Positions 1 to 64,000 of a stretch of DNA of 64,000 nucleotides are shown here, in pieces. Location of the stretch: assembly GCA_037043015.1 (NCBI GenBank), contig CM073322.1, positions 19,355,601-19,419,600 on the forward strand, read 5' to 3'. Position numbers and translations under genes: made by a program. The notes below the pieces were generated by a model, which was not told the origin of the DNA, searched no databases, and saw nothing but the letters and a program-made list of their open reading frames with translations. Position 1 is the first letter of the stretch. Each line of letters opens with the position of its first letter. Source of the stretch: Bryum argenteum. Taxonomy: Eukaryota; Streptophyta; Bryopsida; Bryales; Bryaceae.

Positions 1-1320
1 CGCTATTAAGCTGAGTCTGAAACTCCTACACAGATTGTACTTCGCTCTTGCATATATGGGGTTCATCCAAAGGAGCTGAATTAGTTTGTGTGCTCATCGT
101 GGTATTCGCCTTCGTCGAGGAACTGCTAGCTACTTGCTCATCTGAAAATTATTCCATTTTCAAAAAAGAACGGCATGTCAGTACTCGACCATGCTCTTTA
201 ATTTGGCTCTTTATCATCTTCTCTAATTAAAGCGTAGCCTTGGTCGCTTCTTTAATTCTCAGTGTCTCTTTGGAGCTCGCACAATCTTTCACGTTAACAT
301 GTTTCACGATCGGCTTCCTGCATGCACTTTGTTCCGATTGCATAGTATGGGGGAGGAATTTGTGTGCAAAGTCGAAAATTATCAGTGAAGTTGATCAAGG
401 CACTGATGTTGGGGCCAATTCTCCATCACGGCATACGATTATTGCTGTGGGTGTGTCTAAGATATCTAAGATAGGGCGTGTAGTTGATGCTTGCATGTAT
501 TAACAACAGTGTGGATTTACGATAGTACGAAACAACTTGCCTGACTTCGGAAGTTCCTTCATCAATCTCATTCATGTGACATGGAACATATTATCACATG
601 GAATCAAGTGAGCTCCTTACTATAAGTTCTGGAAAGTATTTTCATTCTTCGGAAACGTGTATCATTCACACAAAAGGAAACTGGAAAGCTCATGATTGTG
701 ATATCATTCGACCAGGACTTCAGGGAAAATCACCGACTGTTTTCTACTTCGTACAATTTTCACCACAAATCAAAGGCAACCTTCAATCTCACCCCGACAC
801 AACCTAATCTGAAGGACCGAATTTTGGCATATGCTCTTCAGAATGCAAAAACCTGCCTTTACTCCATTTCCAGATGTTCAGATCTGTAATTTCGGCACAA
901 TGTGCAGACTCAAGAACATTTACCGCCTTCTCAAACAGTTGCCGATGAGTGCTAACCTGTTTAATTCCTTCAAAAGTTTTTTTTACGTCGGAACTGGGTG
1001 ATGGAGATGGTTACTGGGATTGCGGGCAATCAGAATAAAACAGGTTCGTTTGCACAAGACTGTATTTCACAGCGATCGAAACATACGATTCACACAAGTT
1101 AGCGATGCAGAATTTGAGGGTTGTAGTTTGAACTGTGCTTCCGAGGCGACGAAGCTGAGAATGCAATTCGTACTGTGAGAGGAAGTTCTCGGTTGTACTC
1201 AATGACAGAAATTTTCGACGAATAAGGGTCTGCTTTACTGATGGGCTCGGAATTTACATAAAAAACAACAGCTCATAGATCAGCTCTCAAGAAAACTACT
1301 TATACAGCACAAGCAAGGAT
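1..1320. other. Intergenic, 3' flank of LHCB
   Basis: No reading frame here resembles a known protein. The short open frames at 48-230 and 240-503 have no recognisable motif and no paired splice signals. The right-hand part (about 1010-1320) lies directly downstream of the LHCB stop on the minus strand and probably contains its 3' UTR. Confidence 0.5.
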
Positions 1321-2421
1321 CTAGTTGCCGGGGGTGAAGTTGGTGGCGTAAGCCCAGGCGTTGTTAGCCACGGGGTTGTCCAAATGGTCCAACAGGTTCT
1401 GCAGGGGGCCCTTGCCGGTGACGATGGCCTGCACGAAGAATCCGAACATAGAGAACATGGCCAGGCGCCCGTTCTTGAGCTCCTTCACCTTGAGCTCGGC
1501 CAGAGTCTCGGGGTCGTCAGCCAAACCCAAGGGGTCGAAGTACTTGCCTCCGGGGTAAAGGTCACCACCCTCACCCACTCCCGCGAGACCACTGGTCCTG
1601 TAGCCCTCGACGGCGCCCATGAGCACCACCTGCACGGCCCACACGGCCAGAATGCTCTGAGCGTGCACCAAGTTGGGGTTGCCGAGGTAGTCCAACCCTC
1701 CATCGCTGAAGATCTGAGCTCCGGCCTTGAACCAGACGGGCTCCTTGAAGTTCACGCGCGAGTACTTCTGCAACACCTCGGGCAGAATGCAGCCCAAAGC
1801 TCCGAGCATTGCCCACCTGGCGTGGATCAACTGCGCAAATTACAATCTCGCATCAGAATATTACTCTAACAATGGCGTCCAAACCCCTTCCATCTCCATA
1901 ACACGGGTCTTCTGCGTTTGCGTGAATTCAGACCACCATCGACATGGGAATTCAGACGTAATCCACCGTACGCCAAATCCCACTGCCAAGACATAGCCAA
2001 CACGAAAAGCTATAGCGATTGTACATAGCTCGATGAATTACCTCGAGGGCACGGTTGCGGGCAAACGACTCGGGGTCGGCGGAGAGTCCAGCGGTGTCCC
2101 AGCCGTAATCACCGGGGAACTCACCCTTCAAGTAGGAAGGGGTAGCAGCCGAGAAAGGGCCCAAGAATTGGGGTCTGTCAGGGCCATACCTGCAGAGGAA
2201 TGGAGAACAGGGCTCAGAGATGCTCACATTGTCGAGAAAATTGAAAATCCAAGGGCGTAAGCAAAGAAGACATACCAGTAGCTGCCGCTGTTGCCGCTCG
2301 AGGCCTTGCGCATGGTAATGCGGGCCTGGCTGGTGCCCACCTTGCGAGCGAGCTCATTGGCAGGCTGCAGCAGGGACTGCCCAGCCAAGGAGGTGGAAGC
2401 GCATGCGGTTGCGGCGGCCAT
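1321..2421 (-). CDS. LHCB3: LHCII chlorophyll a/b-binding protein, LHCB3-type
   Basis: Light-harvesting protein of photosystem II, imported into the chloroplast and inserted in thylakoids, where it binds chlorophylls a and b and xanthophylls in LHCII trimers. Three exons on the minus strand, 2421-2276, 2189-2042 and 1830-1321, joined by GT-AG introns, give 267 aa. The start is the ATG after which a Ser/Thr/Ala-rich transit peptide (about 36 residues) follows. The trimerisation motif WYGPDR lies at 49-54. Helix B has the ExxHxR ligand motif (E98, H101, R103). Helix C spans about 154-176. Helix A has ExxNxR (E215, N218, R220) before [15 protein letters not shown]. Two features point to LHCB3 rather than LHCB1/2: the segment [12 protein letters not shown], and the spacing [19 protein letters not shown] together with LLDHLDNP. 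Unlike angiosperm LHCB3, a basic RKASS N-terminus is retained after the likely cleavage site. LHCII identity is certain; the LHCB3 subtype is likely. Confidence 0.93.
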
Positions 2422-2650
2422 GGCTGCAGCTGGGCGATCGATCGATCGGGACGGTGCTAGACGGCAAAGGGGAGAGCTAGACGATGGTTGACAATGGGGG
2501 AAGCTCATATACGGTAACCAAGAGCGTGAAGAAAAGAACCATGCATGGCGCACAATCGCCGCTCGGGATCGGAGAGTAGCGAGCGATTGGCAGAATGGCC
2601 GGCTCGCTGGATAAGGTGGGATGTCGACGAACAGAATGACGGACGTTCAA
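2422..2650 (-). promoter_or_regulatory. LHCB promoter with TATA box
   Basis: On the minus strand a TATATGA box lies at about 2505-2511, some 85-90 nt upstream of the ATG, which leaves room for a short leader. Further upstream the plus strand reads GATAAG at about 2610, an I-box core typical of light-regulated LHC and rbcS promoters. Location and motifs are seen; light regulation is inferred from the gene family. Confidence 0.5.
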
Positions 2651-4136
2651 ATTTCTCGTCCGTGGACGGAGGAGTGCATATCTGGACGCCCTTTGCTGCA
2701 ACAAATCTGTCAACGGAATAAGAACGGACGTTCTGTCGCAGTTGCACTCCTTAGGCAATTTCATATTCAACTCAGGTGGATGGTTCAAGCCTCTGCGGAC
2801 TAAAAAAGCGTTAACCCTTAAAAGTCCCTTGGGGATAGTATGTACGCTGTCGTATAATTAGGATTTGCTACCAACAAGAAACTCTAAACTGGAATTATAA
2901 TAGCTCACTAGAACCGCATTAATTCAAATGTCAATTTCTTCTTTGAACTCAAACCCATTAAAGGTGTGCATTCACTCCAAATACAACCAAAATACACCGT
3001 ATTCTACTGATCGCCACGGCATGCTCAGACCTTTAGGGATTAATTCTTAAACACAACAGATGTCGGAATTCAACATTTGGATGTTAACCTGAAACTTCGA
3101 GGAGAGAAGCCTAAATCGGGTCCATTTGCTATGCTACTACGTGTCGATTTGTTTTTCATGCTTTTACAAAACTGAAATTTTATCTCAATGTATCCCAAGA
3201 TCCTTACGGTGAAATTTGATAAAAGAGGTGGGTAAACTAATAAGACAATTGTAGACAAGATCCTATGGTTGAATTTTCCAAAAACAAGTTTAGAAAGAAA
3301 CTTGTTCACGTATTTCAAATATGGCCGTTTAGAGGTCATTGTTGAGCTTTCCTTCTAGAGGTTAAGAGCCTTAACTTCCTCAAATAAAGTGTGTTCTTAA
3401 CAAAATTTGTTGGGTTGAATCCCAAATGAAGTCTTATTTCTGGTCTACAAATTGCATATCTATTTGAGATGTGATAAATTAATAATTGCATTATTATTTT
3501 TATATATTTGTTAGAGGTCTTGTTTTAAGTACATGTAAGAGAGGAACTAAGGCATGATCTCACTATTTGGATCTTAAATATAATAATTTTTTATTTTTAT
3601 TTTTTAGACCAATCAATTTTTTAATAAATTGAGAGAAATAAATACATAAACACAAGTAGCTTGCTACTTAGCAAAGGAATCATAACGATAATTTTGCCCA
3701 TGCCTTTTTATAATTATCATCTGAAAAATAGCCTAAAGTGCTCACTAAAATGAATGAGATAATGCATACATCATCGTATGGGTTATTTATTTTTTTCACA
3801 CAAATACAAAATGATTTGGAACCTAAACCAAGCAATGAGAATTACTTAGAATTATTCCAAAAGTGTTTAGGTGCAAGGGAACACTTGACGAGCTTGCAAT
3901 GTAGGAGGAGTCGAGTAACATGTCTGACGCAGTGAAAGAGTAGAATGTATTTGAATATTGTTACAAAAGAAGTTACTCTACCAACTAATCAAGGAAACGA
4001 CGAAGCAAGTGCAAGACTGAAACGATTCTAAATTCGGTTGTTCGCTCGTCCGTTTTAATTTCCTGCACTGACGCCAGCACGCATCTTCCTCTACAACTTC
4101 GTAGGCAGATCTTCCTCATCAATTTCCTACCAATGT
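2651..4136. other. Intergenic with a decayed repeat fragment
   Basis: No gene recognised. The stretch 3060-3360 resembles part of the long non-coding repeat family B also present at 17.7-18.3, 24.0-24.6 and 56.2-56.7 kb, with shared phrases such as a 'gatccta(t/c)ggtt' block and an 'aaacttgttcac' block. AT content rises sharply from about 3.4 kb. Confidence 0.4.
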
Positions 4137-4305
4137 ACAGTTCACAGATATATAAATTTTATACAAACGTAAATTTCACAAAAAATGTACATATTCTACA
4201 AACGTGCGTTTCATTGAAATGTACATTTTCTACAAACTTACATTTTACACAAATGTTCATTTTCTACAAACGTAGATTTCACAAAAATGTACATTTTTAG
4301 TTAAA
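4137..4305. repeat. Minisatellite, ~34-bp unit
   Basis: About five imperfect tandem copies of a 33-35 bp unit built around 'aaatgtacattttctacaaac'-like text followed by 'gtanatttcac'. The copies differ by single substitutions and small indels. No coding potential. Confidence 0.75.
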
Positions 4306-4734
4306 TGATATTACTTTTCACTAATCTATATTGTGATCCAATTTCGAATGTCTTTGTATCAAAGATTATTCTTTGTGGGATAAGTATTTCTGCAAGGACT
4401 CACGGTATTTTTACTCATAACATACAGTTTCAAACTTTACCTATCTAACTTGACTTAGTTTACCTAGGTACATTGGAAGCGATTTGCAACGTGCTTGTCA
4501 CATAGAGCACATCACAAAAGTTCACTTTGTACACATCAACTTTAATTACACTAACTTTGCAATGCACACCACCCTCCCCCCCAATTTCTAATAGTGACTA
4601 TTCCGAGTGCGTACAAATTTGCCATTTAGTAAATAGAACCAAAGCTATAATAATAAAACATGAATTTTAAAATTACCCATAATCCAAGTGTAATAGCCCA
4701 CATGTTAGAGGTGGTTCCTGTAGTTAGGACCTTT

Positions 4735-4862
4735 TCACCTTTTGTCCCAAAAGCCGTCATTTTGGACATCAAAATGACAACATGTCATTTAACACACACC
4801 TCGTGTTACAAACGTCGTCATTATGGACATCAAAGTGACATCCTGTCATTTAAGACACTTCT
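4735..4862 (+). repeat. Two-copy direct repeat, ~66 bp
   Basis: Two adjacent copies share the phrases 'cgtcattttggacatcaaa', 'tgacaacatgtcattta' and 'acac(a/t)c(t/c)tc'. The second copy reads 'cgtcattatggacatcaaa' and 'tgacatcctgtcattta'. Non-coding local duplication. Confidence 0.65.
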
Positions 4863-5239
4863 CATATTGCTACTATTGAGTGAAGAAATAATTATGTATT
4901 CTATATGAAGAAACCTAGTGCTCCATTATTTATACCGCTCCAGTTTTGAGCACTTTCTTTTACAAGGGAGTGTACCACTACCACCACTACCACTCTGTAG
5001 AGAGAGCGGTTTTAGATACTACCGTATGCGCTTTTCGAACTGGTTATTGCCTCCTTCCACGATCGCCTCGTCCGGCCTGCAGCATCGTATTGCATTCTTT
5101 TGCACCATCTCTCATCACTTCGCATTCACAACGTGCCTGCTTGGATCCACATCCTCCAAGTGAGCCCCCTCACCCTATTCTTTCATCCAATCTCTCCTCT
5201 GGGCTTGAATGCATGTGCTGTAATGGAACGAACACTAGG

Positions 5240-5760
5240 GAATCGTTCAAAATCTTTCGATCACCAGTTGTTTCTGAAAACCCTAAGTATGCCATTATGA
5301 AATGGTCGATTGATTGATTGATTGCATTTCCCTTAGTGGGTTTCCATACATGACCGAGGCCTTAGAAAAATATTCGATCACTTTTTTTCTAAACCCTAAG
5401 GATGCCATTCTGAAGTGGTTTGAATCTTTATCCGACCAAAAATATACTGGCTTAGTCCAATTACTGCGGTGGGTCTCCATGATTGTGCCCTAGTAGATTG
5501 AGATTTGGGGAGGCTCAGAAAATATCCGATCATGCGACGCTCAGTGTGTCATTTTGAAAATCTCGAGTTAACCTTTCTGACCGAGAACTCGCTGGCAAAG
5601 GGAATTCATAGAGTGATTCCAGTTTCCTCGCATGTGCTGTGTTAGGTTGGGGAGGCTTAGAAAACTATCGATCACGAGTTAGTTTTGTGAGAATCCTAAC
5701 TATATCATTCTGGCCAAGGAGATGCTGCCGTAGGGGGCTGTGCTGGATGGATTGACTCGA
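5240..5760 (+). repeat. Degenerate tandem repeat upstream of CDC26
   Basis: Three to four loose copies of a 130-170 bp unit containing 'ttagaaaa.tat.cgatcac', 'tttt.t..gaa.ccctaa..atgccattctg' and a 'gtctccatg' block. It ends shortly before the CDC26 reading frame, so it may form part of the promoter or 5' leader. No protein recognised in it. Confidence 0.45.
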
Positions 5761-5890
5761 ATTTCTCCGTTGAGTCTCCATGCCTGGACTGAAGGGTTGG
5801 GGGGATCATACGATCACGGCTTAGTCTGTGAGGACCTTAAGTTCACCCTTCTGAGGGTGGATTGTGTGATGGTTATAGGGAGGTTTCAGG

Positions 5891-6073
5891 ATGTTGCGGC
5901 GAAAGCCGACTCGGCTGGAGCTCAAGGCAGAGGACAAGGAGGAGTATGATGAAGCCAAGCGGAGAGCGGCCGCTGCAGCTCGCGCGGCGTCCAGTGCGGG
6001 TCCTGCTGCTTCGGCACTTCTGGATCACCATCCCAAGACTTCGATCAACCATCGCATCGGCCTCTACAAGTAG
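5891..6073 (+). CDS. CDC26: APC/C subunit CDC26
   Basis: A single-exon frame of 60 aa. It opens with MLRRKPTRLELKAEDKEEY, the signature N-terminus of CDC26, the small anaphase-promoting complex subunit whose N-terminal strand inserts into the TPR groove of APC6/CDC16. It continues with an alanine/arginine-rich helix (KRRAAAAARAAS) and ends in NHRIGLYK, matching the conserved C-terminal IxxRIG element. The length is close to that of other plant CDC26 proteins (about 65 aa), so it looks complete. In the nucleus the APC/C ubiquitinates mitotic regulators; CDC26 stabilises the TPR subunits. The first ATG of the conserved motif is taken as start, and the stop is TAG at 6071-6073. The gene is easy to miss because it is short. 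It has no co-transcribed neighbour; LHCB and the WD40 gene flank it on the opposite strand. Confidence 0.88.
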   Translation: MLRRKPTRLELKAEDKEEYDEAKRRAAAAARAASSAGPAASALLDHHPKTSINHRIGLYK

Positions 6074-8538
6074 ATCATTCAAACTTCCTAAACCCTAGCT
6101 CTCTATCCTTCTGTAGATCAAAACCCTGATTGAGCCCGGCTCACCTAATGTTGCAAGTATCTGCAAAATTCAGTCAATTATGTATGCCCTTTTCTGACAA
6201 CTTGCTTCATGTATCATAGACCTACCACTCCGTCCGTAGATTCTCAATTCTAAGTATCAGCCAACACTGTAAGGAAATTCACACACTTTGTTGATTGCCT
6301 TGCTATGAATGCTAATTCCAACCACTTGCTTCAGGTATCATAAACTTTTGATTCCTTCCATAGATTTCCAACCCTTAGTTTCAGTATCAACTGAATCAGT
6401 CCCAACATTTAGTGGAGGTGAGGTTCTGTATGGTAGTAGGTTTGCACTGGAGCTTTCTGATTCTTATTAAGATGATTATGAAGGTTTCCATGTTCTATGC
6501 AAATTTTGAGCATGTCTTCAAGCCACTATGAATTTGTATGCTTTTCATTTTAAGAGGGGTCAAGGCAAGGTAGTTGTAATCTTTATAGCGTGTGATATAT
6601 TTACCTGAGTATACATATTAAGCTACATTCTACTTGTATGTGAATGCAAATTTTACTTGGGGTTTTTATCGCAGTGTTCTCGATGTTGACTTGCTATTGG
6701 GTCTCATGGAAGCCCCTGTGGTGGGGCAAAGAGGTGCTTGGTGCAATGAATTGTGGCAGGTCGACAGCCTCAAAAAGTGTGATTAGATACATGTTCCAAA
6801 ACCCCTATTTTGATGATTTGATACTGGAGTTATGCTCTTCTTCCCTTTTGTAGCGTATTGGTGTGTGCAATGTAAATTGACAAGAGTGGCATATGCCACA
6901 AAACTCGAGAGAATGTGTTGAGGCTTATTTTAATGAAGTTCCCATTGAAAGTGAGTAGTGACAAGAACAATTGGAGGGCCAAATGAGTTCCAGTATGCTC
7001 TACGAAGGAAGACCATGCTAAATCCGTGCATTTAAGGACTACACTACAATTGAAAAGTTAGAATATGTGGATCAATATTTTTCAATTATAAATATGAAAA
7101 ATTGAAGAAGTTTCCATATTTTGTGATACTTGTTAAGCACTTATAGAAATAAATAGAAAATTCAGAAGTGACATATACCGCATCACCTAAAACCGTTCAC
7201 ATGCTCCATGTGCACATGAGGTACATTCTTCTCCATGAAATCTAGAAAGTAGGCAAGAATCTAGAGTGGGTGGTTTAAGGAGATGCACGGATTTAGCATT
7301 GTCTACCTTTAAGGGAGAGTGCTTCAAGGCTCATAAATGGCTCAAATTTCAGATTCAGATTTCCCAATCAGCAGTGGAGATAATAATGGAAGCAAATTTC
7401 ATGCATGGGGAAACTCTTCTCCAATCTGCAGTCTATTTTGAAAGAGTAAACTTCTAGGTGTTCCTAAAATAGTGCTCAACTTTGACACCTTATATTATCT
7501 GAAATGAGTACATAATACTGTAGAGTTAGGAAGCTATTATGTACCTCAAAGTTTCAATTCCTAGAGCTCCTGGTACCTCAGGTTTGGAGCACTCTCCCTT
7601 ATAAAGCACCATTTATAGTCACTCCATTATTACTCAACTTACAGTATTTTTATCTCCAATCGATATTACCGCAATTACATGCCGTTCAAAAGTGATTATT
7701 CACCGTATGAAAGTGTGTAGGATTACAAGTTGTATTGAAGATCCTACACAAACTGGAACACATTCCCTCGAAGTATTTCCTCATGAGAGAAAGACTTCGT
7801 GATTGATGTCCCCACCAGCAAAAGTACTTCCTCGACCATCACATTCAGATTAGCTAAGAAAAAGTACACACGGAAATGAAAGAAAAAACCATAGCTGTAA
7901 ACCTTTATGATGTTGTGATACAATTTTGCGATGTATACCCTAGCTCTTCCTGATTCTAAAACATCCAACATCCCATCTGCAGGTTTCTAACAACGTGAAA
8001 CATATATATTGTTTTTTGCATGTTTCCATAACATGCATGTTTGTCTGCAAAGTACAAGTTCTTAGAGATATGCAGATGAGATGTTGGATTCAATAAAATG
8101 GTTCCTACTAAAGGAAGACAAGCTTGCACGCAGGTGAATGCACAAGATGACAACAGAGCACGATAGCCTGAGAGATAGATAAGAGAATATCAAGGTTAGC
8201 CACCCGCAATTCAGGCACAGGCATTGGCAGCGCTCAAGCGACAGGCGACCAGAGTATTCATTACGCTGTCTTGCCTTTGCCTCTGCCTTTGCCTTTGCCT
8301 TGCCTTCAGGGTACGACCTTTGACTCCAACAATTCCTGCATCTCAGCATTCAACGCTGTCTGCACGGAGCTGTCTCATGTTGGCCACTGCACGTGAAATG
8401 CAATCAACAGATATCAGAGGCATGATGGAGGGGAAAAGAAAACCCTTGTCGATACAATCACCGTACCTTTTTCTAGTGTACATCATGGCAACCCTGCATT
8501 CTAGGAGTGTATGACTGACACCCCTGCTGCTGCTTAAC
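6074..8538. other. Intergenic, CDC26 3' side to WD40 3' side
   Basis: No further gene recognised. A two-copy direct duplication of about 100 bp is visible at 6205-6300 and 6330-6410, sharing 'cttgcttca.gtatcata' and 'ccatagattt...cttagt'. A short pyrimidine repeat ('tgcctttgcctttgcc') lies at about 8270-8305. The right part, from about 8.2 kb, should contain the 3' UTR of the minus-strand WD40 gene. An unassigned open frame at 7266-7457 has no motif. Confidence 0.4.
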
Positions 8539-11133
8539 TTAAACCGACTCTCTAAGGACAGGGGTCGCCAATCGCGGAGTCCATATTTTGAGAGTGAAAT
8601 CAGCCGAGCACGTTGACAGGATCGGATCCACGGGATGAAATACGGCTGCACACACTCGGTCACTGTGACCTTCCAATCGCTGCACCATCTCCGCGGTCCC
8701 CTGCACTCATCACAGCACCAGCAATGAGAAGGACGATGCGAAATCAAAGGGAGTGATGAGCATTATTGTGGTGGGGACTACTCACACTTGGACCGCTGAC
8801 ATCGAAGATGTAGGCAAAATTATCTGCACTTCCTGTTGCAAGCAGCATTGAATCGTGCACACTCGCCACCTCTTGAAAGGATCTGCCAAAACAAGAGTCA
8901 TTCATCAGTGTGTGTACCGATTGTTTCAAGAGCGAAATGAGGGAAAGAGGGAATGCTTACGAGGTTTCGGGACTTCGTGGTCTGAAATCTCCATTTGTTG
9001 ATAATCCGTCGTTATTCTTATGCCACCGCCTTCGGACTGCATGTTGATCTGAAAGCAAGGACATAGCCATTTATTTCGTTTAAATTGAATAGCGACCAAG
9101 AGGAAAGCTCTTGAGGGAGACAAACTTACAGTCATGGCCTTGAAACATGGAGCTTTTGATAGGCCAATTCTTTGTACGCGTGCCATTTATGGCGTGGACA
9201 AGCCTCAAGGCTCCGAGCTTTAATGGTGGCTGTTCCGCGACAGAAAATCTATCATACACTCTCAGCACTGCAATAAAGAATTTGCTCAACTATCAGTAGG
9301 AGTAGCAGCTGAAAAATTACAGCCTTTTACATACGAGATAGACAATCTATGAGTATACCATGAAGTAACAAAAGTTGTCAGCCATCCGTCTTAACATATA
9401 TACGTACATCGTAGATGCAATTAAAACCAGTCAAACCTACGAATACAAAACAATCTCAGATTCCCCCATTTAGGAAACACAATAATGCTACTTTCAGGAG
9501 CATGGCTAGCTTTAATGTAAAAATTCTAGTTGATGCAGCAATGAATGAAAACGGCACGAAAGTGTCCTCTTACCATTGTCGTAGCTATTGACAGCCAGGT
9601 GGACGCCACTTTCGCTAGCAGCTGCACACAATAAGATAAAATGTATTACGTCGAATGCTCACCGCTGAAATGGGAGAAGAACCGTTTGGAAAGTAAGACG
9701 CTTGATAGCAAAGTAGATGAGGTGAGTGAGAAATTAATCTACCATCAGGATTTCCGGAAGACGTGGATAAAGATGTGATAGGCTTATGGCCGTCTTCGTT
9801 GTAAACAGTCTCCACACAGGCCTTGGTTCGCAAATCCCAAAGCTTCATGGCACCATGGGAGTCTCCTGAAAGGCATGAGTTTCCACTCGGGCTCATCACA
9901 AGAGCCCCTACTTTAGCATCGCCAGTGAGCAGCATTGCCACCCCTCCCGAGCTTTGCAAGCGTCGATCGAGAACATACACATGCTTCGATGTACTTCCAG
10001 CCAAAAATATGACATTGTCTGCACCAGCACCAATCCCCTCCGATTAGCCATGCGTGTCCAAAACAGGCCAACAGAGATCCTTCAATTAGAAATGGAATGC
10101 TGACCTGCAGGGTTGAATCGAACAGTCTGAATAAAGCCTTGCAGATCGCTGTAAGAATGTACAGCTTTCCCTGCAACTACATCCCACTCCTTCACACAGT
10201 GGTCAAATCCACCCGAAAGTAAATGAGCTCCATCACTCGACCAGTCAACATCTGAAACGTTCTGTTGATGCTCCTGGAAACATTGCACCTGTTGAACGCA
10301 ACATAATAGAGTCAATACGAACCACTCTTGAACCAAGAGACATGCAGAAGAGAAAGGGTGAGTGAAAGAACGCCGGACCTCACGTTGTGTTTGCACATCC
10401 CAGATTCGAACACTCTGGTCAAAAGAGCCTGAAGCCAAGAGGTTGCTCGCTTTCGCAAATTGTGCAGCATAAACTGGTCCTTTATGACCCTGACCCAAAA
10501 AAAACAACATCATTGACAAAGGTTTATCCATGAACGGCAAAAGCTACATACTATAAGCGACTTACTGTACATACCTTCAGGTCACAAGCAAGATAAAACT
10601 GTCGAGCATCTGCTTTTCGTTTGCTTTTAGGTACAGCAACATCTGCACATTCGAGGTGAGCGTTTAGCGGATTACTCATAGACATAGAGAGGCCTGAACA
10701 AGCAAGGTATAGACACACACTTGAAATTCCAACTTTCTCAGAGAGAAGTTCAGGCAGGTCAGCAGTTTCTGAAGATTCAGGATCAGCGCTCTCGGGAGTG
10801 ATAATGCTGTTGATATCAAAAGGTTTCCAATTGCGCCCAAATTGCTCTATGCATGCACTGTGTCTGTGCTGCGTCAAAACATCAAAACCGTATGAGGAAA
10901 ACAAAGACTGCCATTGAAACATTCAAGATTGCACCATGTTGTTTGCATGCGCACCTGACACTGAGGTCGTACACAGCTTTCTTGAGACCCCGATTCTCCT
11001 TTTCAAGCTGATCGAGGCGCTGCCGCAGCTGCTTATTCTCCTTCAACACCAAATCAAGGTTGCTCTTGTAATAAGCTTCCGATCCTGACGTTTTGACGCT
11101 CGATAGAGACAAGCGAGATGATGGAGCCGCCAT
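8539..11133 (-). CDS. WD40-repeat protein with N-terminal coiled coil
   Basis: Eleven exons (11133-10955, 10863-10721, 10642-10575, 10489-10379, 10288-10105, 10018-9743, 9621-9574, 9267-9130, 9048-8961, 8882-8786, 8700-8539) joined by GT-AG introns with matching phases give 497 aa without a stop. Residues about 20-58 form a charged coiled coil ([19 protein letters not shown]-type heptads, approximate wording). A linker with acidic [11 protein letters not shown] follows. The first WD repeat (about 131-162) has [11 protein letters not shown]...[14 protein letters not shown]. Further repeats occur near 173-204 ([11 protein letters not shown]), 213-245, 255-290 (KLWDL), about 415-440 ([15 protein letters not shown]), and the last near 455-484 ([13 protein letters not shown]...[10 protein letters not shown]). 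The fold implies a beta-propeller scaffold in a multiprotein complex. I do not recognise the subfamily. It lacks the long coiled coil of ATG16. It is a conserved-looking single gene with no sign of decay. Confidence 0.85.
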
Positions 11134-11929
11134 GATCCTGTGAACACGATACTACTACTACTCCACTTCCCTTTTCCCGACTAAATTCCTTAGTCATTCC
11201 AGTGCAGAGGAACCACATCTGACTAATTGACTGACAAACACATTGATTCAGCTCAAAACCCTAATTCTCAGCAACACTTCGTCAAGTACAAATTCTGCAC
11301 TTTATCTAGAAAGTATCCAGATAGGTGAGAGCAACACTCGCTATTGGAGCAATTTCCTGCACGTGGAAATTACAGAGCTGTCAAGTGAGTACTTTTTATG
11401 CTCCAGAACCCCAACCTTGGCACTAAGATAATGCAGGTGTGAGCTAACCCTATGGGGCAATAATGCGGTCACTTTGTAAAGAAGCAACTAAATGGAAGAG
11501 TGTGATAAGCTACGAAATGTTCGGATTGTGTTCAATCAAGCCTCAGAAATGATTAATTTAAGGAAGCGATTCGAACCCATATCGAAATGAGCGTCAAGGT
11601 GTTTGCTGGTTCAGATGTTTAGCTGTTTCGGAAGATATTTATCAGAGTTGGAAGAGAAACGAGTGCAGTGAAGTGATGAATTGGGAGAGTGTGACTTACC
11701 AGTGTGGAGGATCTCCGTAAGAGGTGACCGATGGCGCAAGCGAGAGTGTGCAGATTCATGCTCGTGTGGGATTGGAGATTCTCCAGTCCTGCTTCGCCGT
11801 CCCTGGCCCGCTACCTTTCCGTACCCCGCTATATGGATCGCTATCTTCCCGCTATATCGCTCGCTGGGTCGAGGGATGAGCATAAAGGAAGGTGCTTAAT
11901 AATCGAGCAAATAGTACACAAGAGCTGTT
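11134..11929. promoter_or_regulatory. Upstream region of WD40 gene
   Basis: Presumed promoter and 5' leader of the minus-strand WD40 gene. No clear TATA box was identified close to the ATG. The block 11,690-11,890 is locally GC-richer. Nothing else could be assigned. Confidence 0.35.
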
Positions 11930-12266
11930 GATTAGTGTTACTTCTTTTTTACTTTGAAAATGTTATAAGTTTTTACTTTTGATATAAATTTTTCTAAGAG
12001 CGTTCAATCCTGTAGATAGATAGATAGAAACTCCGGTCCTTTCTAAGGGGCGGACGTGAATGAAGTGTCCGTTCGTAATGCTAATATCCCGATGGCCATC
12101 GAACAAAGGGAATTTAGAACAATACTACTTCCCCTCTCGAGGGTGGAATTGAATCCTGTACTATTCAAAGATCCATGTCTTCATCGATATAGTAGGTAAA
12201 ACTATCGATCAATAGTGAAAATTTATAATTTGTTTACGTAAGTTAGTGTATGTAAAACTAACCAAC
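11930..12266 (+). mobile_element. Diverged MITE copy with internal insertion
   Basis: The left end 'attagtgtta', the segment 'aaaatgttataagtttttac', and the right segment 'caatagtgaaaatttataat...gtttacgtaagttagtgtat' match the inside of the MITE family seen at 19,611 and 25,806. The middle (about 12,010-12,140) instead resembles the 'cgaac.gacact...attcacg' repeat found at 13.3, 18.7 and 19.9 kb, so a nested insertion or a longer family member is likely. The outermost TIR is degraded. Confidence 0.5.
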
Positions 12267-13234
12267 AACTCTTGTATAGTTGGTTATAGAGTGTGGGAAG
12301 GAATATTGTTAAGGGAATGAGTAAAGTTTGTTTGAGACTTCTATGAAGGAATCATGAATTTGGACTCTTATTGAGGTAGATGTGAATCTTGGAAGATAAA
12401 GTCAGAGATGTTCTTAGAACCAATGGTCTTAACTTTTAGGAGTTTCAAGAAAGTCAGAATGGCTTTCAAGGGTTATGAAAAATATAACAAACCTTTACCA
12501 TTATGATTCACAAATAAAAAAGAATCAACCGTTCAAATTGGACTTAGCAATGAAAAGCCAAGTTAACTTTGAGATCTTACAGATCAATGAGTTTTTTAAT
12601 CATAAAGTAAAAGAAGATCATTTTTGGTGGTTTAGGCAACTTTGCATCAAGGATCTTTAGTTAAGGGCTAACATTAAGCTCTTGGGTACATTGGATAATC
12701 AAGTCGAAGGTTGTGATCTTCCTCAAGGGATATTGAGCAATTTTTTATATTGCTTGAGCTTTGATGAAGTTACTATGATCAACCTTACTTTTATAATTTG
12801 GAGAGTGGAAAGCAACCGTTTTTGTTATTTTGAAGCTTTCTAGTGCACCTTCAACATTAATTGTACATTTAAAAAGGTGCCAAAATTTAATGATCTTGAT
12901 ACTTTCAAATTCTAAGATAAAGAATTCAAGCAAATTTTGAGGTTAGAATGAATAAAATAATTGTTTAATATATATGTGATGTGTGCTTGCATGTCATGAT
13001 ACCAATGGTAAAACTACAAGATCCTCTCAAGGTGAACATTGCACCTGTAATGAAACTCAAACGAAATCAACGAGAATCGAACCCGGACCACCGCTACAAC
13101 ACAACCATGTCTTTCCAAACAACCCGATATGTCAACAATGTGACGATTAACAAAACTAACCTTCTACTTTTATACAACACCTCAAACAACTACTTTACAT
13201 TTTACTGGATCTTGGTTTTGTTATACAATGTCCA
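12267..13234. other. Intergenic, AT-rich, possible tRNA-derived fragment
   Basis: No gene recognised. On the minus strand 'gggttcgattctcg' at about 13,072-13,086 matches a Pol III B-box, preceded by 'gtagcggtggtcc'. This could be a degraded tRNA-derived SINE, but I cannot find a convincing A-box or tail. Confidence 0.3.
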
Positions 13235-13345
13235 CCCTGAGAGGGGTTAGTAGTCCTATACCACTGTGGTTATGACTTGTGGGCATATCATCAAGGGTAG
13301 GTCGAACGGACACTATATTCACTCCAACCCATAGGGCTCTGGTGT
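13235..13345 (+). repeat. Repeat D, copy 1
   Basis: Shares 'gagaggggttagtagtcc', '(a/g)tgac.t..gggcata', 'caagg.tagg.cgaac' and 'acact.tattcac' with the copy at 19,832-19,960 and, in inverted orientation, with 18,670-18,800. A non-coding dispersed repeat, perhaps an end of a larger non-autonomous element. Confidence 0.6.
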
Positions 13346-13429
13346 TCTTCTTCTCTTTTGAACATTGCATTAGTTTCAATTTAGTCTCTTGTACTTACCC
13401 TCTAAATACCCCATGTTATTGTTAGCTTA

Positions 13430-14470
13430 GAGATACAAATATTTTAAATTTTTCATAAATGAAAATGAGTATCCCCTATTTAGTTTTCAACCATACAATC
13501 TTCTAATAGACCTATTATAAGTTATGTAAATCACAAGTTGAGTTATAAGGTCTCATAAATTCCAAGATTATGATGTTTTAGTGCTCAAAAAGGACTAAAA
13601 GAATTTAGCATTCTCACTTTGGCGTATATATACTCTTAACCCTTAACCCCTAAATTTCCCTAGTGTCGAAAATATGCATTTTGGGTGAACGGCAAAAACT
13701 TTGAAGAGCCATAATTTCTTCTTCCAGACTCTGTTTTCAACAAAATTAAGGGGGTTGGGTCAAAAATCAAGTCTAATTTGTGTAGTAAAACTTGCAGACT
13801 CATAGAATAATATATGAATAATTGGCATGCCTTTTAGTGAAGACAGCTTTTGTTTTTGTGTGTTCAAACATTTAGCATGTTTTACCATTGCAAGCCAATT
13901 ATGTGAAATAAAAAATAATTTGTCAAGAATTTCTTTCATGTAATTGTGATCTTTATATACATCCCATGTACTTTCTAGTTGGAAGTTTTTTTATCCAAAT
14001 AACTTTGATATTGGCTTTGCAATGATTTTCTAATGATGAAAAAAGTGAAAAAATGGATGATATTTGACGAGCTAGAGCTCTTTCATTTCTTGGGATGGAT
14101 TCTAATTATATTCTAGTTGAAGTGGTAGAAACCGTGACCCACTCGAAGCATTGAAGGTATGGTGTGAATTTGAGTGCAAGGGGTCTAATTTTGGACTATT
14201 TTTTCCTTTGTAAATTTTTTTGGTAGTTTTCACCACTGTAAGACTATTAGTTGAGCCAAGATATTTTTCTGATCAATTTTTTTGGTATAAGAGTGTTTTT
14301 GATATGATTGTGAAGAAATTTCTTGTTGGTGATTTTTTGATTGCAAATCTCTTGTTGGTAGTATTTTCACTCCAAAGTGAAAATGATGGTTTTTTGTAGT
14401 TCACTTTGCGCACTAAAACGCTATAATTTCGCAATCTATAATGTCTTACGACTCTAGTTTTAGTACACAT
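13430..14470 (+). repeat. Repeat family A, copy 1
   Basis: First of several diverged copies of a long AT-rich non-coding sequence. Diagnostic phrases are a 'cttaacccctaaat' border, 'gtc.taaatgaaaatga', 'tcatgaggcctcata', 'tcattttcactttgaagt', 'ggcttgcaatggtaaaacat' and 'ttcaaagtttttgcc'. No protein is encoded; frames are closed everywhere. Confidence 0.55.
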
Positions 14471-14559
14471 GCTCTACATCAAGTCTATTGCAAGTTTGTA
14501 CAGTTAAGAACTAAATAACTTATCTCTATTTCCATCTATGACACTTCCTTTAAAATGAG

Positions 14560-15580
14560 TTTTGGCTAAAAATACCCCAAGTACAATGAGTGGTTAAAAC
14601 TCATGTGGCTCTAGAGCCTAGATCCAGAGGTTTTTCCAAAGTTTCATAAATGAAAATGAAGGTGAGCTTTCTAAATCTTAATTGTACAATCTTGTAACAG
14701 GCTTCTCGTAAGTCATGTGCATCAAATTTGGAGTCATGACATCTTATAAATTGTGAGAACATACCATAATTGTAATCAATGAATATCACAAATTTTCATC
14801 ATTTTCGCACTGAAGTAAAAATGCCACTAACAAACCTATTGTAATGAAAAATTCACCAACTAGAAGGTTGTTCAAATTCATCCCAGAAACACTCATGTAC
14901 AAAATACATACAAATTATCAAAAAACAACCTATAAGTATGAATATAAACAAATCATGAGGGAAAAAAATCGGCTTAAATAATAGCCTTGCAATGGTGAAA
15001 ACCGCCAAAAATCTTACAAAGGAAAAATAGTCCAATTCTACATCCCTTGCACTATCTTCAAAATAGGTCAAGGATTTTACCACTTAAATTAGAAATGATT
15101 AAAAATTTCATTCCAAAAAACAAAGTTCTAATCCCAAAACAAATGAAGAAGATTCATATAGCTTTTCAAATATGATCCATTTTTTCACTTTTTTCATTGT
15201 AAAAACAGCATTGCAAATCCAATAACAGTATTTGGATCAACTATCTTACAGCTACAAAATTTTTAGTATTTATCGTAAGATCATGCTCATGTTAAAAGAA
15301 CTCTTGAAATACTAAATTTTATTTCAGATAATTGGCTTGCAATGGTAGAACATGCCTAATGTTTGAAACCCCAAAACAAAGATGCCTTCTCTAAAATACA
15401 TGCCATTAATTCATACCTTACTGTAGGTGTTTGCAACATCTGCCACACAAACTAGACTTAAGTGGGACCCAATCCAAGAGAGTTGTCTAAAAACAAACTC
15501 TGGATGATGAAGTTATGGCTCTTCAAAGTTCTTGCTTGATCATCCAAAATGTTGTAGTTTGACATTTTTGGACGTTTAAG
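14560..15580 (+). repeat. Repeat family A, copy 2
   Basis: Contains the family blocks in order: 'cataaatgaaaatgaaggtg' near 14,645, 'gagtcatgacatcttataaa' near 14,740, 'caccaactagaaggttgttc' near 14,850, 'aataatagccttgcaatggt' near 14,977, 'acaaaggaaaaatagtcc' near 15,015, and 'gacatttttggacgtttaag' near 15,560. Some 60-75% similar to the other copies by eye. Confidence 0.6.
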
Positions 15581-16439
15581 GGTTGAAAGCATGCTATAGT
15601 AAAAAACCTCCAACTAGAAATTTCTTCACCTTTATCTTGAAAACCCTCTTGTTCCAAAAACAAGCATCAAAAAAATCTCTTAGCTCAAACATTAGCCTTG
15701 CGATATAAAAGCTTCCCAAACATTTACAAAAATTTAAGAGTTCAAAAGTGTACCTCCTACACCAAAATGAATGTCATATCTTCCTTGCATCTTGGATTGA
15801 GCAAAGCTTTTAATTACAATGACTAGACTCAAATTAGATTGTGATCCAACAAATAAATATGAGGTATAATGGAGGATTTGCTCAATGGATATAATGGTGG
15901 ATAATGGAGGTATTGCTCCTCAAGAACTATGTATTTTTCAATTTTTTGGTTCTAAAAACATTATTCCAAAAGTACTTCGATTGTAAAACTTCCAACTACT
16001 AAGTTGTTGGAATAAGATCAAACTTATGTAAAAGCAGTTTCTAAAAGGACTAATATTGATTTCATATTAATGACTTGCAATAGTAAGAGAAGCCCTATGT
16101 CAGAAAACCATAACAAGTTGCCTCAACTAAAATGCATGCCTTGAATTCACATTTACTATATCGATGGAATTTCAACTTTTACAACACAAACAAAAAATAA
16201 TTTGGCATCCAATTCAACAAATTTTATCAATATCAAACTTTACATGAAGAAGATATGGCTTCTCAAAGTTTCAACTTGTCATCCAAAATATTGTAATTTG
16301 ACATAACTAGAAAAAAACTCTAATCTTAATTATACATTCAATTTTATCATTTATTTCTTAAATTTGAGTTTCAAAAATAAAATCACAATAAAATACAAAA
16401 TCACAAACAAGTCACACAAGGGTCACATGTAGGCTTAAC
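15581..16439 (+). repeat. Repeat family A, partial copy
   Basis: Begins again with 'gggttgaaagcatgctatag' and 'caactagaaatttcttcacc', then 'gctcaaacattagccttgcg', 'atgaatgtcatatcttcc' and 'aaaatgcatgccttgaattc'. It runs into the next copy at a 'cttaacccctaaatgcccga' border. Head-to-tail arrangement with its neighbours. Confidence 0.5.
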
Positions 16440-17410
16440 CCCTAAATGCCCGAGCCTATTTTTAGTAGAAAAGCACATTTCCATAGAAATCGTCATAGAT
16501 GAAAATCAAGAGAAGCTATTAAAATCTCAACCGTACAAACTTGTAATAGAATCATCGAAGATCATGTGGACCAAAATTTGAGTCATGAGGCCTTATATAT
16601 CGGGAGATCATAACATATTAATATCAAAAACCAACTGCAAAATTTCATCATTTTCACTTTGAGGTGGAAATGCTATTAATATACCTATTGCAATGAAAAA
16701 ATCACCAACTAGCAAGATGTTCACCTTCATCTTAAGAAGTCCTTTACCCAACAAAAATTCATCAAAAACATTTCTTGGCTCAAATAAAAGCCATGCAATG
16801 GTAAAAAACTGCCGAAGATTTAACAAAGGAAAAATAGTCCAAAACTAGACCCTTTGCATTCAATTTCATGCCTTATCTTCAAAACATCTTCGATCTTGTT
16901 AAGGTTTCTACCACTTAGACTAGACTCTAATTGGAGGCCATCTCAAAAAAATAAGTTGAAATCCAACGGTGGATGAGGGAGATATAGCTCCTCAAATATC
17001 ATCCATTTTCTCACTTTTTCTGTTGACAAAACATAATTGCAAATCCAATAGCAAAATCATTTGGATCAAAAAACTTCTCACTACAAAGTTGTTAAGAATC
17101 ACCTTAAGATCATGACCATGGAAAAAAGAATCATGAAAAACTATTTTTAATTTCACATAATTGGCTTGCAATGGTAATACATGGCCCATGCTTGGAATCC
17201 CAAAAACAAGAGTTGTCTTCACTAAAATGCATTCCATTAATTTATACTTTATTGTATGGGCTTGAAAATTTTACAACACAAAGTAGACTTGATTTGGAAC
17301 CTAATCCAAGTGATTTCATCCAAAACAGACCTCGGAAGAAGAAGATATGGCTCTTCAAAGTTTCTGGATGTACATCCAAAATGTCGTTTTTCGACATCGT
17401 GGGCGTTTAA
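16440..17410 (+). repeat. Repeat family A, copy 3
   Basis: The clearest full unit: 'cttaacccctaaatgcccga' border, 'catagatgaaaatcaagag', 'gagtcatgaggccttatata', 'aaaatcaccaactagcaaga', 'ggctcaaataaaagccatgc', 'acaaaggaaaaatagtcc', 'gaagaagatatggctcttc', ending near 'gacatcgtgggcgtttaagg'. About 970 bp. Confidence 0.65.
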
Positions 17411-17699
17411 GGGTTAAATATGAGGATTTTCAAACAAATACTCTAAATACTCTAATCTTAAAGTAGAACAAGCGTACAAATCTTCATACAAGAGATTTAA
17501 GAGTACTAGGAACAAAACACTAACCAAAACTTGCTTGGTCAAACATCAAAACAAATACATTGCATGCATGAATACTTAGAGGTGAACCAAAATTTTAAAA
17601 CTTTGCCATAAAATAATTTGTATCTAAATACACTTTGTGCATGCAGAAAACCCTCTCAAAGATTATAAGCATCCATCTTTGACACCAAGAGAATTGTTA

Positions 17700-18300
17700 A
17701 AGACTAAACTCTCTCTTGACCCCTAACTTTCCTTGAAGTCCGAAACAAGTTTTTGCACTTTCGGGCAGCCTAGATGAAGTACTTAAGAGTAATATTTTTG
17801 CCTAAGATTTTTACTGGGTGCTCCTTATACTACAAAGTATATGTGGTAAATTTTGCAATGTCAAATTCCAATTTTAAAACCTTCATCTATTAATTCTAGG
17901 TTTCAAGTCGAAAAAGGGCAACTCAAAATATTAAAATTTTTGAATTTTTTTTGGAAATATGTTTATTACTAAATCACTACTCAAATTTTAAAGTGATCCA
18001 AGTCAAAAAGCTTACCAAACCTAGAAGGGCAGCCTCCAAAAGTTTCAAAACCAATCTTTGCAATGCCCAAAAAAACTTGGGAGACAAACTTTGGATGTTA
18101 CGATCTCTCAAACGGTAAACATCCAACGGTCAAATTTTGGAACAACAACTAAAAATAGTCTGAGATACAAGATCTTATGGTTGGAAGTTTTAAAAGAAGG
18201 AAAAAAATTTGTTCACACCCCCGAGAGTGCATAGAAGTAGATAATTGAAGTTTTGAGGTTTCAAGCTCCCAAAAAACACCCAGGAAAGTTAGGGGTTAAA
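17700..18300 (+). repeat. Repeat family B, copy 1
   Basis: Bounded by 'acccctaactttccttg' and 'aaagttaggggttaa', which are inverted copies of each other. The inside has 'gcctagatgaag', 'tatatgtggtaaattttg', 'aaaaaaacttgggagacaaa', 'acatccaacggtcaaa' and 'gtacaagatct/gttac'. Matches copies at 24,000-24,600 and 56,200-56,660. No coding capacity. Confidence 0.6.
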
Positions 18301-18669
18301 AGGAAGGATAGGGGAAAATGAGAAAAAATAATAAATGTAATAAGTAATTACAAGTTCCCACTCAATGTTTAAATGACCATATTGCCACTCGCTCTAGTTG
18401 AGTGGTCTAAAATGGAGCAAATCCCATGATGGAGCTACAATAATCTTCACTCACATGTACATACTAACTTTCCCATGTTATAGTATCATGAACTCACTCC
18501 AAATTTTACAGGGTATCACTTCAGGGTCCCAATTTAGAAACACCTATATTTCCAACTACATAGATTCATACCTTACTATAAAGAAGTCCAAAAGTGATGG
18601 CTCCACTTGCTCTATCTTTCTACTAATTTTTCCCATGCACAAAAATTGCTTGCAGAAGAAAAAGAGAAA

Positions 18670-18800
18670 CTCCAACCTTTGTAGAGTCTCGCATAAATAT
18701 AGTGTTCATTCGACCTTTGTCCGGAGGTCATCACACCAATAGCAGGACTACTAACTCCTCTCGGCGTGAACATTATGCTAGTATATACCTAGCCACTACT
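18670..18800 (-). repeat. Repeat D, inverted copy
   Basis: Its reverse complement gives 'gctaggtatatactagcata', 'gagaggagttagtagtcctg', 'tggtgtgatgacctccgg', which align to 19,832-19,925. The two copies face each other across about 1.1 kb containing a MITE, so together they may be the termini of one larger non-autonomous element. Confidence 0.6.
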
Positions 18801-18804
18801 GACT

Positions 18805-18960
18805 TAGAGATACCCGACATGGTTGGGTGGATTATACCCATACAACAAGATCCATGAACTCCCCGCGCCATGGTTGGGTGGACTATATCCATACAACAAG
18901 ATCCATGAACCCCCCATGACATGAACCCCCCACGACATGGTTGGGTGGACTATGGTAGTG
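18805..18960 (+). repeat. Tandem repeat around 'catggttgggtggactat'
   Basis: Three to four copies of a 50-70 bp unit: 'ccatggttgggtgga(c/t)tat' followed by 'ccatacaacaagatccatga' and 'acccccca.gacatg'. The 'gacatggttggg' phrase is palindrome-related to 'taccatgtcgggta' at 19,590. Confidence 0.65.
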
Positions 18961-19610
18961 AGCACCATGCAAGCATGGGGAGTAACCCATGAGCCCTAAC
19001 CACCAAGCCAAGGCACAAAAGTTGCTTGCACTAAGTTAGTAACATCCCTATGAATTTTCCGTGCTGAAAATTGAACCATTACTGAACACCTTACTATGTA
19101 AGAAAACTTGGTGTACTTGCAACAACCGTCTTTTGTGGTAAAGACGGTAACAAAGTACAAAAAAGGAAAGGGAAGAAAAGAATGAAGATGGAGACTCCTT
19201 GAGCTTACATAATGGGCAGCAGCCAAGTAAGGTTTTTAGGGGGTGGGAAGCTCAAATCCCCAGAGAGCACGCTCTGGCAACGGGGGATTCTGCAGGTGGT
19301 TGGGTACAGACACCAGAGTGGGCTAATTAATTAAGCAACTGGTAATCAGGCTGCTAATCATGTGCTTAACACCACCGCCGCCGCCTGCTGCAAACGTGCA
19401 CTCATTAATATCCCCCCCTTTCCCCTAACCACCCCCACTTTATTATTATTATGATGTTTTTCACTCCCATTCATTTCATGAGTGAGATTTTCTCCTGCCT
19501 GCCCCGGGGAGATAATTCAAAACCATTAAAAAAACAAAAACAACGCCCCTTCTTTCTAGTCATGGCGGACGAGCCCTTTGGGGGGTATACCATGTCGGGT
19601 ATCTCTAATG

Positions 19611-19827
19611 CACTACACTAAATTTGATAATTAGTGTTAAGATTTGAAAATGCTATAAGCTTTTCCTTTTATTTTAAAAAATTTACCAAGAGCATTGATT
19701 CTCATACTATATAGAGACCTCCATCTTGGCCAATATAGTGGGTAATATTATTGAACAACAGTAAAAACTTATAACATGTTTATGTAAATTAGTGTATATA
19801 ACACTAATTATCAAATTTAGTGTAGTA
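19611..19827 (+). mobile_element. MITE with CACTA-like termini
   Basis: A 217-bp element with terminal inverted repeats: left CACTACACTAAATTTGATAA, right its reverse complement ending AGTGTAGT. The interior ('ttggccaatatagtgggtaa', 'cagtaaaaacttataacatg') is the reverse orientation of the 25.8 kb copy. Non-coding, non-autonomous. No convincing target duplication, so the superfamily is inferred from the CACTA start only. Confidence 0.75.
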
Positions 19828-19831
19828 GCTA

Positions 19832-19960
19832 GGTAGGAACTAGCATAGTTTTCATCGGTCCCGAGAGGGGTTAGTAGTCCCGCCATTGGCGTGATGACCT
19901 CCGGGCATACATCCAAGGATAGGGCGAACGAACACTCTATTCACGCTGCCCTCTAAATAG
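19832..19960 (+). repeat. Repeat D, copy 2
   Basis: Abuts the MITE and carries 'gagaggggttagtagtcc', 'ggcgtgatgacctccgggca' and 'cgaacgaacactctattcac'. Nearest relative is the inverted copy at 18,670-18,800. Confidence 0.6.
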
Positions 19961-20244
19961 GTTGGAGTTTCTCTTCTTCATGGTGGATGACAGATCGGGG
20001 TTGATGTGTAGCCTCCTTAAAAAAGTGCTTACATGACAACATTGACATACATGATGGGTTTGATTAGGTTGCACATTCTTACACTATCGAATTAGGTGCT
20101 TTGTAAGTTTGTGATTTTTGAAAAAAATTCCAAAATCCCAAACGTTGATAAATATTGAAAGAGACGATTGTATGATTAGTCAGAGCTTTTTGAGCTGGCT
20201 TTCAGGAATTTTTGGAGGTTGCACTTGTTAATTTCATAAGAAAC

Positions 20245-20725
20245 TAGCAATGTACTTGTCGTCCCCACGGGAAAGCTCTTTATATGGTACTTTTATGAAA
20301 TCATCCCGTGCCTATCATTTTCTCATACTATGTTTATTTTATATATAATAATAATATTTATTATTATTATTATTATTATTATTACATAATCCAAAAAGCA
20401 TAAAAGAAGGTAGGTAGGTTGGCAAGTCTATATGTTGGTAGGTTGGTACATTGGTGGGTATGAAGGATAGCCATACAATATTTTGTTATATATATACTAG
20501 CAATGTACCCGCTGTCCCGACGGGAAAGCTCTTTATATGATACTTTTATAGAATTATCCCGTGTCTACCATTTCCACATATTATGTTTATTATTTTTATA
20601 TATGTATGTGTTTCGTTTATTTTTTATTTTTTATATATTCCAAAAAACATAAAAGAAGGTAGGTTGGCAGGTTGGTATGTTGTTGGGTAGGAAGGATCGC
20701 CGTACAATATTTTATTATAGAAGTA
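20245..20725 (+). repeat. Two tandem copies of an 'actagcaatgtacc' element
   Basis: Copy one (20,245-20,480) and copy two (20,505-20,725) each start 'actagcaatgta', continue 'acgggaaagctctttatatg', 'tatcccgtg', pass through an AT microsatellite ((tta)n in copy one), and end 'cataaaagaaggtaggt.ggt..gt' and 'ccgtacaatattttat'. A third 5' fragment 'gactagcaatggccctatac' lies at 23,711. Probably a short non-autonomous transposon. Confidence 0.65.
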
Positions 20726-21119
20726 GATAGGTTTAGCTTGGGTCACTTAAAAAATTTGATTATGAATCTAATTGAGAGTATGTCAGTGTTGTAGAAAATG
20801 ATAAGTTGTTTCTATTAGAAATTTATTTTTTGTCTTAGTTGGGTCTGAAAAAGTGAAAATTTGTGTTAAAGAAATCAAATTTGAAATTAATTTTTGCAAA
20901 TTTTTGCACATCCACCTTGTTATAAAGGGTACCCCATTAGGTAATATATTAAATATAATCCCTTCATCTAGTATGCCCCATATAGCAAAAAGTCATTTTG
21001 GCTTTCTTGAGTAGTTAGGGGGTTAAGTCAAGGCCAATGGTAGCATCAAAAAGTGAAATGGTATAAGCACTATTCTTAACTCAACCCCTAATTATTTTGA
21101 TCATTTGCAGCAAAAGTGA

Positions 21120-21800
21120 CACATTCTGAAAAAAGTGTCATTAATGAAAAGGAATGTAAGTATTTTGGATCTTAACGGCGCAATGTTGTAGCAGACATAT
21201 TGCGCAGTATGTGGGTAAATTTATGAGTCATGAGGTCTTATAGATAACAAGATCATGACATATTGGTACTCAGAAAACATTACAGAATCTCATCATTTTC
21301 ACTTTGAAGTGAATATGCTACCAATAAACTTATTGCAACGAAAAAATCACCAACTACATATATGTTTACTTTCATCTCAATAACACCTTTTTTGGGAAAT
21401 AGTCATCAAAAAAATTCTTGGCTCAAATATCAGCCTTGCAATAGGGAAAACTGCCTCAAAATGTACAAAGAAAAAATAGTTCAAATCTAGACCCCTTGAA
21501 CTAAAATGCATGTCATGTCTTCCTCACACCTTGAACTAGTGTCATATTAGAGTCCAATTCAACAAACAAATTGAAATCCAATGTTAGATGAAGGATAAAA
21601 AGCTTCTCAAAAACCATGCAGTTATTCAATTTCTTTATTTATTTTTATTTCAATACAGAAATGTCGTTGCAAATTCAATACCTAAAGTATCCAAATTAAA
21701 AATATGATTTCATCTTGAGAACATACTTTTGCAAAATAAGTTCATGAAGAACTTGATTGAAATTTACATAATTGGCTTGCAATGAGGTTAAAGCTTATGA
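21120..21800 (+). repeat. Repeat family A, copy 4
   Basis: Blocks 'attaatgaaaaggaatgtaa', 'gagtcatgaggtcttataga', 'tcattttcactttgaagtga', 'ggctcaaatatcagccttgc', 'caaagaaaaaatagttc' and 'cataattggcttgcaatgag' are in family order. Confidence 0.6.
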
Positions 21801-21959
21801 GTTAGTACGAGAGTGCCAAGTAGGTAATCCCACCTTGTGTAAAGGAAGTGATAAATGAAGTTTGATTCAAGTGTTATGCGAATACGTTTCTCAAGATGTG
21901 AAGTTTGATTCAACTCACATGTAATCCCCGTATAAAATCCAACCTTTTGTTGGCGGTGT

Positions 21960-22960
21960 GGCTTAACCCCTAAATTATTCTCAAAAAAAGTGTCATAAGT
22001 GGAAATTAAGGCATGTTATTTGAATCTCAATTGTACAATCTTGTGGTAGACATACTGAACATTATGTGGGTCAAATATTGAGTCATGAGGCCTCATAGAT
22101 TGCGAGTTAATAACATATTACTACTTAGAAAACAACACAAGATCTCAGCATTTTCACTTTGAAGTAAAAATGCTACCAACAAAGTTATTACTGTATTCTA
22201 CCAAAAAAAATTTACATTATCATTATATTTGAATTGCTATGACAAGCACAAACCGCACTTGGCCATGAGCGGTTTTCCTCAATACTGTGTTTACAATGAA
22301 AAAGCCACCAACTACAACGATGTTTACCTTCACCTTAATCACACCCTTGAACAAAAAAAATCCCTCATTTTTTTATTTTTTTTAATTTTTTTTTGGTGCA
22401 ATGGCCTTGTAATGGTGAAAACAACCAAAAATTTTACAAAGGAAAAATAGTCCAAAACTCAACCCTTTGCAATTAAATTCTGCCTTATCTTCTATACATG
22501 TTTGATTTTCTCAAGGCTTCTACCATCAAAACTAGACTCTAATTGCAACCCATCCTAAGAAAAATAGTCAAATTTAATGGTGGATGAAGGAGATATAGCT
22601 CCTTAAAAATCATCCATTTATTCACTTTTTTCATTGTAGGAACTTCATAGCAGATCCAATACCAAAAACATCTGAATAAAACAAATTTGAACTAGAAAGT
22701 TGTTAGCCTTCATCTTAAGATCATGATTATTTAAGACATATTCGTGAAAACATCTTTTGGATTTCCCATAACAACCTCTCAATAGCAAAACATGCCCCAT
22801 GTTTTGCCAACTCAAAATGAAGAGTTGCCTTCACTAAAATGCATGCTTTTTTATTCATTCTTTATTGTATAAGTATGCAAATTTAAACACAGAAAGTAGA
22901 CTTGTTTTGGCATGCAACCCAAGTGATTACATCCAATGGTAGAAGATTGGATATGAGGCT
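21960..22960 (+). repeat. Repeat family A, copy 5
   Basis: Starts at 'gcttaacccctaaattattc', then 'gagtcatgaggcctcataga', 'cattttcactttgaagtaaa', 'acaaaggaaaaatagtcc' and 'gatgaaggagatatagctcc'. It ends near 'aagtagacttgttttggcat'. An extra insertion of about 110 bp lies between 22,190 and 22,310. Confidence 0.6.
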
Positions 22961-23999
22961 CTTCAAATACTTGTTCCTAGGTGAGTTAGGAACGTATCTA
23001 TGCAATTTTTATTCTCATGCGACCTATAAAGTTCATGGAAATGCTTGATTATCCACATGGAGGTCAGCTGAAATTCAAAAAACAAAGGCCAATGTTTGAC
23101 AATAAAATGGCATGTGAGGAATAATAGGATTGATAATCTGAATGGTGATATCATGCCTTAAAACCTTATTTGTGTTTACAAAAAACAAAACCTGAAAAAA
23201 AGACAAATTACAATTTCTAATGAATTTTTGAGGTTAGTTCAATCTAATTAATTTGAGCAGATTTTGAGAATAAATGAGCATATGATCCCTTGGGCCTTTA
23301 GAGGTTGAAGGGCTTTTGTTATGGATCCGTTTCACTTCGCATTAGTTGAATGAAGTTTTTGAGTGGTTTGGCCCCTCCACCTTTAAGAAGCAAGTCACCC
23401 TTGCAATTCATAATTGGCATGTCATTAACCTAATTATCACTAAGTAAGACACTCGTCATCAACTTAGCCCAACCCCCCCCAATTCGCTCTAAAAAGCTCA
23501 TAGCACAATCCTATATATATTGGCCATAGATTCATTTTGACCCCTAACAAATTTCAACTACACTTTTACTACCCATTGACATGCCTATTGCTTATTATAT
23601 ATTTGTTCTTACATCTATTTAATATTTTTTAAATGTGTGTATTTTTTGATTTATACCATATTCTTTATGTTTCCAAAATATCTCTGAATGAATACATATA
23701 TTATATATAATGACTAGCAATGGCCCTATACATAATGCACAAGCGCAAGCGCATATACATGAATACCCCCTCCTTGCTCTATGATTTTACACTTTAGTAA
23801 TATCACACCTTTTAATCTCAAAAATAGATACCAAGAAATGAGCTTAAAATTTTGGAATGAGTTATGAACCCCTTAAGGCCCAAGGGATATGGAGAAAAAC
23901 TTAAATGTGTTATTGATTGTGAGTACCTAACTTTTATGAAGATTTTATTCATTTACAATAAAAGACCTCAATGCTCATATTAGTATTTATACGGTTGAA
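22961..23999. other. Intergenic, AT-rich
   Basis: No gene recognised. A fragment of the 'actagcaatg' element occurs at 23,711-23,745; the rest has only short closed frames. Confidence 0.4.
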
Positions 24000-24600
24000 T
24001 GCCTTTAACCCGTTATGATCGAAGTGATCCAAGTGAACCAACATGGGGTGTTGCTATTTCCGGAAGCCTAGATGAAGGGTCTATTTTTGGTATTTTGGGC
24101 TACAACTTGGTGTGAATGCAGCAATACATATAAGTTGTATGTGGTAAAATTTTAGAACCAAATTCCAATTTTTGAGTCTTCGATAACAGTTCGTGGGTTG
24201 TAGTTTAAATGTATGTAAAAAAAGAAAAAATAGAAGTTGTTTAGGAGATATGTTGACAACCAAATCACTTCTTACATTCCCAAGTGTCCTAAATTTAAAC
24301 TATTACCAATTTTATAAGAGCATCCCCCAAAATTTCAAGAACAATCTTCCCAAAGCCCAAAAAAACTTGGGAGACAAACCTTGGATGCTATGATCACTCA
24401 AATAGTAAACAAACAATAGTGAATTTTTTGAAAAGTTAATAAAAAACAATCTTAGGTACAAGATGTTACACTTGGAAGTTGTTAAAAAGGAAATAAATTT
24501 GTTTCATACTGCAGTAATACACTGAGGTAGAAAATTGCACTTTTAAAGTTTTACGCCTCCAAAGACACACAAAGTGCTTTAGGAGGTCAAATATAACTAC
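24000..24600 (+). repeat. Repeat family B, copy 2
   Basis: 'agcctagatgaagggtct', 'taagttgtatgtggtaaaat', 'aaaaaaacttgggagacaaa' and 'ggtacaagatgttacac' match copy 1 in the same order and orientation. Strongly diverged, non-coding. Confidence 0.6.
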
Positions 24601-25805
24601 TTATTTGGTATATGATGGACTAAAGAGACTAAAACTTTGAAAACTGATAGAATCAATCTTTTCTATTTTTGGTACTTCAAATTTGATATATAATAAGCTA
24701 AAGTTATACATAATTTGCTTAAATAGAAAAAGACCACAAATAACTCAAGAATATTACAATTTGTTTCCCTAATAGTAAGTTCTCAAACACTAATAAAACC
24801 TTGTCCTGTTTGTTTGTGTTTGAGGGCTTGGTGTCAACAATCTATGATTCCAATCAAGGTTCTGATGTGGTTCTCTACTCACCACACTTGAGCAAAGTGA
24901 AAAAAAAAGGAAAAGGGAAAAAGAAGAAAATAGAAAGTACAACCGTTCAAAATTTGGAAACGACCATAACATGGTTGATTAGGGTCTTAGGGGTTAAGAT
25001 GGCTATTGGCTTGTTTACATTGTACGTCAAATTCAAATTTCCTCATCATTTGTGAGATGAAGTTAGAAAAAGAGTGTTGTTTCACTTGTTGCAAAGAGGA
25101 ATCCAAGTATTTCGTGAGCCAAAAGAACCAATTTCAAAAATAAAGAGTCAGGTGAAGTCCATTTGTAAAAAATAATGAAACGAGATACAATATTAAATAT
25201 TTGTAAAATCGGTGATAAAAAACTACAATAAAAATTTGCAAAAATTAATTGTTTCAAAAAAAAGAAAAAAAAAAAAGAAAAAAAATTTGCATTGAAGGCA
25301 TTGTTTCCAAGCCTTGTTACTTTGGACAAAAGCAACAGTAATTAGAATAAACCGTTGATCGACTCCATCTTAGCACTTTAGATTGCCATTAGTATGGAAT
25401 TACCAGCAGCCTTTTTGTTTTATGGGTGAAACTCTTTTTAATTTGATTTTTAATTTATTGTGTGAACGACGGCTTGTTCAATGGAATCCATGAGAATCTT
25501 CCCTTTTTATGAATGATATTCAACAATAAAATTACTGTGGGTGTAACTCAAACTATAAGCTAAGTTAACTTTTTATTGCTGGGCTGACTTTAAATTAAAA
25601 GTTAATCATGTTAAAAGCTGATTCAGTTTGGAGCACCAATAATTTCCTCAATCACTGATAACTCCATCATTATTTTGTACACTAATTACCCATTATGGAG
25701 GAGAAAATCAGATAACTGGGAATTATTATCAGGATAAAAGGGATTTTAGAATTCAAATATTTGAAATGGGAGCTCTCTCTCTCTCATTATGGTTGAAATT
25801 GTATT
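24601..25805. other. Intergenic, AT-rich
   Basis: No gene recognised. An A-rich run lies at 25,255-25,285. Open frames at 24,801-25,055 and 25,063-25,335 are low-complexity lysine or phenylalanine strings produced by the A/T runs. Confidence 0.4.
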
Positions 25806-26032
25806 TAGTACACTAAATTTGATAATTAGTGTTAGATACACTAATTTACATAAACATGTTATAAGTTTTTATTGTTGTTCAATAATTGTACCCACTATAT
25901 TGGTCAAGATGGGGGTCCTTGTATAGTATCAGAATCAATGCTCTTGGTATCTTTTTTTAAACGAAAGTAAAAACTTATTGCATTTTCAAATCTTATAATT
26001 ATCTAACACCAATTATCAAATTTAGTGTAGTG
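25806..26032 (+). mobile_element. MITE with CACTA-like termini
   Basis: The left TIR 'acactaaatttgataattag' continues 'tgttagatacactaatttac'. The right end is 'aattatcaaatttagtgtag' + 'tg'. The interior is the mirror orientation of the 19.6 kb copy ('caatatt.gtacccactatat', 'tggtcaagatgg'). About 227 bp, non-coding. The first few left bases differ from CACTAC. Confidence 0.75.
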
Positions 26033-26962
26033 AAGATTAGAGGCCCAATTTCTATGTTTTCCCTCTCACAATGTAAGGTGGAAATTTTCGGCTTTTTCAT
26101 GTGGTTTGAGAGATGTAATTGTAAGATCTATGTACATTAGACCTTGAACTAAATTGCTTCATTGTTTGTGAGATCTTGAGATTCAAGAGTTGTATAAGAA
26201 GTGGTTTTTTTTTGTTGTCAAGAGAGAAAGCAATGTTTGGAACCCAATATATTCATTTTTAGAAGTGAATTTTGATTTAGGGCTCTTCAAATTCTTGTTC
26301 CTAGGCAAGTTAGGTACCGTACATGTTTATGTAATTTTTACACTCATTGGCATAAAAAGCCTCGTGTTTTACATGGGTGTATGTCAAAATATAATTAAAA
26401 AGGCCTATTTTTGACGTTGAAAAAGGATTGTGCAAAATTACTATATAGAATATCCAAACAGTGAGTCATGCCTTGGTACCTTCTTTGCACATAGAGTATA
26501 CAAAACTTGAAAAAGAAATCTCAATTTCGGGTGACTTTTGAAGTTTTTGTGATCGAATTGTACGTGGGCAAAAACTTTGAGGATATTTAAGGATATTCTT
26601 TTAGATTTGGGTGATTTGAACTTGTTATAAGATTATTTTTCAAACTTTGAAAGTGAATACTTTAGAAATAAGTTTGAATGGTTTCGGTTGGAAAAGGTAA
26701 AACTCTAAGATCCGCAAAAGGTTTAAACTTCATAGTGCAAAACAAAAGTCAATACGAGCTTAACCAAATTTAAAATGAGAAGCTCTCACTTCTTGCACCT
26801 TTAGGAGTTAAGAAGCTAGCTTTTGTAACACTTAGAGATCTTTCAAAGTCAAAAGGGCTTTTTGAGATTTGAATGTAGCTAAATAGTATATGCTTCTTAA
26901 GTAGTATTTGAAACTGTAAAGTATATTGTCTAGGATGGCCTTAATCTACCGGATGAGGGAGT
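26033..26962. other. Intergenic before the CACTA element
   Basis: No gene recognised; diverged AT-rich text. 'ggctcttcaaattcttgttc' and 'ctaggcaagttaggtacc' at 26,281-26,320 repeat a phrase at 22,952-22,990. Confidence 0.35.
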
Positions 26963-26965
26963 GAG
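26963..26965. repeat. Target-site duplication GAG, left
   Basis: GAG directly before CACTA, repeated at 42,738-42,740 directly after TAGTG. Confidence 0.88.
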
Positions 26966-26995
26966 CACTACGGCAGAATACTACACTTCATGACT
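26966..26995 (+). repeat. CACTA left terminal inverted repeat
   Basis: About 30 bp starting CACTACGGCAGAATACTACA and ending in TGACT. Pairs with 42,708-42,737 with two mismatches. Confidence 0.92.
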
Positions 26996-27560
26996 AGCGT
27001 TTATGACTGTGCAGAGTCATAAAATCCAAAAATATGACTACAATGGGTCTATCATCACATGACGCGCGCGGTGACAGTGTCTAGTAGTTACCGACGAGTC
27101 GCTTCAGACAGCCTGTCATATAAATAAATACGCCTTGAAACGTATACTTAGGGCCAATGTACGTGCCACGTCAGCGTTTTCGCCCCCATTTTGACCCACC
27201 TGTTGACTACGACTTTTCTTGACCTGCCCGGGCAGCTGAGCCTAAAATCCAACGTGGCATGTGACTATGGCGAGTCACAATTTTTGCTGACGTGGATTAT
27301 GACTCTATTGAGTCGTATTTTTGCTTACGTGGCAGCGCCACGTGGAATATGACTGCTCGTCATATTATAGGCTGACGTGGAATGTGACTCTTGCAGGTCA
27401 TGTATTTTGTCATAATGTGGAGTAAGTGAAATGTGGGTGCCTGTCACATTTTGAGACTATGGTGGAATATGACTCTATGGAGTCATATTGTGTGTGATAA
27501 TGTTGGTCATGATATTTAGGCTGACGTCGAATATGACTTTGTTTAGTCGTATTTGGGCCG
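26996..27560 (+). repeat. CACTA 5' subterminal repeats
   Basis: A dense array of short direct and inverted motifs: 'gctgacgtggaatatgactc', 'tatgactctattgagtcgta', 'gaatatgactctatggagtc'. The core is TGACTC / GAGTCA next to 'acgtgg'. Such subterminal arrays bind the element-encoded TnpA-like protein in En/Spm; that role is inferred here. Confidence 0.8.
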
Positions 27561-28212
27561 ATGAAAAGCCTTCAGTTCGGGATTGTTGTAACTTTCTGTA
27601 GTCAATTAGTCATGTTTCTAAGAACGTCATCTGTAATTCAATTTTTGAGCAAGAGAGAGATGACTGGTTTTAGTCACAATGTCGGTTTTGGTAAGAACAT
27701 ATTACCACTCAGAGCATTTTGTGACACTCATATGACTCTAGCCGCATAACATCATAGAGTCATATGGTGAGGCACACGGAGCCACATTACTAGGATTGTA
27801 TACACGCAAATGACGGCTTTGTGTTATATTCACATGACGTTGTGTGATATTCTTATCACTCACGATTGTAGACTACACAAATCATGTCGTCTTTTTCATT
27901 ACAGGCAATCATGGGCACAATATAGTCATATGCAATGGGATGCATCACGTACAAAAAATATTGGAGAATGTTGGATAAATGCGACAAAAGGCTAAATTTT
28001 GTATTTAGTCCCGAAATTCTACATACAATACCAATCATGAGACAAACGCAACACACTTAGTATCTAGCATAAGTCAAAGACCAACACTTTGAAGTTATTG
28101 AAAGTGTCTTACATAATATAGATTAGGTCGCCTTCAAATAGAGATCACGGGCCACTTCGTAATGGAGTTTAGTACATCTCCCAAGCGTTGCATTGGTGGA
28201 TCATCGTCATTG

Positions 28213-28458
28213 TTAGGCTCGAACAAATACAAATAAGCGTTTCGATCCTGGTACAAGCGATGAAATCAACACTGAAGCATTGCCCTCCTCAATCATCCTG
28301 CCATGCATCGTGCCTCCTGCAAGGCTCACAATTGAGCCATGAGCAACCACTTTGTCAGTGGACTCGTAATTATCGTCAAAATCCATGACGGCCACCTTTG
28401 AATGTGGTGCCAACGTAGTTGGTGCCACCTCCACCAACATCTCCTCGGCGCTAGAGTC
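28213..28458 (-). CDS. TNP1-like terminal exon
   Basis: The acceptor CAG|GACTCT at 28,459 continues in phase from the donor CCG|GTAGGT at 28,611. The 81-codon exon contains HSKVAVMDFDDNYES, then DKVVAHGSIVSLAGGTMHGR and SVLISSLVPGS. This pattern (VxVMd...kVAxGxIxS...tMHG) is typical of the C-terminal domain of CACTA second genes. The stop TAA is at 28,213-28,215. Confidence 0.6.
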   Translation of the reverse strand, partial: DSSAEEMLVEVAPTTLAPHSKVAVMDFDDNYESTDKVVAHGSIVSLAGGTMHGRMIEEGNASVLISSLVPGSKRLFVFVRA

Positions 28459-29489
28459 CTGTATCAAGAATTGAAAGGTCCACCATATTAATGACTACAT
28501 ATCGCAACTAACCGTTTTGAAGCATAAAAACCAATGAATAGGATGGAAAAGAAATGATGAGAGAGCTTGCATGGTTTCCAATTATGGGGTATGAAGCGGT
28601 CATGGACCTACCGGCTTCCGTAGTATCGCAGCGAGGCGGATTTTCTCGCCCAAGCATTCCACGCAATATTCCATGTCCGATGGGTTACGCGCTAAGGCTT
28701 CAAATGGCTCTATCAGACGGGTGAGATAGTCGTCATTTGGCTCTAATGGGTTCCATCGTGGACAAATGAGGAGATTGGATGGAGGGGACTCATTCGTTGC
28801 GGTTGCATCGCAATCGAATTGAAGGCATCGAGACGCAATGGTCAAGATAATGGGACCGCTAAAGAAATCATTGAGATTTCTTTTTTCGTACCGCTAAATT
28901 CCTTTCCCCACAAAAACTCCACTTTATCCTTGTGGAGTTCCCCAAGAACTTAGCTACAACCTCTAGTAGATCATGCGCTCAATAGGGGACCATATCCCCA
29001 CATCAAAACGAGTACAAACATGGACAAGAAAGGGCCACAATCAACCCTTTTCTTGATTTTCACCGGTGGTCTTTATGGAAGTGGACCACTAGATCTGCAC
29101 CCCACTCTTGCCTATCGTGTAGTGGCTTGATGTCACATAAAAGCCCTACAACGTTCAAAACGATCACCTTTCTACGCAAATTATCGTAAAGGCTTACCGG
29201 TGGACATTTCCCTCCGCCTCTAGCCTTCTTCTTCTTTGCGGACTACTTCCTTTGTCTCGCTCGCTTCTTCTTTAGTGCAGGCTCCTCCCGCCTCTCTTCG
29301 TCATCCTTTGAGCACCACATCAATAACATATGGTCAAACAAAGTGATTTTCCACAAACAAATATTTTCCACACTGTTTGTATAAAGAAAACTATGTGATA
29401 CGATGTTCCACTACGTTTATGACTAATATGTGTTATATTTTGTGCAATAGTGACTACTTCATGTCACATTAATGATGTACATTATCGAT

Positions 29490-29730
29490 GCCTGTGACAT
29501 TCATATAATATTACCGATTTGTGTGACATTCCCCGGGTGCGTTCATCGATTTGTGTCACATTCTCTAGGCATATCACCGACTTGTGTCACATTCCCTGGT
29601 ACGTTACTCATTTGTGTCACACTTTGTCTAGGCATATCACCGACTTGTGTCACATTCCCTAAATATATGATCGATCCTCGTCACATACGTTGGGTAAATC
29701 GTATGATCGATCCCTCACACAATCGTTGAT
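29490..29730 (+). repeat. Tandem repeat 'ttgtgtcacattccct'
   Basis: About six copies of a 30-40 bp unit, 'atcaccgacttgtgtcacat' + 'tccct.g.cg/a', between exons of the minus-strand gene. The last copies drift to 'atgatcgatcctcgtcacat'. Each copy carries a GTGACA-type motif related to the subterminal core. Confidence 0.75.
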
Positions 29731-30572
29731 TACATAGCTTTTCTCTCATTGCGTAAAATCAACACTTATTCTACAAGCGAGTGCAAGGGTACCTTGTCCT
29801 TTGCAGTTGCGCGGCGCGTGGTACGACCTTTGGAGTCCTCCTTGAGCTTCTCAACCTCGCCCTTCCTCTTCTTCGGTGATTTTTTATCCTTCTTCATGTA
29901 TACTTGGGTTGCAACGGGTTACGAGAGGCGGTCCAAGTTGCATTTTCCTCAAAGTTGATGGCAGTGTTTGCAGCAAGTTTTACCGATTTCACACATTCAC
30001 CGCCCCCACAGTCACTGGACTTCATGGTAGCCTCCTCCTCCTGATACAGTAGAGAAAAGTGAGGAAAACATGCACTATGAATGATTCACCAACCATTTAT
30101 TACCTTGATTGACTCATTGAAGTAGATTTGGTATGTGTTGAAGGCATACCGTGAACCTCCTTTAGCTACCTTGTGGCGATTCGTGGACTTCCGTATTCTT
30201 GGCGCTTTCATCATGTCCCACACCGGGTCTATGATTTCCGTAGATACAACCGGCGGTTCCGCGGCTTTTAGGTGGGCCTCCTCCAATCCCGTGTGGTACA
30301 CTTTTGAGGTGAGGTCAGTGTCGATGGCAACCGTTGCTTCCGAATTCGAGTAGCGACTCTTTGAGGCTATTTTTCACGCCCTCTAACTCGCCTTTGACGT
30401 CTTGTATATGTGCCTCCACTTCGCTCCTTAAAGCTTGCACACACTCGTAAAGAGGACCCGACGCCTTTTGAAGTAGATGACTGGGGCGATGGATTTCCCG
30501 GTGTCATAAGCTCCGCTCGACTTCTAATTGTGTTGGAGGCCGATCCAATCGCATGACACCAGAATAAACACA

Positions 30573-30831
30573 AAATATAACTAACATCGCTTATTATTTC
30601 TAGAAAATATGACTAACATCGCTTAATATTTCTAGAAAATATGACTAACATCGATTATTATTTCTAGAAAATATGACTAACATCAGTTATTATTTCTAGA
30701 AAATATGACTAACATCAGTTATTATTTCTAGAAAATATGACTAATATCAGTTATTCTTTCTAGAAAATATGACTAACATCAGTTATTATTTCTAGAAAAT
30801 ATGACTAACATCGCTTATTATTTCTAGAATA
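30573..30831 (+). repeat. Minisatellite, 32-bp unit, 8 copies
   Basis: Near-identical 32-bp units 'aaatatgactaacatcgctt' + 'attatttctaga', eight in a row; variants differ in 'cgctta', 'cgatta' or 'cagtta'. Lies in an intron of the minus-strand gene and repeats the element's TGACT motif once per unit. Confidence 0.92.
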
Positions 30832-31784
30832 TCTCACCGTCTCGTAGTCGAAACCAAGAATTAAAACAGAAATGATCGAATTTGGGGAGTGTGTCTTACA
30901 AGTCGAGATCTCACTTCCCCTTCGAGACTGCGGAGTGTGACACATTCGCAAATTCCTCCGACACACCTCATACGTTTTGCCTCCGCTATCTTGTCCTCCC
31001 TTGCTATGAGCTTCTTGAAGTTCTCCTCGTGTTCTTTTTCACGTAGCCTGGTAGAGGTGGCCCTTATCAAGCGACTTCTTCATGTTTGACCTCCTCGTGC
31101 GCTAGATTGTTGACGCAGCTTCTTGGAAGAACACGTGCTCGAACATCGCCCAACCCACCCCGATATTCAAACCGTGAGGCCAAATTGTCCTTGATTTGCG
31201 GGAGCAAAGACTCGTGAATGCACTTTGAAGTTGTCCTCGCTCCAAATCAAGTCTCGAGAATGGCCCCGAAGTTTCGTTAGCCAATCGGTCCTACGCGATC
31301 CTCAGAGGGTACCCAAAGATCATCAACTTCAACCCATAATGCCGGCTCCGTCTCTGCTGATCTCTTCATGTTACGCCTCAAACCCTTCAATTTCGACTGA
31401 CGGTGTGGCGATGATGCAATATTCCTAACCTTTTTTCGTAACTCAGTAGGATCTGCACCCTTCTGTGCCATCCGCTTCAGAACCCCAAGTTCACGTAATT
31501 CGATCTCGTCCATGACTTCTGTGCATCGCTCGGGTGGTGCCTCCTCCTCTTCATCTTCACTGTAGTTGTCTTGCTCAACCTCCTCTTGTGCTTCAGACCG
31601 AGGGATGGTCTCATCGTCACCGTCAGTCATGCTCCCCAACAGTGTCGAAGAAGCCATTTTGCTCTTCTTTCGACGAAATCGCGCAGTCCAGGGCCTGGGC
31701 TTATCAATAGAATGACGTATGACCTACAAGAAGAACATTAGATAGAATTAAGAGATCGCCTACAGTTAATGATTGATTACCTAG

Positions 31785-32012
31785 TCAATATGACTAAAAC
31801 CAGTTATTTTTATTCATTTATGATTGCTGGTAGTCATATTTACAGCAACATCACTACAACCAGTCATATTTTATAGTCAACAACATCACTACAAGTAGTC
31901 ATTATCATTATTCATTTATGATTCTTTGGTAGTCATATTTACAAAGAACATGACTACAACCACCATATTTTATAGTCAACAACATCACTACAAGTAGTCA
32001 TTATCAATTTTT
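31785..32012 (+). repeat. Duplicated intron block with AGTCAT motifs
   Basis: Two copies of roughly 75-80 bp: 'ggtagtcatatttaca..aacatcactacaacca', 'catattttatagtcaacaac', 'atcactacaagtagtcatta'. In the intron between 32,469 and 31,723. Confidence 0.75.
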
Positions 32013-32468
32013 TTTTTTCATAATGAAATTGTTTCCTAGTTATAGAACAATTAGTATTAGGACTTTGATTATGTTAAGGGTGCTTTACAATACAGACTAT
32101 GAAGATTGGTCATTTGCTCTAAAATTTGATATAGAAAGCGTTGTAAGTTTGACTTTACACTATCTCAAAGAAGAAGGAATGATTACTAAGTTTGAGGTCC
32201 CTAAATTATACATATTTTTCTAAATCAGAAAATGTTCCTCGATGGCTCGGTCTAAGTTGAGTCTTTTAATTTTATTATCACGACATATACATGGACATTA
32301 CAGAATTCTAAGGCACCAGAGAGACCAGAAAAACTAAGAAGCATTAGTCATATTGTTGTACAAGTATATCTGAATAAAGTAGAAGAGTTACAATTTGACG
32401 GTTTGACATTCTAAGTTTCATTTAGGCAAATTACATGAAACAACAAGGTACAGTGTTTGGCAACTTGC

Positions 32469-32780
32469 CTTTTGTTGCTTTGTTTGTAACTGCTCTTCAA
32501 TAAGTTCCTCCTCACTGTTGTCATCTTCGCTGCTCTCTCCCTCTGAAAGCCGCCTCCTTTGCGTTGATCGAGTGCGCGACGGCTTCAAAGTCGAAGGTCC
32601 TTCCATTGGCAAGGTATGGCTGCTCTCAACAACATGCGCAATCTCAACCGAAGTCATTTCTAAGATCGGCAAAGTAATGGCAGGGAAAGAAGCAATGGTT
32701 CGAAAAACTTCAATTTGTTTATTATCGGATAGGTTAGCAATGTCTCTTATCACTTTTCCAACAAGATTAGCCATATCCAC
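32469..32780 (-). CDS. Exon of CACTA second gene (acidic)
   Basis: 104 codons, MDMANLVGKVIRDIANLSDN to LQTKQQK. It has a hydrophobic helical start, then a basic RTRSTQRRR and an acidic serine-rich SEGESSEDDNSEEELIEEQL. It ends at a perfect GC-AG-type donor AAG|GCAAGT and splices in phase to 31,723. The function of this part is unknown. Confidence 0.5.
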
Positions 32781-33289
32781 AGAATTTATGACTACTCCAA
32801 GTCACTGCTGCAGCTTAATGTGACTACAGGAAGTCACAATCTCTGCACATACAACGCCACGGTCTCACAATACTCATTACAACTTCAAGTACTTTCATCT
32901 CTAAGCCTCTCTACAACTATAGCCAACACAAACTGAAAAAATCAGAGTTCTAATCAACTACACAAATGTAATACACAATAGTCTCAAACGATCAAGGAAT
33001 ACAACGAACAAAAAATGACCGATATCTGCCATATGTGCTCTGTCAAGGACCAGGAACTGTGCAGTAATCTCCGTCAACAGAGAATGGTTCGACACAGTCA
33101 AAGAATGCGGCACAATCTCAAACAGCAAGGCCTTCAGACTCGGTTCCTCACTCACAATTGCAGCTTGGCGCTTGACATGTGCAAAAAATTCGATGAGCTC
33201 ATATCATATGCAGAAAATTCGATGAGCTAATATCACGGAAAATCCTAGCAAAATGGTAGTTTTGGTATGAAGCTCAAAATATTATCATC

Positions 33290-34010
33290 TTGATGGGGTT
33301 GCTCATACTGTTACTGACAGATCCAGCAAGAATCAAATTTTGCAAAATTCTTCAACAAACCGGCAACAACATCGGTATCAACAAGGGACCCTCCTGCTTC
33401 CACCCAAACAGACGTCGAACAAACAATCCCTGTTACCAAAGACCTCATGAATATCTCTCTGATGTTGCCAAACAAATTCTTAAAAGGTTCAGTTATACTA
33501 GACGCAATATCAGAAAGTCTAGCTTTCAGTAGCAGAGTGGTGAGGCTATGGTCAATTCTATGAATGATGGTACGAGTCGGTAATTGCAAGTTCGTTTGAT
33601 GAATTTATAAACATGCAACATTTAAGCATCAGAGCACCAAGGTCATGACTTACTAGCACTTCACTCACAGTAACATTTAGAAACTCATAAAGATCAGAGA
33701 AAAGCCTCATCTCCTCATGACACCTTAAGATCCTGATACCAAATACCTCAGGAATGTCTCAGTCTAGATCCTCTAACAATTTAGTCACACTAAACGCAAT
33801 CTTGAAAGCAAAAATATAACATGAGTGTTGAGGCTAAAAGGGCTCAAACAAAGGATCAAATTTCCTGGTACTTAACCTTCTTGGTACCAAAGAGCTTCTC
33901 ATGAATGTCTGTGACTCAATAATGCTGTCAAACAGATCCTTGAAAGATTTCATTATTAATATGAAAAGTCTAGTTTTCGGTATCAACAAATATAATGACG
34001 ACGTCACGAG
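33290..34010 (-). repeat. Three ~280-bp repeats, probably former exons
   Basis: On the minus strand three segments (near 34,000-33,860, 33,800-33,680 and 33,520-33,400) each encode a variant of DIxE-x-FG (DIHEKLFGTKK, DIPEVFGIRI, DIHEVFGNRD) preceded by a KxLxDLxD/E-type helix. They look like a tandemly duplicated exon that has lost its frame. Confidence 0.45.
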
Positions 34011-34422
34011 AGACTCGATGCTGAGGAGCACGATCACCGTTACTGAGGATCACCGTTACGTTGCTCAGGATCACCGACTGAGCTGAGGATCACACTTAGC
34101 TAACTGACGAGCATGATCACCAAACTGACGATCATGCTCGGCACCGCTCCGGACCCTTGCTCGGGTAACGTCCCACGCCTATGTCGCCCTGGTCAACCGA
34201 AGAGATGCTTGCGTCCCTTCTCGTAACAACTTACAATTGATACTATTCTAGGGGAGGGGACTCACCAGGCAAATCTCAGTGGCAGCTTCCGAAACACCCA
34301 ACAACGACTCCAACACACGCACAATCCTAAACGAATGCTCACGTATCGCGTCTCGGCCCTCCAGACAATGAGCCAAGCTCTTCAGACTTTGCACAACAAT
34401 ACGAACTCGCTATCTATCTAGC

Positions 34423-34830
34423 TTACTCCACTGCAACAATCACCGATCAGTCAAAACTCCTAGTACCATGCAGTCACTCTCTCCACAGAAGCTTGGCCAT
34501 ACTCATGAAACCTTACTCATCCCCTACCAACACCATCAATCCCGAAACGTGACAAAATGAGAATCAAAAATGCAAAATGAACACGAACAACTGCAGCTAC
34601 GTGAAGAAGAAGTCGACCAAAGTCACCCACAAAATCAATCAGACCTACTCCACTCCAACAATCACCGATCATTCAAAAACCCATTCCTCTCTACCATCCT
34701 GCACTCTTACTCTTCAACAAAAGCTCGCCCATACTCATGAAACCGCACTAATCCCATACCAACACCATCACTCCAAAACACAGAGCTACGAGGTCAACCA
34801 AAAAAGTGCAAGATGAACACGAGCACCGCT
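34423..34830 (+). repeat. Two-copy direct repeat, ~210 bp
   Basis: Copy one begins 'cttactccactgcaacaatc', copy two 'acctactccactccaacaat'. Both continue 'accgatca.tcaaaa', 'ctcatgaaacc.cactaatc', 'taccaacaccatca', and end 'gcaa(a/g)atgaacacga.ca'. About 80% alike by eye. Confidence 0.7.
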
Positions 34831-35459
34831 GCACGTATGAGTTGCTAGAACAGACATGGCTGGAGATCGATTGCATGAGTTCGTGATCATTACCAGGATC
34901 ACCGTGAAGATCAAGCAGTGACTTCTTCCTGAACAGGTGACTCTTTGTCCCCACACTATATTCCGTAAGAATCCCGAGACAGTCCAATCGATCGAGCACC
35001 GAATCTAGTTGCTACTTCGTCCTTCTGAGCGTTTCGAAGCTCCTGCTTAAATGCGTCGAAGAGGAGGAGGACGCCCAAGGCATCTGCGACTATCGGTGGA
35101 CAAAACCCTAAATGGTAATCAATGCTTGAAACCCTAATTGATGCATGAAGGGCAACCTAAATAATGAACTGTGAGGAGGGCACTACCGTCGGTGAGGAGA
35201 GAGCTTGAATGCGTCGGTGAGGAGCACGAGACGAGGAGATCACCTCTTCCCGGCGCGGCGCAAAGTTCCGGTCTGGGGCGACAGGCCGGCCAGGAGGAGC
35301 TGAGGAGCTGAATGCAGCCTCGAAGAGGAGGGCGCCCGAGTTCCCGCGGAGTGGCTCGATGAGCAGATGCTCACGCAGCAAAGACTTTGCCCTTACATTC
35401 GAAGCTCTACTTCGGAGTGGAATCAAGAGGCAGGCAAGAGGCGCAGAAATTTCACTCAC

Positions 35460-35593
35460 CTCTTTTCTTGGGGTTTCTTGAAGCCCGTCGTTGCACGTGG
35501 AGACACAGGCAAGCCTAAACCACGCATCACCTCCTTGTTTTTGGCAATCCTGTCGTTTCTAAGCTTCTCGTAATTAGATTCATCAGACGCCAT
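35460..35593 (-). CDS. First exon of CACTA second gene
   Basis: ATG at 35,593, 45 codons, MASDESNYEKLRNDRIAKNK to KKPQEKR, ending in a consensus donor GAG|GTGAGTG. A tyrosine-led basic/acidic helix of this type begins many plant CACTA-associated and B3-like proteins. It faces the plus-strand gene across about 1.17 kb, which therefore serves as a bidirectional promoter region. Confidence 0.5.
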
Positions 35594-36762
35594 CAAGCCT
35601 GGTCACAATCATCGCCCGTGAGAAACGCACGATTGCACTCGAGAAAGGTTGTTCCTGTGAGCTAGGGTTCCTGTGTGTGCCACGTCGCCCTTGTCAACCG
35701 AAGTTGACCGGACTCTGCCGACTAGCACATGGGTTACAGGCTCTAGTTAGGCATGTTACTGCCTTCAGTCATTTGCTTGTATTTTGTTACAGGCTCTTGT
35801 CATTCACATTTATTTGGTTACAAACTTGAGTTATCACCCATGTTACTGCCTCCCATGTACCAGTACCTTGTCTGTTGTAGTAACTTACCACTTGCTCAGC
35901 CTAATGTATTTTTCATGTCATGTATCCCTTCCCAATTCTCTCATCCTCATGTGAAATAAAGGTTAAAAATTGCTTTTTGTTGTCAAAACTACTTTCCACT
36001 ATGTACTTGTACTATTTGATTGCAACCTACAGTAGAAGTGCAACATGCGAGGTCATACTTACTGAAAGCAAATGTCATAGGGGATTTTAGAGTTTATTGT
36101 GATCCGTGAGTTTGAAACATAGTAAGTGAGTTTGAAACATAGTAAGGTGTGGAGAGCCTTGTCCGAAACGGGTGTTTTCAACTTAGATAGACCAGCCTCT
36201 CATATAGGTCAAAATTTCAATGAAAGTACTAGCACGTGACAATAGTTAATAAAAAAATTCAAGGGTTGGAATTTGGTAACAGAGATCGAAGTTCTCCATT
36301 CTTGTATGGGATTTGTATTAATTTTGTTGTTAAGGCTAGAGTCAATTTGTAGAAGTAACAAGGGTGCCTTATATAGAAAAATAAGAAGCATTAGTCATAT
36401 TGTTGTACAAGTATATCTAATAAAGTAGAGGATTTACAATATAGTTCAAAAAAGCTAATTACATGGTCAAAGATGGTTCGAATTTTGGTTATAGATTCTC
36501 TAAGTTTTATGACAACTACTAGTCACGTATGTGGTATTTGGAAGTCATATAACACCCTCATGTCATTTGCATCACTATCGCTTGTAATAAATATGGTCGT
36601 TTTCTCTTACATGACTTTCTAAGTCCAGTGATATTTTTGTTGCACAAAGGTATGCGAGATCTCGAGATCTCATGTGGCATGCAATGTGGTGCAGAATTGT
36701 ATTGTCATAGCCTCAAAGAGCTCCTTGTCCCTCTGAACATGTGTTTTGGTTCCTTGCAGACA
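35594..36762. promoter_or_regulatory. Divergent promoter region inside the CACTA element
   Basis: Lies between the minus-strand first exon (start 35,593) and the first plus-strand coding exon (ATG 36,763). It has no recognisable protein. It carries AGTCAT motifs at 36,385-36,620 ('agcattagtcatattgttgt', 'tactagtcacgta') like the other non-coding parts of the element; the phrase 'agaagcattagtcatattgt' also occurs at 32,337. Confidence 0.4.
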
Positions 36763-36960
36763 ATGAAAGAAGGGGAGCTCCAACACTTAAAGCATCTACA
36801 ATTATGGCAAGAGGAAGAGATTCAAGCGGATACCCTGCGATTAACGAAATACCCATGTCCATGCACTGAATGTGCAGGAGGGAAAGTTCTTGATCGAGCC
36901 ACAATTCGGAAGCATCTTCGTAGTCGAAAAAGGGACCCCGTTTTTACAGCATCGATCTTG
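36763..36960 (+). CDS. Transposase N-terminal exon with CPC zinc motif
   Basis: After an acceptor TTGCAG the ATG at 36,763 opens 66 codons. They contain KYPCPCTECAGGKVLDRATI followed by RKHLRSRKRDP, i.e. CxC-x2-C...H, the zinc-finger-like signature of the transposase-associated N-terminus of plant CACTA transposases. The exon ends in the donor CTTG|GTAAGTG at 36,961. It probably contributes DNA binding. Confidence 0.65.
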
Positions 36961-37184
36961 GTAAGTGATTGCAACCAACGAGTCATTCTAAATTAAAGCG
37001 ATGTGGTTCTATGTACGATTTGTAGACTTTAAACGTTTGTGTACCCAAATTATGTAGGCTGGGTGGCGACCCATTGTCAGATCAGCATGTTTGAAATCAC
37101 TGAGAACATTCTTAAGTCAAAAAGAGTCCTCCGATCGCGCCATATCCACGTCTACATCCGCAAGATCCAGTCGTTTGCGAGACC

Positions 37185-37691
37185 ATGCGTTCAAATGTGT
37201 CTGACGGACAATGGTGCGACGGACCCATTCCAAAGCTAACACGATTCTCATATTGGAAAAGAGATTGGGAAGTGAAGGTGTCCAAATTTGGCTTCATGGG
37301 TTGGGGTCTGTTTGCAATGCAACCTGCCAAAGAGGGTGAGGAACTGCTTCCTTTCGTCGGACCACAATACACCTCCGCGGAATACAAAACATTGAGCAAG
37401 GCACATCCTCGGATGAAGTCGTACGTGATGCGTGCGGAGTCCGACTTGTACATTGACGGAGATGTACTGAAAGGGAATGTAGCTGGATTCATTAATAGTT
37501 CCATCGGGCGCAGTGAGATAGGGAATGTTGTGTGGGAGTATCGCATGTTTCCTAAACCGTGGAACACTTTGGAATGGGGATATGTGATTACCATAGCAAC
37601 AAGGGACATCAAGGCAGGAGAAGAACTCTACGCACATTACTCCCTGCAGCAAGGCAACATTGGCAAACGAGTAAATGTAATGAAAGACTAG
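37185..37691 (+). CDS. SET-domain protein carried by CACTA transposon
   Basis: An intact frame of 168 codons. The SET fold is clear: SKFGFMGWGLFAMQPAKEGE (residues 33-52, the AdoMet-binding GxG at 39-41), LLPFVG (54-59), then LYIDGDVLKGNVAGFINSS (88-106; N104 corresponds to the Asn of the NHS motif, His replaced by Ser), VVWEYR (115-120), and DIKAGEELYAHYS (141-153; GEEL and Tyr as in the last SET motif). No pre-SET or post-SET cysteines are seen. The expected activity is lysine methylation of histones or another protein, if catalytic. It sits between the CPC exon and the acidic/Tnp2 part on the same strand. A donor CGA|GTAAAT at 37,672 and acceptor GTTTGCAG at 37,938 would join it in phase to DQCSPLNLVQ of the transposase. 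As a stand-alone ORF it ends in TAG at 37,691. Confidence 0.8.
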   Translation: MRSNVSDGQWCDGPIPKLTRFSYWKRDWEVKVSKFGFMGWGLFAMQPAKEGEELLPFVGPQYTSAEYKTLSKAHPRMKSYVMRAESDLYIDGDVLKGNVAGFINSSIGRSEIGNVVWEYRMFPKPWNTLEWGYVITIATRDIKAGEELYAHYSLQQGNIGKRVNVMKD

Positions 37692-38287
37692 TTGAGGCTT
37701 GAACGCGAAATTATAATCGTTGTATGTCCATGACTAGTATATTACTTATAGTATGACCAAAGATATTAGTCAAATTTTTTTGAAGATGACTATAGACAAT
37801 CACTATTCCCTATTGTAATGTGATTAATCGACATCGTTAGTCATATTTTGCACACCACGCATTCAATGAGTACTTTCCTTGCGTGAACAACACTTAACAT
37901 CATGGATACACTTGTCATGCACGTGGATGGGTTTGCAGGATCAGTGCAGCCCCTTGAATTTGGTCCAAAATATAGAGCGGAATACTGAAGACAACGACTC
38001 TGTGTCTAATCATACATTGGATAGCAACGAAGTTGGAGAAGTAGATGTTTTGCGCATGGTGGCCGATTGCTTCAACAAGTATGACAATATCAACTTAATG
38101 GAGAGCGACACCAACCCTTCTCATCACGACGGAGTTGATGTTGCGTTCGTTGAAGCTTCGCATTGTCCGGGCGATGGCTTCCCAATAAGTGACAACGAAG
38201 GTAGCGATGACGATGCACAGGAAAACAACGACCCTATGGAATTAAGAGGGACAACCACGAACATCAACGACGCTAGCGGTATTCTTT

Positions 38288-39499
38288 GTGGAGGCCCTAC
38301 TACGCGAAGCAAAGACTCCACTTTATGTAGGGAGCTCTTCCAACCGTCTGACCTCCACGCTCATGCTACTTGTTTGTTGCAGCACATTCGGTGTACCAAA
38401 CAACTTTGTGGACGAGTTGTTGAAGTTATTGCAGGAGACAATATTGCCCAAAGGCAACACTCTCCCAAATACATTTTACGCGGCAAAGTGTTTGTTGATG
38501 AAGTTGGGATTGTCCTACGACTCTATACATGCTTGTAGAGACGGGTGTTGTTTATTTCGGAAAGATTTGGAGGATGCAACAGAGTGCCCAGTTTGCCACA
38601 AATCCCGGTATGCTGACAACTCCAAAACAATACCTGTCAAAGTATTGAGACACTTTCCATTGATTCCTCGTTTGCGAAGAATGTACAGTTGCCCGCGGTT
38701 GGCAGAGCTCATGAAGTGGCACACAGGCGGAAAAAGCAAGGACAAGGTGATGAGATCCGTGGTTGACTCAAAGGCATGGAACCACGTGAATAATAGATGG
38801 CCGGAGTTTGCAAACGAAGAACGGAATGTTAGGCTAGGCTTGGCACTAGATGGTGTGAACCCGTTTCGAAACCAAAGCCTTAGCCACTCAACATGGCCTG
38901 TCGTCATGCTAAACTACAATCTTCCCCCTTGGCTAGTGACCAAAAACTTCTTTCTGATGCTTACGTTACTTATACCCGGGAAAGAAAGTGTGACAGATAA
39001 AAACGTGGATGTATATCTAGCACCATTAATTGAGGAGCTACAGGAGCTATGGGAAGGGACCGATTGCGTAGATGGATCACAACAAAAAACTGGTGACAAT
39101 ACATTCAAGCTTCGAGGTATGTTGTTGTGGACGGTGAACGACTTTCCGGCATATGGACTGATTTCTGGCCAAGTCACAAAAGGACATAAGGCATGTCCCG
39201 TCTGTGGACCCAACATAGTAACGCGGCGCTCAAAAGCGCTCAAGAAGAATGTCTACCTTGGCCATAGACGATATTTGCCAATGGAGCACCAATGGAGGCG
39301 ACAAAGGGTCAATTTTGATGGCCAACCAAACATGAGACCTCCTCCACGAAGGATGAGTGGTGGAGAGCACTTGCAATTTGCAAATGAGCGACAACAATGG
39401 ACGGCAAACAACTGTGCAAATGAAAGAGGACGGACGCCACACCCAATACATGAGCACGGAGTGAAGAGAAGGACATGTCTCTTTCACCTTCCGTACTGA
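38288..39499 (+). CDS. Tnp2 catalytic core ORF
   Basis: The longest open frame in the window, about 400 codons, covering the Tnp2 domain from REAKTPLYVGSSSNRLTSTL to RRTCLFHLPY. It has a CxxC pair (CPVCHKSRY), the RNVRLGLALDG strand with the likely catalytic Asp, the NLPPWL motif and a second CxxC (ACPVCG). The first codon shown is GTG, so the frame must be entered from upstream by splicing or a frameshift. It ends at TGA exactly where LPYW is expected. Confidence 0.88.
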   Translation: MEALLREAKTPLYVGSSSNRLTSTLMLLVCCSTFGVPNNFVDELLKLLQETILPKGNTLPNTFYAAKCLLMKLGLSYDSIHACRDGCCLFRKDLEDATECPVCHKSRYADNSKTIPVKVLRHFPLIPRLRRMYSCPRLAELMKWHTGGKSKDKVMRSVVDSKAWNHVNNRWPEFANEERNVRLGLALDGVNPFRNQSLSHSTWPVVMLNYNLPPWLVTKNFFLMLTLLIPGKESVTDKNVDVYLAPLIEELQELWEGTDCVDGSQQKTGDNTFKLRGMLLWTVNDFPAYGLISGQVTKGHKACPVCGPNIVTRRSKALKKNVYLGHRRYLPMEHQWRRQRVNFDGQPNMRPPPRRMSGGEHLQFANERQQWTANNCANERGRTPHPIHEHGVKRRTCLFHLPY

Positions 39500-39502
39500 A
39501 AA

Positions 39503-39662
39503 GTACGTGTATCTAACGCAGTGTTGTAGTGTGACTTGACTGTACGTAGTGATTTTATGGGTAGCATGTCCATATGCAGTCATATGATGAGGAATGTGAC
39601 TATACATAGTGATAATGTACTATATGGAATCTAATTTGTGACTGGCCGGAGTCACTGTACAG
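39503..39662 (+). other. Transposase intron 1
   Basis: GTACGT...TGTACAG, 160 nt, in-phase junction K|DLLIRHTLDVMH. It contains seven or so GTGACT/AGTGA motifs, the same core as the subterminal repeats. Confidence 0.6.
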
Positions 39663-39724
39663 GATCTGCTAATTCGACACACGTTGGATGTCATGCATCG
39701 TGAAAAAACATTGCGGAGAATATC

Positions 39725-40327
39725 ATGAAGACCATATTTGGAGAGAAAGATACCCTTGCAGCCCGCCTCGATATGAAGGAAGCGGGGATACGCAAACATC
39801 TTTGGCCCGTACGCGGTAAAAAACATGGTAGGGTTATGTTACCTCGTTCATCATACGTTCTTACGAAAGAAGAGCGACAAGTCTTTGTAGACCAAGTTCG
39901 CTCCTTGCGAACCCCTACTCAATACGTCGGGCAACTAAAGAAGCGGGTCAGCATAGACGGACAAATCAAAGGCCTTAAATCACATGACTACCATGTTCTT
40001 CTTCAGCAAGTGTTGCCACTATGTGTGCGCACTACAATGACTAAGGAAGTCCGTATGACAATAATAATGCTGAGCCGGGTATTTCGGCGGATATGTGCAA
40101 AGTCCATTGATCCCTCGGCAATAGAAGATATGAGATGCCAAGCGGCCATCGCATTATGCATGTTGGAGAAGGAGTTCCCGCCGTCATTCTTTGACATTAT
40201 GAGCCACTTGGTTATCCACCTTGTAGAGGAAGTTGAAATATGTGGACCCGTGCATACTCGATGGATGTACCCTATAGAGAGGTACTTGAAGACTCTCAAA
40301 GGCTACGTTCAAATCGATGTCAACTGA
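39725..40327 (+). CDS. Transposase C-terminal region (DUF4218-like)
   Basis: 200 codons, continuous from NIAENI just upstream, with KTIFGEKDTLAARLDMKEAG, KSHDYHVLLQQVLP, CMLEKEFPPSFFDIMSHLVI and RWMYPIERYLKTLKGYV. These are standard landmarks of the domain that follows Tnp2 in plant CACTA transposases. The frame ends at TGA 40,325; the same frame resumes coding at SRLRQSTALGFCTEYM. Confidence 0.85.
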   Translation: MKTIFGEKDTLAARLDMKEAGIRKHLWPVRGKKHGRVMLPRSSYVLTKEERQVFVDQVRSLRTPTQYVGQLKKRVSIDGQIKGLKSHDYHVLLQQVLPLCVRTTMTKEVRMTIIMLSRVFRRICAKSIDPSAIEDMRCQAAIALCMLEKEFPPSFFDIMSHLVIHLVEEVEICGPVHTRWMYPIERYLKTLKGYVQIDVN

Positions 40328-40557
40328 AGAAAAAGATGGTCAAGGCTACGTCAGAGTACAGCACTCGGATTTTGCACCGAGTATATGCAAGAGTATACGA
40401 CTACTACACGAAGAGTGTGGGATGATAAAGAAGACCCGTCCATGTACGACGAGATCCTTGAAGGCAACGAGCGTCCACGCCGACTCTCACGTGACCTTCG
40501 AGGATGGATTCACGAGTTTGTGGTGACTAATGCAGCACCATTGGAAGATTGGCGCAG

Positions 40558-40875
40558 GTGAGTCTACACGCAAAAAAGGCTCACGTGGATTATGACTCCG
40601 ACTACACTCGCTGTAATTGTATCCACTAATATTGATGATTATCATGACTACCTTCAGTGATGTTAGCGACTGCCCCTTGTGATGTCAGTGGCAACCCCAT
40701 ATATGTTGGCGTTTGCTTCTGGTGACATAAGTGATTGCCGAGAGTGATGGAAGCGACTATACTCAGTGATGTAGTTGTTGCAACAAGCCTCCACAGGTGG
40801 CTATAAATTACATTCTACTCTAACAGAATTTTCTAGAAGGTGCCATTGACCATATAGAACTCTTCTATTTTTCAG
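40558..40875 (+). other. Transposase intron 2 with GTGAT motifs
   Basis: The donor CGCAG|GTGAGT and acceptor TTTTTCAG restore R|RHEDDMARREAERH in frame, 318 nt. About ten copies of GTGA(C/T)/TGACT motifs at spacings of 20-40 nt occur at 40,580-40,780. Confidence 0.7.
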
Positions 40876-41656
40876 GCGACACGAAGATGACATGGCACGC
40901 CGTGAGGCAGAGCGTCACAAGTATAGGCGCAAAAAGCGAAAGGCTAGGGTAGCCTACCCTTCAGAGATGTGTGATGAAGAGTTCCATGTCTGGTTTCCAA
41001 CGGCTGTGATACGAGTAGAGAAGATGGAGACGAGGAGGTCCCTACCGATGTGCGGCCTTGATGCTACCTCCATCGTAGTATGCGAAGTCGATCGATCCAT
41101 GTATGCATTTGGGAACCACATACGTGTAAGGAGTGCAGAGGCGCATTTGACAACCGCGGACTCGGGAGTAGCCGCAACCTTTCGTCAACTTTGTCGCGCG
41201 GGTAGAAAGGATACAAATCTTCGGGCAACAGAGTTGGAGTATGTGGGGTGGGTGGAGGAAATTCTATTAGTGAACTATGGACGATTTGAGGTCGTGGTCC
41301 TATATTGCAATTGGGTGATTGCAAATATGAGAGGAGATGGCGCTACAATGAAGCGCGATGATTACGGTTTCACCACCGTAAACTTTGAGAGGCTGATCCC
41401 ATACTCTGCACAATCATTTGCCTTCCCACTCCACATCGAACAGGTTTTTTTTGCATCTGACATGGCCAAGCGTGGATGGGAAGTTGTGTTGCGGAGAGAA
41501 CCGAGAGGAGCTCGGTCCTTCTCCAAGCATCACATCTCCGATGAAGTTCAATGCATATCATTGGGTAGAGCATGTGATTTTCCTGGACTCGAATCTACGA
41601 GCCTAGATTCGGATGTCTTACCACGAACACCTATTCTCGTTGGTGCGGAGAAGTAG
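40876..41656 (+). CDS. Transposase last exon (DUF4216-like)
   Basis: Basic RRHEDDMARREAERHKYRRK start, EMCDEEFHVWF, then LEYVGWVEEILLVNYGRFEV, NFERLIPYSAQSFAFPLHIE, VFFASDMAKRGWEVVLRREP. The pattern matches the DUF4216 module at the C-terminus of plant CACTA transposases. Stop TAG at 41,654-41,656. Confidence 0.8.
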
Positions 41657-42369
41657 CCCTGAGGGTGGTTGCCATCGCATTAGATCGCATTAGCCAAGAT
41701 GACACATCCGTAGATGATTTAGAATATTGCGACTCATAGCACGATTGAGACTCTATTCAATCATTGACAGTTTTATACATTCCAATCGTTCACCATATAT
41801 ATATACACATATATTCACATGTGCAAACAGAATGACCAAACACTTATTGGATCTATATGCATGCCAATGTATCCATTCATGCATGTTTGGCCATGTCTAG
41901 TACAAATGAAAATGCAATTTAATGTAAACAGAAAACGCATATAACTGCGCAAACTAGGTATATGATCAATCTTTTAAAGTTTACAATAGTTTAGAGTCAC
42001 GTCGTAGATTAAAGTACTATAATACAACCCTTATATAAACTAGAGGTCCTGCGTGACCACTAAACCTAGTCACACCACTATGCTCTAGAAGTATTACAAA
42101 AAGTCTATTGAGTCTTTGAGCTATTTATGTTTTCATCAAGTGAATTATAAAACCTAAACCACAATCAACCCTTAATTCCATTGTGCCAAATTTGATATTA
42201 CTAAATATTCGACACAAATCATCCTTATTAAATGAATACACTAAATCCCCATACTATACAGTAAAGGGGAGGGCCAAAATATATGTAAATTTTCTAAGGC
42301 AGTCTATATAATCTTAGGCAGTCTGGTCAACCAAAAAAATTAAAAAAAAAAAAAAAAAAAAAGACGAGA

Positions 42370-42707
42370 ATGTGATCAAAGCCAAAATATGATCACGCAA
42401 AAAAGTCGACGTGGAATACGATCAGCTAAAATATGGCTTGTGCCAAGTCTGACTGCAAAATATAACTGCTCCCAATATATGACTGCCAAATATAACTGGA
42501 CGTTCCCCGCGATCGTTCCCGTTTGTTCCCTACAAAGGTGTACGACCCTCCCATGCACTTTATACGCACTTTAAACGGTACAGCTGGCAAATATGACTAT
42601 AGAATATGACTACAAGTCATATTCTCAACTTCGCAATCCACCAACGGTTTTGCCCCAAAAAAATATGACTGCTTCTAGTCGCTTGTCATCCTCAGTCATA
42701 TCCTCCC
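42370..42707 (+). repeat. CACTA 3' subterminal repeats
   Basis: Motifs 'gtcgacgtggaatacgatca', 'aatatgactgc', 'aatatgactatagaatatga' and 'gtcatatcctcccagtcata' repeat the ATATGACT / AGTCATAT core found at the 5' end. An A-run of about 20 lies at 42,341-42,361. Confidence 0.75.
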
Positions 42708-42737
42708 AGTCATAAAGTGTAGCATTCTGCCGTAGTG
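42708..42737 (-). repeat. CACTA right terminal inverted repeat
   Basis: Reverse complement starts CACTACGGCAGAATGCTACA; two mismatches to the left TIR. Followed by the GAG duplication. Confidence 0.92.
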
Positions 42738-42740
42738 GAG

Positions 42741-43885
42741 GTGCCGTTAACCATGCGGTTGGGTGTTTAGAACATTGACATTCGGAGTTAAAAATGCATC
42801 ATATTCCTTGACTTTATGTTAGATAGTAAGGTTCCTAACATTTACCTATTCATGGTACAAACATTTAATGTGTACATAATGATCTATTAGACATGCAATG
42901 GGCTAAGGTACACAACATTTCATAAGAAAATATGATGATAAGTTGGACAACTTTGAAATAGGGGTGGCCCTTAGTGGCCCTTTATTTGACCAATAGTAAA
43001 TATGACAATTGAACTAAAATGATGAGATATAATGCACTTTTTTTTAACTTTGGAAGCGTAAGAACGTTCAAGATTGATTATAGGTATCATATGTGATCCC
43101 TTCGTGCATTCCCAATAGACTAACTAAAAGGACAAGATTGACTAGTAGTAAGGTAAATGTCATTTTCCTTTCCCAACATACTAGCTAAAGGATCTCTTAC
43201 CTTTGGCGGCCTGCCACAAAAATGATTCCGATCCACAGATCTACAACTCTACCACCGACACCCACCCCTCCATATTAGTACCCAAAGTACTTTCTTCATG
43301 GTCGTTACACTTCATCATTTAAGCATTTTTATATCTTTATTCTTTAGCATGATTCTATTGCTTTCATCTTTTTAAGCGCCTATCTTCTTCATATTTTTTC
43401 GGCATCTTTTTAATGTCCTCATCTTTTTAAGCGACTCTTCAATTCCTTGATGTGTTGAGAATATAGAACATAGCATGGTCATTTAGCAAGGTCCTTTAGT
43501 GAGTTCGTTGAAAAAAGGTGTGGATTCAAAGGGGTGCTACATTTAACAACCCCTTCTCCCCAGCTACATTTAGCGAGTCCTTTAGCCTTCTACCCTTGTT
43601 GCCCTTGGTGGAAGGGTTGATGGCGTGCATTTTCAATTGTTGACCGTCCGTATGAATACTCAACTTTGATTGGTCCAAACATTGCCTTCCACATTGCACA
43701 TGAATAGAACATTGCCCTAGGCTCATAAAAAGTAAATGAAGATCTCAAATTTACATATGATATCCAACTTTCTTAGCATACAAGCAATAAATTCAAAAAA
43801 GATCTGTTTGAGCGATAGAATTGATTACTATCACAACTAAAAGCAGTGATAACAAAAAAAGTGAAGAACAGAACCGCCCATGCGC
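42741..43885. other. Intergenic
   Basis: No gene recognised. Short open frames only; a 'ttagcgagtcctttag'-like phrase recurs at 43,480-43,580. Confidence 0.4.
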
Positions 43886-44288
43886 ACCGAACAGAAAAAG
43901 AAAAGGAATAGTAAAGGAAAAGAAAAATAATATGAAAGAAAAAGGAAAGGAATAGGAAAGAAAAAGAAAAGGAATAGGAAAGAAAAAAGGAAAGGAATAG
44001 GAAAGAAAAAGAAAAGGAATAGGAATATGAAAGGAACAGAAAAAGATTATGAAAGAAAAAGGAAAGGAATAGAAAATGAATAGGAAAGAAAAGGAAAGGA
44101 ATAGGAAAGAAAAAGGAAAAGGAATAGAAAAGGAAAAGAAAAGGAAAGAAAAAGGAAAAGGAATAGAAAAGGAAAAGAAAAGGATTAGGAATATGAAAGG
44201 AGTAGAAAATGAATAGGAAAGAAAAAGAAAAGTAAGAGGAACGAAAAGGAAAAGGAAGAGGAAAGAAAAGGAAAAGGAAGAGGAAAGG
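43886..44288 (+). repeat. Polypurine tract of (GGAATAGGAAAGAAAAAGGAAA)-type units
   Basis: About 400 bp with almost only A and G on the plus strand, built from variants of 'aaaggaataggaaagaaaaa'. Pyrimidines occur only as the T of 'ata' and a few substitutions. The long minus-strand open frame here (phenylalanine/serine/leucine strings) is an artefact of composition. Confidence 0.9.
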
Positions 44289-44379
44289 AGATGTCATCCG
44301 CAATCGGGGGTCTTAAGTGCGCAATGCGATTTCACCGAGGAGTACAAAAACGTATGTGGCGGAGCACAGTAAATACGGG

Positions 44380-45994
44380 GATAGGGTAGGCCAAGGGAGT
44401 GGCGTAGCACAGTAAAAGTATTAGTACACTACCCCAGGTGCGCAGTAAATACGGACAGGCCCGGGCCAACCCGACCCGACCCGACCCGGCGTTGCCTGTT
44501 AGTGTCCTGCCGCCATTGAGCTTCCCGAGAGAGAGAGAGAGACCCCCCCGCTTGCCCGCCCGTCCGCTCGCTCGCCCACCCGCCAGCGTGCTGCTGCTTC
44601 TTCGCATTTCGCATTCCTGCGTGCTCCGACCGTTTCATCCCGATCGCATAAGGACCCCGCACGCCCGCCTCTCACCACTTGCACTCCTCTCCTTCTTCTT
44701 CTTGTTCGCTACCTTCTTCCCATATTCCGCCAAATCCTGCATGCCCCCCCGCTGCATGTCTCGCTCTCACCATGCGAAAGAACCGTGCTGATCGAATAGA
44801 TATTTCTGATAATCTCCTCTTTGCGGACAATTCGATCCAGTTCTCGATCCAGTTCTTTTCTTGCTGTTTTTGTTGTCCGAGGTGGCGTCGACGACGACTG
44901 TGATTCTCCAGTTTTTTTTTTGCTCCTTCAGACCTGTGAGGAAGATTTGCGTTTAGGTTTCGGCATTGATATCGTGAGATACTCCAGCTTAGAGCTAGTT
45001 GTGCTCTTTTCTTGTGGTTCTTTAATTTCTGTGCAGTGTCAGTCGTGAGTTATACAATGATTTTGAGCCGTGGCGTTTGATAGGGACCGCGTAGTGTTTG
45101 TGGTTTTTCAGTTTTTAGTGTTTTCTTCAGATCTTCGTTATAGTGTGCATGCACTTTGAGAGAATTGGCTTTGGGAGAAGTGATAGTGCGTAGCGGTGTC
45201 AAGTTTCTGCAGTTGTGCATGAGGCTGTTGCTGTTCGGCTTATTGTTCCGTTCGCTTACTTAATTGTTTGCAACGAAGAAGGATATCCTCGGTGGATTTT
45301 CCTGTTCTTGCAAATTTTCGTTCACGTCATAGAATCTCTGTGGAGGACCAAAACGGTGCACTGGTCTTCTGCACAATGCAGAGCATTGTTGCGTCTCAAG
45401 GATTTAGGATATTCGGATTCCAGTTTTCACTGCAGTCAATCAGTACGCAGCGATTTCTATTGTTACTTGAGTTCACTGGAGCCTTAAACCTTGCTCTTCT
45501 ACAGAAGACCGCGTGAAAAATTGCACGCCTGAACTTTCCGGGTTCTGACGACTGGAGTCGTATGATACAATGCACGCCTGAGCTGTCTTCTACTGCTTTT
45601 TCAGAGCCATGTGTTCTCTCAGCAGCGCAGAGTGGAGTTCCACGGGTTTGAGTGCAGATATCACAGCGGGTTAGTCTTGCGAGGCTTACTGCAGCGGAAG
45701 AGTCGTTCGAAGTCACTGATCTTTGTGATTTTACGGAGCGTCCTAGCGTGCGGGTGGATCTTCAGGGGCTCGGGACAACGGTGGACCGCCTCGTCGAAGT
45801 TCTGCGCAAGGAGATGGTTTGACGGCGGCCCCCAGGTTTGGATTTCGATTGTGAAGAAGCTAGTGCTGGCCATGGGCAGCGTCAACCAGGTGCTCTTTGC
45901 ACATTACTCGGCATCAACGTCTCTGCTCTAGGCGTACCAGCCAATTATCTATTGCAACTTTCGGCAGTGTTTCGAGGAGCCTGCTGCCGCCGCG
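44380..45994 (+). promoter_or_regulatory. TPD1-like gene promoter and long 5' leader
   Basis: A GC-rich block at 44,450-44,780 with a (ga)n run at 44,528-44,543 and tandem 'cccgacccgacccgacc'. It changes to a T-rich leader with several possible upstream ORFs (e.g. 45,215-45,487). No coding match. Probably core promoter plus a 5' UTR that may contain introns. Confidence 0.4.
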
Positions 45995-47453
45995 ATGAGT
46001 GCCACAATCGTTGTCCTTTCGCATCCGCGGAAGCTACTCGTCGTCGTTCTCTTACTCGTTCTCGTCCTCTCGACGCGCTGCGGGGTCGCAGATGCAACTT
46101 CAGGTGCCACGCCGATCATCCGTTTCTGCCTCTATCTTCATTCCTACTCCACTCCGTTGTGCTGTCAATTCACTGATGGTCTTTCGAGCCATTATTTCCA
46201 GACTTAAGGCGTCTACCCAACCTGCAGTGTTTGACAGTCAGCGACGTGAACAGTAGATTTTTCATACAATTCTGGGTGAACATATGCGGGTCCAAGAATG
46301 AAATAATGCAGATCCTTCTGTTCCCTTAGAGCTTTTTCGGTGAGATATGAGAATCATACGGTGTTGTATCATTTTTGTGTTCCGAATACGATCTACAGTC
46401 TCAAGGGCGAGAATTCTGGAGTGTTGGCACTTTTTGAGATAACGCAATCTAGTACCCTGCAATACAGGATCCTTCTGGGTTAGAATTTGAATTGCATGAA
46501 CTAGCCTGTAGGGTAGGTGAACCTAAAATTGACTTCTGAATTAACGCACTCTGATCATTTCAGGTGGCGGTTCAGGTGCTCATACCTTACAGCCCAGAGA
46601 TAGCTAGTATAGCTGAAGCAATTGCCCAGAACATACATGCTGTCATTGTAGACTCGTGAATGTCCAATATATTCGCTTTCAGTTGTAGATGAATTCTCGT
46701 GTCAGTGGATTATTAACAGGTCTATGTGAATATAACTCTGAGCCGTCAGTCAGTTTTGAAACCTTATTTAGAAATTTCGGGACCAGGGTTTATCTCATTC
46801 TATTGGCGAGCGTATGTACTTATCACGTCGTGCAATCGTTGTTTCAGGTTCCCGAGGTGTAAGACTTTTGGAGGATTCGAACGTCAACAAGACACGGTCG
46901 GTTAACGACTCTCCAAGTCTTGGAGGGATTGCATCTTCTACAAGCAGAAGATCTGTGAAATATACAAATCGTAGATTACTAGATGGTGGTAAGCTACCCT
47001 CATTTCTTCATTTCTTTGAATAAAACTGTGTTTATCTGAACAGGGGACAACATGAAGCCAAATGAATGGGTATCAGATGGAAGCGACAATATAACGGGTA
47101 GATGGATTTATACGTGGAACATTGGGTTGATTGCAGAAATGTGTACAAAGTTTGACATAAGCATATTCCAAGGGCCGGGAAGCCCGCTGCCGAACGGCAT
47201 ACCAACATTTAGTGTTCAAATCTTCAACCTGTGCACAGTAGGGTGTCCGATATCCGATGTGCATGTGGCTTGTGGCTGGTTCGCATCGGCCAAACTTGTC
47301 AACCCCAAGGTGTTCAGAAGAGTAAAATACAATGACTGTCTTGTCAATGATGGCAATCCCATTCCGTATGGAGATAGCATCACATTTCAGTACGCGAATT
47401 CCTTCGCATATCAACTGAGAGTTGAAACTGCCGTCACATGTAAATGGCCATGA
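45995..47453 (+). CDS. TPD1-like secreted protein, cassette A
   Basis: Three exons (45,995-46,103; 46,848-46,988; 47,044-47,453) with GT-AG introns, all phase 1, give 219 aa. Exon 1 is a signal peptide: MSATIVVLSHPRKLLVVVLL, more Leu/Val, and a cleavage region CGVADATS. Exon 2 is a basic propeptide-like linker (YTNRRLLDGG). Exon 3 has the TPD1 domain: CTKFDISIFQGPGSPLPNGI, CTVGCPISDVHVACGWFASA, FRRVKYNDCLVNDGNPI, FQYANSFAYQLRV, with six conserved cysteines. In Arabidopsis TPD1 is the ligand of the EMS1 receptor kinase that specifies anther tapetum; in non-seed plants the family role is less defined. An optional 39-nt GT-AG segment (47,097-47,135) keeps frame whether retained or removed. Expected location: apoplast. 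Confidence 0.85.
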
Positions 47454-47904
47454 CTGCTACTTCATGAATAAAAGTAAATTTTTTTTTCGTCCCCTAAATT
47501 TGAGTACCTACTTTTAAACTGTAGAATACCCTGGTAAATTCGTAAGAAATATAAATGCTCGGTTTCAATGCGGAACTGTGGGCCTGAACCTTCTTAAGTC
47601 ACATCCAGGCGGTGGCTCGAGGAAATGTGCCCGAAAGACCACGCGAAGTCTTCTTGAGACGGCCTCGATACGATAACTGTAAATGTAAATATATTACATC
47701 TTACTAATATAACTTCTCTATTCCCTACGCACTAGATCCTTTAACTCGGACTTCATCTCGTTTTGTGCAGAATGCGACAGTCCTGACTTGTACGCTATTC
47801 TGGACACAGTCGAAGAGACTGGTCTTGTTGTGGCTTTGTAGCTCTGAAGAAGACACGGTCGTGTTAGTCTTGGGGCTTTACACTTCTTAGTTGCTCGAAT
47901 GCAG

Positions 47905-48383
47905 GGTTCGAGAGGAGGTTTAAGTCACCTGCAGACTCGCTAGACCCAGATGAGATGGTTCAGACGACCTGGTATACAAATCGACGAATCTTAGCTGCTA
48001 GTAAGTGCTTTTACTCATGAAATTCCTCCTGTAGCCAATTCCAATGCCAGGTGAATAATAAAGCTTGTGTTTTATCTGCAGATGTGTGTACAAACAAGGA
48101 TATTAGCATATTCCAGGGCCGCGATACCTCCTCAGGCATCCCGCAATACATCGTTCAGATTTCCAACACCTGCCTGTCTGACTGTGCTCCATCAGACATC
48201 CATGTGTTCTGCGGCTGGTTTGCATCCGCTTCACTCGTCAATCCCAATACATTTAAGCGGATATCGTTCAATGACTGCCTTGTTAATGGAGGGAATGCAC
48301 TTCGACATGGTGACATCATTCGGTTTGAATACTCAAACTCGTTCATGTACAACTTAAAATTCAAATCTGCCAAGTTTTGTTAA
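47905..48383 (+). CDS. TPD1-like cassette B (alternative exons 2-3)
   Basis: Two exons. 47,905-48,000 (FERRFKSPADSLDPDEMVQT, then TWYTNRRILAA, equivalent to YTNRRLLDGG of cassette A) ends at donor A|GTAAGT. 48,082-48,383 has the TPD1 domain VCTNKDISIFQGRDTSSGIP, CAPSDIHVFCGWFASASLVN, FKRISFNDCLVNGGNA, FEYSNSFMYNLKF. Six cysteines are kept. No signal-peptide exon of its own is visible between 47,454 and 47,904. The acceptor at 47,904 is in the same phase as the end of exon 1 (46,103), so splicing exon 1 to cassette B would give a 168-aa secreted protein. Alternatively it is a duplicated gene that lost its 5' end. Confidence 0.65.
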
Positions 48384-48572
48384 CATCAACGCGCTTTTTC
48401 AACGACCCTTGGTCTTCTGTACTCATACTCCCAGCGCTTTTTCATGAGGAAGTTAGTCAAGTCTCGTCGAGGGGAGTTTTCCCTCATGCGAAATGTCACT
48501 TCCTCCTTTGAGCTTTGTACCTTGTAACATTCATCCATTCAATGAAGCGCCTGTTGTGGTTCCATGCTGCAG

Positions 48573-48637
48573 ATGTGAGGAAAAGCAAAGATATTATCAT
48601 TTACGATCGTCAATTCTGTGAGACTCTAAGAATTTAA
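48573..48637 (+). pseudogene. Third TPD1 exon, truncated
   Basis: After 'catgctgcag' the frame DVRKSKDIIIYDRQFCETLR aligns to the first 20 residues of the cassette B domain exon (DVCTNKDISIFQGRDT) and then stops. The acceptor and first codons are conserved; the first cysteine and all downstream domain are lost. Confidence 0.55.
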
Positions 48638-50079
48638 ACGTGTTTTCTGACCTAAGCTAATTTCTCTTCACTTTTCCTTTTGTAACACAAGGTAGAATGC
48701 CCAAAACTGTAGCGGTACCAATTATGGAGTACTAGGCTACAGGCTGCATAATTAGGGTATCATTTTAGGAACACCTCTGAGCTAAAAAATAGCTCAAATT
48801 TGAATTTAAGTTTATCAAGCCAATTTAAATTTAAAGCTCATAGGTGTTTCTCAAAACCGCAAACGGTGTGTGTGTGTGTGTGAAAGGGGAAATAGCAAAC
48901 GTGAACTACCGACCATGAATGAATACGTGTCTCTTGCTGAGCACACAACTGATGTATTTCAACTTTTCTTATTATATATATATATATATATTTTTACCTG
49001 TTGCTGCTGGCCTGGTAATCATGCATCCTCCTGCAATTGTACACTGACTCAGATTTGTAAGATCTGTGAGAACTGAATGCCAGCCACATGAAAGAGGGAG
49101 AATGAGAAATGACTTGAGTAGCACGGCTGCTGCTGCTGCTGCTGTTGCAGCATTAGAAGTGCTCCATCAGTGACCAAGTTGGGCAACAATGAGCACACTC
49201 ATCTGACAAACATTGGTCACCATCCAGGAAGACCAAGCCAGATATCTCAAGCCGAAAAGCTGAAGGGTTCGTTGCAATCATTAACATGCAGTCTTCCAAG
49301 TCTTCTCAGAAGCTTAACACCCTCTTTCATGCTGTCCCTTCCCCTAGCTCTGCAGAAATCAAGGCATGTTCTGCCTCCCAGGAATGAGTGACTTTTTCAA
49401 TTGGGTTCTCCTCCTTGGCCTTTCTCACTGACAGGAATTCTTCATTCCAACACCTGGTAACATACCATCAGATCCAAATCATGTCTGTTTCTGGTGGTTG
49501 TTTTTTTAGAGCACAGTTCTCTCATGCATACCAAATATACACATTCTCATGCAAATGATGGTATGTCTACGAGGTTACATGTTTTGTACAAGGTTTTTGG
49601 GGACAGATCAGGAGACTACCACCCATGACAGTTCTGTTGGTAATCAGCACCATTCCTACTGAATTTGGTCAACAAGCCTGCCCCCATGCAAACATCAAGC
49701 TGGGTACTACGGTTGAAGCTCCTGAAAGAGACACATGTACCTTAGCATGATACTCATAGATCTATATGTTCCGCTTACAACGTATTTCAATATGGATGTA
49801 TGCTTCTAAGTGTATGTTTGAACATGAGACATGTTTCTTAGAGACAATTGATTGATTGAGAAACTATTTTGGAGAATTATTAATGGCCAATTCTGAAGCT
49901 TTTGTGTGTTATCTGTATGAAAGCTGCAAGATACCATGTTCAATAAGTGCACAAATCATGTAGTGGTGAGCTCGATGTGAACAATGTGCATGGATTGGAC
50001 CAAAATAATCACGTTTTTTGAACTGATCTTGGAATAGTTGAAAATTTTAGAAGTGGGAGTTTTGATAATGTGTATACAA
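48638..50079. other. Intergenic with microsatellites
   Basis: No gene recognised. (gt)n at 48,867-48,881, (ta)n at 48,974-48,990, (gct)n at 49,127-49,146. Open frame 49,170-49,391 has no motif. Confidence 0.4.
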
Positions 50080-50470
50080 ACAGTTAATAATGTTCTATAT
50101 TGTACTGTACAGTACCCAGAGGAAAGAGGAAAAAAAAGAACATATTAATCAGTGAGAGACAATTTTCTTATCAACTTTGAACATTGCCTGTGCACCCAAA
50201 AATGATGTGATTGCAAAACTGTTAAATGCGTTGCAATCACAATGAAGAGTACTACATCTTCTACACAATTGGACACATTCATCAATGAAAAAACATAAAA
50301 GATTTCAAATACAGAAATGCTTCATACAGTATTCACAAACAAGTAGTACCATTCTTTGCTTCAATTTGAACGTTCATTCTAGCATGCAAACATGTAAGTT
50401 TACAAGTTTGTTTTTTTCTTCAGATATCTACTAGAGCTATAGTTTAAACAACTCAACATATGAAGTTTAA
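50080..50470 (+). repeat. Repeat family C, copy 1
   Basis: 'ctgtacagtaccca', 'gagagacaattttcttatca', 'actttgaacattgcctgtgc' and 'ttgaacgttcattctagcat' recur at 59,784-61,380, partly inverted. Non-coding. Confidence 0.55.
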
Positions 50471-52387
50471 AATCAACGGTGGAGGAAAGAGATACAACTT
50501 CTCAAAGACAATGCATTTCTGGAGTTCAATTTTTGGACCTCAAGGAAGTACGCGGGTGGATTAAGGAAGCACCATGTGGAACTTCCTCTTGAACACAAGT
50601 GCAGACAATCTGTGCAGATTTACAAAAAAGAACAGTAGACAGATTTTTTACGCGTGCATGCAAGGCACGGATAAAACTTGAAAATGGACGGAGGCTCCTC
50701 AAATAAATAAGTTGCTAGGGAGGACCACACATGGAATGACAAAAGTTGACTACAGTAGCCCAGCACTTAATTCAATTGTGGTACTTTGTCAAAGGTACTA
50801 CATTAGTAGAAGTGATATAATCTATGGGAGAGTGGCCATAGCTAGATGAACAACACCTGATGATTAGTTGGTTATTTGTCTTCTACCATCCTGTATGTAC
50901 AAGCTAAGGCCATGTCCCATTCAAACTGATGAAACTAACTTGTCATTTGTTGGCCACTAAATGACTCATGTAAATGAGTTTTCAGTACAATGTGAAAAGA
51001 ATACCATCCAAGTTTTGCTATACAATTGTTGTTTGTTGTTCATATACTCATGACTTACAAGTACATGCATGATTGCTTCACTTTTGAACAGAGATTTTGA
51101 CTGTACTGGGTTTTTGCAAGAAGGTGAAATTAATGAGGAAGCCAAGAGCACGGACCCATGCGGACAGGGGTCTGGCACCCCAACGGAGTGTGCGCAGTTC
51201 AGAGACAGACTTGCATGTGCATGGCAGAGAAGCTCAGAAGCTTCATGATCATTCCTGACCAGTAGAAGCTCATGCTATGGACTTGTCGCACAACCTCTCC
51301 TTTGTTGGCAGACTTTGCCCTCAGGGCTCCCAGCCGGTTGCGTACAAACAGTTTCTCCAAAAAATCGAAAAATTCAATATCCCATGTCATAGCCTCGTAG
51401 GTCAGTTCGATCAGGGATGTCACGGCGTCCGGAAGTCCCGTGGACGGACATCGGACACCCGCTGGGGGGTTTTCAGAGCGTCTGTGACATAAAAGTTTTG
51501 GTATAGTCACGAGGGGTAAATGACTGTCCGAGTGCGCTGGCGACCAATCAGTAACCGAACCGAGAGGCCGACCGGCCGACCGGCCGACGGCATATGTATA
51601 ATTTCAAATTTCAAATTTTTTTGCGGGAGGGGTTCCGGTCGGCTGCCAATGGATCCTGCAATCGTTGATCCAACAGACATCAATCGGTCGGTCGGACGTG
51701 ACTAATTAGACGGCCTTGAAGATCCAACGATGGACGGCCTCTGTGATCTATCTGACGGCTATCAACCGACTACGGTCGGCTCCTCCAGGGGCTAGACGCC
51801 TCAAACTATCTTGGTTAGCATTCACCGAATCAACTTGAACGGCTACGATGTGAGCTCGTAGACGATCTAATGGCCAAAAAAAATTTAATAACGTCGTAGT
51901 AGCTACAATATACCTCCCCCGACGTTGTGTCCATCCAACGTCGTGACGTACATGGACAGATGGCCGAACGTTCACCCAAAAAACCCCAAAAGACGTCCAT
52001 TTTAACATCCCTTAGTTTGACATCTATTTATGAAACGATTAATATATTTTTGAGATATTCAATTCGATAGGTCAATGTCCGTGTCAATTTCGGTTCTTTA
52101 AAGTACCGATTCGGTTTTCTCAAAAAATTGAAAATTTCGGATTCAATACCTCTACTTGATTCAGAGCACTTACATAGTCTTTTTGTTTTGAGAAGATCGA
52201 CTAGGGTCTGGCGTACAAGGCGGGTTGCCAAAAACTATGGCCACCACTTCTATAAACAGGTCGCTTATATACTAAGGTGGCATGATCAGCAAAAATTTGA
52301 TGAAGAGCTAACAAGTATTGTTAGATCTCCTTAGACACAGTAGAATTATGCCTCCCTAAAGATCATGCAAGAGAAGCAAACAAGTAG
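50471..52387. other. Intergenic
   Basis: No gene recognised. 51,540-51,590 has a short tandem 'gaccggccgaccggccgacgg'. Opposing open frames at 51,199-51,510 and 51,277-51,492 have no motif and look like chance. Confidence 0.35.
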
Positions 52388-52645
52388 AACCCCAATTCCG
52401 TTAAAATGGCATTATTCCGGTAAAATGGCACACCTCAACTTTCTGAATTGTAGTTTAAAAACCATGTGATATAACAGAATTTTAAGGTGATATTAGGCAA
52501 AATGAGTGACAATGTATATAAAGAAGTGATATTACAGAAAAAAGTTGTGATATTACAGAATATACCATTTTATATGAGCACAAATGTAAGATCTAGTGTG
52601 ACAAAATGGCACATGGCATAGTGCCATTTTAACGGAATTGGGGTT
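52388..52645 (+). mobile_element. 258-bp MITE with GTAG duplication
   Basis: The TIR 'aaccccaattccgttaaaat' + 'ggca' at the left is matched by its complement 'tgccattttaacggaattgg' + 'ggtt' at the right. The flanks GTAG (52,384-52,387) and GTAG (52,646-52,649) form a 4-bp target duplication. The interior has internal repeats 'gtgatattacagaa'. No coding capacity; superfamily undecided. Confidence 0.85.
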
Positions 52646-52719
52646 GTAGCAAACTCTTGTAAGAATTTTTGAATCAAATTGAAATTTCAAACATTATATG
52701 TAAGTTTTTTTCCCCCATT

Positions 52720-54800
52720 GCGGATGCTTTCATCGAACATGAGCACGATGGGGAAGATAGTGAAGATGAATATTATGAGGGGGGTGGTGGTAATGAAAGT
52801 GAGGAATTACCGGACATTGACAGTGATACTGAAAGGGATGGTGGTGATGAGAATGTAAAGTCAGTCGAAAATGAATCCAAGATCAAATGGGATTATAGAA
52901 ATGAAATATGGGAACCCTCACATTTCTCTTTCAAACCTTCATCTAAGATCTTTAGTCGCCCAAAGCTGGGTTCATCTAAAGTTTTTAGGATACATTCTAC
53001 ATATAGGACCTTGCTTTCTCTATTTTTGGATTGAGGCTATGTTGACCTCTATTGTGTTAAAGACCAACGGCTATGCCTACGAGGTTGACCATGGTAGGAC
53101 ACGAGGTGGCACACAATAGAGGACATGACTAAGGCCTTTGCCACACCATCGGCAGGCCGCCCCTGCCTGCTGCCGCTGTAGCAGCGAATATCGTCTTTTC
53201 CCGTGAATTTTCTCCACTGCCGGTTGACTTCCAGGCACTAGTGCCTGGTAGTTTTCAAGTGCCTCCCATGTGCCATGTCATTGCCATGTAGATCCCAAAG
53301 CAACAACCAAAGCAAACCCAAAGCTAAAAAGTTGCTCCATGTCACTCTTGCCACTCTTCCTTCTTCCTCTCATGTGGCAACCACTTGCTCATTAGAACCA
53401 ATACGAAACTTCCATCTCACTGCCTTTCCTCCCATGTGGTATGGCCCTAAGGAAGAGCTTTTAGCCTTCATGTCTTTAACATTGTACATGGGGTTGAAAG
53501 TTTGGCCCAATCGTGAGACCTATTTGATGAAGAAATAGTTGTTTTATTGTCCCGTGATTTCTAGCATCATGACTAGGGCTAGATTTTGGGCACTAGTTTA
53601 AAAGATGTCTTCATATTAGTTAGTTAGTTATTTGTGTGGCATGCTAGAGGTGATTGTGCATATAATAAGATAAGGCAAACCCGATGGTTGGTAAATGCTG
53701 TTAGAGAACAATGCAAGTCTGCATGGTGACTTGGTAAGAATCTACCTGTAGATAAGATGATGATTTGATATCCTATTTGGCAATAATGCCTAAAAAAACC
53801 CGAGAATTTGGTTTGAAGGTGTGGTGCCTAGCCTCCTTAGTCTCAAAGTTTGTTTGGAAATTTGAGATCTATTGCGGGAAGAAAAATATGGTTGCACCTT
53901 CTGATGGCGATTAATCCCAAGTGGCACCCTTTGTTGGCGATGCTAATTTAGCTTACAATGTGGTTATCAGACTTCTTGAGAGGTCGTGGGATTTTGGGCA
54001 TTGAGTGACTGTTTATAACATTTTTACAAGGACTTTTTCCTATTTTGCCCGTGGTATGTATGCATGTGGGACTATTTGACTTAATCGAGTAGGATTGCCT
54101 TCTTTTTCGTAGAACACAACATCCTTTACAAATGTAGTCCATGGGACCATATTTTGGAGGATGCATGTAGCCGCTCAATTGTGTGTATGTGATGTGGAAG
54201 GATAAGAAAGCTGTCCTTCTCCTTTCCACAAAATCTCAGCCGAATGCAAGCGCCATCTTAGCGGGTTGTTACACTTCCTCGCCGTACTACTTTTGTACGT
54301 GAGAGAATTAAGAAATCTTCCATGTTGGTCGAATACACTACTCACATGGGTGTGGTGGACATGGCTGACCAACTACATGCATCTTAAACATGTTGGGTGC
54401 ATAGCCACAAGTGGTGGCATCGCATACTCTTTTTTGTTAGATGTTACTACTGTAGATTGTATTGCAAACTTGAACCGCCGCCAGTGCCACCAGGAGAAGG
54501 TTACTCCGATGACCCACTTGCAATCTAGGCAAGAGTTGTGTGAGGAACTTCTTGCAAATTGGACTATGTGAACTCGACAACCTTCCGACCTTCTATCGGT
54601 ATTAGAGGAGCCAGTGATTTGTTTGCTCACATACACAATTATATGTCCACTAAGTGTTGTGTGTGGAGTCTATAGGCCCCTCTATATTTGCCGTAGATGT
54701 GATGATAAGCGCATATGCTACAAACAAGGCTGTAATGCGCACTTTCATATAGATTTGATTTTGCGAGGTGAGCAATGGACACATCGTTCTTAATTTCAAG
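52720..54800 (+). pseudogene. Decayed piggyBac-like transposase (DDE_Tnp_1_7)
   Basis: Pieces of one transposase in order on the plus strand, in changing frames. Acidic N-terminus at 52,735-52,860 (HDGEDSEDEYYEGGGG, DIDSDTERD). EELLAFMSLTLYMGLKVWPN at 53,450-53,510, followed by a stop and SSIMTRARFW. PKKTREFGLKVWCLASLVSK then FVWKFEIYCGKKN at 53,790-53,895. YNIFTRTF...RGMYACGTI then LNRVGLPSF at 54,010-54,105. THMGVVDMADQLHAS then HSHKWWHRILFF at 54,335-54,435. A C-terminal zinc-ribbon-like YICRRCDDKRICYKQGCNAH at 54,680-54,740. This order and these motifs (GVDMADQL, ACGT..NR.GLP, cysteine-rich tail) are those of piggyBac/PGBD transposases. At least five stops or frameshifts; no TIR or TTAA pair located. 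Confidence 0.8.
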
Positions 54801-55029
54801 GTTAACTTACTTTATTGCATTTATTTATTTGAAACTTATTCCTATACTATATCTTTCTAACATTTATTAGGTCCTCATTTGTTACATAATTTATTTAAAA
54901 CTTTGTTTTTGTGCTAAACCCGTGTTTTGATGCATTCTACCAATATGCTAAGTTATTTATATTGTACTTCCCCCTTTTGGCATGCTTTTGCCCAATGATT
55001 ATTTTTTCCTCTCAATTTAAAATGAAACT

Positions 55030-55205
55030 CCCAGCTACTGCAGCCGAGTCCCCAACTGCCCCATCTCGAGTCTCCAAGTGCTCCATCTCGGGACCCTAGC
55101 TGCCCCAACTCAAGTCCTGAGTTACCCCGGCCCGGGTCTCCAGTTGCCTCTACTTGAGTCCTAGGTGCCCTGACTCCGGTCCTTAGCGGCAGTTGCTCGG
55201 GCCAG
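55030..55205 (+). repeat. Minisatellite, ~26-bp unit
   Basis: About seven imperfect copies of 'ctgccccaactcgagtcctc'-like units ('ctgcagccgagtccccaact', 'gccccatctcgagtctccaa', 'gttaccccggcccgggtctc'). GC-rich against an AT-rich background. Confidence 0.75.
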
Positions 55206-56199
55206 ATCCTTTACTTTTATACAAATTTAGGTACACAAAATATTCAAGTATGTACATTTATATTTATGATATAGATTTACTTATATCATGCTCCTAACAC
55301 TTTTACATGTATAGTGTAGGGTGGTTACATTCAGGTGATAAAGGCGTGTATGGCATTTGAGTGTTTTTGTTTTAAAATTTTGCAGAGAAACATAGCCATT
55401 TTAAAAAGAAGCAGCACACATGTGCAATAGATCTAGCGAGCATTTGGCGGGTGGCATCCAATTGGGTGTAGAGCGGAGAAAGGCGAGTATCAGGTAGGTA
55501 ATGCGGACATTAAGCAGGCAAGGTAGCAGGCAAGGTAGGCATCACTGCATTAGGCGGGTGTGGAGTGGCACACAACATGCATTGGGCACGGCCTCTAGGC
55601 ATTGGCTGTACGGCAGACTTGTCGTTTGGCTACGACATGGCATCAAGAGAAGGAGAGGGCTTTTAGGTTTTGTGTGATTCGGAGAATGCCGATAGTTTTG
55701 AGCCCAGATGGTCCAATTTGAGCAACTGCTTTGAAGCTGCTGCAGTAAGGTCTACATTTATGTACTAACATAGTACCGTTGAAGTAGGTAGACCCGCGGC
55801 TTGGACGTGGTCATATGATCTTTGAGTTTTGTCACATGGATGCCGTCTCATCAAAGTGGGTTCTTTAGCCAAGGAGAGGTCATAACTGTATCACATACTA
55901 TATTGGATATTTATAGAATGTTTTCATAACTACACCACCTATTTTAGCTATACATTTTTGATTTGGAAGATGGGTCAGAGGTACAAAGGAAGGGACATAG
56001 TATTACTTAGCTGCCCTCTTCTTCTAATTTGCACCTATAGAAATTTCTAACAATTCGAGATCTTAAAATTTTTGAAAAATAATTGCACCAAAAATTTGAG
56101 AATCCAAATAAGCACCTTGTCTCCGTTCACTTTCTTAAAAAGCACCTCATACTTGGCATGAGGTTATGTGAGTTTTTTATAATCATAGCTCAAAGCTTG
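55206..56199. other. Intergenic
   Basis: No gene recognised. 55,500-55,560 has a short 'aggcaaggtagcaggcaagg' repeat. Confidence 0.35.
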
Positions 56200-56660
56200 G
56201 TTTTAGACCTTCTTGAAGGAAACAATTTGCATGAAGGTTCTAAAAGCAAAATGAACTTCTGAAATTTTACATGGTTGTACTCAACTTAGTTTCCTACATG
56301 AAAAAAAAATATAGGCAACATATTTGAAGTACCAATCATCAAGCCTCCCTTTGCACTACGTAGACAATGCCTCTCGGACAAGGCCAAAAAAACTTTTGCA
56401 CAAACCTTGGACGTTACAACCTTCCAAATGACAAACATCCAACGATCAAAAATTGAACCAATTCTTTAAAACTAAGTTAGGTACAAGATCCTACAGTTAG
56501 AAGTAAGATCTTTTTTATTTTATTATTTTTTTTAAAAAATGATTTTATATTATATATATTTTTTACTCATACCCTCGACAAGGCATAGTGATAGAAAAAG
56601 GCGGTTTTGGATTCTAAAGCCTCCAAAAACACAAGGAACTTTACGAGTTAAGGCTACATG
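56200..56660 (+). repeat. Repeat family B, copy 3
   Basis: 'ccaaaaaaacttttgcacaa', 'ccttggacgttacaaccttc', 'acatccaacgatcaaaa', 'taggtacaagatcctacagt', ending 'actttacgagttaagg'. Same order as at 17.7 and 24.0 kb, with a (ta)-rich insertion. Confidence 0.55.
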
Positions 56661-58879
56661 ATGGATTATGTTGGACTGCACTTTCTAGAGAGGTTTATAT
56701 TGCTTGCCTTGCTTGACATAAATATGTCATTCATGGTTTGAAGTTGAGTTCACATATGTGACAATGATAACAAATTGTAACAACATGTCGACACCTCCTC
56801 TTTGTTTAGTAACCCCTTTTTAAGAGTTTGGTTTGCATGGGAATAGGTGAGGGTGGTTTCCTCCTTATGTTTTATTCAAACTCAAAACTGAAACTATCAA
56901 TAAGTACTTCAAAATTCCACTAAACAATAGAAAACCGTGTTGTCAAATTAAGAGGTGTGCGCTCTAATGTTTGAATGAGCAACTAGTAGCTATTTTCTTT
57001 ATAAGATTGGTTGTTTTTCCAAGCTTTGGTTGTTTTGAATATTACCATGATTAAGTGCTCGGTTATGTTCAGAGGCTTTGGGGTGTTTCAATTTACCTTG
57101 AACTAAATACTCTTACAAATACTACATAATAATGTTTTGAAAATCTTAAAAACTCAAGATAAAACCTCACCAAAGTCCTTTTCAAACACGAACTTTCTTT
57201 TGAATGTTTTTTTTCACTGGATTCCTTAACCCCTGAAGGTCCTTGATACAAAATTGTTTAAATTATCAAAAAGAACCTTCTTCTACTTCAGGTGCAAAGA
57301 AACTCAATCTAAGCATTGATTAGAAGATCCAACTGTAGGATCTTGAAGTTAACTTGACCCTTTTCTCGAATGTCAAATTTGAACCGTTAATTTTTCTCCA
57401 ATTTTGAGATTATAATGGTCAAAGTTGGCTGAATTTTCTTTTCACTGCAAGAAAAGTATCAAATTCACAGTCAATCACAAACTCATTTATATTGTTATTG
57501 TACAACACTGACACTGTACAAATATTGAGGGTTTTATATACACACACACCCATAATTCAGTTTACAGATTACATTTAAAGAGTTTTTTTTGCTAGTTGGG
57601 GTGGGGAAGTGACCCATTGATGATGAATGTTACTTATTATTAGGGCTCAACAACATCATCATCATCATCATCATCATCACCTTTTCCATCAAAGCTTGGA
57701 TATGGCCGAAGATTTGGTATAGTGGGCGGAGGGGTCATAACCTTTCGCTAGCGGCCACTCATGTAGTGGATACTTGGAAATTGACATCGGTACCGCGGAG
57801 GAAATTTACAAAGGCTAGCTAAGGCTCCTATATCCTTAAAAATAATATTATTATAATATTTATTCTAATAATAAAAATAAATCAATTTAATAATCTATAT
57901 TTATTATTTATTATTTATTATTTTTACCTCGGGGTGGAGCATTAGAAAAGAAAAAAAAAAAAAAAGTTTCCAGTGATGATTACAAATGAGGTATGTTTGA
58001 AAGTATGCAAAGTTGATGGTCCTAAAGCCGTGTGATACGATAGGGGTCAGGGAATGATGGTTTTACTTGAGTACGACTCGGGTTGTTGTTTTTTTGGTAC
58101 GGAGTTGAATCCGAAATAGGCAATGGTGCTTGATGTGGAAACCCTTTGAAAGACGACAGAAGACTGATCGAGCGGACATGGCAAAGCTAGCGAGCAAGCA
58201 AACATGATGGAGGAACCATTAATAACATTACGCAAGTTGGTGATGGTACCATTTTGATGGGCTATGGGTCTCATTGCATGCAGAATTTTTGTTTAGGAGG
58301 GTGATTTTTTCTTTTGGGGGGGAAATAATAGCTCAAAAAGGAAACCCTAGAGAGACCCAAAATTACTACAACCCTACACTTGAAATTTAAACCCTAAAGA
58401 ACACCAAATCCATTTTGATTGTTTAGTTATTCTTATATTGATTGGTGGTTTTCTTTTTTACTAGAAGAAAATATGTGACGTGGGCGTGCTTGTTCTCTAA
58501 GTTGGTTCAATCACCATGTCTATGTGGTATAAATGATAATTGTCTATTTTTTAAATTCACATTTTAGAACTTGAACATTTGAAAGCATGATCAAATATTG
58601 TGTCATATTATTGTACCATATTTTGTAGGAGTTCGTGCTATACTAGAGAGGTTTGAATGTACAAGAGGCCTTGTTTTTTTTGTAAGAGTCTCATTTCATG
58701 TAATATTTATCATTAACCAACAAACTATGTATAATTACTATTCTTTTTGTTGTGAGGTGGATTGAATTAAGTTGAGCACTACATACTAATGATTTGGAGG
58801 AGAATATATGATAAATGTGATGAAAATGACCTCAAAGTGGTTGCTTAGAAATGGTGCTTGAAACTTTGTATAGTGTAAT
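56661..58879. other. Intergenic with simple repeats
   Basis: No gene recognised. (atc)n at 57,653-57,680, an AT-only stretch at 57,838-57,925 and an A-run at 57,950-57,965. Open frame 58,047-58,274 (minus) lacks motifs. Confidence 0.35.
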
Positions 58880-59240
58880 CCCGAAATGTTCCGGCCTATT
58901 CTCAGGTAAAGAACACATATTTTTTAAAAAGTGTCATAGATGAAAATGACGATAAGCTATGAAGATCTCAATGGTATAAATTTGTAATAGACTTGTTGTA
59001 GGTCATGTGGACCAAAAAATTGAGTTGTAAGGCCTCATGAATTGGGAGATGTAACATATAAGTACTAAAAACAAATTGCAAAATTTCATCATTTTCACTT
59101 TAGAGTGGATATCCTACCTACAAACCAATCGCGTTTGAAAAATGACCAACTGCAAAGTTGTTTACCTTCATCTCAATAGCACCGTTTTCTAAAATTTTTT
59201 ATCAAAAGAGTTTCTTGGCTCAAATAATAGCCTTGTAAAT
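58880..59240 (+). repeat. Repeat family A, partial copy
   Basis: 'tcatagatgaaaatgacgat', 'ggcctcatgaattgggagat', 'tcatcattttcactttagag', 'cttggctcaaataatagcct'. The downstream half of the unit is missing. Confidence 0.55.
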
Positions 59241-59783
59241 TTTTGCATTGTTGTTGCCTTCCATCCAAAATAAAATTATATAGTGCCACCTAGAATACAC
59301 TCAAAGCATGCCCAAATGTAACTCATTGTAAAAATGAGTCAACATTTAAGACTTGATTATTTTCAAGTACTTGTTATTTAGATTATGAGGTACGCGCACC
59401 CAAATCCAATCTATTGACCCAACACCATCCCACGATACATGTAGAATACCACCCAAAGAGAGTTTCCAAGAATGTATAATGTGTATAATCTTTTGACTAT
59501 GGTAGATACAACACAAGTCAAATTACCTTCCGTTCAAAGTTCGATCTTGATACAATGCAAATGTCCATGTTGGAATTTGAAAATGTTAAATAGGAAATGA
59601 AAAAAACGAATTTCTTCCAATTTCAAGAAGGGCATGTGTATAGTATTAAATTTCCAAATTTGGGACTTCTTTAGAAATTTGGTGATAGAATGATACATGG
59701 GTAATTCTACAATCAGACTTCTATACTCATCAACAAAGTTTCATTTAATGTTGGCAAGAAGATTTCTCCATTTCTCTTCTGAA

Positions 59784-60754
59784 TGTACAGTACCCACCAA
59801 CAAGTTTACGTTCAGAGCAAGAAGAGATAACATACCTTCAACTTTCAAATGACCACCATTTTTGTAAAATCTATCCAGATTGCAAATCATGAAGTATGAA
59901 AGAAGGTACTGCATTTTTCTTTACCAATACATGAAAAACTTCCAAAAAATGTGTAGATTCATTTGACAACTTTAGTATCTTCTAACTTACTTTCTAAAAA
60001 CTACCTTTAGCTCTTATGAAGACCATTACATGGAGAGGTTTGTTAAGGAAGAGAGTACTAATATCTCTTTAGAAACCTCTTTTGATGCCCTTTACATATA
60101 TGTGGCTCACAGTTACAAATATTGAGTTGAGTTGATGTAAGAAACCTTGATGTTGTCTCTTATTGAAAAAGTTACATACACATTTTGAAGTGCAATGATT
60201 GCTCATGGATTTTTTTAACACATGGAGCTTGGATTAGCATGAAAGAGATAGTTTTGATAATATTTGTTACGATTTGAAGACTTTGGTGGTAGTTTGATGG
60301 AATTTGGATATTCTAGGTTCTGGATATGATCATTTGAAGTTGCTCTTGTTTATCTTGACATCTACTTAGAGTACAAAAGTCCAATCTTGAGCTTCTTTGG
60401 GGGTACAATTCAAGTTCTTTCTAAAAAGCAATTGCATATGTAGATAGTGTATCGAAAAAGCTTTCTTTTGAGATGGTGGAAGTTTACCATTGTGTCATGC
60501 CACACCAAAAGTAGCTTGTTATAAGAGCTACGGGAATATAATAGATAATATGTTAAAAAGTCATATATTAAAATAGAATTTCTAATATGTATTGAAATTT
60601 CTTGTAATGATGGTATAAAATACTACATTATCCCTACAGTACAATTTGTAGTTGGCAATTTGGATCATTTTTGTGAACGTGGTAATTGTTTGAAGATTGC
60701 AACATGTTCTCTTCTCTCAATTATGAACGTAAACTTGTTGGTGGGTACTGTACA
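59784..60754 (+). repeat. 971-bp unit with perfect 31-bp inverted ends
   Basis: Left end 59,784-59,814 'tgtacagtacccaccaacaa' + 'gtttacgttca' and right end 60,724-60,754, its exact reverse complement. The interior has no long open frame. Related to family C at 50.1 kb, which carries 'ctgtacagtaccca'. Confidence 0.75.
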
Positions 60755-60807
60755 ATATCCTCAGGATGATTTACAAATTCAGCCGTGAGGGACAACTTTT
60801 CTATCAA

Positions 60808-60895
60808 CTTTGAACATTGCCTATGCACTCTAAAATGATATGATTTCAAAGCTGTAAAGTTTTATCATTTTAGAGTGCATAGGCAATGTTCAAAG
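60808..60895 (+). repeat. Perfect hairpin, 33-bp arms, 22-nt loop
   Basis: Arm one 60,808-60,840 'ctttgaacattgcctatgca' + 'ctctaaaatgata'; arm two 60,863-60,895 is its exact reverse complement. The loop is 60,841-60,862. One arm is alike to family C at 50,180-50,212. It could be a small-RNA precursor or simply a recent inverted duplication. Confidence 0.8.
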
Positions 60896-63800
60896 ACTAA
60901 AATGATGTGAAGATGAGATAGTCTTTATTGTGGTTGCAATGGGCTGTATAGCTCGTTCATGATGCATGACTTGTATCTCTTCCTCTTGTGTTGTGGTGTG
61001 GAGCAACTTTTGAAAAGATATCGCGTAGCATTTATTGCCTATTGATAAGTCATTTCTTAAAATTGGCAAGAATAGTAAACTCATTTGAGTTAGTGATTAG
61101 TGCATGAGAGATATGACTAAGTTTGTCATGCACCACCCTTCACTTTCTAGTGCAGCATTGTAAAGGTATAAGGAGGGCTTTTATAAGCTTTGATAGAAAT
61201 TCTTCAAATTTCAAGACTATTTAAAACTCACTCCAGAATTGTAGCATGAAGTAAGTGGAAGTAATACATATCATGCACCAAGAATGAGCTATAGTATTTA
61301 AGGAACAAATTTGTAAGCTCATTTTAAATTTGCAAGCTAGAATGAACATCCAAATTGAAACAAGGAATGGTAGCACTAACACTTATTCATCGATAGTGTA
61401 TAAAGTATTTGCGATATTTTATATTAAATTCATTGATAAATGTGTAAAGATGTAGTAAACAATTCTATTGGTAAATAACATTATATTGAACTATTCATGT
61501 GGTAAATAACATTATATTGAACTATTATGTATTGATGGCAAGAATATACATTTTGTTTTTATTACAAGAATTACTTTAGTATTTGAAGAATTTATGTAAA
61601 AGATATGAATTTACAAAGATTGCCTTTTATTACAGTTTAGAAAAACAATTCTAGAATGAAATAGGTGTCAGAAAAGTTAGTTGTAGAGTTAGTTGAGGTA
61701 AACATACAAAGTAGTTAGGGATAGGAAACAGACACTATCACCATAAAGGATCTCACAAGGTTTGTGATTCCACACTTCTTATCAATAAACACCATACATT
61801 CTTTTACAATTTTGCTCAAGAGTCTTCTACAACAAACAATCAAACTTCTTCTTCTACAAGCTCAAGCAATATTCTACTATAACAATGTTTCCAGAGTTAG
61901 CCTACAACAAGATCTTCTTCATCAACTACCCAATCGCATACCAATAAGAAGAACACATGTTACCTCAAACAGAAATTACAACACATCCTTCCATCATCAA
62001 ATGTGCAGAATAATCTCATACTACAAGTCTTTCATGATTATTTGCGAGAGTTTAATTTCCAAGTGAAAGGGAAATTACACTTTCAGCTTTGCAACTTTGT
62101 TGTTACATTAGTTGTATATTGAAATATTGTTATAAATTCATGCCTTTAGAAATCAAAAACTCTGGCTCGCATGTCAATGTGACTTCTGCAACTCATGAAA
62201 CATGCAAACAACCACAAGAACGTGTTACTTTCTTGCAACATTCTACTAAACAAACAAACAAACAAACCACAAACAAACAATCTGTAGCATGCTTATCATT
62301 AAAGAGATGGGCAGTATATTAAGGACAATATTCCAAGTACAATTACGAAACTTTCGATTTATCGCAAAGTGTCATTTTGAAGGCATATGCTCCTGAAATG
62401 ACTCCAATGTGCCATTCCGGAGCACCTATTGCTTCTCTGTCTCACCTATTGCTTCTCTGTCTCACCTATAATTGCTCAAAATCACTATCAACACAATATC
62501 ATCCTCAGTCTCTTTTTGTTAGCAAAATTTTACCCAACCTAAAAGTGCCATCTTTGCAGAAATATTGCCATGATTTTATTTAACCAAGGTCAGATTTGAT
62601 CACCTGCAGCAACTCCTAAAAAACAGGTGGATGCTCACACGTGCAACAGTTACTTGCTTGCATACATGTCTCTTTTTTCCGTTGATTGATGCATATTAAG
62701 GTTGTTGTTTCAAGAAAATATGTTTCTGTCGGTGAATCATATGTTCGATTCGTTTCGATCGTTGCTTGAATGTCTCTTCTGTTGTCAATTCCGACCGTGG
62801 GTTATTGATTACATCGAAACCCGAAATTACAGCCACTCAATGAGACAACCAGAAAATCAAGACAGTGGACAGTCAAGCTGATCCATGTAAATCGATCATG
62901 CAAGGATCCCATGAGATCTGTGATTCTAGCTTTTTGCAATTCGCATGAATGTGAACTGGTTTCTTGTTGGAACATATTGCCATTGATACAAACAATCATG
63001 CTTTTCAAAGAGCCCGTACGTAGCTAGAAAGAGAAAAAGCGAAAAAAAAAACAACATGATCCTGCTCGATCAATGAAATCATTCAAATATTATTAAAAGT
63101 CGCACCTTTGGACCCGTTCCTTTGCTCATCAGTCCAGACAACACAACATTTTTTTTTCTCGATCAGGAATGTTCCAGATCCGCAAAGTAGCACAATCGAT
63201 CGATCATTCAGGAACTGCAGAGTCAATGCAAGGGTCCCACGGTAACTACTACGTCATAAAAGAACGATGAGTATACAAAAGCAACCTCGATCAACTTCCA
63301 AAGACAAAATCTATAATTATTAAAGCTTCGTAGAAAGTCAATGACCACGTCGTCCTTGTAAACAAAAAGGGAACGCAACGGTGCACATGCCGGGGATGGA
63401 TCTTCGATCAGGAAGCCTAGCTAATCATCGTGCAAGGCAAGAAATGTTTTTGCGCTTAAACATGTGTCATAATTGTATGCGAATCACGTGGCCCACTGTT
63501 TCATGATCATCACAAAAGGAAACACACTCTGCACATGAATCATCATAATGTATACGCTTGTGATCGAGAGGGGGTGTAGAAGATTGCACCACATATATGT
63601 ATATGACTATGATCAGCATAGTTTACTAATTAGTGTAATCGATCGATCCGCAACTACTGTAATGGCATAACGTAACTAAAGCAGTGGTCGAGGATCGACG
63701 TACCTCCCAGATCGATCGACATGAAAAGCTCCATCGATCGATCTCTGTCTGTCCACTGTTGTTGGCAAGATAGCGCCCACATTTCATAGTCCTTGTATGA

Positions 63801-63944
63801 TTGATCGAGGGAAATCTGTGGAGATTCGAAAGATCGAGGAGTGGAGAGAATGATCAGAAAGGTCCAAGAGGCAGCTAACTTTCCTTTTACTTTCACCGAA
63901 AGACGAAAGTCTGCGGCTTCAATTCCTCCGGAAGTGGAATCGAT
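60896..63944. other. Intergenic
   Basis: No gene recognised. The family C phrase 'agctagaatgaacatccaaa' (61,336) is the complement of 50,360-50,385. A tandem pair 'ggtaaataacattatattga' lies at 61,470-61,525, a two-copy 'cctattgcttctctgtctca' at 62,427-62,466, and a '(aaac)n' run at 62,250-62,280. Many 'gatcgatc' palindromes occur after 63.1 kb. The minus-strand open frame 63,654-63,947 has no motif. Confidence 0.4.
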
Positions 63945-64000
63945 CACTACACTATACTAAATTTGATAATTAGTGTTAGATACACTAATTTACATAAACA
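63945..64000 (+). mobile_element. MITE, left end, cut by window edge
   Basis: CACTACACTA...ACTAAATTTGATAATTAG followed by 'tgttagatacactaatttac' is the same left end and orientation as the 25.8 kb copy; continues beyond the window. Confidence 0.75.

Follow-up and report, generated by a model that had tools for sequence, protein, structure and literature searches.

A SET domain exon in the transposase gene of a CACTA transposon family of Bryum argenteum

Can a CACTA transposon carry a SET domain within its own transposase gene, and to which protein would such a domain belong? This question is raised by a window of 64,000 nucleotides from Bryum argenteum (contig CM073322.1, positions 19,355,601 to 19,419,600), by which we mean the whole stretch of DNA that was analysed. 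In plant CACTA elements, the Tnp2 transposase is paired with DUF4218 and DUF4216. An earlier, sequence-only reading of the window reported a CACTA element at 36763..41656 with a SET domain between an exon with a CPC motif and the Tnp2 core, possibly fused in frame to the transposase, and knew of no described CACTA transposase of this kind. A literature search for a CACTA element with a SET domain agreed with the latter statement and returned none among the matches listed. Here, we describe the element, its relatives in the genome and the proteins that it might encode.

Structure of the element

The coding segments are arranged on the + strand in the order CPC exon, SET, acidic segment, Tnp2 core, DUF4218 and DUF4216 (Table 1). 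Pfam profiles identified the Tnp2 core (PF02992, Transposase_21, E 1e-74), DUF4218 (E 1.4e-26) and DUF4216 (E 6.7e-8), and the SET assignment was confirmed by a match to PF00856 (E 2.8e-11) of 44.2 bits versus a curated cut-off of 22.4. The position of SET between the CPC exon and the Tnp2 core on the same strand was thus borne out by profile matches and gene order, but the extent given before was too short, since the element really covers 15.8 kb. The CPC exon alone gave sub-threshold Pfam matches to Transpos_assoc (E 0.0022) and, with a better score, to U-box (E 0.00035), and tblastn links it to the CPC part found in three CACTA transposases that lack SET (E 1e-10 to 2e-6). None of the five minus-strand reading frames scanned in the left part of the element matched a Pfam family above its cut-off.

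Table 1. Coordinates of the transposon and its features in the window.
Feature	Position	Strand	Remarks
Complete CACTA transposon	26966..42737	+	15,772 bp; TIRs CACTACGGCAGAAT(A/G)CTACACTT; 3-bp duplication GAG on both sides (26963-26965, 42738-42740)
Opposite-strand ORFs, possible second transposon gene	28213..32801	-	five scanned, 93-148 aa
CPC exon	36763..36960	+	ATG at 36763; C-P-C-x2-C motif; ends in SIL, then donor GTAAGT at 36961, phase 0
SET exon	37058..37691	+	phase-0 acceptor ATGTAG; ends with its own stop TAG at 37689-37691; this copy has an additional base at 37179
Candidate intron	37671..37938	+	GTAAAT to TTTGCAG; its removal would put SET and Tnp2 in one frame (phase 0); donor absent in subfamily D, doubtful in E
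Acidic segment and Tnp2 core (PF02992)	37939..39499	+	this copy has an additional base at 38284
DUF4218 segment of transposase	39704..40327	+	profile match
Further conserved segment of transposase region (M403)	40328..40558	+	
DUF4216 segment	40850..41656	+	profile match

The terminal inverted repeats open with CACTA, as is characteristic of CACTA/EnSpm elements; the left ends of one subfamily (B, see below) read CACTC. The family is mobile: among ten subfamily A copies scored for target site duplication, nine are flanked by identical 3-bp sequences, comprising nine different triplets, and the exception (L014, gtt/ata) is a copy without Tnp2. CACTA termini, the 3-bp duplication and the combination of Tnp2, DUF4218 and DUF4216 are shared with plant CACTA (En/Spm) elements; the difference is the SET exon.

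Copies, subfamilies and constraint

In the genome, 106 SET matches were found at 73 loci, which rules out a single odd insertion; many of these SET copies contain stops. Scoring covered 150 of 330 SET candidates. Twenty loci were fetched from the top of the match list and so are not a random sample (19 of 9.9 kb and one of 4.9 kb). All 20 have the CPC exon upstream of SET and 17 have Tnp2 downstream; the order CPC, SET, Tnp2 on one strand, whose recurrence in several copies had been proposed as a check, is seen in 17 of the 20. The same arrangement occurs in L029, a member of subfamily C. Left termini at an identity of at least 98% have a correctly oriented SET match downstream in 12 of 12 cases.

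Pairing was also approached from the transposase. Among the best 150 of 596 Tnp2 matches, 21 have a SET match within 10 kb, in all cases on the same strand and 1.24-1.95 kb upstream of Tnp2, and 129 have none; for one further Tnp2 match (C1:31619759), the SET locus L016 is 10.7 kb away, slightly beyond the limit. A random control, in which the sizes of two contigs were rounded guesses, yielded a mean of 0.06 pairs and a maximum of 2 in 1000 trials, and a chance open reading frame was rejected on this comparison. Seen from the SET side, the pairing evidence is limited: these best 150 of 596 Tnp2 matches supply a partner for 21 of the 73 loci. The presence of a SET exon in a CACTA transposon is confirmed.

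SET is found at the same point in five SET-bearing subfamilies (A-E) with SET identities of 54-76%, and with its many copies it belongs to the transposon itself, as the sequence-only reading had proposed. The domain is under constraint. In 27 of the 28 open copies its core is 140 codons long and in one it is 139, equivalent to one indel. Between subfamilies, pS ranges from 0.53 to 0.97 versus 0.14-0.35 for pN (dN 0.16 and dS 0.91 for C-D). Of 38 copies collected, the 28 with an open core throughout were used, a filter that lowers pN, and the pair tests included 24 of these 28. Furthermore, SET and Tnp2 identities track one another. In a Tnp2 tree (185 columns, a long E row, midpoint rooting), a branch with 100/100 support separates 12 SET-bearing rows from three SET-less rows.

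In the SET-less relatives (L060-L062, chosen for long frames from 14 PF13963 matches), CPC, acidic segment and Tnp2 form one frame of 622-680 aa, and therefore SET looks inserted into a transposase gene. Members without SET at this point, which would speak against the domain being part of the element, do exist, but only outside the clade (L060-L062 and the 129 of 150 Tnp2 matches); all five subfamilies keep it. The exon was apparently gained by one CACTA clade, once. The genome also contains a second, unrelated repeat family that adjoins SET of another type, and transposable elements may therefore have acquired SET more than once in this genome.

The SET domain and its splice signals

The nearest SET profiles are those of H3K4-specific enzymes, ASH1L, SETD2, MLL/HRX and EZH2 (E 2e-6 to 0.006). 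The better matches are to H3K4-specific enzymes, ASH1L and SETD2, which are tied to active chromatin; the repressive EZH2 is one of the weaker ones. Likewise, the nearest solved SET relatives are H3K4- and H3K36-type enzymes, and the predicted structure reached a mean pLDDT of 75 and a pTM of 0.69. An NCBIfam search for SET relatives returned only one bacterial SET protein model, far below its cut-off. The canonical NHxC motif and post-SET cysteines are typical of SET enzymes, though not of every one. Here, the motif reads NSS (FINSS instead of NHSC), with the histidine replaced; the asparagine is retained in all 28 rows of alignment A1 and missing in some genome copies (L053, L055). No cysteine cluster was found beyond the SET domain. 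The domain appears to be of the lysine-methyltransferase type and is a predicted enzyme, whose activity is uncertain because of the altered motif and the absent cysteines.

The window copy, described before as an intact SET domain of 168 codons, is damaged. Relative to another copy (L009), single bases have been added at 37179 and 38284; the first breaks the frame in the N-terminal part of SET, so that the 168 codons are the open remainder. The exon had also been taken to start near 37185. An acceptor at 37170-37185 is ruled out by the shared exon start at 37058 and the frame break in this copy. In all five subfamilies, the SET acceptor ends in TAG, lies in phase 0 and is followed by a homologous exon start (xxxRPxV); the CPC donors are also in phase 0 throughout (GTAAGT in A, GTTAGT in B, GTACGG in C, GTATGT in D and GTAAGC in E). 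Judged from these signals, what all five subfamilies would have in common is a join between the CPC exon and SET downstream of it. Reading from the acceptor into SET is open in 8 of 15 subfamily A copies (not in L015, L016, L018, L020, L025 and L028, among others).

At the other end, the signals proposed for a join to Tnp2, donor CGA/GTAAAT and acceptor GTTTGCAG/GAT (37939), both exist in phase 0, the donor GT lying at 37671. The acidic exon has a phase-0 acceptor in A-E. However, an in-frame fusion of SET and Tnp2 as a general feature is unsupported: in all but one of the 31 copies that were read, the SET frame reaches its own stop at most 17 codons after the GEELxxxY motif, subfamily D lacks a donor before this stop, and E has its good donor in the wrong phase. 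An ATG in the acidic exon (RM), common to A-D, could start Tnp2 independently. A methionine near the SET exon start in E and several public relatives indicates that SET might start by itself there.

Possible products and their meaning

The likeliest arrangement, as far as splice signals and frames can indicate, is that alternative splicing, itself the inferred step, lets a CPC-SET protein and a CPC-Tnp2 transposase use the same first exon. Skipping of the SET exon would give the transposase in the layout of the SET-less relatives, and its inclusion a short CPC-SET protein ending at the exon's own stop. The common CPC domain would bring the putative methyltransferase to the DNA or protein partners of the transposase, where methylation would keep the chromatin of the element open against silencing or aid transposition. 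We consider this account, including the effect of the mark, probable. A broader version is put forward tentatively: SET as a symmetric phase-0 cassette, with the CPC exon shared by transposase and targeted histone methyltransferase, CPC-SET-Tnp2 as an additional, third protein made by some subfamilies, and an element that may write its own chromatin mark by way of the domain that also targets its transposase.

A single CPC-SET-Tnp2 protein, in which in-frame splicing of the SET exon to Tnp2 would build a methyltransferase into the transposase, seems unlikely. Four subfamilies (A, B, C and E) leave room for it with a GT in phase 0 close to the end of SET, and the donor candidates GTAAAT (A), GTGAAT (B) and GTAAAC (C) are each followed by a phase-0 acceptor. 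However, subfamily D (one copy, L048) has no GT ahead of the SET stop, and E has a good donor only in phase 2, its phase-0 donor being poor (GTTGGG or GTCGGG). Of 27 public relatives, known from proteins alone, 14 have V, 10 have L and 1 has I ahead of the terminal N; codons for L or I leave no phase-0 GT at this place, provided that these C-termini, which may lie at contig ends, are stops. A search with the fused model gave 9 proteins among the best 8000 candidates, from ORF calls blind to introns; all are Tnp2 only, and none has both domains.

With EZH2 among the weaker profile matches, the CPC-SET protein might instead mark element copies for silencing and so limit copy number; the better matches to enzymes linked with active chromatin make this self-restraint improbable. 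A functionless passenger, captured as a fragment of a host gene, is rejected as highly implausible, even though CACTA elements capture host sequence (Pack-CACTA, PMC8616336) and many SET copies contain stops, since five diverged subfamilies keep SET at an identical site and phase, a single indel occurs among their 28 open cores, pN is well under pS, and SET and Tnp2 co-diverge.

Taken as a whole, the sequence-only reading finds partial support. Among known systems, the shared first exon proposed for the favoured two-product gene would resemble the splicing by which Spm makes TNPA and TNPD. SETMAR/Metnase likewise has SET joined to transposon-derived sequence, but there the gene belongs to the host and the transposase is of the mariner type, whereas here a mobile, multi-copy Tnp2 element carries SET joined to a CPC exon. 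PMC12730594 names HarbingerS and SET-bearing MuDR families in Phytophthora as DNA transposons with a SET histone methyltransferase gene (citing Kojima and Jurka 2014), and its wording "several lineages, such as" indicates that further ones may be known. As described there, these share the SET gene with our element but belong to other transposase superfamilies; the transposase here is Tnp2 and not that of Harbinger, and the SET exon lies inside its gene. The same paper reports fungal transposons with TET/JBP, including EnSpm and Plavaka, which likewise encode an enzyme for epigenetic marks, in some cases within the CACTA group, but a dioxygenase acting on methylcytosine instead of a SET domain.

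Our results extend enzyme-carrying transposons of this kind to CACTA elements, and the inserted phase-0 exon structure suggests how SET cargo was wired into a transposase gene. Most work on transposons views them as what chromatin silencing acts upon; with a constrained SET domain in a transposase gene, it can be tested whether elements set histone marks themselves. As SET was kept while the family diverged, these elements may modulate their own chromatin surroundings.

The SET-bearing transposon and its copies

The window holds a complete CACTA transposon of 15,772 bp with the left terminus CACTACGGCAGAATACTACACTTCATGACT and, at the right and inverted, CACTACGGCAGAATGCTACACTTTATGACT; GAG flanks it at both ends. 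The motif ATGACT/AGTCAT occurs 3.6 times per kb within the element and 5.3 times in its left 3 kb, versus 0.6 and 0.7 outside, and dense motifs of such kind are a feature of CACTA subterminal repeats. Downstream of the transposase core Tnp2 lie, in order and on the plus strand, DUF4218, one more conserved segment and DUF4216. With L009 as reference copy, whose acidic-Tnp2 frame is open over 529 codons, the window copy is damaged by extra bases at 37179 and 38284; intact reading frames are present in some copies of the SET-bearing family. Within the element the opposite strand holds ORFs, including an acidic one, that may make up a TNPA-like gene; no Pfam family scored over cut-off against them.

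Coordinates of features in the window and of one further locus
Feature	Position	Strand
Complete CACTA transposon	26966-42737	
Opposite-strand ORFs	28213-32801	-
Exon with C-P-C-x2-C motif (CPC)	36763-36960	+
SET exon	37058-37691	+
Acidic segment and Tnp2	37939-39499	+
Second SET family with neighbouring 362-aa ORF, locus L030	L030:769-1854	-

The SET frame, used as a query against the genome, has 106 matches, corresponding to 73 loci on eleven contigs. In 20 loci fetched from the top of this list, the order anticipated by the sequence-only reading recurs: all 20 have the CPC exon upstream of SET, and 17 have Tnp2 on the same strand further downstream. Tnp2 is missing from L014 and L016, and the third locus counted without it, L026, was taken only to just beyond SET. 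The segments after Tnp2 keep the same order where present; one or more are missing from some fetched copies, and DUF4216 lies on the opposite strand in L016.

The left-terminus DNA has 20 matching places in the genome, and all 12 with at least 98% identity have a SET match downstream in the correct orientation, about 6 to 27 kb off. Ten copies were read at both ends; in nine of them the 3 bp on either side agree (gag, cac, tga, tta, ccg, aaa, atg, gtt, aga), and in L014 they differ. Because SET lies downstream of the left termini and the flanks match, the domain travels with the transposon, as had been proposed.

The SET copies form five subfamilies: A (window copy, L009-L020, L025, L028), B (L021-L024, L026, L027), C (L029, L044-L047, L049, L050, L052, L053), D (L048 with L064) and E (L051, L054-L056 with L063). 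Upstream of L057, L058 and L059, which are C-like, no CPC exon or exon start was found. In copy L019 (G000:C4:6523600-6555765) the matching gtt flanks stand about 32 kb apart, a spacing which suggests another nested element. The subfamily B left ends CACTCCGGCAGAAA in L021 (6906), L022 (7257) and L026 (2528) have the flank ttagagag in common, so these copies may belong to a larger unit that was duplicated.

SET among the transposases of the genome

Among the best 150 of 596 candidate Tnp2 matches, 21 have a SET-family match within 10 kb, always on the same strand and 1.24-1.95 kb upstream (start to start), whereas random placement yields 0.06 such pairs on average and never more than 2. Since 129 of these 150 matches have no SET within 10 kb, SET is the mark of one part of the CACTA elements. 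The pairing with the best 150 of 596 covers 21 of the 73 SET loci; some others do carry Tnp2, for example L029. In the relatives L060-L062, selected for long frames, CPC, acidic segment and Tnp2 form one frame of 622-680 aa, and no SET was seen within the 3 kb fetched. Members lacking SET, which the sequence-only reading had named as evidence against its proposal, were found among relatives outside the clade (L060-L062 and the 129 Tnp2 matches); subfamilies A-E all carry SET at one and the same point.

In a midpoint-rooted Tnp2 tree (24 rows, 185 columns), a 100/100 branch sets 12 SET-bearing rows apart from L060-L062, and nine public rows, classed neither SET-bearing nor SET-less, group with subfamily A. 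Identities of SET and Tnp2 run parallel between subfamilies (76 and 77 for C-D, 56 and 52 for A-E). SET may have been acquired once by a CACTA clade, which would fit these patterns.

The genome also contains a second SET family (L004-L008, L030), SU(VAR)3-9-like by eye, with SET over the Pfam cut-off and Pre-SET slightly under it in L007 and L008. It adjoins, at 2.0-5.0 kb, a multi-copy 362-aa ORF with 114 matches in the genome. This ORF lies within 5 kb of 64 of the 150 SET matches listed, on opposite strands in 64 of 64 (random control: mean 0.75, maximum 5, 500 trials). It matched nothing in Pfam or PDB, and 120 listed of its 125 public relatives showed no Pfam domains. It may have DDE-like motifs, and the pair has the appearance of a separate, unrelated mobile family that carries a SET gene.

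Exon junctions and candidate products

In all five subfamilies the CPC exon ends in phase 0 at ...SIL|GT or a variant (donors GTAAGT, GTTAGT, GTACGG, GTATGT, GTAAGC), the SET exon starts in phase 0 after TAG with the homologous form xxxRPxV, and the acidic exon starts in phase 0. Of 38 rows, pattern matching located the donor in 27 (23 plus four of subfamily E) and the acceptor in 32, the rows without them being truncated or missed; an indel in L020 displaces the acceptor by one. As every junction is in phase 0, leaving out the SET exon would give CPC-Tnp2. An M occurs near the SET exon start in E and several public relatives, but since no ATG there is common to all subfamilies, SET translation most likely starts in the CPC exon, at least in A-C.

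The sequence-only reading had proposed a possible in-frame fusion of SET to Tnp2. Its donor CGA|GTAAAT and acceptor do exist in the window copy, in phase, and with phase-0 donor candidates in B (GTGAAT) and C (GTAAAC) a triple CPC-SET-Tnp2 fusion is possible in A-C. However, of the 31 copies in which the GEELxxxY pattern was matched, 30 have a stop in the SET frame at most 17 codons past the motif, and in L050 the frame continues for 26 codons (7 of 38 rows, broken copies among them, were unmatched). In D there is no GT ahead of the SET stop (one copy), and in E the good donor AA|GTAAAT sits in phase 2 and phase 0 has only GTTGGG or GTCGGG. The 27 aligned public relatives, some perhaps cut by contig ends, terminate at most 16 residues past the motif; the terminal N comes after V in 14 of them, after L in 10 and after I in 1, and P0003 and P0029 lack it. 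Neither a codon for L nor one for I would leave a phase-0 GT in these relatives, which are known from protein alone. A fused SET-Tnp2 query, scored over a list of up to 8000 candidates, matched at least 9 public proteins, and each of these 9 has Tnp2 only. Because of the SET stops and the donor pattern, CPC-SET is rated the probable product common to the subfamilies, and the triple fusion only possible in A-C.

Constraint on SET and its putative role

The SET assignment held against Pfam (44.2 bits, cut-off 22.4). Among solved structures, profile comparison places it closest to H3K4-specific enzymes (E 2e-6), followed by ASH1L, SETD2, MLL/HRX and EZH2 (E up to 0.006); the predicted structure has a mean pLDDT of 75 and a pTM of 0.69. 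The core measures 140 codons in 27 of 28 open copies and 139 in one. Among open copies, pS is 0.53-0.97 and pN 0.14-0.35 between subfamilies, dN is 0.16 and dS 0.91 for the C-D pair, and pN/pS is 0.38 within A (9 copies), 0.27 within B (5) and 0.18 within C (8). All 28 aligned sequences keep the Asn of the NHxC motif, but another residue stands in place of the His (FINSS), and there is no post-SET cluster of cysteines. Enzyme activity of SET is plausible.

The SET domain is matched by 64 public proteins, drawn from the sources ena, lgn, jgi, ncbi and src. In keeping with the earlier statement, no CACTA element with SET is described among the open-access literature matches listed. A SET-carrying DNA transposon is a kind already known; as far as those matches go, what is new is that a CACTA element carries the domain, that it came in as an inserted exon and that the CPC exon is shared. 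The description of CACTA structure follows PMC4158355, Pack-CACTA elements are described in PMC8616336, and for one moss genome PMC11704416 gives CACTA as the largest class among its TIR transposons.

The family thus combines a mobile element, an exon in common, phase-0 signals and constraint on SET. Its gene would be alternatively spliced between CPC-SET and CPC-Tnp2, with CPC as the putative targeting part; CPC-SET could then methylate chromatin at the element, and the outcome for the transposon may be anti-silencing.
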